A stretch of 64,000 nucleotides of DNA from Pseudophaeomoniella oleicola (Eukaryota > Ascomycota > Eurotiomycetes > Phaeomoniellales > Phaeomoniellaceae). Every line of letters starts with the position of its first letter. Within the stretch, counting starts at the first letter, position 1. The stretch is from assembly GCA_003868215.1 (NCBI GenBank), contig QWDQ01000053.1, positions 62,001-126,000 on the forward strand, in the 5' to 3' direction. Under the pieces are notes generated by a model. That model did not search any database, was not told the DNA's origin, and saw nothing but the letters and a program-made list of their open reading frames with translations. Positions 1-64,000 of this stretch are shown one piece after another. The position numbers and the translations under genes were made by a program.

Positions 1-166
1 ATTCCTGCCTGCGTGGGATGTACGTACTTTATATTATAAGGATTTGATGGATGATTCTGTTCTTTTATCTAAGATACCTTGCTGATTCGATTTAAGTACA
101 TAGTAAGTACAGTAGGTATCTAGGTACCAGGTGTCGTCGACGACAGACGCGTCGCTATCGCGCGAC

Positions 167-1384
167 ATGCCATCCTCATCATCATCATCATCGTCGTCAT
201 CATGCCAAGTCGTCGTGTTAGGCGGCAACGTTGCAGGCCTCAGCATCTCACACCATTTGCTCCGGAACGTGCTTCCCAACATCTCGGCGGATCCGGCTTT
301 TTCGTATAAGCTCACGCTCGTGACGCCGAACAGCCATGCGTTGTGGAAGCCTGGGGTGCCGCAGGCTTTGGTCGATGAGGGTTTGAAACGGCTCGATGAG
401 CTGTTTTTGCCCGTTGGGGAGGCGTTCGAGAGGTATGGAGAAGAGGTGTTTGAGTTGGTGAGGGGGAAGGCGTGTGCTGTTGATGAGGAGGGTAGAAAAA
501 TCACGGTGCAGTCTATGGATTCTGGGGATCTGAGGAGAGAAGTGGAAGTGAGCTACGATGCTCTGGTCATCGCGACGGGGACTGAGTCACCGTCACCCCT
601 TTGGACGATTCATAATGGCCACGACGATACGGCTCAGGCTATATTGAGCTTGAGACAGTCACTCAAAACAGCCAAGACGGTACTCATCGCAGGCGGCGGT
701 GCTGCCGGAGTGGAGTCGGCTGGGTTCATAGCCCATCACTGCCCTCAAGGGAAGGAAATCACTCTCCTCTCAGGCTCCGATCGTCTCCTGCCAAGGAAGA
801 TCAGACCTGCCTTGGCAGCAGAAGCTGAAGGTCAATTGGCAAAGCTGGGCGTTCAGGTCAGGCATAATGTACGCGTCAAGTCCGCAAAGACGACAGAGAA
901 AGGGGTCGGATTCGCTTCTACTCTGCTTGGTCTATCCGACAACACATCGAGAGAGGTCGATCTCTACATCGATGCCACCGGTGCCAAGCCCAACACTTCC
1001 TTCGCCCCCCGCTCTTGGCTTACGGATATGTCTTACATCGACACGGACGAGAAGACTCTCCGTGTTAAAGGCTCCAATGGGGGCTTCGTCTACTGCATTG
1101 GCGACGTCTCATCCTACTCTACGCACAGCATTTTTGAATCCACCGATCCCGTCCGACCTCTCGGCTTCTCCCTGTGGGAAGATCTCAAACGGCCCGACGC
1201 AAGACGTGTCAAGGCGGCCCAGTACCATCCGGACCGCCGAGAGTTCCACGTCGTGCCCATCGGCGGTGGAGGCGTTGGCGTCGTGAAAGGGTGGCGGCTA
1301 CCGAAAATGATGGTTTGGATCGGTAAGGGACGGACATACCTGCAACAATTGTTTAGACCGCTTGTGTATGGCGATGCGTATTGA
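167..1384 (+). CDS. AIF/NDH-2-like FAD-dependent oxidoreductase
   Basis: Single-exon gene of 405 aa. A flavoprotein of the AIF/AIFM2 (FSP1)-like and type II NADH dehydrogenase superfamily, expected to pass electrons from NAD(P)H through FAD to a quinone or similar acceptor. Seen: an N-terminal FAD-binding beta-alpha-beta segment VVVLGGNVAGLS (about residues 15-26), the ALVIATGTESP strand, a second dinucleotide fold VLIAGGGAAGVES (about 172-184) and the late motif LYIDATGAKPN (about 266-276). No clear C-terminal membrane helix. I chose the ATG at 167, the first in frame; the frame is open further upstream but without ATG. Residues 3-12 are a run of serines from a TCA/TCG microsatellite, so the true start could vary. 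Substrate and location cannot be deduced; AIFM2-like is the nearest family and specific function is uncertain. Confidence 0.85.
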   Translation: MPSSSSSSSSSSCQVVVLGGNVAGLSISHHLLRNVLPNISADPAFSYKLTLVTPNSHALWKPGVPQALVDEGLKRLDELFLPVGEAFERYGEEVFELVRGKACAVDEEGRKITVQSMDSGDLRREVEVSYDALVIATGTESPSPLWTIHNGHDDTAQAILSLRQSLKTAKTVLIAGGGAAGVESAGFIAHHCPQGKEITLLSGSDRLLPRKIRPALAAEAEGQLAKLGVQVRHNVRVKSAKTTEKGVGFASTLLGLSDNTSREVDLYIDATGAKPNTSFAPRSWLTDMSYIDTDEKTLRVKGSNGGFVYCIGDVSSYSTHSIFESTDPVRPLGFSLWEDLKRPDARRVKAAQYHPDRREFHVVPIGGGGVGVVKGWRLPKMMVWIGKGRTYLQQLFRPLVYGDAY

Positions 1385-3710
1385 GAAGACAGACAGATAG
1401 AGACACGAGGTGAAAGCCCCCGAGAGACAAAAGAAAAGGCCGCAATCCATCAGATCAGAGGCAGGATCACTAGCAGGACAATGCCCACGTTGACTGGTCA
1501 CGTACCCCTGCCTTTCACTTCGGACGAACATAGTCCCGTCCTTCAAGATGGCTTTACCCTCTTTCCCGTCCCCCGAAGCAATGTTTACTTTCTTCCTTCC
1601 TTCGTCCTAACTTACCTACGAAGTACCCTATACAACATCAAATCTCGGACACAATTGCACCCGATTTACAGTGGATCGACTACCCTACCTGGGTACGTAG
1701 CCAGCCCTATGTATTTGTCTCCGTAGAATTATCGTGGACAGGGACCGGGAACCCCATATTACTACCCACGCTTCCTAACCACGCCGTCGTCGCCCCCCCA
1801 TTACCCCGGACGGGAGTCTAATGCGCACGCGTACAATTACCCGAGAGAGAGATAGAGAGTGTGTGTATGTGTGTGTGTATAAGCAAGGATTCTTTTGAGG
1901 AACGTCGAGAGTGAGGTTTTCTTCGGCGAAGGGGAGAAGGAGAGTGATAAGTTGGAAGGAAGGGGAATAGGTGTGATCAATATTTAGTAAAAACTACCTA
2001 ATTAGATCTCTTCAGTTATTTTCTAATCATTGTGATTTCAGGCAGCGAGGCATGTTGTATCGTTATTTGGTCTGCTTATACGCTCATGGACATATGTAGA
2101 TACCGAGATCTCCGAGGGGTTTTGGTAGACCGTTCTCGCCGTGGAAGTAGAGGATTAACTGTAATTACTACCTAGTAGATGGGATGAGGTATTAGTGATG
2201 CAGGTTATTCTAGTACAGAGCCGTGAAAGAGTCGCTGATCATGTACGCCGTGATTGTCACATGCTCAATTGCTCTTTTCCAATGCAGTACAACTTGCGGT
2301 ATGACTATTTATTACTCTCCTGTTGACTAGATACAGTAGAACCATTGCTTCTGTTGCTGAGCACGACATGAGTAGAGTCATTTCTTTTTTCCTTCTTTCT
2401 CTTTTTTATTTCTTTCTTTTTTTTTTTTTCTGGTCAATTGACCGCCAGGTACCTGACTTACCTTGCCTAACCGTTGCTATCCAAGGCGGCGCTCGGCGGG
2501 GTGGGCTGAGATTAGGGATGATTGGGAATAGTCGGTGGGTATTGAGATCTTGTTGGTATCGTCGTCCCTACCTACTCGCTAGGTAGTAAACGTAGGGACG
2601 ACGTACTACGTAGTACCACACCTATCGAGGCTATCGACGTAGTAACAGCCGAAATGGGTAAAGGAATATGATCGACTTATGGGCCTGATCTTTAACTAAT
2701 TGTACTATGTACTACGTAGTAATCTAAATCTCAACCCTCCCAAAAGATTCCCATCAAAAAAAAGGAAAAAGGAAAAAGGAAAATGAATTTGTGGGAGAAG
2801 AAAAAGAAAAAGAAAAAGAGAAAGAGAAAAGGTCACCGACTCCGGCCTCTCTCAGCTCCGCGTCTATACTAAACTATCTGGTTCGCGTCGAGCAATCAAG
2901 AGAGAGAGATTAGATATCATAATGATCACCTGCTTATACTTCAGCTTCTTATCATTCATTCATTTATTGCCTTTTGAGTGAAATGTTTTCTTTTCTTCTG
3001 TTGATATCAATTGCTCATTCAGTCGGTCACTAAGGCAGATAGGTAATGCATTATGTAGGTATCCTATGCATCTATCAATACAGAACGACGATGGATCAAT
3101 TGTACCCAATTGATTACCTGGATATAGTGAGCAAGGGTGTAGATATGCTCTTCCATCTTCGGACCAGAACCAAAAGGAAAAAAACTTCGTTGATCTGCTG
3201 CCTCTTCATTTCCTTCATTTCCTTCATTTCCAGTTCTGTCTCTTGGGATTTCGCTAGAATTGCTGCCGAGCTCGGACCTGGAGGATCGCTGTACGCCAAT
3301 CTGTGACGTTTTCCTTTTTTTTCCCAATAACTTACCTAAATTGACTATCATTTTTATTTGTACCCGCTCCCAAGCTTTCCCCTCGTGAACTCCATCCAAA
3401 CCCTACTCAACCCACTCTCAAGCTGACTGACTCACTACTGCTCACTACTGCTCACTACTGCTCACTACTGCTCACTACTCAGTATTCGCTTCCTACAAAA
3501 CGGCCAATTGTGCTTTTCTGTCCTGACTGCCTCCCAATATCCTCACATCTCATCACTCCCCCATATCGACAGTCTTTTGCGCAATTGAACGTGCTGTTGC
3601 AAGGAACCCCTCCATAGCGGACGGTCACCCGGAGCTTCTAGCTTATAGCTCCCACCACCATCGCAGCGCCTTGACAGCAGCGCCATCTGCATTGGCCGTT
3701 AAAGCCCATC
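1385..3710. other. Intergenic region, 5' of pyruvate carboxylase
   Basis: No convincing gene. It holds low-complexity tracts: a GT-rich microsatellite near 1858-1880, a polypyrimidine run near 2380-2431, an A-rich GGAAAAA/GAAAAA tract near 2756-2831, and a 10-bp tandem array at 3431-3480. Two perfect copies of the palindrome TACTACGTAGTA lie at 2604-2615 and 2710-2721. The final few hundred bases are pyrimidine-rich and probably contain the pyruvate carboxylase promoter and 5' leader. Short ORFs here have no recognisable motifs. Confidence 0.6.
3431..3480. repeat. 10-bp tandem repeat, five units
   Basis: The unit CTCACTACTG is repeated four times exactly, followed by a fifth copy with one change (final G to C). 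It sits 230 bp upstream of the pyruvate carboxylase start, so it may lie in the 5' leader or core promoter. No function can be read from it. Confidence 0.9.
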
Positions 3711-6700
3711 ATGGTTGATCCCAACGGTGGCCCTGTCGTCGTCGAAGATGACCACGACCACCACGATCAACGGGACCAGGCCGTGCACCACCGGCTACGG
3801 GCCAAGTCTACCGTCATGCACCTCAAGAAAATCCTCGTCGCCAACCGAGGTGAAATCCCCATTCGAATCTTCCGAACCGCCCACGAATTATCCCTACAGA
3901 CCGTCGCCGTCTACAGTCACGAAGACCGTCTGAGCATGCATCGCCAAAAGGCTGACGAGGCCTACGTCATCGGCAAGCGGGGACAATATACCCCGGTCGG
4001 AGCATACCTCGCAGGGGAAGAGATAGTCAAGATCGCAAAACAACACGGCGTCCAGATGATACATCCCGGCTACGGGTTCCTTTCAGAGAATGCCGAGTTT
4101 GCAAGAAAAGTCGAAGAGGCCGGCATCATTTTCGTGGGACCCACCCCGGAGACCATCGACGCTCTCGGGGACAAGGTCTCGGCGCGACGATTGGCTATCA
4201 AGTGCGAGGTACCAGTTGTACCCGGTACTGAGGGCCCGGTCGCCAAGTTCGAAGAGGTCAAGGCTTTCACGGACCAGTACGGCTTCCCGATCATCATCAA
4301 GGCTGCATTTGGCGGTGGTGGTCGTGGAATGAGAGTGGTCAGAGATCAAGCATCTCTCAAGGACTCCTTCGAGAGAGCGACGTCTGAGGCCAAGTCTGCC
4401 TTCGGGAACGGCACTGTTTTTGTCGAGCGTTTCCTGGACAAGCCCAAACACATCGAGGTTCAACTGTTGGGTGATAACCACGGAAATATTGTTCACCTTT
4501 ACGAACGAGATTGCAGTGTTCAGCGCCGACACCAAAAGGTCGTGGAACTGGCCCCGGCCAAGAACCTCCCGCGCGAGACACGGGACCAGATTCTGGCTGA
4601 TGCCGTCAAGCTTGCGAAGTCGGTCGACTACCGCAACGCGGGTACAGCGGAGTTCTTGGTGGACCAACAGAACCGATACTACTTCATCGAAATCAACCCC
4701 CGCATTCAGGTTGAGCATACGATCACAGAAGAAATTACCGGCATTGATATTGTCGCTGCACAAATCCAGATTGCCGCCGGCGCATCACTCGAGCAGCTCG
4801 GTCTCACGCAAGACCGCATCACGATCAAGGGTTTTGCTGTCCAATGTCGTATTACTACCGAAGACCCATCGACAGGCTTCTCACCAGATACTGGAAAGAT
4901 CGAGGTCTATCGTTCAGCCGGCGGTAATGGTGTCCGTCTTGATGGTGGTAACGGCTTCGCTGGAGCGGTCATCACACGTAAGTTATATTTCCTTCCTTTT
5001 CGTTACCATCTGTCCTTGACATTTACTGACTCCCCTCTGAAGCTCACTATGACTCCATGTTGGTCAAATGTACTTGCCATGGTTCGACCTACGAGATTGC
5101 GCGCCGAAAGATGGTGCGTGCTCTGGTTGAATTCCGGATCCGTGGTGTCAAGACCAACATCCCATTCTTGATTTCACTTCTCACGCATCCGACCTTCATC
5201 GACGGAACTTGCTGGACAACCTTCATTGATGATACCCCGGAGCTTTTCTCCTTGATTGGCGGTCAGAACCGTGCACAAAAGCTGCTTGCTTACCTGGGTG
5301 ATATGGCGGTCAACGGCAGTAGCATCAAGGGTCAAATTGGCGAGTCCAAGTTCAAAGGTGACATTATCATGCCTACCTTGACCGACCACGACGACAAGCC
5401 TATAGATACGAGCGAACCATGCACGAAGGGCTGGAAAGAAATCATCGATAAGGAAGGCCCGGAAGGATTTGCTAAAGCCGTTCGTGCCTACAAAGGGTGT
5501 CTCATCATGGATACAACGTGGCGTGATGCACATCAGTCGCTTCTGGCCACTCGAGTCAGGACTGTTGATATGTTGAACATTGCCAAGGAGACGAGCTATG
5601 CATTAAGCAATGCGTGGGCTTTGGAGTGCTGGGGTGGTGCAACATTTGATGTTGCTATGCGTTTCCTCTATGAAGATCCATGGGACCGATTGAGGAAGAT
5701 GAGGAATCTGGTACCAAACGTCCCCCTCCAGATGTTGCTCCGCGGTGCCAATGGTGTCGCTTACTCCTCGCTGCCTGATAATGCCATCTACCATTTCTGT
5801 ATGCAGGCGAAGAAAGCGGGAGTCGATATCTTCCGCGTATTCGATGCCCTCAACGATATCGACCAGCTCGAGGTAGGTATGAGAGCTGTCCAAAAGGCCG
5901 GTGGCGTGATCGAAGCTACCTTGTGCTATTCCGGGGATATGTTGAACCCTAAGAAGAAATACAACCTCGAATACTACATGGATTTGGTCGACAAAATTGT
6001 CAAGATTGGCACCCACACTCTCGGAATCAAGGATATGGCTGGTGTGCTGAAGCCGAAGGCTGCCACGCTTCTGGTGGGAAGTATCCGCAAGAAGTATCCT
6101 GATCTGCCAATCCACGTCCACACCCACGACTCCGCAGGTACGGGCGTAGCATCCTTGGTTGCTTGCGCCCAAGCTGGTGCAGATGCTGTCGATGCCGCCA
6201 CAGACAGCATGTCTGGCATGACTTCTCAACCCAGCATTGGTGCTGTCGTTGCCTCTTTGGAAGGTAGCGAATTCGACACCCACTTGAATCCTCACCATCT
6301 CAGACAGATTGATACCTACTGGGCTCAGCTTCGGCTAATGTACTCGCCATTCGAAGCCGGTTTGACCGGTCCAGATCCTGGTGAGTACCTTCCTTCTTTC
6401 TTCGTTCTCTTCCCCTGCGTTTCTCTTTACCCCTTCCCTTTCGATTGCGGTCGGATTACCTTGGGTAACCCGGCTTTGATCAAATAAGCTGGAATGAAGT
6501 AACAAGGCCACTGGTGCTTTGCTCGATCGACCTGGGATAACACAACAGGGCCACTGGACTTTTTGGATACTCCCTCCACCGTTTGCTATCCCTTCGTTCC
6601 TTCCTCTACTCCTTCTCCTCTGCATTCCTCTTTGCCCCTTCCCTTTGGATTCTGGTTGGACATCCTGTCGGTCAAAATGCCTTCTCTTCTTTCTGGAACA

Positions 6701-8981
6701 CGACTGCTCCCGGATAGCTGTGTCGACGCCCCATTGCCCACTCGAAAGCTTCACGTTCATTGGGATCGCTTGCGGATAAGATGGCACCCCGGACAATCGA
6801 CGTTGTCGTTTCTTGGGCCATCTGGCTTTGCTGGACTGTGCTCTCTCTTACCATTCCTGTTTTGAAGAACCCGGACTTTGTTGGCTTTTTCCCTACACCA
6901 CGCAAACTGAAACAGCTCGCATTGGGCTCGAGTCTCGAATTTGCCCCGGGCCTCTTGGATATTATCCAGTCTAAGGTCCCGCCAACGATAGGTTTCTTCA
7001 AAAGCCTACCGCTGCATATCGAGAAGATCTGGGCCATCTATGTCATAGTGCTTGAGAAAGCAGACTGCCGGCCTAGGACATATGTTGGCAGTGCTACAGA
7101 AAAGACAAATGGCTTCATCTATAGGCATGCCCAATACAGAAATGCCACGGTTTTGCCGGTTTTTGTGGAAAAGGCTCTAAAGGAAGGATATACCATTTCC
7201 CACATTTGACTCCTCTGCTGGACTGCTATCCCTACAGCTGTAGAGAGAGTTCCCCTTCGAGCCCTCTTTCTTGGCCTCGAAACCGTCTTCGCTCTCTATT
7301 TTTGGACTATGGTATCCCGCAAAAAAGACTACTATATGCCCAGAATCTGCCCCTGGTCAATCGACATCCTCGAATATGACGGCTGTTGCAACCACTTCTC
7401 CATAAACGAAGGCATACGTGACTCTGATAAATTCACTGCTAAGAATCTCACCGCTGAGGAAATCGAGGAGATCATCCTACTTGATCTTGCGAAGCTTCGA
7501 GAGCAAAGGCGTGGCTACGGGACAAGATGGGCTGCAAACGGCGGGAAAGAGAAGATAGCAACTGCCAGAAAGGGGTTGCGAAAGAATAATTTGGCTTCCA
7601 AGAGGTACTTTTGTGGCATCTGCAACGTCAATTGTGGCCATCAGACCGAGCTCAACGCCCACAGACGCACCCAGAGGCATAGGGACAAAGCTGCTGGCAC
7701 CGGCAAAATTCTCAAGAAACCTGGGGACAAAAGACTCACGGACAAAAATGTTGCTACACGCAGGTTTTACTGCAACCCTTGCGATCATGCCTATCCTTCG
7801 CAAGCTGACCTCACCAAACATCTCAGGACACCAAAGCACTCCAGGATCGTGTCGGAATTGACGTCGTCGATTTCGACCAAGCTGGACTAATACCGGACTA
7901 CTGGATATCTTGGATACTCACTCAAATTTTAAATGGCAACTGCTAACTTTTATCATAAAGATGTATATTCTCACGAAATTCCTGGAGGCCAGCTCACGAA
8001 CCTCATCTTCCAAGCCTCTCAGCTCGGATTGGGAGAGCGGTGGGCACATACCAAACTGGCATACGAACAGGCAAACGACCTGCTTGGAGACATTGTCAAG
8101 GTCACACCTACCTCCAAGGTGGTGGGTGATCTGGCCCAGTTTATGGTATCTAACAACCTCGACTATAACGCTGTGCTCGAGAAGGCAGAACATCTGGATT
8201 TCCCTGCATCGGTTTTGGAGTTCTTCGAAGGTCTGATGGGTCAACCATACGGCGGTTTCCCAGAGCCACTTCGCACTCAAGCGCTTCGTGGTCGCAGAAA
8301 GATGGATAAGCGACCTGGCCTCTACCTTGAACCTGTTGATTTCGAGGCCAAGAAGAAGGAACTCACCGAGAAGTATGGCAAGATCACTGAATACGATCTT
8401 GCCAGCTACGTCATGTACCCCAAGGTGTTTGAAGATTACCGCAAATTCATTGACCAATACGGTGACTTGTCTGTTCTCCCTACGAGATACTTCCTGAACA
8501 AGCCTCAGATCGGCGAGGAGTTCCAGGTGGAATTGGAGAAGGGTAAGGTCTTGATCCTGAAGCTCATGGCCATCGGACCGCTGTCGGAGCAGACGGGCCA
8601 ACGCGACGTCTTCTACGAGATGAACGGAGAGATGCGCCAAGTGACGGTCGACGACAACAAGGCGGCGGTAGAGAACACTAGCCGTCCCAAGGCCGATAGC
8701 CATGACAGCAGCCAGGTTGGAGCCCCCATGAGTGGTGTGGTTGTCGAAGTTCGTGTCAAGGACGGAGGCGATGTCAAGAAGGGCGATCCAATCGCTGTGC
8801 TTAGTGCCATGAAAATGGTAAGTCTAGCCCTGAAATGCGCTTCGTTGTAAATCAGTACTAATCGGTCGTTGTTTAGGAAATGGTTATCAGTGCGCCACAT
8901 GCTGGCCACATCGACAGCCTGCAGGTCAAGGAAGGCGATTCGGTGGATGGATCTGACTTGATCTGTAAAATCGTCAAATAG
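3711..8981 (+). CDS. pyc: Pyruvate carboxylase
   Basis: Carboxylates pyruvate to oxaloacetate with ATP and bicarbonate (anaplerosis; cytosolic in most fungi, and no targeting peptide is seen). Model: join(3711..4977,5043..6380,7961..8817,8877..8981), 1188 aa, the usual family length. Order: biotin carboxylase domain starting at [16 protein letters not shown] (about residue 39) with an ATP-grasp region; carboxyltransferase domain including [16 protein letters not shown]; pyruvate carboxylase conserved domain; C-terminal biotinyl domain with AMKMEM, the biotin lysine being K1153. All three introns are GT-AG: 4978-5042 (65 bp), 6381-7960 (1,580 bp) and 8818-8876 (59 bp). The junctions restore [22 protein letters not shown] and SAMKMEMVISAP, as expected for the family. 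Intron 2 is oversized and carries a nuclease gene, described separately. Confidence 0.97.
6381..7960 (+). mobile_element. 1.58-kb spliceosomal intron carrying a GIY-YIG homing-nuclease-like gene
   Basis: Second intron of pyruvate carboxylase. The donor is GTGAGT at 6381, a branch-point motif TGCTAAC lies at 7941-7947, and the acceptor CATAAAG ends at 7960, 14 bp downstream, so all spliceosomal signals are canonical. It splits the Asp codon of [14 protein letters not shown] in phase 1. Its neighbours in the same gene are 65 and 59 bp. The extra length is mostly a same-strand nuclease gene at 6781-7890. The 5' part (6391-6660) has internal imperfect duplications: 6415-6455 matches 6620-6660 at 34 of 41, and 6501-6520 matches 6544-6563. 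A 24-bp imperfect repeat (20 of 24) flanks the nuclease gene at 6553-6576 and 7900-7923. There is no group I or II intron core that I can recognise, and no intein motif. Mobility is inferred from the cargo, not shown. Confidence 0.85.
6781..7890 (+). pseudogene. GIY-YIG nuclease with two C2H2 zinc fingers, one in-frame stop
   Basis: A 369-codon frame starts at the ATG at 6781 and ends at the TAA at 7888-7890, interrupted once by TGA at 7207-7209 (codon 143). The frame is otherwise open and the reading continues sensibly across the stop. Order: a hydrophobic, tryptophan-rich N-terminus (about residues 7-37); the GIY-YIG core, with AIY at 85-87, YVG at 101-103 and an Arg at 115 in YRHAQY; a conserved-looking block [17 protein letters not shown] (about 189-205); then two fingers of spacing C-x2-C-x12-H-x5-H, beginning at codons 278 and 331. 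GIY-YIG enzymes include intron homing endonucleases; zinc fingers are plausible DNA-targeting modules. The gene lies wholly inside a pyruvate carboxylase intron on the same strand. It may be recently inactivated, or the TGA (followed by C) may be read through at low level. Assignment to GIY-YIG is strong; biological role is inferred. Confidence 0.85.
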
Positions 8982-10306
8982 GATCGAGCCGGGATTGAAT
9001 CTCGATATTGAAAAGCAGTTCGCAACCCGTGTAAGCGCTTGCAAGGGTTTAAGGATGGATCGGGCGAGATATCATCGCGGACATTGTTATTATTATTATC
9101 ATCTTCATTACTACAGTGATAGACCTACATGGTACTGATTTTGTATCTGATCTCCTCATCTTTACTTTCTACCCTCGAACCATCCCAATCACCTCCTATT
9201 TGACAGCAGCCACCAAGATCTCGTGAAAGCACCTAGCAGACGTTTAGTCGGCCGAGTAAAATAACGCATGCCGAGCTCCAGGCTTGATGAGGCATATTGG
9301 AGGTTTGTTGATAATCACCACCGAACCACCTTAAGTCTGTTTGCAAACGGCCATTCGTTTCTGGTCCACGTGATCCGAGACCATCTGACATTTCTCTATC
9401 TAATTCTGATATGATCGAGAGCGAGGGAGGATTGAGACGATGTGGTTACTTTTGCTTGAGTATAGACAGACAGACAGACAGTTCCGGTAATAGGAGGAGA
9501 GAGATCTTACCTCATAGATAGATATTTAGATAAGGTACTTGATATGATAGTAAGGACACTCGCTGTACGGAGTACAGATTTGGTACTGTATTGTCCCTTT
9601 CCGTTGTACTTGCACGAGAACGACATTTCCCCATGATATTCAAAAAGGGAAGAGAAGCGGATCGATCCGGTTGGTTGCAGTCATCGGAATTGGATGTTGA
9701 GGAATGCAGCGTATTGTACTGTATTATTACTGACGACACCTTATCGTCAACAGATACCTTAGTAATTAATTAGTACGGAGTTACCTCCTAGTAATTTTAT
9801 TTCTCGATATCAGAGCGTCATAGATAATTACTTCATCAACATCAAAATATTCGAAATGGCTATGGACCTCAGGACCAACACGTCGATCAACGTCCATTTG
9901 ATGATGCTCAGAGGAAAAGGGTAGAAGAGATCCTTATGAATCTTGCACTCTGAAGATTACCTGACAGGTTAGGAACTTGTTGATACTTACGAACTGTTTG
10001 AGGTCTGTATTGCTCTTTGTTATTTTTTACCTTTGCTTGACTTTACTACGTAGTATGTACGAGGACCCCCTTGTCGTCTGTTCCCCCTCTTTCATCAATG
10101 AATGAACATGGTTTCGTCATCCATTCATTGCATTATCAGATTCGCGGGGGCCTCGGGGGTTATGAAATGCCCAATCTGTTACTTACGTAGTCTCTTATGA
10201 TATCCCCGTCATCACTCGCTCGTCATTTCATCTTTTGATCTTCACTCAGAGATCGTCTTCACATATAAACAATAAACATCAATAACTATCGATTCTTCCT
10301 CCTACT
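8982..10306. other. Intergenic region
   Basis: 3' flank of pyruvate carboxylase followed by the upstream region of the next gene. I see no gene. It contains a short CAGA microsatellite near 9467-9481 and the perfect palindrome TACTACGTAGTA at 10044-10055. Two C4T-type runs (GACCCCCTTG near 10062, GTTCCCCCTC near 10080) resemble fungal stress-response elements but are too short to call alone. Confidence 0.5.
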
Positions 10307-11093
10307 ATGTTTCTCAAACAAACTTCTTTCAAACCCAGATCCGGTAGTCAATCTTCTCAGGGTACAGACATGTCTTCCGCAAGTGAAGCTTCCTCGACTG
10401 GTGGCAAGGGTACGTCTTCAAGCCACAATGATCAGCCTGGTGCTACGAGAGGCGGTGCCAGTATGGCTCCCACTCCTGCGAACAATTCTAGTGGGCGAAG
10501 AAGGGTACGTTTGTCTCTCCTCATCTTGTTCCCATCACTTTCCTCTCAAACTCAGTCACCTGGGCCGGGGGCCGACACTGGAAGCGAAAGTTCCCCTTGG
10601 ATCACGATATCATATTGCCGGCCGGCTTGCAAACAAGGATATCTCCTTCAGGATGTTATCCTATCTCACACTATGCGCTTAATCTGCGACTCATCTGTTT
10701 TCCAATCTTATGCGCAAACAATCGAGAAGCAGACATGCTAATTCAAGCTCTCACATATAGTCCTCAGCCTCATCTCCATTCGCCGGCTTGACCAGTCAGA
10801 AGCGCTCAAATGATCCTGAGACGGATGTCAAGAAAGCAAGCTTTATGGAGCAGAAGCCCGGAGCAGAGGGTCCTCTCGCAAAAGTGTGGAATAAGTGAGT
10901 CTATGCACTTCATGTATACTGTTCCAAGCTATCTGCGGCTTCTGTGGTGGCGGTTTGTGGTCACTCGATCGGTCACGGCAGAAGACAAGAGGATAGAGAA
11001 TGATACAGGAGATTGGTGCCAGTCTTCGTTATAAGAACCATGCTAACCTCTCTTTTTTATAGTTTTACCAAGGGTCCTACAGGAGCTGGCTAA
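10307..11093 (+). CDS. Small unidentified fungal protein, three exons
   Basis: Model: join(10307..10504,10761..10894,11063..11093), 120 aa. The N-terminal half is Ser/Thr/Gly-rich and probably disordered; the C-terminal half reads PFAGLTSQKRSNDPETDVKK and ends in AKVWNNFTKGPTGAG. The introns use GTACGT/TATAG (256 bp) and GTGAGT/TATAG with a TGCTAAC branch point 14 bp before the acceptor. The three pieces stay in frame and the coding signal continues into the last 31-nt exon, which makes the model credible. An alternative start is the ATG at 10370. I do not recognise the family with certainty; the composition and the FTKG-like tail recall small conidiation- or stress-associated proteins of filamentous fungi, which is a guess. 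Confidence 0.6.
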
Positions 11094-11785
11094 ACTTCTC
11101 AATTCACCTGATAACGCTGAGGTCTGAGATGTTGATTATGCTATACGCTGTCAGTTTTGCAACACGCTTCCAAATTGAACTGTATGATTATGGAGGATGA
11201 GGACGGTCAATTGTGCTGCCACAATGCAGCTTGCTTGTTTGATTAGGAGCTACTGGAGAATCGGTGGTCGTGGAGGCATGGATTGGAGGAGATATGCTTC
11301 CGACATGGGCAGCGAAGACAGGACCATGAAGAACTTAGAAGAAAGGAATTCCGGGTTTTCATTGCTTGAAGGGGGCTCATGAATAGGTTATGCTAAGTTA
11401 TCCTACGTTATACTACTCTTCCGAATTGAGTTCCGTTCCTGCTCAGTTATAATCAAACCAACCCCCCTTCTCCATGAGTCCATCTATCCCTTCTCATATC
11501 GACATTCAATCCCATCCAAATCCTCTGATCATCCGCCCTACCAACCCCGGACTTTTGGGCGTAGAAAACCCAACCGTCCTCCATCCATGATAGGCTTTCT
11601 TTCCGGTAGCTCAACAGAGTCTGGTTTCCTCCCTATTGAATCCGGCTCTCCCATCGCCTAAATTTTATACCAGAAAACGAAGACAAACCACGTCCCAAAA
11701 AGAGTAATAGTTGGGAGATAGGGAAAAGGGGGGGGGAAGAGGAATGAATCACGTCAAAAGTTGGGGAAGATGAAAATTTCGTTCA
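11094..11785. other. Intergenic region, convergent 3' flanks
   Basis: Separates the 3' end of the small plus-strand gene from the 3' end of the minus-strand Zn2Cys6 regulator. No gene seen; a G-run lies near 11729-11737. Probably 3' untranslated sequence of both neighbours. Confidence 0.5.
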
Positions 11786-13400
11786 TCAGTAATTCGGCGC
11801 TGAGGAAGAGGCGGAATCGGCTTCTATCATATCAGCCAGGTAGCACGCTTTCTGGATGCCTGTTGCGGAGCGGATGGCACGCAGGCGGTCTACGACCCAA
11901 GCGCGCGTCTCTGGCGTGTTCGTTGGGAGACTGCCGGCGAGGAACAGATACCAGAGCAAAAAGTAGGCGCCTGAGGCTGGGATGAGACGCGGTATGCTGG
12001 GGCTGCTGCTGCTGCAGTTCAGGTATGACGTCCGTGTGGCAGCATCGTGGTGTACGAAGCCTAGCATCTGTGGCACAGAGGCGAGGATGCCGTCACGCAT
12101 CTCTGTCGTCGTATCCGAGATCCTCTGCAACAAGGCTGTGTAGGCGCCCCCTTCCAGGGACAACTCATGCGGCGCCCACGTGAGCCCCTCGCGTAGTAGC
12201 AAGCAGTGGATGGCCTGGTACAAGAAGATCCGACACGCACGCATACCGTCCCACACCTTTGCTACCCACGTATTGTAGTAGATGTGGTAGGTGCTGTGGT
12301 ACACGACGCGTGGATTCGCTTCTGGATCATTGACCGTTTTGAAGCGCCAGTGGACTGGCAGCTCGGCGACTAGGTTCTCAAGCCGCCGGTCCAACTCGAC
12401 GGCATGCGAGAGCAGCCTCTCCCATTCATCGGGCAGAAAGGGTATTTCTTGGTCTGGGTCCACCCGGTGGTACAGGTCCATAACCTCGATATGAGCAGTG
12501 CTCACGGCCCAAGATGGGGACTTGCGGGTGAAATTGCGCTCCAATTCGACCCGCAGGAAGCGCAAGCGTGGCGGCACAGGGTGACCGTACCGGGAGCACA
12601 GTGTCAGTACGTGGGTTACGGCCTCGCCAAATATTTGCAGGCCCTGTTTCGTGCGGAACTGGGCCGTGCCGCGGTGCATCAGCAAGTTCGCTGCGCCGTT
12701 GACGTGATGCTTCCATGCCTCCAGAGATTCGTTACCGGAGCAGGTGATGGTTTCAAAGAGACCTAGCACCATGACAGCGAAGACGGTGCTATCCTTGCTG
12801 GTCATGCGAGGATCCACAAGTGCCGCGTTCACTCGCTCTATAGCTTCGGTGTAGCTAGCCCGCGCTTTGCACATGATGTTATCAGCGCCCGTCATGCTAG
12901 CTAGCCCGGCCAGGCCGGCTGAACGAATGGCCACTTGCGCCAGCTCCGCGTCATCTAGCGGGTCAGCGAGGATGTTCAAGGCGTAGTTAAGAAACCCAGG
13001 GCATGGCCCGGAATCCTGTAGGACGTAGTTGGTCAGGAAGTAACTTATCCCCAGGTCGTGAAGGCTCTCGGATGGAGCTGCTGGGGCGATCAGCATCGGC
13101 ATAACTTGGGGGTCCAAGTCACGATTCGACGACGGGAATTGACCAGGGGAGGATGATGGCGAAGGGGTCAGCCGGCCTCTTGGCTCCCAGGGCATGCGGA
13201 TATCGTTCATGAGCAAGTTCAACTCATCCGGCTCAGACGGGCGGTTGTCGTCAATAACATCATCAATGACATGGTCTGTGGCATTATCTATGATATCATC
13301 TTCATAGATCTTCTTTTCCCTCCCTGTCTCGTCTTGCCCTTCTTTCCCGTCACCATCTCGATTTGAGTCTTCCTCGCCATGGTCGTCGTCATCATCATCA

Positions 13401-13432
<32 letters not shown>

Positions 13433-13938
13433 CTGAGTTGGACTGCTCGCTGTGTCATCAGACAATGCAACCGAGGCATGCGAGCCGATCAACGAAGCTG
13501 ATCTGAACGGCGGGGAAGACTGCCTAGATGCCCGCGAGCTGCTTGAGGCCGAACCCATGCGGTGGGCCTTGAGGGTCCGGGCACGATCAATGACCCGCGT
13601 TGTCTCGTCCCGAAAAATGAGTCTCGATGCATCGTGGTAACCGGGGCACTTCTGGCCTGTCCGACGGCCTGCACACCACGCATCTCTGGTCAGTTCATCG
13701 GCCCGGTCGGTCGGGCAACCCCGGATTGGGAGGGGTTATTACACACACTGTCCGCAGACTGGAGTAGCTTTGTCACACTGGATAGATTCACTTGGTCAGT
13801 CTTCTCGATGTGTAGATAACCAACCACAAGATATGCAGACTTGATTGGATAGAGGTAGGTAGGCAGGTAAGTACGCACCCGTCTCTTCTTAACGCGGCAC
13901 AGGGCGCAACTGGCCGATGGGGGCCCGCAGTATACCAT
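11786..13938 (-). CDS. Zn2Cys6 fungal-specific transcription factor
   Basis: Model: complement(join(11786..13668,13747..13777,13879..13938)), 657 aa. The zinc cluster is assembled from all three exons: exon 1 supplies SCALCRVKKRR, exon 2 (31 nt) supplies CDKATPVCGQ and the first base of a Cys codon, and exon 3 begins RRTGQKCPGY. The result fits C-x2-C-x6-C-x6-C-x2-C-x6-C exactly, which supports the splice sites. A poly-Asp run of about 17-18 residues (near 13380-13433) and a Glu/Asp/Arg-rich linker follow. The C-terminal part is the helical regulatory region of the type found in small fungal regulators; I see no fungal_trans GxSxR block. Such proteins are nuclear, binding CGG-type half-sites. 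Target genes are unknown and no biosynthetic cluster is visible next to it. Confidence 0.85.
13380..13433. repeat. CAT/CGT trinucleotide repeat encoding poly-Asp
   Basis: A TCATCATCATCGTCATCG-type run on the plus strand encodes the uninterrupted aspartate tract of the Zn2Cys6 regulator on the minus strand. The two Asp codons alternate in blocks. Length polymorphism between strains is likely. Confidence 0.85.
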
Positions 13939-14671
13939 CGTTAGGTCGCTATTCAAATAATACTGATGAAGAAGGGGGTTCTTTCTTAATCCATTATACC
14001 TCTATACCTCCCGTATAATATAAGTGTTAACTACTTTTATGTACATCAGGTAATGAGTAACTTTTCCGGCAGCGTAGGTGAGGTAGGTAGGTAGGTAGAT
14101 AGGTAGGTAGGTTGGTAGGTAGCTGTACTATGTTAGGAGGAGGGACAAGGCAGTAGGTAGGTAATTACTGTAAAGCAGTTGGTGATGGATTGTTTCGCTT
14201 ACAGTCCTCTAACTTACCTAGGTACCTGAGGTAGCATAGCATAAGTAATTACTGTAATCCCTAATATCAGATTCAACAAAGGGGGAGGAGAGCTCTGTAT
14301 CCAGCCAAGTACTCGGAGGTATTATTAATGACCAGTCAAACATGAGCGATACATAACAATCCTTGGAACATCATGGTCTGATTAGAAGTGAGGTTGGAGG
14401 TCAGCATTTAGCAACCTAGTGACTAGGCTGGTAATATGAGGTATATTTCCAGTTTAGGAGATAAATACAGTAAGATAGAAGAGAGAAATGATCCGATGAC
14501 TTTCGCTTATATTATTGATTGCTCCGTCAATTCCTTCGAGTCTTCATTGAATACTTGACTTCCTCTCTTTTGTTATCATTTCCTCCGTTGAGAGCTCCGT
14601 CAACTTCTTGTCTCTCCTGACAATACTTGGCTTGTTGATTATCCTGTTAGCTCCTCCTTCCTTTCTGTCAG
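13939..14671. other. AT-rich intergenic region with TAGG microsatellite
   Basis: Upstream region of the Zn2Cys6 gene. It contains a (TAGG)n-type array at about 14083-14123 and an ACCTAGGTACCT palindrome at 14216-14227. The part nearest the pseudogene (about 14270-14670) is AT-rich and without open frames. The missing 5' half of the neighbouring transcription-factor pseudogene cannot be recognised here. Confidence 0.55.
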
Positions 14672-15935
14672 CTTGCTCTAAGTCTGGGATACCACCGGGA
14701 CGCTCGGAACTTCTCTACTATATCGCCATTCGCCAGTGAGATGAGGCGGCGCGTCTGGGCGGTAATTACGCAGATGGATCTGCGGCTCTCGAGCCAGATG
14801 GGCTTGCCACGCCTTCTTAAGTTGCACCAGTGCGTCACGGCAGAGCCCCGTAATCTGATGGATACAGATTTCGACGAGGCCACCGTCGAGCTACCCGCAT
14901 CACGGCCCGAGACCGAGTTCACACCCGTGCTCTACGTCCTATCCAAGAACGGGATTGATCGTATGAGCGACCTTATTAGCAAACTTCTCGCTGACGGCCA
15001 GGAGCACCCGTATACCGAGATCATGGAGTTAGACCGAAAGTTGCAAATGGCCGAGACCTTACTACCCCCTATTTTCCGATGGCAGCCCCTTAGTCAGTCG
15101 TTCATGGTACCACCGTAGATTATCGTACACCGTATATGGCTCTATCTTTCCAAGCAACGGCTGACCATTTGGCTCCACCGGAAGTACCTTATCCCGTCCT
15201 ATACGCATGCGCATTACGAGTACTCACGAAATGCCTGCATCCAGGCTGCGATTAATATTCTCGAGTTCCAGCAGCTAGTAGACGACGAAACAAAGCCAGA
15301 TTGACTTCTATATCACGTGCGATTTATGATGACTACGTCGCTAGGACAGTTTGTTTTCCTACTAGGCATGAGTATCCTTAGCTACTATATGCAGCTAGCT
15401 AAAACCCGGCCTGACATCATCTTGGACCAGGAAACGAACACCAAGATCGTCAATCTACTACGGAACTCGTATCCAATTTGGCTGCGCTCGAGTACTGTGT
15501 CCCGAGAAGGCCGAAAAGCGACCGAACACCTGAGTGTCCTGCTGGGGCTGCGAGAACGACAAGAGGTCGCCACCGCTGCCACGTCCCCCTCAGATTTTGC
15601 CACGTCTCAGGAGGCCGCCATGCCGTTCGACCAAGTCACTTGGGACGCTTACCAAGGTAAGTGAATGACACAATACCTAAGAGGGTTGCCTGCATGATGC
15701 GCATTAGAGACTAAGCTCCTCCAGAGTAAATCGCGAATTTCTCCGCAACTGCACCAATCGGTACCGAAATTATGGGCCCGGACGTGCCTGGATCGTCTTC
15801 AGCACTGGGCTTCTCAGTGGCGGATCCGCTGTTAACGAACACCACTGAGATGGACTGGTTGATGAATGTTAGTCTGCCTTTTTCTTTCTCCTCTTTGTTA
15901 ACATTCCTGAATTTCCACTTCTCTAGGAGGTGTGA
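14672..15935 (+). pseudogene. Decayed C-terminal half of a fungal-specific transcription factor
   Basis: One reading frame from about 14672 encodes the fungal_trans-type regulatory region: ALSLGYHRDARN, then EMRRRVWAVITQMDLRLSSQ, the continuation IIVHRIWL, HAHYEYSRNACIQAA and LRNSYPIWLRSSTVSREG. An intron with donor GTAAGT at 15657 and acceptor ending at 15724 leads to SVADPLLTNTTEMDWLMN, and a second intron (15868-15926) to a terminal EV and stop. Within this otherwise coherent gene are in-frame stops at 15116 (TAG), 15302 (TGA) and 15727 (TAA). The TAG and TAA could each come from a Gln codon by one C-to-T change. No zinc cluster or start codon is found upstream, so the 5' half is missing. 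It reads as a host regulator gene that has been truncated and inactivated. Confidence 0.75.
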
Positions 15936-16934
15936 GCCGTTGAGAATCAACCTTTTTGCAACAGTTCTGACCATATTTGCAATAGGGACAGGATAAACAA
16001 GTCTTGTCCTGACAAGCTACTATGCTTCGGCTTTGACAGATTTACAAACAAGTTATACAAAACAACGCAGACAACATCAGGGCTCCCATCAATTCCAAAG
16101 GTCATCCATCAGGCAGTGATTCCGTACAAATAGCTCGTACAGTCCACTTCAGAGAAACAGAGAATGAGAGCAGCCAGCAGTCCAGGTCTACTTCAACCAT
16201 GTAACACCAATCACTTACTTGCCTTGACTACTATACCTTACCTCAACTATAGATAAGGATAAATCTCCTAACGAGCTTCCTCCCAATTCAAACACGCTCA
16301 ACTATCTTGAACCTGTCTACTTCTTCACCGCTTTTACTGTAACTAACATAGAAACCCCCCGAAATGAAGCACAAGGAACCTTTTCTTGCATACTGCCCTT
16401 GGAAAAATTTGAAATAAGCACTCCGAAAAGATAAATACCTAGGTAGGTAAAACATCCTTAGGTTAGCTATTACTTAGGTACGTGATTACATATCTCCCAG
16501 TCTCCGACCATCCGCATTGTGTAAAAAGTTTCGATGTTATTCGGAATTTTTCGGCGCCTGCTTACGGTGAGCGAGGGCGAAATGACAGGGGTTGATTGAT
16601 ATCTTGCAAGGAGGTTAGGTAGATCGGGGGGTGGGGGTTTCTCTCTTTTTCGGGGGTTTGAGAGTTGGATTTTGAGGGCAGAAAAATTAGAAAGGAGAAC
16701 AAAGGAAGAAAGAATGGAAGAACGGAAAGATGATATGAGTTCCGTTGTTGGGTTGGTAGGTAATTATTGGTTTACGAGGTGGTCCTTAGCCGGGGGGGTT
16801 GAGAGCTCTATTTTTTTTTCGTACGAATCTGATATTAATAGCTCTCTGGCCTCGTTCATCATCCCCTTCGTAACATAACCCCCTCTCTCTCTCAATAGGT
16901 AGCAAAAATGCACTCGATTTTTCTCTTTCGCTGA
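15936..16934. other. Intergenic region
   Basis: Between the transcription-factor pseudogene and the 3' end of isoleucyl-tRNA synthetase. I see no gene. It contains TACCTAGGTAGGTA-type sequence near 16435 and purine-rich stretches near 16640-16730. Confidence 0.5.
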
Positions 16935-19900
16935 TCAAGCAAGTCGCAGGCGCAGCGTCAAGTTAGCTCCAACATTGATTTCTTCTTCCAGGATCATCCG
17001 AGGTTTGACGAAAATGCCGCCAGCAACAGCAGCTTCAAACTGCTCCAATTCGCCACGTAGAGAACTCATGAAAAGGGATTGTTGCGACGATAGTACTCTG
17101 TCGAGGTCGATGTTGTCGGGGTTTGCGGCTATGGTGTATTGCATTCGTACGTCGTCGGTAGGGACTAGGCCGGCTTTCTTCCGAAGACGCTGGACTCTGT
17201 TGATCAGTTCTCGAGCAAGTGCCTCCTCCGCGAGTTCTGGGTGAGATGCCGTGTCCAACAAGATCACCGCATCTTCCGTAAAGGCGGGTTCCCACTTCGG
17301 CCCGGACCCATCGGCATCTGAAGGACTGATGTTTTCTTTGCCCATCACGCGTATGACGGTCAAATCATTCTCTTCCAGTCGGATACCGCCAACGGTCAGT
17401 GTCTTTTCGCGCAGATAACCCTTCAGTTGGTCCTGGGTCAGAGTGGGAAGAGCTTTGCGGACAATCTGGACATCTTTCTTGAGCTTTTTTCCTAGTGTAG
17501 GCCAGTCAACCCGAGCTTCCAGGAGAATGTTGTATTTTTCTTCCTCGGTGGTAAGGATGACGTTTCTAACGTTCAGTTCATCTTCCACGTATGATTGGAG
17601 GGACTGCACATCTGATATTTTGCTTGCGTCGGCTATAACAACAAGAGTGAGCAATGGTGTCTTGAGAGAGATGTTACAACGTTCTCGTGCAACTCTTCCA
17701 AGCTCGATGATCTTTTGCATGATGGCAACTTTACGTTGGATCACTTCATCAAACAGTGTCTCCTGAACTGTTGGGAATGGTAGGAAATGAACACTTCGGG
17801 AGTCTTCAAACTCTGTTACGATATTGCCGAGATATGGTTCCAATAGACCATATATATGTTCGGTGATGAATGGCGTGAAAGGCGCCAGAGCTCGGACCAT
17901 GGTGAAAAGGACTTGGAGAAGAGTGTTCAAGGCAGCTGTCGTATCTTCGATACCGTGGCCACCAGTACCCTTAAGTCTCTTGCGATTGAACCGGATAAAC
18001 CAATTTGTCAAGTTGTCAATGACACTGAGCAAGCGTGGAACTACCGTGTAAAGTCGATAGCCTGTTTAATGTTTAGCTTCCATCCTTTGAAGGTCTTCAG
18101 ACGTCGGTGACTTACCCAGCATTTCCTCATCCATGAATCGGAGGAGACTTTGGCAATCCGCCAAAATCCATTTGTCCATATCATTCGTCAACTTCTCGTT
18201 TTGGAAAGGGTAGTCGGCGACAAAATCCCGGCCAGTGGACAATTTGTAGAGAACTGTTTGCTCGGAAAAGAATCGATAACTATTCCAAAGCGGTAGAAGA
18301 ACCTTCGAGACCACCTCCTTGACGCCAGACTCCTTGAAGCGCACAGATTCTGCTCTCACCACTGGAGAATTAATCAAATAAAGCCGCAGTGCATCCGAGC
18401 CGTACGAATCTAGGATTTTGGTAGGATTTGGATAGTTCTTCAAACTTTTTGACATCTTCTTTCCATCTTCAGCAAGAACAATACCGTTGACGATACAGTT
18501 GCGAAAGGGTGAGATGCCGAAAAGCTTGTTGCCCAAAATGGTGAGGGTATAGAACCAGCCGCGTGTCTGATCCAGACCCTCTGCAATAAAGTCAGCAGGA
18601 AAAGTACCACCTTCAAAATTTTCCGAATTTTCAAAAGGGTAGTGATTGGAGGCATATGGCATGCTTCCTGACTCGAACCTATTTCCGTCAGCCAAGAAAT
18701 TCACACATTTCAAGATCTCACAGACCAGCAATCGAAGACCTCGTCCACTCGTCTAAGGACTCCCTTTCCTTCCTTTGACGGAATAGTTATCGAGTCTATT
18801 TTATCCCGGTGAATGTCCTCCAATGGGCCAGAGAACCCGCTTAGTTCCTTGAGTTCGGCAATGCTTCCTACGCAGACGATTTCTTCATAATCGTCGCTCA
18901 CCCAAAGTGGAAGAGGAGTTCCCCAGTACCGATTCCTAGAAACATTCCAGTCGTGCGCATTGGCAACCCAGTTGGCAAATCGTTTTTCTTTGACGAACGA
19001 TGGCACCCAGTTCGTTGACTCCAGGTTCTTCAACATTTCGGGTATCGACTCAGTCACTCGGATAAACCATGAAGCTATTGCTCTTCTAATGAGCTGTGTG
19101 TCAGATCTCCAGCAGAATTTATCTGAGTGAGTAATCTGTCGCTCAACGAGCAAGCGGCCTGTAGATCGTAGATCTTTTAGAATGACTTTATCCGCAGATT
19201 TGACGTGCAGACCAACATATTCTGGAACCTCTGACGTAAAGCAGCCCTTTTCGTCGACCGGACATGGCGGCAGACGTTTTGGATTGATAAATCCAGTTGC
19301 AACAGCGGCATCATAATCCTCTTGACCGAAAGCAGGAGCTTGATGCACAAGACCTGTACCTTCACCAGCCTCCACATAGTCGGCGCCAATGACCTGGAAG
19401 CAATCTGAAAATTTGTCCGAAAAGTATGGGAACAAGGGCTCGTATTTCCAGCCAATTAAGTCTTTGCCAGACATTCTCGATATGATCTTATACCGAGCTG
19501 ATTTCTGGTCCTTGTAGAGCATTGACAGGCCACTCTCCATAAGAATGTAGTGTTTGCCAGACTTCTCGTCCAATATTTTCACGTACTCGAATTTCGGGTG
19601 CACAGCAATGAGTAAATTTGATGGAAGAGTCCATGGCGTTGTCGTATAGGTCAGCAATGATGTGCTTGTTTCCTCCTCACGCCCCTGTACAGGAAAGGCT
19701 ACCACGATCGCGGGATCTTGTGTCATTTTCTCGTTCTGTTTCGATTCCATTTCGCTGAGTGGTGTACAAAGCGCAGTCGAGTATGGCATGATTTGATAAG
19801 CTCGATAAACTTGGTTCTTGTCGAAAAGCCGCTTGAACACCCACCAACAAGACTCCATAAAACTCACATCCATAGACTGCATTACTCACTCAATATCATG

Positions 19901-20484
19901 GACTTTTTCTCGGCTATCGAGACTGCCTACCTTGTAATCGTTGTCAAAATCGATCCAACGACCAAGACGTTCAATGGTCTGCCTCCACTCGTTGGCATAA
20001 GTCATGACAATTGCTCTACACTCGGCGTTGTATTTCTCGATGCCCATCCTCATGACGGCATCTCGCCCAGAGATGCCAAGCTTCTTATCGATCTCGTATT
20101 CGATAGGTACACCATGGGTATCCCAGCCGAAGCGTCGTACTACATGGTAACCTTTCATAGACCAGTATCGCGGGATAATATCTTTAATCGTCGATGCCAG
20201 GAGATGGCCATAGTGTGGAAGTCCTGAGGCGTGTTAGAAGGATGGTACAAGCGTGAAGTGATTGACGGAGCGCTTATACCAGTGGCTAAATATGACATTC
20301 ATGTTAGCATACAGGGCCACATATCGCAGCAGACGCAAACAGTCAAGGACGCACCAAAAGGTGGACCATCATAAAAGTTGAAGCGGTCGCCGCCTTCGGT
20401 CAGACGAAGTTGGGTTTGAAAGGCGTCAATATCCCGCCAGAATTCCAGAACATCCTCCTCTGTCTTAGGAAATGAGATACTCAT
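16935..20484 (-). CDS. ILS1: Isoleucyl-tRNA synthetase, cytosolic
   Basis: Charges tRNA-Ile in the cytosol. Model: complement(join(16935..18061,18116..18678,18726..19876,19931..20223,20280..20285,20355..20484)), 1089 aa, normal for eukaryotic cytosolic IleRS. Seen: the N-terminal [18 protein letters not shown] block with the HIGH-type motif HYGH, editing-domain sequence, [12 protein letters not shown], and the KMSKS motif in [15 protein letters not shown] followed by [10 protein letters not shown]; then the anticodon-binding region [14 protein letters not shown]. The ATG at 20484 opens [16 protein letters not shown], which matches the usual start of the family. Exon 2 is a microexon of only 6 nt (CCACTG); without it the invariant PPFATGLPHYGH would be broken. 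No mitochondrial targeting peptide is seen. Confidence 0.96.
20280..20285 (-). other. 6-nt microexon of isoleucyl-tRNA synthetase
   Basis: On the minus strand the sequence reads ATATTTAG | CCACTG | GTATAAG. The 5' neighbour ends CCTTTTG before a GTGCGT donor and the 3' neighbour begins GACTTCC after CCTCAG. Joining gives TTT GCC ACT GGA CTT CCA, that is F-A-T-G-L-P, the invariant residues just before the HYGH motif. Introns of 69 bp and 56 bp flank it; the upstream one carries a TGCTAAC branch-point motif. Confidence 0.9.
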
Positions 20485-21361
20485 TTTCAGAATGCTTGAC
20501 TCGATCGAGTTGAACGCCAGTAAGTGAGTTCTCCGCGATCGTTGAGAACATATATATACACATGGATGAGTCAATTGCAGGTCTGTGACTCAGATCTAGT
20601 ACGGCGAACATTACTTGTCAGGTACGCGGAAATCTGTGAAACGAATATGAAACAACATATGATTCCGCATCTTTTATACCACAAAGATTCCAGTGATGGG
20701 AGTGTAGTGTATCTGCTGAATGCCACAGATAAATTGCAGATGGCAAACCGTTATATGATGAAGATATAAAACGTTGTTTTATGGCATAGTAACTTTTATA
20801 ACCGAGCTTCACAATCCGGAACCTCAAAAAGGGGGTCCTGAGACAAACCCCTTTCTATCATGATATCGGCTTGACATTGGGGTTGGAATCAATACAATTT
20901 GCCTACTCAGGCACATGAGGGGTTGGCTCAGAATAGCATGGCCATAGCTCAGGCCGTCTTTACTACATAGCTCACATTAAAACAGCTTGTGCTCAGCCGT
21001 AAGTATTGGAATGGAATCCGGTGAGATCCGTTTTGGTGATTGTATATATCGCTATTAGTAGATGTGCAATGGTAGCTTGGAGACTATGAGGTAAGTACTC
21101 TATGTGTATATCCTGGAATGTTCGAACGACAATATTTCCGAGAGGAGTTCCTATAGAGCAGAAAAGTCTATTTTGTAGGCAAGATTGTGTATAATGGACT
21201 CGACCTTACTATACTACATAGTCACAATGGTTTGCTGGATAGGCGTAGATATGGAGATTAACGAGGTAATAGTCAGTGGGAATAATGGGTGGCGGAGGTA
21301 TGATTTCTGTTGCTCTCTGGAGCTGTATACATGTATCTGCCTACCCGGTGCATGCACCTCT
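20485..21361. other. Intergenic region
   Basis: Upstream region of the isoleucyl-tRNA synthetase gene and 3' flank of the MDR oxidoreductase gene. I see no gene, tRNA or repeat. Confidence 0.5.
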
Positions 21362-22552
21362 TCAGTAAAGTCGGATGCCAATCTTCGAAAAATGTTTCTG
21401 TTCCGTCAAGAAAGCATATGCTTCCTTTGTCGAAGCTATGTCGAATACTTTCTGGTCCAAGACGGGTTTTATATCATGCGTCTCGATGAATCGATTCATG
21501 TCGTTGAATTGCTTCCGAGATCCCAGGAAGAGACCGCGAGCGCTGCAGCAGGAGTAGATACAGTCTACGAGGCTTGGGAGTCTGCCGCCGGGAGGCACTT
21601 CGCCAAGGACACCGGTTACGGCGATCAAGCCGTCAAGGCGGATGGCGTCTAATGATTGTTGAAGGGTAGAGGCTCCACCGACGTCAACGACTATATGGGC
21701 ACCTTTACCGTCTGCCGAGAGAGTTTTGACCTTTTTCCCCCAATCACGTGTTTCTCGGTAGTTGATCACATGGTGAGCCCCTAGAGCCTTTAGCTTGTTT
21801 GCCTTTTCCTCAGTGCTAGTTGTAGCAATTACAGTGGCGCCTGCAGCGAGAGAGAGCTAGGAACTGTCAGATCTGCGATTTGTTGATGGATTGGAGAGAT
21901 GGATTGCAATACAGACATACCTGTAAGGCAGCGATTGAGACACCACCGGTACCTTGCACCAGAACCGTATCCCCAGCCTTCGGAGATTTGCTTTCAAGTC
22001 CGAACAAGGCATTCCATGCTGTTAGGCCAGAGCACGTCAATGTAGCAGCCTCCAGAAAGTTGAGGTTCGAAGGCATTTTCACTAGAGACGTTTCATTAAA
22101 GACACCAAATTGCCGCAGCGTTCCATCTACCGTCTGGCCAAGGCCTGCCCCAATATCTCCAAACCCAGGGAGATCGTCCTCTGATAGCCCGCAGGTCAAG
22201 TGTGTACACACACTATCTCCGACGCGGAATTCAGAGACTTTGGATCCGACAGCCTCGACCAGACCAGCTCCATCCGATCCAGGAACTAGGTCTTTCTTGC
22301 CCAGTGCCAATCCATGACCACTCTGGAGATAGACAATATGTCAGAAAAGGTTGAATATTCATCTGGCAGGGAGGGGGAACTCTTTACCTTTGCAATCACG
22401 AGGTCGCGATAGTTGAGCGAAGCGGCGTGGATCTTGACCAGGATTTCGTCATCTTTCAATGGTGGAAGGGATAACTGCTCAACGAATTCCAGACTTTCGA
22501 TTCCAATCTGAGTATTGAGGACCCAAGCAGAAGTGTGCTGTGGAGAAGGCAT
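21362..22552 (-). CDS. MDR-family NAD(P)-dependent oxidoreductase (alcohol dehydrogenase/quinone reductase-like)
   Basis: Model: complement(join(21362..21856,21921..22322,22388..22552)), 353 aa. Medium-chain dehydrogenase/reductase: a GroES-like N-terminal domain with ILVKIHAASLNYRDLVIAKS and VPGSDGAGLVEAVG, then a Rossmann domain with DTVLVQGTGGVSIAALQLSL (glycine-rich NADP/NAD site) and a C-terminal catalytic region ending FSKIGIRLY. The catalytic-zinc ligands of classical alcohol dehydrogenases are not evident, so it is more like the zinc-free quinone oxidoreductase branch. The start ATG at 22552 opens MPSPQHTSAWVLN. Both introns (65 and 64 bp) restore conserved sequence (IAK-SGHGLALG and ALQ-LSLAAGATVIA). 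Substrate unknown. Confidence 0.9.
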
Positions 22553-23695
22553 CCTGATACGAGAATGCTCGTATGGCGGCGACGTGATTCCAAAGGTCCG
22601 TACGACAAACAAGTACTAAGGTATGAAGGTAGGTATTTTGTATTTATATCATTTGATATTCGGCTTCCGTACCGCTGACAAATCTGAGTGGATTAGCGGA
22701 GGTTCCGAGTTCTAGAGTTCCGGAAAACGCGGAAAGCGATAGTTCCTGCAAACTCCCAAGTCGCCCACTCATCTCCTCAGAAGTATGCTAAGCTGTCAGC
22801 GCAATTCCTTCACCTCGGCGACTTCTTGGGACACTTTCGATTTTAATAGGCATTCTGTCAAAGGATTGCTTTCTAGTCTGCCTTGTGGTTGATTGACAGG
22901 GCAATCATAATACACCTGTGCCCGCAGCACTGCCTTAGCTTTGCCTTACCTCGCGTGTCAGTTCGCAACCCAATCAAGCCCAACTTATTTCCAGGTATGA
23001 TTACTTCCAGTTGTACCATCCAGTCAGGAGAGCGTGTAATATTGAAATAGCTTAAGGCAACCCTGGCGCCTGTAGATGTTGACGCCTCGTCTGACGTCCA
23101 TTCTCCACATTGATCAACAAAGGATGAAGGGATTTTAGGGGAACACGTGAGTGATATATGGTCTGTATAGTGATATATGGTCTCGTATTTCTAACCAGGA
23201 CCAACAAATGCCAGATTCCGAATCCTACCATTATAACTTATATGCGCTTCAATCCCATACCGTGACTTCGGCATCCTTCTTTTCCTCTCACTCTACTTGA
23301 TCGATCGCCATATAAGCTGCTTGGGAGAAGCCGCAAGACGCCTGCGCTTGTCTTCTCAACCTGATATAGGGGTGTCCGTTGTGGTGATGGTCGAACGCCG
23401 AGAACAATCGGAGTATAAATGGATTGTCGTACAAGCTCTCTGTCACAGAGTCCACTATGTGTCGTCACCAGTGGATGGCGAGCGTCGGTATGGGATGTGT
23501 CGTCAATGTTAGCATGCTGAAATGATGCCCCAATAGACGAAGTGGAGATAAGAGGGGGGTAATAACATGACCTACCTGCAGTTGGAAACGAATTCCCGTC
23601 ATCGACGACAGTGATAGTCAGAGATATGTTACTTTCTCTTTGTGTACCATAGTTTCTGTGTGAACAGATACTTATGAGGGATTGTTGGCACTTAC
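22553..23695. other. Intergenic region
   Basis: Upstream of the MDR oxidoreductase. No firm gene. The part near 23238-23695 on the minus strand may hold downstream exons or 3' sequence of the possible Cys-rich gene at 23696-23943, but the splice pattern cannot be settled from sequence alone. Confidence 0.4.
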
Positions 23696-23943
23696 CTTCG
23701 TGCCTGATCCACGACCAAACGGCCACGTTGATTGACATAGACACTGAGATCTCCCCTGATGGGTCTTTCCCATGGAGGATTCCGGCAGGACTGGCAATCG
23801 GTATCCAAGTTGATACATCCTACCGTTTTGCTGTTCCAACAACCTCTTTGCCATCCTGGGCGTCTTTGATTGGGGCATGGTTCTCTTAACTGTGGGCGAC
23901 CGGCATGACCGCAGGCATGGACCGTATCTTCAAGGAGGCACAT
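23696..23943 (-). CDS. Possible small cysteine-rich protein, first exon
   Basis: From the ATG at 23943 an 82-codon frame runs to a GTAAGT donor at 23695. It starts MCLLEDTVHACGHAG, with further Cys residues in EPCPNQ, RGCWNS, VGCINL and DCQSCRN. The Met-Cys start and CGH motif resemble small Cys-rich proteins of unknown function common in filamentous ascomycetes. The 3' end is unresolved: a 40-bp intron (acceptor ACACAG) would lead to a second exon NYGTQRESNISLTITV, while other acceptors give an early stop. There may be no gene here. Confidence 0.3.
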
Positions 23944-25824
23944 GGCGCTTTTCTTTTTTGGAAACAGGGAATGAAATAGTGAGTTCTTTTCTCTACGGAC
24001 TTGGAACTCGGCAGAAAGACGAATATGTGGAAATATCAAAGGGTTTTGCTTGAGTATAGCCAGGTTATTTATCATTCTTCTATTCGCACAAAATCATGAG
24101 GCATTTCGCATATTGCCCAGCGCGTCTCTCTATCGAGTCTCATGCTGACAATGAGCAACTGACAATGGCCTTTATGCTTCTTCTGTGTTTGATCTTGTCT
24201 CAGGTAACGCGAAACGAAAAATTGAGACACAGCTTAGCATCGGAGAACAAGAAACGAAAACAATTCTCGAAAGCTGGGCACGATATGGGCAGGTTAGTAA
24301 CACAAGCCTCCTCTCGGTTGTGCTTGAGGTTGTCGCGGTCAACAGAGGATCATAAGTAGAGCTGTTTGACCGCGGAGAGGCGAAAGCACGAGACAGTTGC
24401 TTGTTGTTGTTACCCCTGAATGACCACTGGAAACTTGTAAGAAGCGGGAATAACAGTCTCACTAGTATACCCTTCTATAACAGCGCTTACTGTTCAGGTT
24501 CTTTTCATCTTGTCATTCTTCGCATCAACTGTACTTCCCTTGTCGCTGGAAGTACTCTCTACCCCATTTTCTTCTCTTCGCTCCTCTCCTCGATCGTTCG
24601 GATCCCGCGCCGTTCTTTCCGCTTCTCCCTTGGGTGTTCGATGCTGCAAGAACCGATCATTCGCGGCTCGAGCCCATATTTTTTTCATTCCCCTCTTTGC
24701 CGCTCGCTGTCCTTTTCTTACGTCACGAATGAGTTGGATTGATATAGAGGAAGCTCTCAGCTTGTAATGAGCCATTTCAGGACCAACGTCAGTAATGACA
24801 GTATAACAAGATCTTATCTTAGATTTTGGTTCTCAGAGAGCCGGTGCGTACGTGCATACAGGACGGAAAGTGGTCGTTGGGGAGCAAGTAACTAGAGAGA
24901 GCGTGTTTGCGTTTAAACAGAGGGTTAGAATTTGCAAAGAATGCTTTGTCAATAGTTTGGGCCGCTTCACCACATAGACACGTTTGCAGCCTCAGCAGCT
25001 AGCAGAAGTCCGAGGAATCGGCCACGAATCTGGACCAGCATATCATAAGATAGCATCTAATATATCGCAGCGTTATCAAGCTCTCTCCCCCACTGCAGCA
25101 GCTCAAAGAGGGCGAAACATCATAGGGGTGCCGTTCATGGAACTTTATAAAGGGGGCTAGACGATCCAAACCGGAAACCGTTCGTGAGTGAACCGTTGTT
25201 TGCTTTACTGGTAAGTCTGCACTTCATTCGGCGAAGTTCGGTTCACCACTTCCTGTAGAGCAATTTTTCGTTTCCCATTGTATAGCTTGGTGTGATGGTG
25301 CAAATCAACCAGACTGAGAGATCCAGCTCATTGATATGCAAATCACGCATTGTGTATAGTATTTGAAGCAGCAAGACTGGCTAGGTATCAATTGAATTAG
25401 GGACGGCAAACCATTCTCCTTCTTGTCAGAGGTAGAAGTTCCTGGTTGGGGATTTGGCACCAGAGAGCAAAGTCTATCTCACAATCTGATGACAGGTATC
25501 ATCAGGTCAGCATCGAAAACAGCGTAGGATGTAATCCCCGTATCGTTATTGAAAGCAGCAGGATGTTACCAGCTACTAATACTGAGATGTTGATGAGTGT
25601 GATGTTGCATACCTACATTAGGTAGTTAAATGAATGCCAAGCTCATATAATCAATGGTATTCTTTGACTAAATGTACCGGGCTTTCAGCCAGTAGGATCT
25701 TGACGCTAATACACTATTACAAGCAGACCCTCGAAATAGACCTTACAAAAGAGGAAAAAAGAAAAATCTCTGCAACCTCCTCAACAAGGCTGAACTTATT
25801 CTGCAACAAGCCAAAAAAGAAATT
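23944..25824. other. Intergenic region, gene-poor
   Basis: No convincing gene on either strand. A short minus-strand frame from 24775 begins MAHYKLRASSISIQLIRD and meets a GTAAGA donor, but no downstream exon is evident. The last bases contain the T-run that probably ends tRNA-His transcription. Confidence 0.4.
25813..25818 (-). terminator. RNA polymerase III terminator of tRNA-His
   Basis: A run of six T on the minus strand begins 6 nt after the tRNA 3' end (AATTTCTTTTTTGG), the usual form of a pol III stop. Confidence 0.7.
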
Positions 25825-25933
25825 GCGGACACCAGGAATCGAACCTGGATCTACACGGAAACGTTGTTGCTGGCTATCAAGTGATTGATAGGTAGACCAC
25901 AACGTGTCGTACTGACCATTATACTATGTCCGC
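25825..25933 (-). tRNA. tRNA-His: tRNA-His (GTG) with a 38-nt intron
   Basis: The minus strand folds into a complete cloverleaf: acceptor GCGGACA pairing with TGTCCGC, D arm GTA...TAC, anticodon stem ACACG pairing with CGTGT, loop TTGTGGC with anticodon GTG (25900-25898), variable loop AGAT, and T arm CCAGG-TTCGATT-CCTGG. The intron lies after position 37, the normal eukaryotic site, at 25859-25896; it can form a CTATCAA/TTGATAG hairpin. CCA is not encoded, and the extra 5' G of tRNA-His is normally added after transcription. Confidence 0.95.
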
Positions 25934-27099
25934 CCTGAAGGAAATCCGGACTTGATAGTTCTGATTGTTGGGAAAAAGGCGATTGCTATGGTATATATAT
26001 TAAAACAGAATTCGAAAATCTCTTCACTGTGGGATACCAAACTTCCCCGCACCACTGAAAGTACTGTGTTACAGGACGTAGGAATCATATGATTGCTATT
26101 GCTCCTTTCACGATTCACTGCTAGTATATATAGTATCTACCGCTCACTGTCCGAACAAGTCTTACTATGTAGTTCGATGGTGTTGCATATGGCAAGTCAT
26201 CCCCTCGCAGTTCCATATGTATAGAGGTGGTAGCATCGATAACCGCTCCAGTAGTACGCGATAAGTAGGCGAGAATAAATTCTGTGCCTCGGTTTATTCG
26301 TATCTGGCCAGACAAGGCAGCCAGACTGCTCGATGGCTATACAAGGATAGGTACTTGCGCATTGGAGCTGGTCACAGACAATCCAAAAAAGACAACGAGG
26401 AGGACTGTCCAGTACCCAGATCCTACGTTCCGAGGTTTCTGAGCATTATCATGGGAGTAATTTTCTACACGGCTATGTTGGTCCAGATGTGTAGAGTGAG
26501 ATGGACATCCTATGACGAGATCCAAGTATCTCGTGGCTCATTATAATCTACTGCCAATACCTTCTAGTACTGAATGCTATCAGACCCAGCGAGGTGTCCA
26601 GAAGGAGACGAAAAGGGCAGTAGGGTGGCGGAAAGAGCAGTTTACCGTAAGGTCATTCAGCTGGGTTAAATTTCCATATATCTGAGACATTGGGCTGCAC
26701 CGTAGCAGTCTGGAACAAATGTACAAAGGCTACCAACGGCACATATTTCTGTTAAGTACCACATCGCTATCTGCATGTGGATTTGAACAGCCAACCATCG
26801 ACGTAAAAACGTGTCAAGCCTCCACACAGCAGCGGCCTTTAAGACAGAGTCTCGGCGAAGGAGCGGTACATACGACCTTCGCGACAGACACTTACGGCCA
26901 GAACAATACGATGTAATGGTCAAACGTCGATGGTTCCAAATTTGAGGCTTTCACTTGCCACTGGCGAGGAGTATTCAACGCACGCCAGTAAGATAGCCTG
27001 ATAGAGTATCACTCGCGATCAGGCAAAAAGCGTTGCCAGCGACCCCTTTAGTGAGGGTATCGTGAAGGCCCAAGGAGCCGGAATCTCACATCATGGATT
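25934..27099. other. Intergenic region
   Basis: Between tRNA-His and the 3' end of ATM1. Several short open frames occur but none shows a motif, a good start or sensible splice sites. I see nothing else to annotate. Confidence 0.5.
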
Positions 27100-29332
27100 T
27101 CATGATGCCTTTTTCGGCTCAATATCTTCATCGTCCTCGTCTTCCATGGACTCACCCTTTTCGAATTCTGGGTCTCTGGCCATAGACGTTTCTTGGGCTA
27201 GAGCAATCGATTAACACAACACATAACAGCTGGATCGAGCACTTACCACTCCATAGATGAGAATATACACCATCCTCAACCTTGAGGAGCTCATCGTGAT
27301 CACCTTCCTCTGCGACCATACCATCCTTGAGTACGATGATCTTGTCACTGTCAAAAATCGTGCGCAATCTATGCGCTACGAAGACACTCGTGCGACCCTT
27401 TTCTTTCAGGATACTATTGATGTTCTGCATCAGAGCTTGTTCTGTATAGGTGTCCAGTGCGCTGGTAGCCTCATCGAAGAACAACAGCGGTGGGTCTTTG
27501 AGGATCAACCTAGAGACAGCGAGCCTCTGTTTTTCACCACCGGAGATCATCATACCTCGCTCACCGACCGTTGTTCCATACCCTTGAGGTAACCTCACAA
27601 TATGATCGTGGATATGAGCCCTCTTAGCAGCTTCCTGAACTTCTTCTGATGTTGCGTCAATTCGTCCGTAGCGGATGTTATGCTCAATAGTATTATTGAA
27701 AAGTGGAGTATCTTGCGGAACCACGCCAATAGCTCGCCGCAAGTCATCGAGTGAGACGTCACGAATATCCTGACCGTCGATGAGGATGCGACCCGATTGA
27801 GGATCGTAGAATCGGAACAAGAGGCGTATTATGGTTGACTTTCCACACCCTGATGGACCGACTACTGCAACCTTCTTTCCTGCGGGAATTGTGAGATTTA
27901 AGTTCTTTAAGATTGGACGATCGGGATGGTACGAGAAGCTGACGTTCTCAAAGACAATATTACCGCCTCCCCTGGCGATATTGAAGGGTTTCGGGTTCGG
28001 AGGGTCAGCAATGGTCACATTGACCTTTTGGAGGTTGAATAGCGTCTCCATATCTAACAATGACTGCCGAAGTTCTCGGTAGACGGAACCTAGGAAGTTC
28101 AGAGGTACCGATAGTTGAAAAACAAGCTGGTTGATCATCACGAGGTCTCCAACAGTGAGATTTCCGGCTGCTACTCCATCAGCTGCAAGGTACATCATTC
28201 CTGCCAAGGCCGAGGAGAATATGACACTCTGGCCAGAGTTGAGAAAAGCAAGAGAAGTTGTAACCTTGATAGAAGAATCCTCATACTTCTTGAGCGCTTT
28301 ATCATATCGGGAGACCTCGAATGCCTCGTTGTTGAAATATTTCACTGCTTCGTAGTTGATCAGGGTATCTACAGCGACAGTAGCACCTTGATTATCTGCA
28401 GCGTTGGCTTCGCGCCGAAACTTGGTTCTCCAAGCTGTTGTCGTGATGGTGAAGACAGAATATGCGATCATTGTTGCAGCGGTGATCGCGGCAAATTGGA
28501 AACCATAATTGTAGGTCAGGATCCCACAGACCATGGATATTTCGAGAGCTGTTGGGAAAATGTGGAAGATCATCGAGGTTAGCAGGAAGTTGATGCCCTT
28601 AGTACCGCGATCGACTGCTCTCGTAAGTCCTCCCGTCTGTCGATTGAGATGGAAGTTGAGGTCCAGCTTCAGCAAATGCTCGAACACGTTCCGTGCAACG
28701 TTTCTAATTGCTTTTTGGGCCACGCTTGCAAAGACGGCATTCCGCAGCTCCTGAAATAAAGCAGCACCTATTCTTGTGGTGCCATATGCAATCAACATAG
28801 ATCCAGCAACGGTCCAGGCAGTGCCTCCAAGAGTTGCAAAATCTATGTTCATCGAATCGACGATGCTTTTGAAATAGAATGGAACCTCAACATTGAGGAC
28901 CTTAGCTCCGACAAGCAACGAAAAAGCTGTTCCAACACGGACTTTGGTCCCCAGTTCTCCTTTGGGCCATAGGTATTTCGCCATCTCTTTCATGATGGCC
29001 CAGTCCGCCTTGCGCTGCTCCTTTTTCGACACGTCATCTGTACTCAGAACGTTCTTGGGCGGGTCGGCCTTTGCTGGACCCGGCTTCTCTGTTGTTTCCG
29101 GCTTGGGTCCTTCGATCCCATCCTTCCTATCCTTCGTTGCCTGTGCGATCCCTGACCTCTCAGCTGGTGACCGGGCATCCTTTCGTAGTCTCTGTGTGGA
29201 CGTGAACAGATACCTGTTCTTCTGAGCAGTAAGTGGTGGGATGGAGATACTATAGGGTGCTGGAGACCGGCCCCAGCGTAGACTCTGGCCCAAAAGACTG
29301 TGACGTCCACAGCCAAGCGCAAATGGTCGCAT
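27100..29332 (-). CDS. ATM1: Mitochondrial ABC transporter ATM1
   Basis: Half-size ABC exporter of the mitochondrial inner membrane that exports a sulfur/glutathione compound needed for cytosolic iron-sulfur protein assembly. Model: complement(join(27100..27197,27247..29332)), 727 aa. The Arg/Ser-rich N-terminus after [15 protein letters not shown] fits a mitochondrial targeting peptide. Then a six-helix membrane domain with [20 protein letters not shown], and the nucleotide-binding domain: Walker [11 protein letters not shown]-loop [11 protein letters not shown], signature MISGGEKQR (LSGGQ-type), Walker [13 protein letters not shown], and H-loop FVAHRL. The 49-bp intron near the 3' end joins LWS to an acidic tail ([15 protein letters not shown] ... 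[13 protein letters not shown]). It lies divergent to AIM24, another mitochondrial gene, 372 bp away. Confidence 0.97.
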
Positions 29333-29704
29333 GTTATGGACTGGACTTGCGCCTGGCGGCGTGGGTATGTGGGGTGAGGTCCTCAATTCATGGACTTGTA
29401 GCTGATGACATCGTGCCACGGAAGCCCTCGAAGAAGCCACAGGATAGAACGCGTATGAATTGTGCAAGATAGAAAGATAGTAGCAAAGGAGACGAGACAC
29501 TGCTTATCCATTTACTTTGAAGCGAAAGGTCGGCTTACCTAGCTCTCACGTAGCCCGGTATCGCATCATCGGTCCCACTGATTGAGAGCTTGCTGAGGGC
29601 AGCCTTTAGGCGTCTCCGAAAAATCTCCAAAGAGCTTGAGCTTCTAAAGTCCATCTCCGAAGCAGCTTTCTTGTGCATCCCGGTAATGTGACTGCAGCGC
29701 AAAC
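29333..29704. promoter_or_regulatory. Shared divergent promoter region, ATM1 / AIM24
   Basis: Only 372 bp separate the start codons of ATM1 (minus) and AIM24 (plus), so both promoters and 5' leaders must lie here or overlap the genes. No TATA box or known site stands out. Co-regulation of two mitochondrial inner-membrane genes is possible but not shown. Confidence 0.5.
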
Positions 29705-30989
29705 ATGCGTCTGCTTCCGATATGGAGGTTAAGGCCGATTCCAAAGTTTCAGGAGTTGCCTCATGCCAGCTCGATCGCATATAGAGCTCAAGTGAGCAGG
29801 AGGTACATTCAGATCCAAGCCGCACCCGTTGCAGATCCCGCTGTTGCGATCGGAGGACAACCGTCAGTGGGCAAGTCACCAGGTATGCGAACCACTTTCC
29901 TGGCGGCTGATATGTCACTGACACCATATTAGATGCTGTCTTTGAAGTTTTAGGCACTCCCTATTCTCTTCTGTCGGTCACCTTGTCGCCTTCGCAGCAC
30001 CTCCACACTCGCCGCGGAACACTCGTGGGCTTAAGCGGCAATGCAGATGGCACTGTCTCGACGCTACAGATTGTGAACCCAGCACGAGCTGCTCTGGGCA
30101 TACCATTTCTATATCAGAGGATTACGTCTACTACGCCGATAAACGCGCTGATATCTGCAAAGTCACCAGTCACGTCCTTCGCAGTCCTTCATCTCGATGG
30201 AACCGAAGATTGGAAAATCGCCCAAAACAAGGCACTGCTAGCATGGACGGGTAGTTCTTTGAGCATCTCAACTTCGCTCAACCTTCGGGGTCCGATTGCA
30301 AACTGGGGGGCATCCAATGCCACTGGTCGTGGTCTCCTTGCTCTCGTTGGACAAGGCCAAATCTACGCCGTGACAATCAAGGCGGGAGAACAATATGTGG
30401 TACATCCCAGCAACGTGATCGCTTATAGCCTCTCGTCAACTCTACCACGACCTTACCGCTTCAAGTCCTCAACGCTACGCCTACAAGTCCCTAAACTTGG
30501 CCTCCCTCGCTTCCTCCCAGACACCAAGTTCATCCAGACCTTGAAGACATCTGACACATGGAAATCCCTCACCTCCCTCGCCTACCGAGTCCGAACATGG
30601 TCTCGACGAACAATCTGGGGCGACAGAGTAAGTATCTTAGAATTCTCCAACATCCAATGATAAAACGTAAGACATTCCTAACTTCCTTTCCCCAGCTCTT
30701 ACTCCAATTCGAAGGCCCAACCACAATTCTCCTCCAATCCCGCGCCTCGCGCATCAACGAAGCGCTCACGACCCGTGAAGTAAACGAGATCGCCGACACG
30801 CCACCAGGCGCGACCCAAGCAGCCGTGAAAGCAGTATTGGACCCCAAACCACCGTCTGCATCGACGCCGGCCACATCAACATCGCCACCACCGAAGACAA
30901 AGGCCCCGACAATGAGCTACGCAACGATTCGAAGGGATGGAAAGGTGGACATTGAAGGGACCAAGGATTTCAGTCAGATTACTTCATGA
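29705..30989 (+). CDS. AIM24: Altered inheritance of mitochondria protein 24
   Basis: Mitochondrial inner-membrane protein known in yeast to support MICOS and respiratory-complex organisation. Model: join(29705..29882,29933..30627,30696..30989), 388 aa. The N-terminus [20 protein letters not shown] is basic and hydrophobic, fitting a mitochondrial presequence. The AIM24/TRAP-like beta-rich domain includes [48 protein letters not shown] and [20 protein letters not shown]. The introns are 50 bp and 68 bp; the second has a CCTAAC branch point. Junctions restore family sequence ([10 protein letters not shown] and [12 protein letters not shown]). The C-terminal tail is Pro/Thr-rich. Confidence 0.93.
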
Positions 30990-31328
30990 TGTCTATCCCT
31001 GACATTGGGTTGCCTCTTTCACACGGCTTCACTTCGCAAAGAAACTGTAAATTACGAGACGAAAATATGTACAACGAAACCACAGTCCCTTGACCAAATA
31101 AGAGGTCATCAGTGGCTTTCTTGTATCCTTTGTGATTCATCATCTATCCGTAGATAAATATACCATTGATCTTGTTCAAGCTTCTGAAGAAGCACGTGGT
31201 CTGAAAGCCATACGGTACTGTGATCGATAGAACAAAGCGGTATCTCATAGAGTCCCCAAATCCACGTAAGACAACGCCGACAACACCTCTCCACTGGATG
31301 TTACAGAATCATGTAGCTCTCCTGCGCG
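30990..31328. other. Convergent 3' flanks of AIM24 and the AIR-like gene
   Basis: No gene seen. Presumably overlapping or abutting 3' untranslated regions of the two converging genes. Confidence 0.5.
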
Positions 31329-33290
31329 TTATCCACCAAGTCTATACCTATCCCAGTTCTTCTTTCCAGCACTGGGCATCGGCCGATAACTCTCTCCTTG
31401 TCGACCGCCAGCACCTCTTCCGCCTCTGCCCTGCGGCGGACCCCTTGGTGGCGGACCTGACGGTAGAGGTGGTTTCCAAGAACCAGCACCGCCACCGCCA
31501 CCTCTTCTTCCGTATCCTTGCCTTGGAGGGGATCTTGACCGTGGACGCCGATAATCAAATGGATTCTCTCTTTCGCGGTACGATTGGGGCTCACCAGGCT
31601 CGTAGGAGTCGTACCTGGGGCCGTCAAAACGATAATTGCGATCCTCATCACGACGTCTGTCGCCTCCTGTGTCGCCGAAACGGATATGACGTGATGGGGG
31701 AGCGTTGTTTACCGGTGCGCGGAAGAATTGATCATCATCTTCCTCACCATCCGATGGGATAAAGCCATCTCTTCTTGATGATCTATTCGGACCAAAGCGG
31801 TCGGCACGACCTTTGATGCGAAAGTCAGATTTAGGACCGAAATTGTTTTGTAGAGATTCTGCCCTTTGAGCTTCGGGTTGAAGAGTAAGATTGGTGATTT
31901 GTGAAGGGTCAATGGAACGAAGACTCCATGAGTGGGTATCATCCAGCCGACTACTATGAGTAAGCACAGGGCAATCACCAATCAAGTGAGATTTGCTTCC
32001 ACATCTGCAACAAGATACATGAAGAGCAAGTGAACCTTTGGGTTTACGTCCAGAAGGCAGCCACGTTTCAGGACAGGCATCCTCAAGGTGATCCAAAGAT
32101 CCGCAGAAATCGCAAGGAACTGATGTATCTTTGAGCTTCGCAGCACATTGGTCAACATCATGGCCACGCTCACGACATTTGAGACATCGCCGATATTGAT
32201 GGCAGAAGCGACTCTCATGTTTGTCAATCCCTCCACAATGACCACATACCCGGAGGTCACAGTCATCAGATATATGACCTTCCTCAAGGCAATAAAGACA
32301 GACAACTGGCTTACCAAGATCCAACTGATCCCGCTGCAAGTGGAAATAGGCATACTTTATCTGTGTCTCAAGCTGGTGATCCTCTAGATCACCTAGTTTC
32401 ATCTTCGCGTCAGACTGCACCGAGTAGGCTGCTCCATCAAGTTGACCATTACTCGGTGCATGGGGAACACCAACTGTGGCAGGATTTGATGGTTGAGTGT
32501 CTATCGCGAACAGCACCTCTTCTGAACCTACCTGGTGTGATGATTCACCTGAAGGAGCCTCACCAGCTTCCATAGCATCATCAGATATGGAGACAGGAGA
32601 TGAGCTAGTCTGACCAGGTTTTGACTCCATGTTCAACATTATACCCGCGTCGTCCCCGCTGCTGACGTCGCTGTCATCGGATATGTTGACAGGATGGTTG
32701 TATTTGTTTGTCGATGGTTGCTCAGAGGCGCTCAAAGACCGATGAAGCTGTTGGTTGGCCTCTTCATCACTTTCATCTATCTCACCACTCTCTTCAGAAG
32801 ATGTGTCTTCGTTGTTTGATCCGTTTGATGCTTCTTCTTCCTCTTCATCACTTTCAAGGCCGATCGGAGCCTGAGGTAACGGAGTACCAGTCGATGATGT
32901 ACCACGAACCGCTGACGAACCCCAAGGGCCTTGTAAGCTCGTGCGTATGGCGCCATTCGCACCTCTGTTCCAGTTCATAGCTGGCACAAGATGTGGCTTG
33001 TCTGCGTTAATGGGGACACCCTCTGAAGCAGAGTCATCGCTCAATTCTACAGGCTCCATGCTTCTGCTATGGCTAGCAAGCTGTGGCGGTAATGCGCTAA
33101 AGCTACCACCTTTTGGTAGATCGTGCGCAATATTGTTTGTATGTGCAGTCTTCAGCTTTTTGCGTGGCGTAATTGTAGTAATTGGTGTACTCCCGCCGGA
33201 TGATATGACTACTCCGCCATCAGGTCCAGACCTAATCCGTCGCTTGGAGCCAACCGAGGCAGTGCGTGACTCTTGATCGAAATCATCCAT
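31329..33290 (-). CDS. AIR1/AIR2-like zinc-knuckle RNA-binding protein (TRAMP complex)
   Basis: Single-exon gene, 653 aa. Air proteins bridge RNA to the poly(A) polymerase Trf4/5 and helicase Mtr4 in the nuclear TRAMP complex, which marks RNAs for exosome decay. Seen: a disordered acidic/Ser-rich N-terminal half, then a central cluster of CCHC knuckles at CLYCLEEGHISDDC, CGHCGGIDKHESRFC, CLKCRERGHDVDQC, CDFCGSLDHLEDAC and CCRCGSKSHLIGDC, and an Arg/Gly-rich tail (RRGGGGGAG, RGGRGAGGRQ) typical of arginine-methylated RNA-binding proteins. The start opens MDDFDQESRTASVGSKRR. It is much longer than the yeast proteins, which is common in filamentous fungi. Divergent from ORM1. Confidence 0.85.
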   Translation of the reverse strand: MDDFDQESRTASVGSKRRIRSGPDGGVVISSGGSTPITTITPRKKLKTAHTNNIAHDLPKGGSFSALPPQLASHSRSMEPVELSDDSASEGVPINADKPHLVPAMNWNRGANGAIRTSLQGPWGSSAVRGTSSTGTPLPQAPIGLESDEEEEEASNGSNNEDTSSEESGEIDESDEEANQQLHRSLSASEQPSTNKYNHPVNISDDSDVSSGDDAGIMLNMESKPGQTSSSPVSISDDAMEAGEAPSGESSHQVGSEEVLFAIDTQPSNPATVGVPHAPSNGQLDGAAYSVQSDAKMKLGDLEDHQLETQIKYAYFHLQRDQLDLGKPVVCLYCLEEGHISDDCDLRVCGHCGGIDKHESRFCHQYRRCLKCRERGHDVDQCAAKLKDTSVPCDFCGSLDHLEDACPETWLPSGRKPKGSLALHVSCCRCGSKSHLIGDCPVLTHSSRLDDTHSWSLRSIDPSQITNLTLQPEAQRAESLQNNFGPKSDFRIKGRADRFGPNRSSRRDGFIPSDGEEDDDQFFRAPVNNAPPSRHIRFGDTGGDRRRDEDRNYRFDGPRYDSYEPGEPQSYRERENPFDYRRPRSRSPPRQGYGRRGGGGGAGSWKPPLPSGPPPRGPPQGRGGRGAGGRQGESYRPMPSAGKKNWDRYRLGG

Positions 33291-34249
33291 TTATTGCATC
33301 TTGGAGCAGGGTCTGGTTGGTAGAACAGTTGAAGCGATCGCAGCCAGGACTGGGTTTAGATACTGTACTATGTATTTCTCAAAATTCCCGTCGAACCACA
33401 AATACTATTAACGCAAAATATTTTCGTTTTGCACAAATTGTTTATGTGGAAACCCGTACATGCCTGGAGCGATCTGATCTCAACAAGAAAATCCAAATCC
33501 AAATCGAATTAGGAGGAGCGATTAGCGTTCCCATCACCGAGAAGGCAAACGATACCAGGGTTCGGCAGTAGCGAGACGACCTAGACCAGATAGAAAAAGG
33601 TACAAAACGACTGGCACATCAGGCTATCGTTTTCTGTCTCTGACCGACAACAGAATTAGAAAAAGGATCTAACCGAGTGTTTGGATCCTTGTACAATTAT
33701 TATCGAGTTCATCATTTACCTTACTTCCCAATCGTTTTCTGGACAGATACCAATCTTGCTTGCACATTGTTCGTATCTCTCTATCTCTCTCTATTATTCT
33801 TCTGTCATTCTGGACATTCCTCTTACTCGAGAGTCGCCCGACAACAAAGAAAGGCCGATTGAGAACTCAAAAAGTGGTCGCAGTGGCCGGATCTTACCAC
33901 CAACCGCAGCGAGGGTCTTGATCGTGCGAGTCGTACCCACTTCTTCCGTTACGCAACTGCGATAGTGAGCCTCCGGAATCTTCTGTCGAACAGAAGCCGA
34001 ACCATCTGACATTTGAGGTCAGTCACTCACTTCTTGTGGTTGTGAGATCGTATTATATCTTTCTGTCGCATGTTTGCTCACTGCACTGCAGATTTGGATC
34101 ATTGTCTATCGAATCTCAAAAACCACTTAGTTCATTTGCTCGTTATTCCGACGAGCACCTAAAATACCGCCAAGCTGTCTTCAACAACCATCTACCGCAC
34201 CATCTCCTTCCCCAATGACCTAAAACCGCCCAGCTCAGAATTCTCAGCA
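33291..34249. promoter_or_regulatory. Divergent intergenic region, AIR-like / ORM1
   Basis: 959 bp between two divergent start codons; it must hold both promoters. The half nearer ORM1 is pyrimidine-rich. No specific regulatory site is recognised, and the short open frames have no motifs. Confidence 0.5.
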
Positions 34250-34910
34250 ATGACTGGAACAAAGGCCGGAAGGAGAAGGAGATCAAGCAGCATCATCTAT
34301 CAGGAGCCGCCTGAGTCATTAGAACAGATCAGCGATCAGTCCGCCCAGGGGAATCTGAATTCACAATGGGTCAATGCAAAAGGTGATTCAAACAATCGTA
34401 TGGACTGAAGGAGCTATTCTGACACCTCAACAGGAGCATGGACAATCCACCCTGTCCTCATTCTTGCCCTTAAAGTTTTCTTCGACATCCTCCCCGGCGT
34501 GACGCAAGAGATATCCTGGACGTTGACCAACATCTCCTACATGTTCGGTTCATACCTCATGTTCCACTGGGTGCGCGGCATACCTTTCGAATTCAACTCG
34601 GGCGCATATGACAACCTCAACATGTGGGAGCAGATTGACAATGGAGACCAATATACACCGGCGAAGAAGTTCTTGTTGAGCATGCCGATATGCTTGTTCC
34701 TGGTCAGCACGCATTACACCCATTACGATATGACTTATTTCATGATCAATTTTGTGGCGTTGATGGTCGTCGTTATTCCGAAGTTGCCATGGGTGAGAAG
34801 AATCCGTTCTGTCGTTGGAAGAGAAGAACATCGGCTAACTTACAATGCAGAGTCATCGCAAACGAGTAGGGTTTCTTTCGGACGAACCGGATGAAGTGTC
34901 TGAGGGCTGA
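34250..34910 (+). CDS. ORM1: ORM1-family sphingolipid regulator
   Basis: ER membrane protein that inhibits serine palmitoyltransferase and so sets sphingolipid synthesis. Model: join(34250..34382,34434..34792,34851..34910), 183 aa, usual length. The N-terminus MTGTKAGRRRRSSSIIYQ has the basic, Ser-rich stretch that is phosphorylated by Ypk kinases in yeast (inferred here). The ORMDL core follows: WTIHPVLILALKVFFDILPG, WTLTNISYMFGSYLMFHWV, GIPFEFNSGAYDNLNMWEQI, and FLVSTHYTHYDMTYFMINFV, with four hydrophobic segments. Introns of 51 and 58 bp restore NAKG-AWT and LPW-SHRKRVGF; the second has a GCTAAC branch point. Confidence 0.96.
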
Positions 34911-35128
34911 AGTGGTTTGTGGTTTCACATGAACAGAGGAGAAATTAGTTTTATGTTGTAATTTGATAAAAGCTTCGTCAAGCTCATATCCCTATTGTAT
35001 TGTTTTCTTGCGTACACTGGGTCGTAGGGTTTGGTTATCACCTGTCAGGATCCAAGAAGAGGTCGCGCGACCATGTTGGTGGCTTTGGTCAAGACGCTTT
35101 TTGCCCACCATTAGAAGACCTTACTCAA

Positions 35129-37029
35129 TCACTCACTTTCCAACTTTAGCCTCTGGACCACATCCCTAATTCTCTGTCCACTTTCCACAAGAACTACCCA
35201 CGCCTCCTCTGCTTCAGTCCTTTCCCTTCTCTTCACCTTCGCTTCCCTTCTCGCGATCCCTTCTTCGGCCGCTCGACCCAGATCGGATCTCCATTTCAAG
35301 TATTCGCCCTTCTCCCCGCTCAACATTGCCCTCATCAACCCTTCTAGCACGAGACTGACCTTGGCGTTCTCGAGGGCACCATTGCCGTTTGCCGCGAAGG
35401 GTAGGAAGCACTGCTCCAGCTTCTTTTGCGTAAGGAACATTTTGTCGGTGTCCGGAGCAGAGGGTTCGAGGAGGCGGAAAAGGAGATTTTCGCAGAGCGT
35501 AGTGTAGTAATCAAGTTCGAAGTGGGGCAGGGCGAAGGTTGGAGAGAGCATGGATGAAAAGATAGGGAGGGGTAGGAACTTGGTAAATTCGGTGAGAAGG
35601 TCGGTTAGGTCGGTAGCGGAGAGGATAGCGGTTCGTGTCCAAGTCGAGGTCCGCTCTGTGCCGAGCTGAATTGAAACGGTCAGGAGTAGAGACATTAGGC
35701 GGAGGCGGAGGATGAGGGATGGGTGGGAACCGAATAGGGAGAGACCTGTGAGACCTCCGGAAGAAACGTGAGGGTCGGAATTGTTCACATGCTCACGCGT
35801 TTCCCTCTGACGTTTGGGGCGGGTTTTGGTTGTCTTGACATCGGCGGCGTTTACATCATCTTCTTCGTCCTCATCCTCCGAGTTGCCCAAGTAGTCTCCG
35901 TAGATTTCTTGCTCTATGTTGACGCGAGGTTGAGACTCGACTGCTTTCAGATCATCTACTGTTGAGTCCCCCTTGGGTTCCTTCAGTTCGTTCTTGAAAA
36001 CTTCCTTGAATTCGTTCATCGACTTGGCGCTGCCGTCCGCGAAAATAGCACGTATCATCCTCCGGTCTCGTCCAAAGTCCCCGGATGCCGAAACAATATA
36101 TTTGTAAATGAGGCTGCCCTGAAGCCTTTCTTTGACTGACTGGGTAAGGGTCTCGTCGTCCGGATCGGATTTGACCTCCCGGATGCTCCAATCTTCTTCC
36201 ATAAGATCGAGCATAAACTCCAACCAGGATTGCCATCGTTCCCAACGACTTTCGTATATATTTCCAGGTTGCTGTCTGAAACGAAGAACGCTACAGTTGA
36301 AAGCCCATCCTACACAAGCCCAGAAGTCTTCAGCACGAACCCATAAGCTGCCATTTTGAGCGAAATCATTCCTCATTTCTCCATTGACCGTAGCTGGGGG
36401 TACGTCTTCAGGTTCTATAACCCCGGTGGAAATCCTCTGGCCATCTTCCTCTGCAAAGGTGTGATACTTTGCTAGGTGACTTCCCGAGGTTTCTCTCTCC
36501 CCTCTACCAAGCCTTGTATGTGCTCCTTCAAAGTGTTTGAATTCGAACGCCTTGGCAAAGTCGCCATTGATAGGTCCGAAAACCTTGAAAGTGTACCGGA
36601 GCAGCTTTGCAGCGAGTAAAGATGCTTCGTGTCGCTCTGAGAATGGCGACTTTGTTCGCGTTGTCGTTAGTGGATGAAGGCTCAGTGTCGCAGCGAGCGC
36701 CAGATAAGATGGTGGAGGCGCAATAGCGGGAGACTGTGAGGGTTCTGGATGGGTCGCAGACGATGTGATCAAGGACAGCAACAGTGTAAGGGATTGGGAA
36801 TCTGTACGATAATGTAATCAGTATGATCGAAGGTTTATTCCCTATGGAGCTTGCAAGACTGGCAATGGGTTCGGGCGAAGGTGACAACGACTGAATTGAG
36901 GCCGTAGAGACAGCGCTGCGGCATGAGCTCAGACAGGCACTTACATAGTTCCTCCTCAAAATATATTTGTACATGTTGGGCGAGCTCAAGTGGCAGGGGT
37001 TTGGGTTGACGATACTGTCGCGATACCAT
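35129..37029 (-). CDS. Unrecognised helical protein, probably conserved in filamentous fungi
   Basis: Model: complement(join(35129..36801,36945..37029)), 585 aa. The start at 37029 gives MVSRQYRQPKPLPLELAQHV and exon 1 joins in frame as EEEL-Y-SQSLTLLLSL. The protein is leucine-rich and mostly helical, with an acidic stretch (GNSEDEDEEDDVNAAD) followed by a basic one (KTRPKRQRE), then a helical C-terminal half (HPSLILRLRLMSLLLTVSIQ) and a charged coiled-coil-like end. I do not recognise a domain and give no function. Evidence for a real gene is length, a single well-placed intron and coherent composition. Confidence 0.75.
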
Positions 37030-37632
37030 GGTTGATGAGGTTATGCTCTGAGGAAAGTCACCACGAATTGAGGTGGCATTTCCACCCCATACCTTCGCTT
37101 TACTGTATCACTCATATGGTGGTACTGAATCAATCATATCGTAGATTGACAACAATCATCCTGCGGTCACGGTAATGAGCCACGGGCTTCCAGAGTGATG
37201 TTTAATTATGACACCCATTGAGTACGTGGGAGAGTGATAAGATAAGATTCGAAAGTGGGCGCGTGCTGTCCTGGAAGGTCGATTGCTTTTCACACATGAA
37301 CATCTAGTTCGGGAATAAATAATTATGATTGTATATCGGAATCATCTCTATCTAGCATGCGCATATGGGTTCTTGGAACAATGACAAGGACTCAATGACA
37401 CTCAGCAGGTCAAAAAATACATAAAAATTACATAGTAGATCATCTGCTGTGCTTAGCCTACGCTCCTAACTACATATGCGTAATCACTCGTGTAGTTCGC
37501 AGCAAATACTTCAGGGGAAATACCTTGGCCTTCGACGATCACCTATGATGATGTACGTAAGACATGCATCGTCGGTGAAGACTGATCTTCATTATCTAGG
37601 AGTTACTATGTGTTTAGTACACTTTCCGTTCT
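37030..37632. other. Intergenic region
   Basis: Upstream of the unrecognised helical-protein gene and 3' flank of the MAK11-like gene. No gene or structured element seen. Confidence 0.5.
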
Positions 37633-39078
37633 CTATACAGACCCCTCCGACTCCTCACTGGACTCATCCTCATCTTCCGCTTCCGTAAGACCATCAAGCG
37701 CTGCTTCACTCTGATCTGCTGGCAACATTACATATGCCTTGAGACAAGTTATCCTGTTTCCAGATTCATAAGTCCCAACCAAGTGGCCTATTTGTTGCTG
37801 ACTAGCGTCTGACTTCGCTGAGCCGGAGTGTGATAGGTCCGCAGATTTGAACGTCCATAGTCGCACGGCACCATCGCTGCTGGCGGTAATAGCCAGTAAT
37901 TGATCTGTTCCGCGGACCGAAAGTATCTCAAAATCCTTGATGCGTCCAGAGACCCCCGCTGCTTTTCCTCCCAGCTGTGCAATTTGTGTGGCATCTGTAA
38001 TATCTGCCGACTTCTCCGCCACCTGTTCATTCTCGCCAGCTGTTGACGCACGATAGAAGACAATCCGGCCATCTTCCGTTGAAAGGGCAAGGAAGGTTGT
38101 TGCTTTATTGCCTGAGCCGACTTGTATGTATCGCATTTGATGCACCTTCGTAAGAGGCATGGGTAAAACTCTGCGAGACGGCACCGAATCAACACCATAA
38201 ATTATAACACCTCTTTCAAAAGCAACAGCAAATTCTTCCCCCTTAGGACTCCATTCAATTCTCTTGCCTTCGCCACTACTGTATTTCCCCTCCTTCACGC
38301 TCTCTAGAATCTCCCTGTTGAAGTTCAAGACACCTGCCTTCTTTCCGGTGACGAGATTCCAAAGTCTCATGCATTTTTCACCTTTGCCAACGCTGACCAT
38401 CAATTTCATACTCGGATGAACAGCAAAATCATTGATACCCATAGGTGAAGCTCCTGGAGGAGCTGTGTCACCACTCGGTCTACCTTGTACCTTCGGCCGG
38501 GGAGCCTTGATAGTCGATACAACTTCAAAGTCTTTGGTTCGTGATATTGATATGGTATTGTCTTCGGCGGCTGCCAGTAGCTTTGATCTCGTCGGAAAGT
38601 ATAGTGCTGTGATGCTGGACGAATGCTGAAGCAATGACCCTAGTTCTCTGTTTGCTGGATTCTCAAGAATCTTGTTTCCAGCTAATGTTGGTACTGAAGG
38701 TAGTCTGTCACTCTCTGCCAGAGGAGACACTGACAAGCTATAGAGGTTGATTCGTTCATCCGTACCTCCACTAGCAAGTGTGACTCTCATGTTTTCCGAT
38801 AACGTGGACTCATCAGGTAAAGGAGACAGTGCTAGACACCGAATGGCAGAGGAATGAGCATTGAACAAGAAGGTATCCACATATTGAACAGAAGCATCAT
38901 GTGCATTCAGATTAGATATCGTAGCCTGAAATCCGTGAAGAACGCGTTCATACGAGCCCGTTACGATCTGCACGATCGTTGCTTGCCCATCAACAGCCTT
39001 TGGAGGAGTGGTATGCGATTTCTTCGCCTCGCCGTTGACTGTCTCTGCTGCCTCGAGATCTCTCTTTCTTTTCCCCAT
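37633..39078 (-). CDS. WD40-repeat protein, MAK11/PAK1IP1-like
   Basis: Single-exon gene of 481 aa from the ATG at 39078 (MGKRKRDLEAAETV); the frame extends 20 codons upstream but without ATG. WD40-type beta-propeller repeats are visible in AHSSAIRCLALSPLPD, LASGGTDERINLYSL, HSSSITALYFP, MKLMVSVGKGEKCMRLWNL, RIEWSPKGEEFAVAFERG and LAITASSDGAVRLWTF. The combination of an MGKRKR-type basic start, the GTDERINLYSL segment and the C-terminal acidic tail (EDEDESSEESEGSV) matches Mak11, a nucleolar factor for 60S ribosomal subunit assembly. Other WD40 families remain possible. Confidence 0.8.
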   Translation of the reverse strand: MGKRKRDLEAAETVNGEAKKSHTTPPKAVDGQATIVQIVTGSYERVLHGFQATISNLNAHDASVQYVDTFLFNAHSSAIRCLALSPLPDESTLSENMRVTLASGGTDERINLYSLSVSPLAESDRLPSVPTLAGNKILENPANRELGSLLQHSSSITALYFPTRSKLLAAAEDNTISISRTKDFEVVSTIKAPRPKVQGRPSGDTAPPGASPMGINDFAVHPSMKLMVSVGKGEKCMRLWNLVTGKKAGVLNFNREILESVKEGKYSSGEGKRIEWSPKGEEFAVAFERGVIIYGVDSVPSRRVLPMPLTKVHQMRYIQVGSGNKATTFLALSTEDGRIVFYRASTAGENEQVAEKSADITDATQIAQLGGKAAGVSGRIKDFEILSVRGTDQLLAITASSDGAVRLWTFKSADLSHSGSAKSDASQQQIGHLVGTYESGNRITCLKAYVMLPADQSEAALDGLTEAEDEDESSEESEGSV

Positions 39079-39807
39079 GATGGCCGGCAGCGGTAAAGAT
39101 TCGATATCTTGCGAATTAGTCTCCTGGTGCTCGAACAATCAAAAAGGAGCGTTCAGCCCTCGTCACGCTTCTATGATCTGCAACAGTAACTGAGCATGGA
39201 ATCGTCAATGTCGTTTAAAAACAGTCGTGAAGAATTAATTGTTTTGTCTGTCGACCAGGGAAATTTTTCTATTATCGTTATCGATTCATCTCCAATCATC
39301 CAATTCTGGCGTAGTTTCACGGGGCCACAGGGTCTGTGATCCTCCCTACCTTCCCTAATTATCTTCCCTATCTTCCCTATCTTCCCTATCTTCCCTACCT
39401 TACCTCAACCTACCTACGATTCCGGACAATCACAACTACTACGTAGTACTATGGTACAATCATAGCCTAAGCTGGTTAATACTTTTAAGCTCATTCTCGT
39501 TGATTTCATCGCCTAGAACACACTTTCCATAACTTGTCCATCCCCTCTGGCTCCCCTATCAACCCATTTGCTGCCTCTTTCTAGGTACTCTATTCTCCCC
39601 ATCCTCCCGGCCCTGTACCACTCACCCATTTCGGAAAATCCAGCATCGCGACGACGAGGTCGATTCCATCAATTATCTTCAACAAAACACGATAATTAAT
39701 CGCAAATTTTTATGATCCCATCTCAATGAGACAATTTGAATCTCACTGACGATTCATTTTCTGTTTGGAACGCGCCGATCGGATGATTTTCGATCGCAGT
39801 AGGCCTC
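39079..39807. promoter_or_regulatory. Divergent intergenic region, MAK11-like / VID21
   Basis: 729 bp between divergent start codons. It contains a tandem CTTCCCTATCTTCCCTATC-type array at about 39362-39406 and the perfect palindrome TACTACGTAGTA at 39437-39448. No gene. Confidence 0.6.
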
Positions 39808-42800
39808 ATGCTTCGAGCAGGGCGACAGACAGAGCTCGCGTGAGTAACAAAAATATTTCTGCTCACAATATGGAAATAGTCTTCTTGCGATGAACATCAA
39901 CGTTAATTTTTTTTGTAGGAATTGTTTGGCAAATCGGAAGCGAAAACTGTCTGAACTGTTCGCCTGTACCGTTGGCTTCACTGGCGACCTCGACCCAAAA
40001 TTCAGGCAACAAGAAGCCCAATTTCTCGACGCAAATGATCTCGAAAAGTAAGCCATTGGAATCGTTGCATCTATGCGACAAAGATTACACCCAAAAACCC
40101 TGTGTCAAATGTTTGTGGTGCTGACTAGAAGACGTGTAGAAATCGCTACTTTTCGATCACAACGCTCCCCCCTCGACCTCCACTACACAACCTGAATGTA
40201 CGGGATCAGGCATTGCAAACCGATCTTCCAACCGCAGAGAAATCCTCCGCCAAAGACGAGGAATCAGATGCGACCGTGAGATCTAGAGAGGTTGAGGCTC
40301 GGCAACCACAACCTGGTTCCTATGTTGATCAGCAGGACGAAGAATCGAGCGGGCCTACGGCTGTCTTTGCAAAGGATATCGCTAATGTAGAGATCCAACG
40401 GCAGAATGCGGTGGATGCAGGCGCTGGTGATGCGGCTGGGGAACCGCAAGATGAGCCTGAGGGTAAAGACGAGATGGAGTTGGACGCAACACCCGCAGAA
40501 ACAAACGGCATTGTGCCTGTGGACAATGCTTCTGGACCAGAGAATGTTGGTCTCGACTCTAAAGGTACACTCGATGGAAGGCCAACTGTAACGGCTAGGC
40601 CATCATTGGCCATTCCTGGATCTCACAAGGCAACGGAAGATGCTCTCATGGCCGACGTACATTCTTCCCCTGCGTCTAGTCACGAAGCTCCTTCTTCAAA
40701 CCAAGAGGCAGCCGTAGCATCACCAACGACAAGCCCTGGTGATGATATTGGCTCAGCGGTCGAGCGTTTCGATGCTGAAGTCGCAAAAAGCAAGGTTTCG
40801 CCTGAACCCGCAGACGGGAAAGATCAAGCCAGATCTGTCGTGCAACCTTCTCAGCCGGCGACTCCGGCATCACTATCCACTGCTCCGTCGGTCTCTCAGA
40901 AAGAATCAGAGGATCCAAAGGTACGCAAATCGCAAATTCAACCTGACAAGGCTGCTAGATCAGATCTGACCTTGAAGAAGTCGACGGGCGAGAGATCGAC
41001 ATCTGCTACTCCATTGGTTCATCCTCGAAGAGTGCCACCCAACCAGCAAGCTGCACCACCGCCACCAGAGCGTATGACTACACGTGTTTCTTCAGGGGCG
41101 ATCCGTCACAAATCCGTCTCTGAGATTCTTGGCGCAACGAAACCCACGTCACCAGCACACGAGAAAGCGCCTGGTGAGAAGACATCGACTGAGTCTAGTC
41201 GTTCTGGTTCTGTGGCAATTTCCACAGGCTCGGGCGCTCGCACTCCGGATAATGCACTCCAGCTTCGACATGCAGATCGTCGGGACAAAGAGCGGTCACG
41301 GTTGTCTACGGTCGTCTTTCCAAAACAGGCTGCAGTAGAGAAGGTAGATTCTGGAGATTTGCTTCTCAAAGTTGCAGGAGAGAATCCATTACTCACTGCC
41401 CAAGAACGAGATTATCTATGGACGTTATTCGAATCACGCGCCCATACGCCACCTCGATCACTGCCACTCGGCACCCTGTTACAGACCGCCCACAAGACTT
41501 TGATGACTGCGGATCATCTGATTGAATATCAGGAGCAGATGAATTGCAGAACCTTAAAACGCATATACCAACTCCAGAATGCAAATAGGTGGCCCCTGAG
41601 ACAGATGGAACGGGCTGCAGAACCTCCTCGTGGAACCTCACATTGGGACTTTCTTCTGGACCATGCGAAATGGCTTAGAACAGATTTTAGAGAAGAACGA
41701 AAATGGAAGCTTGCTGCGGCCAAAGGCATGGCAGAATGGTGTGCAGAATGGGTGGCTAATGATGCAGAAGGTCGAAAAGCGCTTCAAGTGCAGGTTCGAA
41801 CGCCGAAGACACTCCCTCCTTTGTCAGCTGATGATGATGTCCCAATGGATGATCAACCTCTTGATCCCGAGTCGACTCATCCAACTCCTGAACTAGTAGC
41901 AGAGGACGAGTCAGTATCCGACGGAATCATCGAGGACCCTCGGGATCTGCGGTTTGCCAATGCTCCTGCAGCGATCTTTTCCCTTGGACCTAGCGACTTT
42001 TGGTTCCCTATCACAAAAACACCGGCAGCGGAGAAACTACTAAATGAGTTGCCTCTGTATCAGCCTGCGCGGGTGGAACCAAATTTGGCACAGTCGGATT
42101 TAGCAGAACGGATGGATGCGAGATGGAAGAAGGATATACTTCCCGTTTCCAAATTTGCGATGGGGAAGATCAAGTTCGCCACGAACCAAGTCACCCGAAA
42201 ACGCAGTCGTTATGAATATGAATCGGAAGGCGAAGAAAGCAAGGACGCTGTGGCATTGGAACCCGAAGAAAAGAACGTTGGTCTCTTTATGCCTGAGAAC
42301 AAACATATCAGGGATCGTATTCACCCTGGACACCAGTTTAGACCTCCGACAGAGCATCTGATGCCTACGCAAGCTTTCTTCGAGGCTCGCACATCTTCGC
42401 ATTGGACACATTCGGAAGATGATGAGCTCCGAAAATTGGTGAAGGATTACTCGTACAACTGGTCGTTGATCTCGAGCTGCTTGACACCAAAATCTTTATA
42501 TCATTCCGGCTACGAACGGAGAACGCCTTGGGAGTGTTTTGAGCGCTGGATAGGGTTGGAAGGTCTGCCGGCAGATATGTCAAAGACGCCTTACTTCCGA
42601 GCTTATCATTCGAGGATAGAAGCAGCAGGGAGAAACGTCTTGGCTCAGCAACAAGCAGCTCAACAAGCAGCTGCCGCAAATGGTCAGGCAGTGCCTCCAA
42701 GGAAGCGAACCACCCAACCGATGCGTGTGGAACGACGACGTGCGACCAAACATCTTGCCATGATAGATGCCATGAGAAAGTTGGCTAAGAAGAGGGAAAC

Positions 42801-44046
42801 AGCACTCCAGAAAGCTCAACATGCAGCGGGTCTAGCGGCTATGAGGCGTGGAAATGAAGCGAAACAGCCCTCAAAACCACCGATATCGACTCCTGCAGAA
42901 TTCAGTCGACTTAAACATGAACGGGAGGTCAAGGCTGCTGAAAAGGCGGAGCTATACAGACAACAAATGCTAGCTCATCAAAAGGCTGCAATGCAGCATC
43001 GTAGTGCTCAAGCTGCTCAGCCGAATGGGATACCAAACGGCGTTCCACGTCCTCCAAATGGTGTCCCGGCTGGTACGAGTCCCAGCGGTGGAGTACCGAA
43101 TCTGGCCTCTCTTCCAGCAGGTCCGAATGGGCAACTCTTAGCACAGAATCAACAGAGAACGCATCCAGCGCTGCAAGGCATTCCTACACCTTCACCAAAT
43201 GGCCAACTGCCCGGCAATATGTCAAAGGGATTGCCTGTCGCTCCGATGCCTGGAAACATGCTTCCTCACGGTCTCCCTGCAGGCTCACCTGAGAGTTTGC
43301 GGGCGCTATATCAAGCTAATCGTGTTCAAGCGGAGCAACAGAGGATTCTTTTACAACGCCAGCAACAAGCCCAGATGGGGCAAGGAGGGAGTCATGGCCA
43401 GAATGGACCTCACTCTTCTCCCAATATGGGAATGGCGTTCCCCAACGGCACTCCCAACGGCAACCCTATGTTAGCCGCAATGCAAGCTGCAAGTGGCGTC
43501 CCTTCACCATCCCATCAGCCTGGAAATTCTCCACGGACTACAGGTGTGCAACCTCTTTCTTCCGGGATGGTGCCCGCTATATCGCAAATAATCAATTCTA
43601 TTCAATCTCGCAATCCAGAGCTGCCCCCGGAGGAGGTACAACGCCTCGCCACACATCAGCTGAACAAGTTCCAGCAGCAGCAGCAACAGCAAATGCAACA
43701 GCGCAGCATGAATCAAGCTGCTCTTAATGCAGCAGCGGGCGCGGCTAATGCAGGGGCCCATGCTGCGAATGCGAACTATGCCGTTAATGGGCAACGACCT
43801 GCAACGTTGACGAACGAACAAGTGCAAGCTTACAATCAGATGATGCGCCAGCAGCAAGCAGCCCAAAGGTCTAATGGTGGACCGGTTCAGATGATGGGTC
43901 CTGTCAACGGCGGCAGACCGATGAGTGCGCAAGGACAGAACCAAAGTAGAAGTGCAACGCCACAAAACCAACGTAGCGGCAGTCAAGGCGTACCTATCGG
44001 TACACCGTCTGGGCAAGCAAAGAGTCCCAACGCCCAGCAAGCGTAG
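39808..44046 (+). CDS. VID21: Chromatin modification protein VID21/EAF1 (NuA4 scaffold)
   Basis: Platform subunit of the NuA4 histone acetyltransferase complex. Model: join(39808..39839,39919..40047,40140..44046), 1355 aa. The first exons give MLRAGRQTELANCLANRKRK and FLDANDLEK; the third-exon junction continues NRYFSITTLPPRPP, as in other fungal Vid21 proteins. That fixes the acceptor at GTGTAG rather than the earlier CTAG. A long disordered Ser/Thr/Pro region follows, then the HSA domain (about residues 554-600, WPLRQMERAAEPPRGTSHWD and LLDHAKWLRTDFREERKWK), a SANT/Myb-like domain near 805-860 (SSHWTHSEDDELRKLVKDYS) and a Gln/Ala/Asn-rich C-terminus typical of transcription coactivators. 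Confidence 0.95.
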
Positions 44047-44800
44047 CAGACAAGTTAGTTAGGAAACCTTCTGCACTTTCTTGAACAGCCGCTGGAGAAC
44101 GGGCACGAATACAATTCATGTATATTTAATGTACCTGCAAGACTCTTCTGTCTCCTTGCATCGTATGTTTGACGTTGCTTGTTACACTGGGTTTGCATCA
44201 GGCTTGAGTCTTCTTAATTGCTTTGTTGAATGACTGCCTGACAATCAGACTTTCATGATTCTGGGTGTGATCGTGTCTATATTGATGCTATAGGGATACT
44301 TGATACTTGACGCGTCTACTGTCCAAGAAGTCAAAAATCAGGTATTCTGATTCGGACATCACAAAATACAATAGTTTAACTTGACCAAACTCTTAGACTT
44401 TGCCATACTCACTGTAGAATGTAGAACTCAGTAACCTCACCAAGAGTATGCTGCAAAGGGATGATGGAAGGAAACGTTGTGTTAATCATGCGTTGACTGG
44501 CTTATCCAGGTCTCCGTAGACATACGCATGATTTGCTTAGTGGGTTCATTAGGCTAACGTTCTGTCTGATCTCATTCGTCCTAAGCTCCAAGCTGTCCAC
44601 CCATCATCGCTCTCCTGAAGGCCAAACCTGAGAGGTAAACATCTTCCAAAAACCTCACTCCTACACAACCCTCAGCCCACAGCGCATCCTTTGACAATCT
44701 CTATTTCACCTTTCAGTACATTCACTGGGCGAGACTTGGACTCTATATTCACTCAAGTGTCGGCGTTGGTGGATGAAGAGAAGCGAAGGCTGCCGCAAAC
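44047..44800. other. Intergenic region
   Basis: 3' flank of VID21 and promoter side of the clathrin heavy chain gene. No gene, tRNA or notable repeat seen. Confidence 0.5.
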
Positions 44801-47800
44801 ATGGCCGGGGCATTGCTGCCGATCAGGTTTACTGAGATTACACAGGTGAGCAGACCGTGGTCTATCCTCACAAAGAGCATTTAGAGAAGCTGACATCTAC
44901 TTCTATAGTTGACGAATCTGGGCATAAGTGTACGTTGAACTACCTCTTTGCTATGAATGTGCTCTCGACGCGACAATCTGGCTTGGAGGTGGACAGCGAA
45001 ATCATTGAAACACTGCTAACAAATGAGATTCACAGCCTGCTTCGATTGGTTTCAACTCATGCGTAAGTTCTGGTGACCTTTTTGACAACTGGACATCCTC
45101 GCTGACGTCGGACGTAGACTCTCGAATCAGATCAATATGTCTGTATACGCGAGAAGACCGATGATGGCGCCAAACCGCAGGTCATCATTGTCAACCTCAA
45201 GAACATCAATGATATTGTCAGACGCCCAATCAATGCTGACAGTGCTATCATGCATTGGTCGAAACTCGTCATCGCTCTCAAGGCGCAGGGACGGACAATA
45301 CAGATCTTCGACTTAGGCGCAAAGCAAAAACTGAAGTCCGCGAACATGAATGAAGACATTGTGTTTTGGAAATGGTTCAGCGAAACTAGCATTGGTCTAG
45401 TGACGGATACATCGGTCTATCACTGGAACGTGTTTGATGCGACGCAAGAACAGCCTGTGAAGATGTTCGAAAGAAATGCCAACTTAGCTGTAAGTTTTTG
45501 TGCCGGCACATCTCCGGAACGATATAGTAACCACTGCGCTGTAGGGCTGCCAGATCATCAATTACCGTGTGAACGAGGACGAGAAATGGATGGTCGTCAT
45601 TGGCATATCGCAGCAACAAGGCCGAGTGGTCGGCTCCATGCAGCTCTACTCCAAAGATCGTGGAATATCACAAAACATAGAAGGCCACGCAGCATCCTTC
45701 GGTACATTGAGGCTCGAGGGCGCAGTCACTCCATACAAGCTTTTCTCTTTTGCCGTGAGAAGTGCGACTGGCGCCAAGCTGCATATCGTGGAAATTGACC
45801 CAGATCCAAATAATCCACGGTATCAAAAGAAGGCAGTGGACGTCTACTTCCCAGCTGAGGCCACCAACGACTTTCCAGTGGCGATGCAGATCTCGAAAAA
45901 GTACAGTGTGATCTACATGATCACAAAGTACGGTTTCATCCATCTTTACGACCTGGAGACAGGCACCTGTATCTTCATGAACAGAATATCTAGCGAGACA
46001 ATATTTATCACAGCCGCGGACTCGGAGTCGGCGGGAATTGTTGGTGTCAATCGCAAAGGACAGGTGCTTTCCGTCAGCGTTGACGAGAACACAATCATTC
46101 CTTATCTCCTTCAAAACCCTGCCAATGCTGGTCTCGCGGTCAAGCTCGCCTCCAGAGGTGGACTTCCAGGAGCGGACGATCTGTATCGCAACCAATTCGA
46201 ACAATTCATGGGTCAGGGTAACTACCAAGAAGCAGCAAAACTTGCCGCCAACTCTCCTCGTGGGTTTCTCCGTACACCAGAGACGATCAATCGCTTTAAG
46301 AATGCTGGTCAGGGAACGGGTCAACTCTCCGTGATTTTGCAATACTTCGGCATGCTACTCGACAAAGGGTCACTCAACAAATATGAAAGCTTGGAGTTGG
46401 TTCGACCAGTGTTGCTGCAAAACCGCAAGCACTTGCTCGAAAAGTGGTTGAAAGAAGATAAGCTAGAGTGTTCTGAGGAGCTCGGTGATATCGTCCGAGC
46501 CCACGACCTTGAACTCGCTCTTGCCATCTACCTCAAGGCCAATGTTGTCCACAAAGTTGTTGCTGGGTTTGCTGAAACAGGCAATTTTGATAAGATCTTG
46601 CCTTACAGCAGACAGCACGGATACCAACCTGACTTCGTCGTCCTCCTCCAACACATTGTCCGGGTCAATCCAGATAAAGGAGCCGAGTTTGCAACACAGC
46701 TAGCGAACGAGGAGGGTGGTCCGCTGGTCGATGTCGACCGAGTCGTTGACATCTTCTTGTCCCAAAACATGATCCAACAAGCTACTGCCTTCTTGTTGGA
46801 TGCGCTGAAGGACAACAAACCCGAACAAGGCCAGTTGCAAACGCGACTATTGGAAATGAATCTCATCAATGCTCCACAAGTCGCTGATGCTATTCTTGGG
46901 AATGAGATGTTCTCCTACTACGACCGTGCCAAGATCTCTATGCTTTGTGAGAACGCGCAACTGTTCCAACGCGCTCTTGAGAATACCGACGATTCAGCCG
47001 TGATCAAACGAAACATCGTGAGGACCGACAAACTCAACCCAGAATGGCTCCTGACCTATTTCGGTCGTCTTTCTGTGGAGCAGACATTGGACTGCCTGAA
47101 TGAGATGCTTAAGGTCAACATCCGTCAAAATCTACAGACCGTTGTTCAAGTGGCCACAAAGTTCTCCGACCTACTTGGCCCCACGCGACTGATTGAACTG
47201 TTTGAGAAGTATCGTACAGCTGAGGGCTTGTACTACTACCTCGGTAGTGTTGTCAACCTGAGCGAAGATCCAGATGTGCACTACAAATACATCGAGGCGG
47301 CCACCACAATGGGCCAGATGACTGAGGTTGAGCGCATTTGCCGAGACAGCAGTAAGTTGCTCTCTCTTTCTCAGTAACCCCCTTCCTTCAACTTAGCAGC
47401 GCTATACAACATTTACTGACCGCTTTTCCCTCTATTTAGACTTTTATGACCCTGTCAAGGTGAAGAACTTCCTCATCGAAGCCAGATTGACGGAGCAACT
47501 ACCTCTCATCATCGTCTGCGATCGGTTCAACTTCGTCAAAGATCTTGTTACCTACCTATACCGCAACCAACAGTACAAATCCATTGAAGTCTACGTGCAG
47601 CATGTAAACCCTTCAAGGACGCCAGCTGTCATTGGTGCTTTGCTCGCTATGGACTGCGAAGAGAGCATCATTAAGCAGCTTCTCTCGTCGGCAAATGCTG
47701 CCACCATTCCAGTGGACGAACTTGTCACGGAAGTGGAGTCTCAAAACCGCCTCAAAATCCTTCTCCCCTTCCTCGAGGCAAGCCTTGCAGCTGGTAACCA

Positions 47801-50336
47801 ACAGCAAGCTATCTACAATGCCCTCGCAAAGATATACATAGGTAACTATCTCATTTTCCCTTTCGTACCTTTCTTCAGTTCGGCAACACTGTGATGCATT
47901 ATACTAACAGTTTACTTAAGACAGCAACCACAACCCCGAACAATTTCTCAAGGAGAACGATCTGTACGACACCCTCATTGTTGGAAAGTATTGCGAGAAA
48001 CGCGACCCAAATCTTGCCTATATTGCCTACAGCAAGGGCCAGAATGATCTCGAACTCATCAATATCACGAACGAGAACAACATGTACCGTGCTCAGGCTC
48101 GTTATCTTTTGGAGCGTGCCGATCCTGAAATTTGGGCCTTCGTCCTCAACGAGAACAATGTTCACAGAAGGTCGCTGGTTGACCAAGTTACAGCGACTGC
48201 AGTACCCGAGTCTAATGAGCCCGAGAAGGTTTCTATCGCTGTCAAATCATTCTTGGATGCTGATATGCCTGCCGAATTGATCGAATTGCTCGAGAAGATA
48301 ATCCTCGAGCCATCACCATTCAGCGATAATAGCAGCCTTCAAAACTTGCTGATGTTGACTGCAGCTAAGGCTGACAAGAGTCGTTTGATGGATTACATTC
48401 AACGGCTGAATGAGTTCAGCTCAGATGAGATCGCAAACATGTGCATCGATCAAGGTCTCTATGAAGAGGCATTGGAAATCTACAAGAAAGTAGACAATCC
48501 TTTGTCCGCTGTTGGTATCTTGGTCGATCACATTGTGAGCATCGACAGAGCGCAAGACTTTGCCGAACAGGTCGACTTGCCAGAGGTCTGGAGCAAGGTC
48601 GCCAAAGCCCAATTGGATGGCTTGCGTGTAACTGATTCGATTGAATCATACATCAAGGCCAATGATCCGTCCAACTACAATGAGGTCATTGAGACTGCCA
48701 CACATGCCGGAAAAGATGAAGAACTCGTCAAGTATCTTAAGATGGCTCGCCGAACCCAAAGAGAACCAGCTATTGATACTGCACTTGCCTTCTGCTATGC
48801 TCGTCTCGATCAGCTTCCTGAACTTGAAGATTTCCTCCGATCTCCTAATGTGGCTGACGTTGAAGCGTCGGGTGACAAAGCCTACGAAGAAGGGTTTCAC
48901 CAAGCAGCCAAGATCTTTTACACTAGCATTTCCAATTGGGCCAAGCTTGCCACCACTCTTGTTCATCTCGAAGACTACCAAGCGGCCGTTGAATGTGCTC
49001 GTCGGGCCAACAGTGTCAAGGTTTGGAAGCAAGTCAACGAGGCTTGCGTTGCCAAGAAAGAATTCCGCCTCGCACAGATATGTGGTCTCAATCTCATTGT
49101 GCATGCCGAAGAGCTGGCAGATCTTGTCAAGCAATATGAGCGGGAAGGCTATTTCGAGGAGCTTATCTCGCTACTCGAAGCTGGTCTAGGTCTGGAACGT
49201 GCACACATGGGCATGTTCACTGAACTTGGTATTGCCCTCTCTAAGTACCATCCTGAGCGTGTCATGGAGCATCTCAAGCTCTTCTGGTCCCGTATTAACA
49301 TCCCAAAGATGATCCGCGGGTGCGAAGAAGCACATCTGTGGCCAGAGCTGATTTTCTTGTTTTGCCACTATGACGAATGGGATAATGCAGCTCTCGCTAT
49401 GATGGAGCGTTCAGCGGATGCTTGGGAGCACCACTCATTCAAGGACATCATCGTAAAGGTTGCAAACTTGGAGATCTACTATCGGGCCCTGAATTTCTAC
49501 CTCCAAGAGGAGCCGTTGTTGCTGACAGATCTACTTCAAGCCTTGACGTCGAGAATTGACGTCAATCGGGTTGTTCGTCTCTTTGAGAAATCAGACAACA
49601 TCCCTCTCATCAAACCTTTCCTGATCAACGTTCAGTCTCAAAACAAGAGAGCTGTCAACAATGCTATCAATGACTTGCTCATTGAAGAAGAAGATCACAA
49701 GACTCTCAAGGACTCCGTCGAGAATTACGATAATTACGATGCCATCGAACTGGCTCAACGTCTTGAAAAGCACGACTTAATTTTCTTCCGCCAGATCGCT
49801 GCACAAATTTACCGCAAGAACAAGCGGTGGGAGAAATCAATTGCTTTATCCAAACAGGACAAGTTGTACAAGGATGCAATTGAGACGTCAGCCATTTCTG
49901 GGAAGCGTGAAGTTGTTGAAGACCTTCTCCGATACGTAAGTTTTCATCTTATCGCCCATGAAGTTACCCTAACACTTTATAGTTTGTCGACATTGGTAGC
50001 CGTGAGTGCTATGTTGGCATGCTCTACTCTTGTTACAACCTCATCCCTCTTGATGTCGTCATGGAGATCTCGTGGCGTCATGGTCTCAATGATTACACGA
50101 TGCCTTTCATGATCAATTTCATGAGCCAGCAAGCAAGAGCAATTGACGACCTGAGGAAAGACAACGAGGAGCGTAAAGCGCGTGAAAAGAGCCAAGAAAA
50201 GGAAGAAGAGACTGGTCCAATTCTGGGTGGTACACGCCTCATGCTCACTCAAGGCCCATCTGCGCCTACACCTGCACCATACGGCCAGACCAACGGCATC
50301 TCTGCACAGCCTACTGGGTTCCAGCGCGCTTTTTGA
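44801..50336 (+). CDS. CHC1: Clathrin heavy chain
   Basis: Forms the triskelion legs of clathrin coats in endocytosis and trans-Golgi traffic. Model: join(44801..44845,44909..44929,45036..45062,45118..45489,45545..47351,47440..47841,47921..49935,49983..50336), 1680 aa, the normal length. The N-terminal beta-propeller opens [43 protein letters not shown], which is reached only by splicing two very short exons (21 and 27 nt). Later segments include [60 protein letters not shown] and [20 protein letters not shown], spanning the seven clathrin repeats to the trimerisation region. The C-terminus has an RLMLTQ motif. All eight joins keep the frame and restore family sequence. Confidence 0.97.
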
Positions 50337-51826
50337 ACGCAACGGACACGAGATGAGCACTATGGTAGGTAAGCATGACGATGGGGTTTCACGGGTAGAT
50401 GGTTGGGTCATCTGGTGACGACTGTTACGCCTTAAAATACCTAATCAAAGCGGTGCTACTTCGGGGATGCTGTAGAATTGAGCTCTCGACATGTATTCTA
50501 TTGTGATCTCGCATACAGCAGCGATTTGAATAGAGGGGGATCTCTCTGAGGATACTCTTCAAAAACTGCCTTCATTCTGTATTTGATAGTCAACAACTCC
50601 TTACATACACACCTAGGAATCTGCTCCCATTGTTTCATTAAGGCTTGAGTCGAATGCAAACACAACAGTGACATGTTTACCGTACCTATATGAAGCCGCT
50701 ATGTACAAGATGACCCAAGTTTCGTGGACAATACGGTCAGTGAGTGTGACTATTTCTGCTTTGCGTCTTTGAATCTTTGAACTTATTTATTGACTGTCTA
50801 CTCAGGATCATGTAGTATTTTTTTTGTGGCAAGTAACCTGGCACATATCCTGCCTGGTACGGAGTCGAAGTACTACGTAGGTAGAAGTGAAAGGCTTAAT
50901 GAGGTAAGTCGGCTACTTCTTTTAGCGAATCGTCCAACGGAGTTGCTAACATGCTGCAATTTCTTCTAAATGGGGAATAGCAGATTCGGTTATCTGAACT
51001 GGCCAATCAAACTACGTCGTTCGGATCTAAATCACGATTTCAGGCTCATAGATTCCATCTCTCACAGCTTGATAAGGCAGAACCTGTTGATCAACTTCCC
51101 TCTCTTGTCATGGACCACCACTGGAGGCTGGACAACATAATAGCTGGCCTGGCTAGTGGCGCAAACCCAAAGACGTTCTGTATAGTGGACGGTCAATTAA
51201 GATGGTCCGTTCATGACTGACTTTCGTTCGGCGAAACTCATTAATGGTAACGCAGAAGCGGAGTGCAAGAGAAAAGAACTACAATCAGAGCAGACGCCGT
51301 CAACAAGCAGTTGTATGGACGATACTGGTTGTCGGCATTCCGCTTAAAGCAGGCAATAAAGAGGTAAGTTCGGTGGTGACCTGTTGAGCAAGCGTATCGC
51401 CTACAGAACGAAACAGATACTGTTTGTGGCCTTTCAAGGACATTGCTGGTGATATGAACAACATTATGTGTCACCAGTCATATCCGGCAAGACAGAGCCA
51501 AGTATGAGAAAAGTGTTTCAGTGTAGGTGCGGCCAGGATGTTTGCATTGCTGGTGAAGACAGGGTTTGTCCTGCTGCTGGCTTCATTATTTCCTATTTGG
51601 GCATCGTTTGAGCGTCACCAAAGTATTTACATTTTCACGTTGCGTTTGACAGCAGTGAAGTATTCCATAACTGTCCCATGTTTACCATCGCCAATATATA
51701 AATGCTTCTCGTTCTTCTCAATCTGCATCATCTACCTTGACTTCCAGATTCATATCTGATTGAGCATCCGGAGTGCTACAATTACATATATATATATAAG
51801 GAATTAATCAAGAACATTCTCATATC
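50337..51826. other. Intergenic region
   Basis: No convincing gene. It contains a near-copy of the intergenic palindrome (AGTACTACGTAGGTA near 50868) and, just before the next gene, an alternating TA run (about 51784-51797) that could act as a TATA element about 30-40 bp before the start codon. Short open frames have no motifs. Confidence 0.5.
51784..51797 (+). promoter_or_regulatory. TATA-like alternating AT run
   Basis: ACATATATATATATAAGG lies about 30-43 bp before the ATG at 51827. The position fits a TATA box only if the 5' leader is very short; otherwise it is simply a TA microsatellite. Confidence 0.35.
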
Positions 51827-53578
51827 ATGGCGTCACTGAAGCGGACCATCATCCAACGACCATCAGATTTTGAGCAACTCAGACACAACCAGTGCTATCT
51901 CTGCCAGGATGATTTCCAGATAGCAGACGATGTCGTCACATTCTCTTGCTGCCAAGGTTCCTTCCATCTGCGTGAGTATCTCCTGTGGATCAATAGCACG
52001 ACCTCTCGAGAGCAACGTGCATACCCATGGTCCAATAGATGTCCCATCTGCCGCCAGGGAAACGATCGAGGCTTCCTCCTCAATCTTTTGCCATCTTCGC
52101 TTAATGCCCCTCAAGTAAGAGGCTGGCTCCAGCCAGTAACCTGCAACTGGAGTTTCGATCACAACGAGCTGCGGGAAAGATGGCAAAGGTACGAGACCAC
52201 AGACCGCAAGATATGCCCATATGAGGATCTTCTTGGAGAGAAGTATCGCCTCAAAGAATACCTGATGATCGCCAATGCCCGAGCTTTTTTCGGAGGACAG
52301 GATCGCGAGAGAGACGGCACCAGACTTGGGATACAGCTACTGCAACGCGTCGGGAGGACCGAGTTTGAAGCATGTAACTTCGACAGACCAGATCATATCC
52401 TCGCGCATCTGGGCCAAGACGATGTTCTTCTACCGTCACTGTTGGGCCTCTCACTCGACAAACCAACCCTTCCAAGCGAGCAGTCAATCGTTTGGCCATT
52501 ACACCCTCTAGAGTCAGTACATGACCTGATCTGTCTCAGAGCTGAGTTCCGGATCATTCAGAGATCCGGCGGGAAGATTGGCGCGACGACGCATCACTTC
52601 TACTTTGTTGGCCACCAGCACACGCAGATGGCAATGCTGGGCGTCAGTTTCCTCAATACGTTCTTCCAATTCATGGTCCTGACCCGCTGCACAGCCACAG
52701 GACCCCATTTTTCATCTTGTATGGCACAGTATCATCCATTTTTCATGACAAAAGATCGTGATGGAAGTTTTCGGTATTTGCAATGGGACGAGACGATCGC
52801 AGCAAGCGGCCTTGGCCATGGTTCTCAGCTCTGGATACAGGAGCTGGAAGTTGAGGAGGATGGCGAACTGCATCCATTCTGGTTGTCAGTCGGATTCAAC
52901 CTGATGACTCGGACTGTAATTCTAGGCGACCGCAATACGTATATGCTGGAAATCCCAACGCAGTCCGAGCGACCGACATTCCCAGACCGTGGAATGTGCG
53001 GCATGGATCCAGACTGGATTCTCGAAGCTGTGTACGTCGCCGGCGACAGTGAGTACGCTGAATGTCTGCGAGAACATCGTTGGATCCAACTCCACCCCAC
53101 GACGACGAACTTTGATGAAGAGCTGCAAGGCTCTCTGGGTGCGAGATATGCCCGGTATACAGCAGCAAGAGCGCTTTTGCGTGAAGCAAGGCGTTCTCTG
53201 AACCTATCGACACCTGGTCTTGCTGATAGCCCATCTCCTGACAATCTAGATGGCACTTCTAGCTGGTTCGCGAATGTACACAATGGCAGGTACATAGGGC
53301 CCCGTATTCCCGGAGGCATAATGAGACACACCGGCAGGGCAAACCCATTCGCTCAAAATCGGGTACGATATCGATATCCGGGCCTCCTGGAAGAACCCAT
53401 CATCGACACCCGGAATGACGACTTAAGAGATTGCATCCAACTTCGTAACTCGGTGCGAATTCTGCTAGAAGACGCAAGACCGCGCTCGTGGGCTTCGGCT
53501 CGAGGGAGTCATGACGCTGGCCCGCGTCGACCGAAAAGGCGACCCCATCGCTCACCGACACCGTATCGAGAACGGTAG
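51827..53578 (+). CDS. Protein with a degenerate RING-like N-terminus, function unknown
   Basis: Single-exon frame of 583 aa. The N-terminus has HNQCYLCQDDF (C23, C26), FSCCQGSFHLREYL (C41, C42, H47) and SNRCPICRQG (C72, C75). That resembles a RING finger, but the usual middle Cys/His-x2-Cys pair is missing, so zinc binding and E3 ligase activity are uncertain. The remainder shows no domain I recognise; it contains a block rich in aromatic residues (FYFVGHQHTQMAMLGVSFLN) and an Arg-rich tail (PRRPKRRPHRSPTPYRER). Length, a good ATG and the CPIC motif support a real gene. It may be an accessory, lineage-specific protein. Confidence 0.7.
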   Translation: MASLKRTIIQRPSDFEQLRHNQCYLCQDDFQIADDVVTFSCCQGSFHLREYLLWINSTTSREQRAYPWSNRCPICRQGNDRGFLLNLLPSSLNAPQVRGWLQPVTCNWSFDHNELRERWQRYETTDRKICPYEDLLGEKYRLKEYLMIANARAFFGGQDRERDGTRLGIQLLQRVGRTEFEACNFDRPDHILAHLGQDDVLLPSLLGLSLDKPTLPSEQSIVWPLHPLESVHDLICLRAEFRIIQRSGGKIGATTHHFYFVGHQHTQMAMLGVSFLNTFFQFMVLTRCTATGPHFSSCMAQYHPFFMTKDRDGSFRYLQWDETIAASGLGHGSQLWIQELEVEEDGELHPFWLSVGFNLMTRTVILGDRNTYMLEIPTQSERPTFPDRGMCGMDPDWILEAVYVAGDSEYAECLREHRWIQLHPTTTNFDEELQGSLGARYARYTAARALLREARRSLNLSTPGLADSPSPDNLDGTSSWFANVHNGRYIGPRIPGGIMRHTGRANPFAQNRVRYRYPGLLEEPIIDTRNDDLRDCIQLRNSVRILLEDARPRSWASARGSHDAGPRRPKRRPHRSPTPYRER

Positions 53579-54191
53579 CTTCCACTTCGGTTCAGGTTCA
53601 TTTACGGGGACATCTCTTCGCTTTCTCGCTGCCAGATGTCGGTACCTTGGAAAACCATATCATAATGAGATTGCTGTCAATAATACCGACCGACACAACA
53701 TTGGACACAGCGTTTCGCTGCCCTTTCCACTTGTCGTAAGATGTTCCCATCCCGCTTTCCTCTCGAGCGGCAAATAGTTTCCTCCTGCGAACGGGTATCG
53801 AGGTCATGTCCTCCTGCGTCAAAGTAAGATCTGAATAGCCATAACTATGCAATGACAGCGCATGGAGGAATATACACCCAGTAGACCACCATTTCAACCA
53901 TCGGAAACATGACTCTTCACTTATTTCTGAACCTCGAGATTTCTTTGAGGAGATGTTGAGAGATGGTGGACTTCTTGTTCACTGGATAAGACCTTTTTGC
54001 ATCTGGAACAGAGATGTATGTACATATATAATATGGATGGATGGGGATAATGATGTGTTATACAGTTATGATGATGATGATGATGCTGCTTTTCTGCCAT
54101 GAATCCATGCGGTTTGAGGAGTTGGTAAACATTCATGTACACGTGCTGTAGGCCAATAGTCAAGAGCTTCTTGACAATAACGACGAAAGAT
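53579..54191. other. Convergent intergenic region
   Basis: 3' flanks of the RING-like gene and the small membrane-protein gene. A short ATG/GAT trinucleotide run lies near 54068-54085. No gene. Confidence 0.5.
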
Positions 54192-54743
54192 TCACCACGG
54201 CTGCGCCTCTGCGCCAACAGCTTCCCTAACGGGGACAGTCCTCCTCCTCTCAACCTCCTCCTCAAAATCCCCATACCCACTCCCCTTCTCCTTCCCTCTC
54301 CGATACCTCATCGCGACTCTCCTCGCCGCAAATTTGCCCACCCCCCACACACCGGCCGCAACGAGCGTACCGACAATACCCGTCGGCGCAAGCACGAAGC
54401 CGACCCCGGACGCAAAACTGCCGACGAGGCCGGCTCCGAGGGTCGCGACGAGGGTGCCGATGGCGACGTATTTGGCGTAGCGCACGAGGCGCCAGGTCAG
54501 GAATGAGAGGAGGGAGTGGAGGGTTCGGAGGAGGAGGCGGGTGCGGAGGCGGGAGGGGTGGTCGGATGAGGAAGTGCGGGTGGGGTTTAAGAGGTAGGAT
54601 AGGTTGCGGCGCGTGGAGGTTAGAGCGGAAGAGGAGTGAGCGTCGATGAGGGCTTCATCGCTGCTGCTGCTGCTACTACTGCTGGTGTTTGAGGATCTGG
54701 TGGTGGTGGGGGGCGCATGCCCTGAGCCTCGAGAGGGAGACAT
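54192..54743 (-). CDS. Small predicted membrane protein
   Basis: 183 aa from the ATG at 54743 (MSPSRGSGHAPPTTTRSSNT); the frame is open upstream through a CAT repeat but has no ATG there. The N-terminal third is Ser/Thr-rich with a run of eight serines and probably disordered. In the middle lie Gly/Ala-rich hydrophobic segments (YVAIGTLVATLGAGLVGSFA and IVGTLVAAGVWGVGKFAARR) that fit one or two membrane helices, followed by a basic stretch and an acidic end. No family recognised and no function proposed. Confidence 0.6.
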   Translation of the reverse strand: MSPSRGSGHAPPTTTRSSNTSSSSSSSSDEALIDAHSSSALTSTRRNLSYLLNPTRTSSSDHPSRLRTRLLLRTLHSLLSFLTWRLVRYAKYVAIGTLVATLGAGLVGSFASGVGFVLAPTGIVGTLVAAGVWGVGKFAARRVAMRYRRGKEKGSGYGDFEEEVERRRTVPVREAVGAEAQPW

Positions 54744-54799
54744 GTCTCGTTGTTGTGTGAGTGGGTTTTTGAATTGAGTAAGAGAAAGAAAGCCACAAC

Positions 54800-54840
<41 letters not shown>
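54800..54840. repeat. GAT/ATC trinucleotide microsatellite
   Basis: About 13 tandem GAT units, 57 bp upstream of the start of the small membrane-protein gene and so probably in its 5' leader. Read on the minus strand in the gene's frame the repeat would give a poly-His run. Confidence 0.9.
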
Positions 54841-56873
54841 GGTCGTCGAAATGAACTTTGAGAAGTATCTGTGGTGTTGTGTGGTGTCTGTGTAATAGAG
54901 AGAAGAACATGCAAGCTACCTTAACTTACCTACTGTACATACTAATTGGACTACGTCACAGACTCCAAAACATCACTATTACCTTCTACTTTGGAGTGAA
55001 CTTGGTTGAACCAAATCATTCATGGCCTGTACTCGAAAACAGACCATAAATAGGAGCATCATATGTAAAGACGTGAAGAATGCTTTCATGTATCTTCAGT
55101 TGTGATCGATTGACTTATTACTTGGTGTGTGTGGCTCTCATCTGGTCTGGAGGGTAGTGATATCGAGCCACCATACTCTCTACAGCAGGTGTCCAGGCTT
55201 CGGTGATCATTTCCGGTGAGATCCCAGGTCAGGGAAACAATACATCGAGAACACATGCTTCCAATGGCTAAGTTCTGGATAGCATGATCTAGTCTTCGGA
55301 TATGCATCGTGGTTTCTATCGGCAATCCTGTTGAGGATGTTCTTTTTGCCATAGACGAAAGTCAATCATGCCTCGTGAGCAGGATCAACACAGAAACGTG
55401 TTCCGTCTGAACACGGCACATAATAACTTGGGCAAAACTTACCGATCTCTTGATGGACCTTACTGCCTATCGCTCACAATGCTGTCTACAGAAAGCTCAA
55501 CGATAACCAGTTTTGGCCACGGCTGGAATGGACTTCCTTGCGAGCAGTTCTAAGCTGACGTTCTGTCTTGCATCACACACATTCCACAAGCAGCGGGCGT
55601 CCTCGGCGTCCAGGAAGTCAAAGGTGTCCACGTGTGAAGGTGAGAATGAAATTCCCCTTGCGTAAACTGACGGGTTGTACAAGCACAGCTCATCGAAGAC
55701 GAATTGTCAACCAGCATATCCGTGGACCCGTGCCTCTTTTGCAACCGACAGAGTTTGTCGGATCGGGAACGTGAAATTACACGTACCGGCTCACCGGAAG
55801 CGGCCAAGACACATGAAGTTTTGATCGGTACAACAGACAGCATACTATCAGTGAAACGAGAGAAGTGAAGGCGGCCAGCCGGCCGGCCTCAGGCGCCGTC
55901 CTCTTATTGCCAGTTTTAACTACGTGGCTGTCGATCATAATTCAATCAGCGACAATGATTTGATATGATCGGTGATATCTACGGAGAATTCCTACCACGC
56001 AAAGCCTGGTGGATCAATCCCCTCGTCTGTTTGTCAAGGGACGCTATGTACGCCGTCTCGCCGTTAAGGTCTGGTAGTAAGGTATTGAACGCCTCAACGC
56101 CTCCCAAGTCCAGTCCTGTACATTATTGTTACTTACTGTGTGCGATTGTTTTCTTGGCTGAGCGCATAAGGAGATCCGCTTGTGCAGTGCAGTTAGAGGA
56201 GGGGCCACAACCCTGCAACGGTGCTCCAATAGCGGGTGTTTTCCAGCCCAGGAATGTCTAGAGCTGAATGATCGTTGATGCTCGGAACAATTTGGGGGCC
56301 GAGGGGCCTGGAAAAGATAAGCGATCAGCGAACATGCTGTTCGTTCCTTTTGTCGAATTCCAATGGTCAAGGTTATGTTACAGAAAGGGTTCAGATGTTG
56401 ACTGCTGGAATTTCGAATCTATGCAATACCACGACAAACACACACTCTCTCTCCCACCCGGATCCGCAACATGATGCTGATTTGCATCTCATCTCATCTT
56501 TCCACACCGGAGTTGAGGCCGTGATACGTGATACGTGATACGTGGTGCCCTTTTAGCATTGGTCAGCCTACGACGCAGGCAGGGATGGTGTCGTCGATCC
56601 CTGGGTCCAGACCGTTCCAGAGGAGTCAGATTTTCACCCGTGTTCTACCCTGTACTGTCATCTGTTTACTACGTAGTACATTTGGTAATATTAATGGTAA
56701 TTGCGAAACCTCGGTCCGCCCAAGGCATGATACAGTGGTTACAAGGATGACAAAGAATTCCTACGTGCAGGTGACTTTGGACACTTACCTAGGTACCTAG
56801 GTAGATTCTGCAGGTCTGTTGGTTCCCCTCGTACGGTGGAAATACCATACTTGGTGTGTATCAGTATTGTAAC

Positions 56874-56954
56874 ATGGAGAGTTTATTGATCCTTGGCGGC
56901 GTTATTGTGCTTGTTATGCTAGTTCTTCGTTTCATTTGCTTTGGCCATTCCTGA
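56874..56954 (+). CDS. Possible micro-ORF with one membrane helix
   Basis: A 26-codon frame MESLLILGGVIVLVMLVLRF... is almost entirely a hydrophobic helix. Forty bases further on, after a TTAACTTTGCAG acceptor-like signal, comes a Pro-rich stretch (PPSPPRPPSPTSIV) open to a TGA. They could be two exons of a small membrane-anchored protein, but no good donor joins them, so this may be chance. Confidence 0.2.
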   Translation: MESLLILGGVIVLVMLVLRFICFGHS

Positions 56955-57361
56955 CAAGTAATAGTAACGTTAACTTTGCAGCCTCCATCTCCACCTCGAC
57001 CTCCATCTCCCACTTCTATTGTCTGTCCTCCAATTCCATCTGGCGAGTGGTTTGAAGAGAGAGAGACAAATATTTGACTACTGTCACTGAACTGTTGAAC
57101 AGCTTACCTACGTACCGTAGTGGAGGAGCCGTCGATACGTGGACCACCGACATTTCTCCTTACCTAGAAACCTGGAACATTAGGTGCCGTAAGGACAAGA
57201 GACCTAAGAAAGATTGCGTGGGTAACAGGCTCGCAGGTCAGTCTACCGCCAGTTCCAGCCCCAAACGATACTCCACCAGACTCGCAGGGTACGTAAGTAC
57301 AAAAAAGAGAGTTCGATTGTTTGAACATCCGGTTGCGAGATCTGCTCGCGTCAGTGGGCTT

Positions 57362-57388
57362 ACTATGCTAACTATGCTAACTATGCTG
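57362..57388. repeat. 9-bp tandem repeat
   Basis: The unit ACTATGCTA occurs three times, the third ending in G. Each junction recreates GCTAAC-like sequence. No function assigned. Confidence 0.85.
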
Positions 57389-58336
57389 ATCGTAGGTCCT
57401 GCTCGCTGGTACAGTCAGAATCCATCTAATTACTGTGTTCACATCCCTCAAAAAGAAAGATTGTCGCTCAGCTCAGATTTGCTAGAGCATTGGCAACATA
57501 CCGTAGTAGCTGAGTTGCCAAGTTCACAAGTCATCTAATCCTTGAATGGTGGAATCCAGTACCATTTACTACGTTAGATTTTAGGTCAGATCTACATCTC
57601 CTTGCTCCAAGTGTTCGGGAAATCATATTCAAAACGATCAAAGATCTGTCCAAGAAAAATCACAAAAGGACCACACAAAGACGTGACCAAGGACCAAAAG
57701 CAAACGTTCAACAACAGCTTGACTCTCAAGAGCCTTGCGATACGGGCTAGACCGATAGGCTGTATTGCTTTTGAATCTCTCTATTCATAATCCATTCTAG
57801 GCTTCTGCTGCTCTTCTAGCTTCCCAGCAATCTGATTACATACAACATCCTTCAGAGCCCGGCCTAGGTCCGCCGTCCTACCCGTCCTACCGTCTCGTTT
57901 CGTACCCACCTAGGCCTTTCTTTTCCTCTCAGCACATCACACTACTTCCACATCTTCCACCCGAATTCACATGGTCTTCTAAATACACCGGCTTCACATT
58001 GTCTCTGTCTCACACACCGTCCACATCTGCATTAGTCTGACAGGGGAGCTTTATCGCGTAATCCAGGTCTCGGTCACTTGCAGACCCTAACAACAACTGC
58101 TCGACAAACATTGGTCGACCATCATTTCTTCGGTTGTCGTGCAAGGCGAACTCAACTAAGATCTTAGAAGTAAGAGTGTCATTGCACCTGGTCTCACGAT
58201 CTATAAGTCATCCGAGTGTAGTGCTCGCAGCCGAACTGGCAGCGAGGACAGTAACAGCCACCATGCAACAGAGTGCACATCGGCATTGACACAATTTCAT
58301 TGAGGTGTGCTGAGGGCTTGCTGTATCGGTTGACGC

Positions 58337-61106
58337 ATGCCAAAGGCCATGGCCTTTCCGCCGAAGTATTTGGAGTCGGCGGACCGTCAGACCCTGTGCT
58401 TACCGGGACCTGAACCAGGAGTAGCGATCCATGGAGGTGAAGAGGGCTTTTCGTGGCGGTTGCAGAGGTACTATAGCAATGTCGAAAGCGTCGCGATAGA
58501 AAGGCTGCTGAAGCTCAAAGAGGAATTAAACGGTGCCGATACCGAAACCTTTTGGACGAGATTGATGGAGGGGATGACAGAGATTTGTAATGCTCAATAT
58601 GGCTTCGTCGCGAAAAGAATCTTGAGGGATGACCACGACACTGCTGTCGAGATGCCGCCGATAGGAGCGTCGGGTTCATGTCTGATTGGTACGGCCTTCT
58701 ATTATAATGACGGAAAAGATACGAAGGCTATGCTCAGAGACTATAAATACATGGCCTTCGGTGCCCCATGTGGTTACATGAAGCACGACAAGGTCTTCGT
58801 CATCCCGGAAAAGCTTCAAGATTTCGTCCTCGATAATCCGAACTTGCTACCCTTCCCCGCCGAAGCCTACATCGGTGTACCTCTCTTCTTCGAGGAGAAG
58901 TGCTTTGCGCACTTTGGGATGATGTGGACGAAAGACGCGTTAGAGGCACGTCAGCTCTCATGGGGTTTTGTGGAGATGGCGATGCACGCGTTGGAAGACC
59001 TCGTTCTCGAAAGGCTTCTGAAAGGTGCAAGTTTCGCACGAATCAAGCCGTCAGTACCGGCAGAAAGAGTCAAGAAGGTTATTCCACAGGAAGCTGTCAC
59101 GGCAAGCCAATCGCTAAAACCGTATGCTCGGAGCTTGTCTCATGAGTTGAGGACACCAATGCAAGGTGTGGTAGGAATGCTTGATGTCATGCACGCAACA
59201 GTACAGGAAGCAATTGAAGGCCAAAACAATCCAAAGATCCGGAATGTCTTTCAAGAACTGAGGGATAATATCCAGGCTGTGCAAGGTATGCACCCCTCCC
59301 TACGATACGAGGTTCGATCTTGCTGACAATTCCAAAGACAGTTCCAGGCGCGCTGTTGAAGCTGCTGACAATGTCGTCCATGCGTATGATATGAACATGC
59401 AAATTCCCGAAACACCCCAAGACGGCGACGACTTCAATTTATTCACGAAAGCTTCCTCCATGGACAGCATTGACACCCGGCCCAGCATCTTCATCGAAGG
59501 TCACAACATTGCAGTAAATCCTTACAAGAGGAGGAGAAGCAGCCCAGTGGCATGGCAATGCGATTCGACTCCCACCAACCGGCATCTAACCGATTCTCCG
59601 GGGCTTATCTCACCGTTTTCCGCAGATGCGACCATGGAAGGAGCGGATGGTATAAACCCATGTCCTGGGACTCCAGCTGTGAACTCCCCCGATAGACGCC
59701 CATCCGTAAGCAAAACGCCTATAGAGAGAGACACATATCTTCCACCTAGCACAAAACAGAGCAAGATTCGCGATATCCTTCATCTTGTGATCAACGATGG
59801 CTTATTGGTAGGTGGCCGTCCGGATTCGGCCATCGCAGAGCAGACAGAGACAGGAGAAAAGATCGAAGTACGGTCAAGATCGTCAAATGGAGACGCTGCA
59901 GCAAAAAGTATCACATGGTCCGTCGACGACGACGTACCTGAGGTACTACCTGTTGATGAAAGAGAGCTCACCAAACTTATATCATGTGTGTTTCTGAATG
60001 CAATCAAGTTTACTGAACACGGTGCCATCGAGATAAGGGCTGATGTCCCTGACAGCGGTCGATGCGTATTGGTAAAGGTGGCAGATACGGGCACAGGTAT
60101 CCCGAAAGAATTTCTTCCCCACCTGTTCAAGCCATTTTCACGGGAGGACGATTCCACAACCCGCACCAAAGAAGGCCTCGGCCTCGGGCTCCTTGTTGCC
60201 AAAGGTCTAGCACGGAAGATTGGCGGCGACATTCATTGTGTTCGATCGGTGACTTCTGGCCCTGATCATGGTACCGAATTTGAGATCAAGATCCCACTGA
60301 GCCCGACTGATTCTATCAGCCGTGGCCAGTCGCCGTTCACGGGATCGCCAACTATCTCACGAACCGGTCAGACAGAGTCGGAATCTGCAGAGAAAAAGCG
60401 AAGTTTGTTTCGCGATCCAAAGTCCCGGAATGGCACTAAAAGCATCTCACCTGCGCGAACCTCACCTCTTGGTAGCCAGGATGATAGGGAGCCACTTTCT
60501 GTCACTGCACCAGACGGCGCAGGGAAAGCCGCGCATCGTCGACTGTCCTCAGCGGGCTCGAAGATGCTTCCCCCCAAAACTCCCACCTTCGATCGAAAGC
60601 TTGCCGAGAAACACCCATTGACATTTCTCGTGGCTGAAGATAATAAAATCAACAGACGACTTCTTGTTACCATGCTGCAGAAGCTCGGCTACAAAGACGT
60701 TTACGAGGCATTTGACGGGCGCGAGGCTGTTCGCATCATGTCAGAAGTGTACGACAGTGCTTCAGGACGTGTAAGTTCACCCGTCAAGAGGACAAGTAGC
60801 AGGACCGTGAAGCCCGGAAGTGGCTCACGTAGGCCGGTGGATGTGATCCTCATGGATCTGTGGATGCCTGAGATGGATGGATACGAGGCAACGGAGAAGA
60901 TATTGGAAATGGCTCAAACCCACGCAAAACACAAGCATTGGCCGGAGGAGTTGCCAGTCCCAACCGTGCTGGCAGTCACAGCCGATGTGACAGACGAGGC
61001 TTTGCTCCGGGCCACTCAGACAGGCATGGAAGGGTTCATGACCAAACCCTACAAGCTGAATGACCTTCAACGATTGATTGAAGAATTCAGCATTCGACAT
61101 TGCTAG
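58337..61106 (+). CDS. Hybrid histidine kinase-response regulator with GAF-like sensor
   Basis: Model: join(58337..59285,59338..61106), 905 aa. A fungal phosphorelay sensor that would pass phosphate through an HPt protein to the HOG/SKN7 branch. Order: a GAF-like sensory region (about residues 65-235, with AEAYIGVPLFFEEKCFAHFG); HisKA with the H-box SLSHELRTPMQGVVGMLDV, phospho-His H269; a Ser-rich linker; an ATPase domain with N-box VFLNAIKFTEHG, G1 VADTGTGIPKEFL and G2 GLGLGLLVAKGLA; and a receiver domain with FLVAEDNKINRRLL, phospho-acceptor D823 in ILMDLWMPEMDGYEA, and the Lys of FMTKPYKLNDL. The 52-bp intron joins NIQAVQ-D-SSRRAVEA. No transmembrane segment, so probably a soluble sensor. 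I do not assign a fungal HK group. Confidence 0.93.
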
Positions 61107-61815
61107 GAGAACTCCAATGCACGCATTCCAAGGCATTGTTCTTGCACGGCACCAAACAACCAATTTCATCCTTTTTTTCTTAAGTGCTTCATGTATATAT
61201 AATGTCAGGCAGGATGCTTCTGACTCTGCTAGCCCAAGAGAGCGGGCTCCTTCAAGGCGCAACACAAGGGCATTTTGATCTCGGGGTTTGTTACGAAAAC
61301 TGGTTAGCGGGATGCATATTAAGACAGAGATACCCTCGGTTTATTTACTTCCTACATATATATTAACATCATGTATACTACGTACCTCACAGACTGCTGT
61401 CTATCCTCTGCTAAGAGATTTCCCACAGATCAATATGAGTATGGACCGAATTACAGCCGTAGCGGAGATGTCCTTCGCGTCTGCAGAATATCATATTATT
61501 CAACATATTATTCCCCAGGATCTCTATCATAACAACGCAATTGGATATGGATTCAACCCTGTGATTCTTTTATTATCAAAGTTCGTTAGCAGCTTAACCG
61601 TGTGCTGTTTCATGGTGATCGTGGATTCGACCGCCGCATGAATTGCCACTCCCATTGAAGAGCAGCACCACCAATTGCAAAAACCTTACCGATATGCACG
61701 TATATGTCCTGAAACGTCTGATAGCGTGAAGGCTGACTGCTGTGTTCTAGTTTTAATACGGACTTTGGAACTTACGGAAACATTTCTTACTTCCTATACT
61801 CGCTAATCAAGCACG
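61107..61815. other. Intergenic region
   Basis: 3' flank of the histidine kinase and promoter of the M20 peptidase gene. A palindrome-like TATACTACGTACC lies near 61376. No gene. Confidence 0.5.
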
Positions 61816-63099
61816 ATGGTGGCTACGGGCACCGTGAAGGCTCTTGCTCTGTGCATCTTTGCCTCATCAAACGCTGTACAGGCCAGGCCGCACCTCTCTG
61901 ACAGCCAAGCCGTCCTCCATCAAGATGTGGATCTCAGAGGCTCGGAACTGTCCAAGGTCATCGCGGCTTCGCCGATGCTGTCTTTCCATAGGGAACTGGT
62001 AGAAGCCGAGTCAGTCACAGGCAACGAGAATGGTGTTGGCGACTACGTGATCGATTATCTACAGGAACGAGGCTTTCTCGTAGCAAAACAACCAGTCGAG
62101 CAGCCGGATCCGTCTAAGAAGCCTAGATTCAATGTGCTTGCTCTCACACCGGGAACTGTACCAGGAACGCACATCAAAACAATCGTTAGCTCACATATAG
62201 ATACGGTACCGCCTTTCATTCCCTATAATCTTTCGTCACCGTCGGGTGATCTGTCGAGCTCGACATTCAATCGAAAGGAAATTTTGATATCTGGCCGTGG
62301 TAGTGTCGATGCCAAGGCTTGTGTGGCAGCCCAAGTCCATGCGGTTCTCGAATTACTGGACAGCAAATCGATCAATCCAAATGATGTCGCGCTTCTTTTT
62401 GTCGTTGGCGAGGAGGACGGTGGTGATGGTATGGCCACGTTTTCTGACTCACCACACAATAATGGTGACTACGCGGCTGTCATCTTCGGCGAACCTACGG
62501 AATTGAAATTAGCGACTGGGCACAAGGGAATATTGATGGTCACCATCACAGCCAAAGGTCAAGCCGCACACTCAGGATATCCATGGCTAGGTAGATCAGC
62601 CAATTCGATGCTCATCCCCGCCTTGGCAATCATGGACCGACTCGGTAACATCCCAGAAGTCGACGGTGGTCTCCCTAGCAGCGAAAAATATGGCAATACT
62701 ACTGTGAATCTCGGTCTCCTCGAGGGTGGTGTCGCTGCCAACGTGGTTGCGGAACAAGCAAGGGTCAAGATCGCATGCCGACTCGCAGGTGGCGACAGGG
62801 ATAAGGCAGTCGAGATCATCAAGAAAGCCCTCAAGGGTCTGGGGGAAAATTACGAAGTCACATTTTCACAAGGTTATGGACCAGTTGACATCGATGCGGA
62901 TGTGCCAGGCTTTGAAACCATCACTGTCAACTACGGTACAGACATTCCAAATCTGAAGGTCAAAGATACGGTGAAAAGATATCTCTACGGTCCCGGAACG
63001 ATCACCGTCGCACACTCGGCTCACGAGGCGTTGACTGTGGGGGATCTCGAGGAGGCCGTGAAGGGCTATAAGAAGTTGATACTACATGCTCTGCAGTGA
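61816..63099 (+). CDS. Secreted M20-family metallopeptidase
   Basis: Single-exon gene of 427 aa. Residues 1-23 (MVATGTVKALALCIFASSNA then VQA) form a signal peptide with a plausible cleavage before RPHLS. M20 motifs: SSHIDTVPP (metal ligand H127, catalytic D129), GRGSVDAKACVA (bridging D165), VVGEEDGGDGM (catalytic E199 and ligand E200), GHKGILMVTITAKGQAAHSG in the lid/dimerisation domain, and the late HSAHEAL providing the final His ligand. These fit a two-zinc carboxypeptidase or acetylornithine deacetylase-like enzyme. With a secretory signal, an extracellular or vacuolar carboxypeptidase is most likely; the substrate is unknown. Confidence 0.92.
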   Translation: MVATGTVKALALCIFASSNAVQARPHLSDSQAVLHQDVDLRGSELSKVIAASPMLSFHRELVEAESVTGNENGVGDYVIDYLQERGFLVAKQPVEQPDPSKKPRFNVLALTPGTVPGTHIKTIVSSHIDTVPPFIPYNLSSPSGDLSSSTFNRKEILISGRGSVDAKACVAAQVHAVLELLDSKSINPNDVALLFVVGEEDGGDGMATFSDSPHNNGDYAAVIFGEPTELKLATGHKGILMVTITAKGQAAHSGYPWLGRSANSMLIPALAIMDRLGNIPEVDGGLPSSEKYGNTTVNLGLLEGGVAANVVAEQARVKIACRLAGGDRDKAVEIIKKALKGLGENYEVTFSQGYGPVDIDADVPGFETITVNYGTDIPNLKVKDTVKRYLYGPGTITVAHSAHEALTVGDLEEAVKGYKKLILHALQ

Positions 63100-63561
63100 T
63101 GTCCACGGGTGTTTTCTCGAACGATTCAAGCTACGATAAATGGCAATGTTCCCAAATGTGAGTAGCGTTTGCTATCTCGCAGACGGTTGTAGAGATATAA
63201 ATATCCATAAGCGTATACACACTATTTCTCTCCCACAGTTGATATGATTTAATGGTTTCCTTTTTCGGCCGTGAGTCAAAAGAATATTCCCCGCCAAATT
63301 TGACATTACACCAAAGCGTCACCAAAATCGCAAGTCTCTGTGGACAACCCTTGAAATATCACCATAGACCCTCCGATCGCATCAGAGCAGACTCTTCCTA
63401 CCGTACAAAAGTTCACTTTGCTCAGGTTGGCAGTTGACGAAAGAGTATCGCTTGCGCCACACCCCACATTCGTCCCGCTATCAAAACTTTCCACAGCGAC
63501 GAGGATTATTCACTGAACATCATTCAAACAATTACCGACTTTTCAAGGAAACACCGCAATC
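63100..63561. other. Intergenic region
   Basis: 3' flank of the peptidase gene and promoter/leader of the eIF2-gamma gene. No gene or repeat seen. Confidence 0.5.
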
Positions 63562-64000
63562 ATGGCGACGAACGGTGATTTCTCTGAAGACGAGTCTCTT
63601 CCAGGCTCCCCAGCTCCCGAGGAGCAAGATGTTGCAGAGGAGGAGATCGAGGATGTCGGCCCAAGCTCGAAAGAACCAAAATCGATCCTGAAGCGATCTC
63701 CAGCCGCAATCCCAGAGCCTGCCCGACCTACGCTACCAGAGCAACCGGATCCAGCTGACCTCGACCTCGGCACCCTTACACCGCTCACACCCGAGATCAT
63801 TGCACGACAGGCTACAATCAATATCGGTACGATCGGACATGTAGCGCACGGAAAATCCACAGTCGTAAAAGCGATATCTGGTGTGCAGACTGTGCGTTTC
63901 AAAAACGAGTTGGAGAGAAATATTACCATTAAGCTCGGTTATGCGAATGCAAAGATCTACAAGTGTGACAACGATGAGTGTCCGCGACCGACGTGTTACA
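63562..64000 (+). CDS. GCD11: Translation initiation factor eIF2 gamma subunit (3' end outside window)
   Basis: The ATG at 63562 opens [20 protein letters not shown] and the frame is open for 146 codons to the window edge. After an acidic, fungal-specific leader come [20 protein letters not shown], the P-loop GHVAHGKST (G1), [20 protein letters not shown] (G2/switch I) and the zinc-ribbon start [14 protein letters not shown], which together are diagnostic for eIF2-gamma. It is the GTPase core of the ternary complex delivering initiator Met-tRNA to the ribosome. The rest of the G domain and the C-terminal domains lie beyond 64000. Confidence 0.97.

Follow-up and report, generated by a model that had tools for sequence, protein, structure and literature searches.

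The pyruvate carboxylase (PYC) gene of the ascomycete Pseudophaeomoniella oleicola carries a 1.58-kb intron that holds a nuclease-like gene, and this intron is probably, if only just, a decayed nuclear spliceosomal homing intron with a homing-endonuclease gene of the GIY-YIG and C2H2 zinc-finger kind. How nuclear genes gain introns is a long-standing open question, and homing, if true, would be a route of recurrent intron gain at fixed positions. Two relatives of the nuclease-like gene, found in other conserved fungal genes, hint that selfish nucleases can move nuclear introns about. A single position in PYC is occupied in some fungi and empty in others, which makes intron gain and loss measurable, and the idea of a homing intron would be directly testable in a fungal family whose hosts can be named (Lachnellula, Pyrenophora, Fusarium).

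The pyruvate carboxylase gene and its second intron

The window analysed here is the whole stretch of DNA, 64,000 nucleotides in length, and positions refer to it unless a contig is named. Sequence and spliced translation place a four-exon PYC gene at 3711-8981 on the plus strand, with exon 1 at 3711..4977, exon 2 at 5043..6380, exon 3 at 7961..8817 and exon 4 at 8877..8981, separated by introns of 65, 1580 and 59 nt; removal of the three introns in silico leaves an uninterrupted pyruvate carboxylase of 1188 residues. Exon 2 closes with the residues GLTGPDP and a further G (the last base of CCTG, at 6380), and exon 3 begins AT GTA TAT, such that intron 2 occupies 6381..7960 in phase 1 with GT-AG ends. 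The original prediction had held that excision of exactly this segment restores the enzyme, and its coordinates proved exact.

It had likewise described the ends and the branch point as spliceosomal, and all three signals are in place: the donor GTGAGT at 6381-6386, the branch-point-like octamer CTGCTAAC at 7940-7947 and, closing the 7940..7960 segment that includes the 3' splice site, the acceptor AAAG running to 7960. A search with Rfam gave no group I or group II intron match in the window at the gathering score, and the sole match at E <=5 in 6300-8050 was to an unrelated lncRNA model (E 3.2). Judged from these sequence signals, intron 2 looks spliceosomal. Elsewhere in the window, Rfam places a tRNA match of 110 nt, perhaps intron-bearing, at 25824-25933 on the minus strand, where ARAGORN reported no tRNA.

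A nuclease-like gene inside the intron

Intron 2 contains, on the same strand as PYC, a frame of 369 codons at 6781..7890 (stop codon TAA at 7888-7890) that encodes a GIY-YIG-like domain followed by C2H2 zinc fingers and is interrupted by one in-frame TGA. The GIY-YIG-like core, with the two motif tyrosines and the downstream Arg and Glu, lies on the plus strand at 7027..7308, approximate limits drawn from alignment and from the secondary-structure order predicted for the relative P0003. Further along the same strand are a first finger at 7612..7680, recognised by the Pfam models zf-met and zf-C2H2_jaz, and a second at 7771..7839, recognised in a C-terminal piece by zf-C2H2 with an E of 4.9e-5, slightly below the curated cut-off.

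Translation of the frame places the TGA at 7207..7209, within the nuclease core, and the copy in the PYC intron is thus broken. Shuffling the bases of 6781-7890 produced a mean of 17 stops and a minimum of 7, with one stop or none in 0 of 2000 trials; given that the actual frame has far fewer, it looks like a recently broken gene rather than a random frame. The possibility that a small intron excises the TGA was rejected by inspection because the relatives align continuously across that stretch, in which they carry a residue. Of the 1.1-kb same-strand GIY-YIG and zinc-finger gene originally described, the frame, its length and its strand stand, but the in-frame TGA shows that the gene is not intact.

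The 28 proteins homologous to the frame, found at E <=0.01, share the GIY-YIG catalytic residues and the C2H2 fingers. Members of the GIY-YIG superfamily are marked by the tyrosines of the GIY and YIG motifs and by an Arg and a Glu downstream of them, and their core fold runs beta-beta-alpha-alpha-beta-alpha. Among 24 aligned rows, Y86, Y100, G102 and E166 are invariant in all 24 and R114 is conserved in at least 90%, the homologue P0020 being without the motif Arg. A trimmed alignment of 15 rows, hand-chosen from 30 sequences with P0020 left out, keeps Tyr, Tyr, Gly, Arg and Glu invariant in 15 of 15, including the insert from Pyrenophora teres discussed below. The strand and helix order predicted for P0003 may fit the GIY-YIG core as well.

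Formal homology scores are weak. No Pfam or NCBIfam GIY-YIG model gave a match; an excinuclease-C model reached E 0.28 in one of 11 rows. I-TevI scored E 0.74 (rank 4 of 5) against the first core profile, A3, and E 0.21 (rank 1 of 24) against the core profile A4, and I-TevI and Slx1 are the best, if weak, matches to the nuclease core. A Foldseek comparison with the PDB returned nothing below E 0.8, the further weak rows listed being mostly zinc fingers, and a search of PHROGs gave no useful match. The GIY-YIG label, and with it the originally proposed identity of the gene, is based on the motif residues and the predicted fold, not on a match to a GIY-YIG model. That the domain is no nuclease, and is for instance a DNA- or RNA-binding regulator whose motifs are convergent, would agree with the missing model matches and the Foldseek result, but it is very unlikely in view of the invariant tyrosines and Glu, the nearly invariant Arg, the predicted order of the fold, and best core matches that, weak as they are, fall on I-TevI and Slx1.

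Relatives inside DED1 and SSB1, and other copies

Long proteins (about 660-2098 residues) were searched with words from the 6781-7890 frame, a procedure that detects only gene models fused on the same strand. There were two matches, both in highly conserved housekeeping genes. P0030 is the DED1 helicase of Lachnellula arida (Leotiomycetes), with the insert at residues 323-772, between IER and GCDLLVATPGRL, and with no host residue lost relative to the DED1 of the present genome. P0031 is SSB1, an Hsp70 associated with the ribosome, from Pyrenophora teres (Dothideomycetes); here KKYSK and SGDARALRR flank the domain. Each is annotated as a single protein in which intact host halves flank the domain, and by inspection the residues past the insert border could in both cases derive from a GTATG donor. 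From these annotated proteins we infer gene models that swallowed an intron. The question raised at the outset, whether homologues of the frame also lie in introns of conserved genes, finds a provisional yes in the family members inside DED1 and SSB1, which are presumably intronic; the location in a conserved gene is seen directly for PYC and through annotated proteins for the other two. Since the search could detect fused models only, the finding of two out of two in conserved genes comes from a biased sample.

The corresponding genes of the present genome differ at these sites. Its DED1 has no intron at the position of the L. arida insert. In its SSB1, an ordinary 87-nt intron that splits a codon G|AT coincides, or very nearly so, with the P. 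teres site. Another intron in this SSB1 is about 400 nt long by eye, with an apparent GC-AG donor (L014, about 714-1133, minus strand). DED1 itself lies outside the window, at C62:55481-57662, about 8 kb upstream of PYC, a proximity that may be due to chance.

Searches of the genome's own 26.1-Mb assembly (112 contigs) revealed, besides the copy in PYC, two fragments of the family in opposite orientation at C48:53184-54480 (L007:3828-5439). Each has an internal stop, and both lie in a stretch of 42-44% GC, against 53-54% in the flanks. The pair lies between long frames of other genes, which indicates that the nuclease family is not confined to introns. Two further matches in the assembly were weak (E 0.051 and 0.64). 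Two homologues from Fusarium are annotated as separate proteins. No relative with DNA context turned up in scans of the viral and prokaryote contigs.

The intron site in other fungi

Survey of the PYC site was based on the best 120 of 6003 hits, which came from scoring only the 8000 candidates with the most words in common. P0032 runs through the site but is a tandem artefact; it was set aside, and 119 were counted. Among these 119, 107 are uninterrupted at the site and 12 break at it or within a few bases. Because the sequences that read through include transcripts and spliced annotations, they were judged genomic where they run past AMKM into the next intron in letters other than EM or ET, a rule of thumb by which 71 of the 107 qualify (P0054 doubtfully), 29 read AMKM as spliced, and 7 fall short of AMKM or do not pass it. 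Inspection of the 12 interrupted sequences showed nine with letter patterns that fit the phase-1 position, two of them from one species, and three (P0067, P0070 and P0071) with introns a few bases off the intron-2 site. The presence or absence of the intron, which had been proposed as a check across relatives, does vary between species, with the 12 interrupted sequences on one side and the 71 through-readers judged genomic on the other.

Judged by their letters, introns of different fungi near the site fall at as many as three positions separated by a few bases, as seen in P0067, P0070 and P0071, and this scatter might reflect slippage or recurrent gain at a single spot.

On a tree of 84 tips (71 without the intron, 12 with it, and the present gene), the state of the site requires at least nine changes, a number as low being reached in 5 of 1000 label shuffles, from which the intron appears patchy in its distribution yet clustered. 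P0038, the nearest relative examined, at a distance of 0.14 and with a node support of 0.71, is without intron 2. As P0038 reads into intron 3, its sequence is genomic, and the start of its frame at the same Met as the exon-2 frame suggests that intron 1 is present.

Some occupied sites show no sign of a nuclease. P0033-P0037 are five proteins 99.8-100% identical, of which two bear the name Paecilomyces variotii. The PYC site interrupts P0033 and P0034, whereas P0036 and P0037, which are annotated, continue across it, so that P. variotii appears to bear an intron there. P0035 is possibly a transcript and was left out as an empty allele. A comparison with the 28 homologues gave no sign of an intact nuclease beside the P. 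variotii intron. P0057 has at the site an intron of about 122 nt by eye, a length that can be given because its tail, read out of frame, shows the next exon, and it too is without sign of a nuclease. In the tail of P0083, 157 codons by eye pass without a readable next exon, which suggests, on sequence, an intron longer than that of P0057.

An E-to-D change at the codon split by the intron had been considered a scar of homing. This reading was dropped because P. variotii appears intron-bearing at the site yet keeps the E.

Tandem repeats within the intron

Intron 2 is a partial tandem repeat, on the plus strand, of two units delimited by local alignment. Unit 1, which is without a nuclease, starts with a first copy of repeat A (6388..6466) and ends with a first copy of repeat C (6545..6576); unit 2 starts with a second copy of A (6591..6672) and ends with a second copy of C (7892..7923), directly past the stop of the nuclease-like frame. 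The order is hence A-C, then A-nuclease-C. Measured by local alignment against 1000 dinucleotide shuffles, the A copies score 71 (shuffled mean 21.9, sd 3.3) and the C copies 36 (shuffled mean 16.9, sd 2.7), with 0 of 1000 shuffles as high in either case.

In one reading, this arrangement represents two versions of the same intron, one with the nuclease and one without, joined by faulty repair, which could be a leftover of homing into an already occupied site. A plain tandem duplication with insertion afterwards is a possible alternative origin. The copies differ at about one fifth of their positions, and the event that duplicated or joined them is accordingly not recent, or the versions differed beforehand. 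It was also considered whether repeat C extends into the last nuclease codons, in which case unit 1 would be what is left of an earlier copy of the nuclease. Repeat C and these codons aligned jointly were matched by 0 of 2000 shuffles, and the codons by themselves were not significant (224 of 2000 as high). The 78-nt filler of unit 1 and the leader of unit 2 showed no likeness (1055 of 2000 shuffles as high).

Homing intron, mobile nuclease or nested gene

The mechanism that would account for such an intron begins with its removal by the spliceosome, and splicing of the RNA would thus hide the insert from the host gene. With its zinc fingers, an intact nuclease would recognise coding sequence that is highly conserved on either side of the insertion site, and this presumed specificity would direct it to cut alleles that are without the intron or without the form of it that bears the nuclease. 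With the occupied allele as repair template, the intron would then be copied in. The nuclease seen here would later have died by nonsense mutation, as is expected once such an element has become fixed.

The selfish unit of intron and nuclease that was originally predicted finds backing in the homologues inside conserved nuclear genes, in a site that is polymorphic between species and in its empty state in P0038. The accompanying proposal that the nuclease drives intron gain fares less evenly: the empty PYC site of P0038 agrees with it, but the introns of P. variotii and P0057, which show no sign of a nuclease, and the 87-nt intron in SSB1, do not. Given such introns at the PYC and SSB1 sites, intron and nuclease need not move as one, and those at the PYC site in relatives allow that the nuclease moved into an intron that was already there rather than bringing it. 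Read on sequence, DED1 and P0038 lean towards intron and nuclease travelling together, and SSB1 and P. variotii towards a nuclease that moves into pre-existing introns.

The latter would be the case if the nuclease gene alone were mobile, with older spliceosomal introns serving as harmless landing sites, and if it cut the nuclease-less intron or a site spanning its edge. Such an account is rather unlikely, though it has real attractions, as it would explain why the PYC position holds short introns elsewhere and why the SSB1 position holds an ordinary one here, and the A-C, A-nuclease-C order fits an encounter between two versions of the same intron, with and without the nuclease. It sits poorly with the intronless DED1 site of this genome, with the empty PYC site in the nearest relative among those examined, and with the patchiness implied by at least nine changes on the 84-tip tree. 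A simpler account, in which a free-standing zinc-finger nuclease landed in the intron once by chance as an ordinary nested gene and no mobile unit exists, would suit the C48 relics outside long gene frames, the two separately annotated Fusarium proteins and the broken state of the PYC copy. It is nonetheless improbable, because the sole two long proteins with the domain that the fused-model search found are conserved housekeeping genes from other classes with intact host halves, and three independent chance landings in such genes seem unlikely.

The homing intron remains the preferred reading, against which weigh the broken copy, the C48 relic pair, the introns without sign of a nuclease and the weak GIY-YIG scores. 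A wider generalisation can be offered more tentatively, and is itself on balance doubtful: that ascomycete nuclei host spliceosomal homing introns of their own, whose GIY-YIG/C2H2 nucleases cut empty sites in housekeeping genes and install introns by repair, the short introns at the PYC and SSB1 sites being what remains after loss of the nuclease.

Comparison with known systems

GIY-YIG homing endonucleases are familiar from group I introns, as with I-TevI and its kin in fungal mitochondria, where the introns splice themselves. The PYC case shares with them the catalytic residues, the placement of the gene in an intron and a conserved host gene, but its intron has boundaries and a branch point that look spliceosomal and is without an Rfam group I or II match. 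Introners are nuclear spliceosomal introns that spread as DNA and are multicopy within a genome. A nuclear spliceosomal intron and spread as DNA would be common to both; in contrast to introners, the PYC intron has one match in its own genome, namely itself (such repeat counts being lower bounds), and carries a nuclease-like gene. Penelope-like elements join a reverse transcriptase to a GIY-YIG domain; unlike in these, no second frame of the size of a reverse transcriptase is found within the 1580-nt intron.

In nuclear rDNA, group I introns with homing genes have been described in which spliceosomal introns interrupt the homing gene (PMC9548176). Nuclear location, a homing gene in an intron and the involvement of spliceosomal introns are thus shared; there the mobile intron is the group I intron, whereas here the spliceosomal intron would itself be the carrier.

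The closest parallel is offered by the spliceosomal homing introns ("shintrons") of mirusviruses, GT-AG introns without group I or II signatures that carry nuclease genes (PMC12768974, Nat Microbiol, Nov 2025). According to that paper, 132 of the 334 reported shintrons are GIY-YIG, many lie inside conserved genes, and homing is proposed, not demonstrated; it also states that such nucleases had never before been seen together with spliceosomal introns, and its authors saw no equivalent in genomes of eukaryotes. Apart from that paper, no report of nuclease genes in spliceosomal introns was found in the literature within reach of the search, outside which most subscription papers and bioRxiv lay.

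The PYC intron and shintrons have in common the GT-AG ends, the absence of a group I or II signature, a nested nuclease gene and conserved host genes. The nested endonuclease gene corresponds to the frame 6781-7890 within 6381-7960, broken by the TGA; the several conserved hosts correspond to PYC, DED1 (P0030) and SSB1 (P0031), the inserts in the latter two being presumed introns; and occupied as well as empty sites are present at the PYC position, between species. The differences are that shintrons reside in virus genomes, whereas the hosts here are housekeeping genes of ascomycete nuclei, that the nuclease-like protein has C2H2 fingers, and that the PYC copy is broken. On this evidence, the fungal case would extend the shintron kind of intron, in a new form, to cellular nuclear genes.
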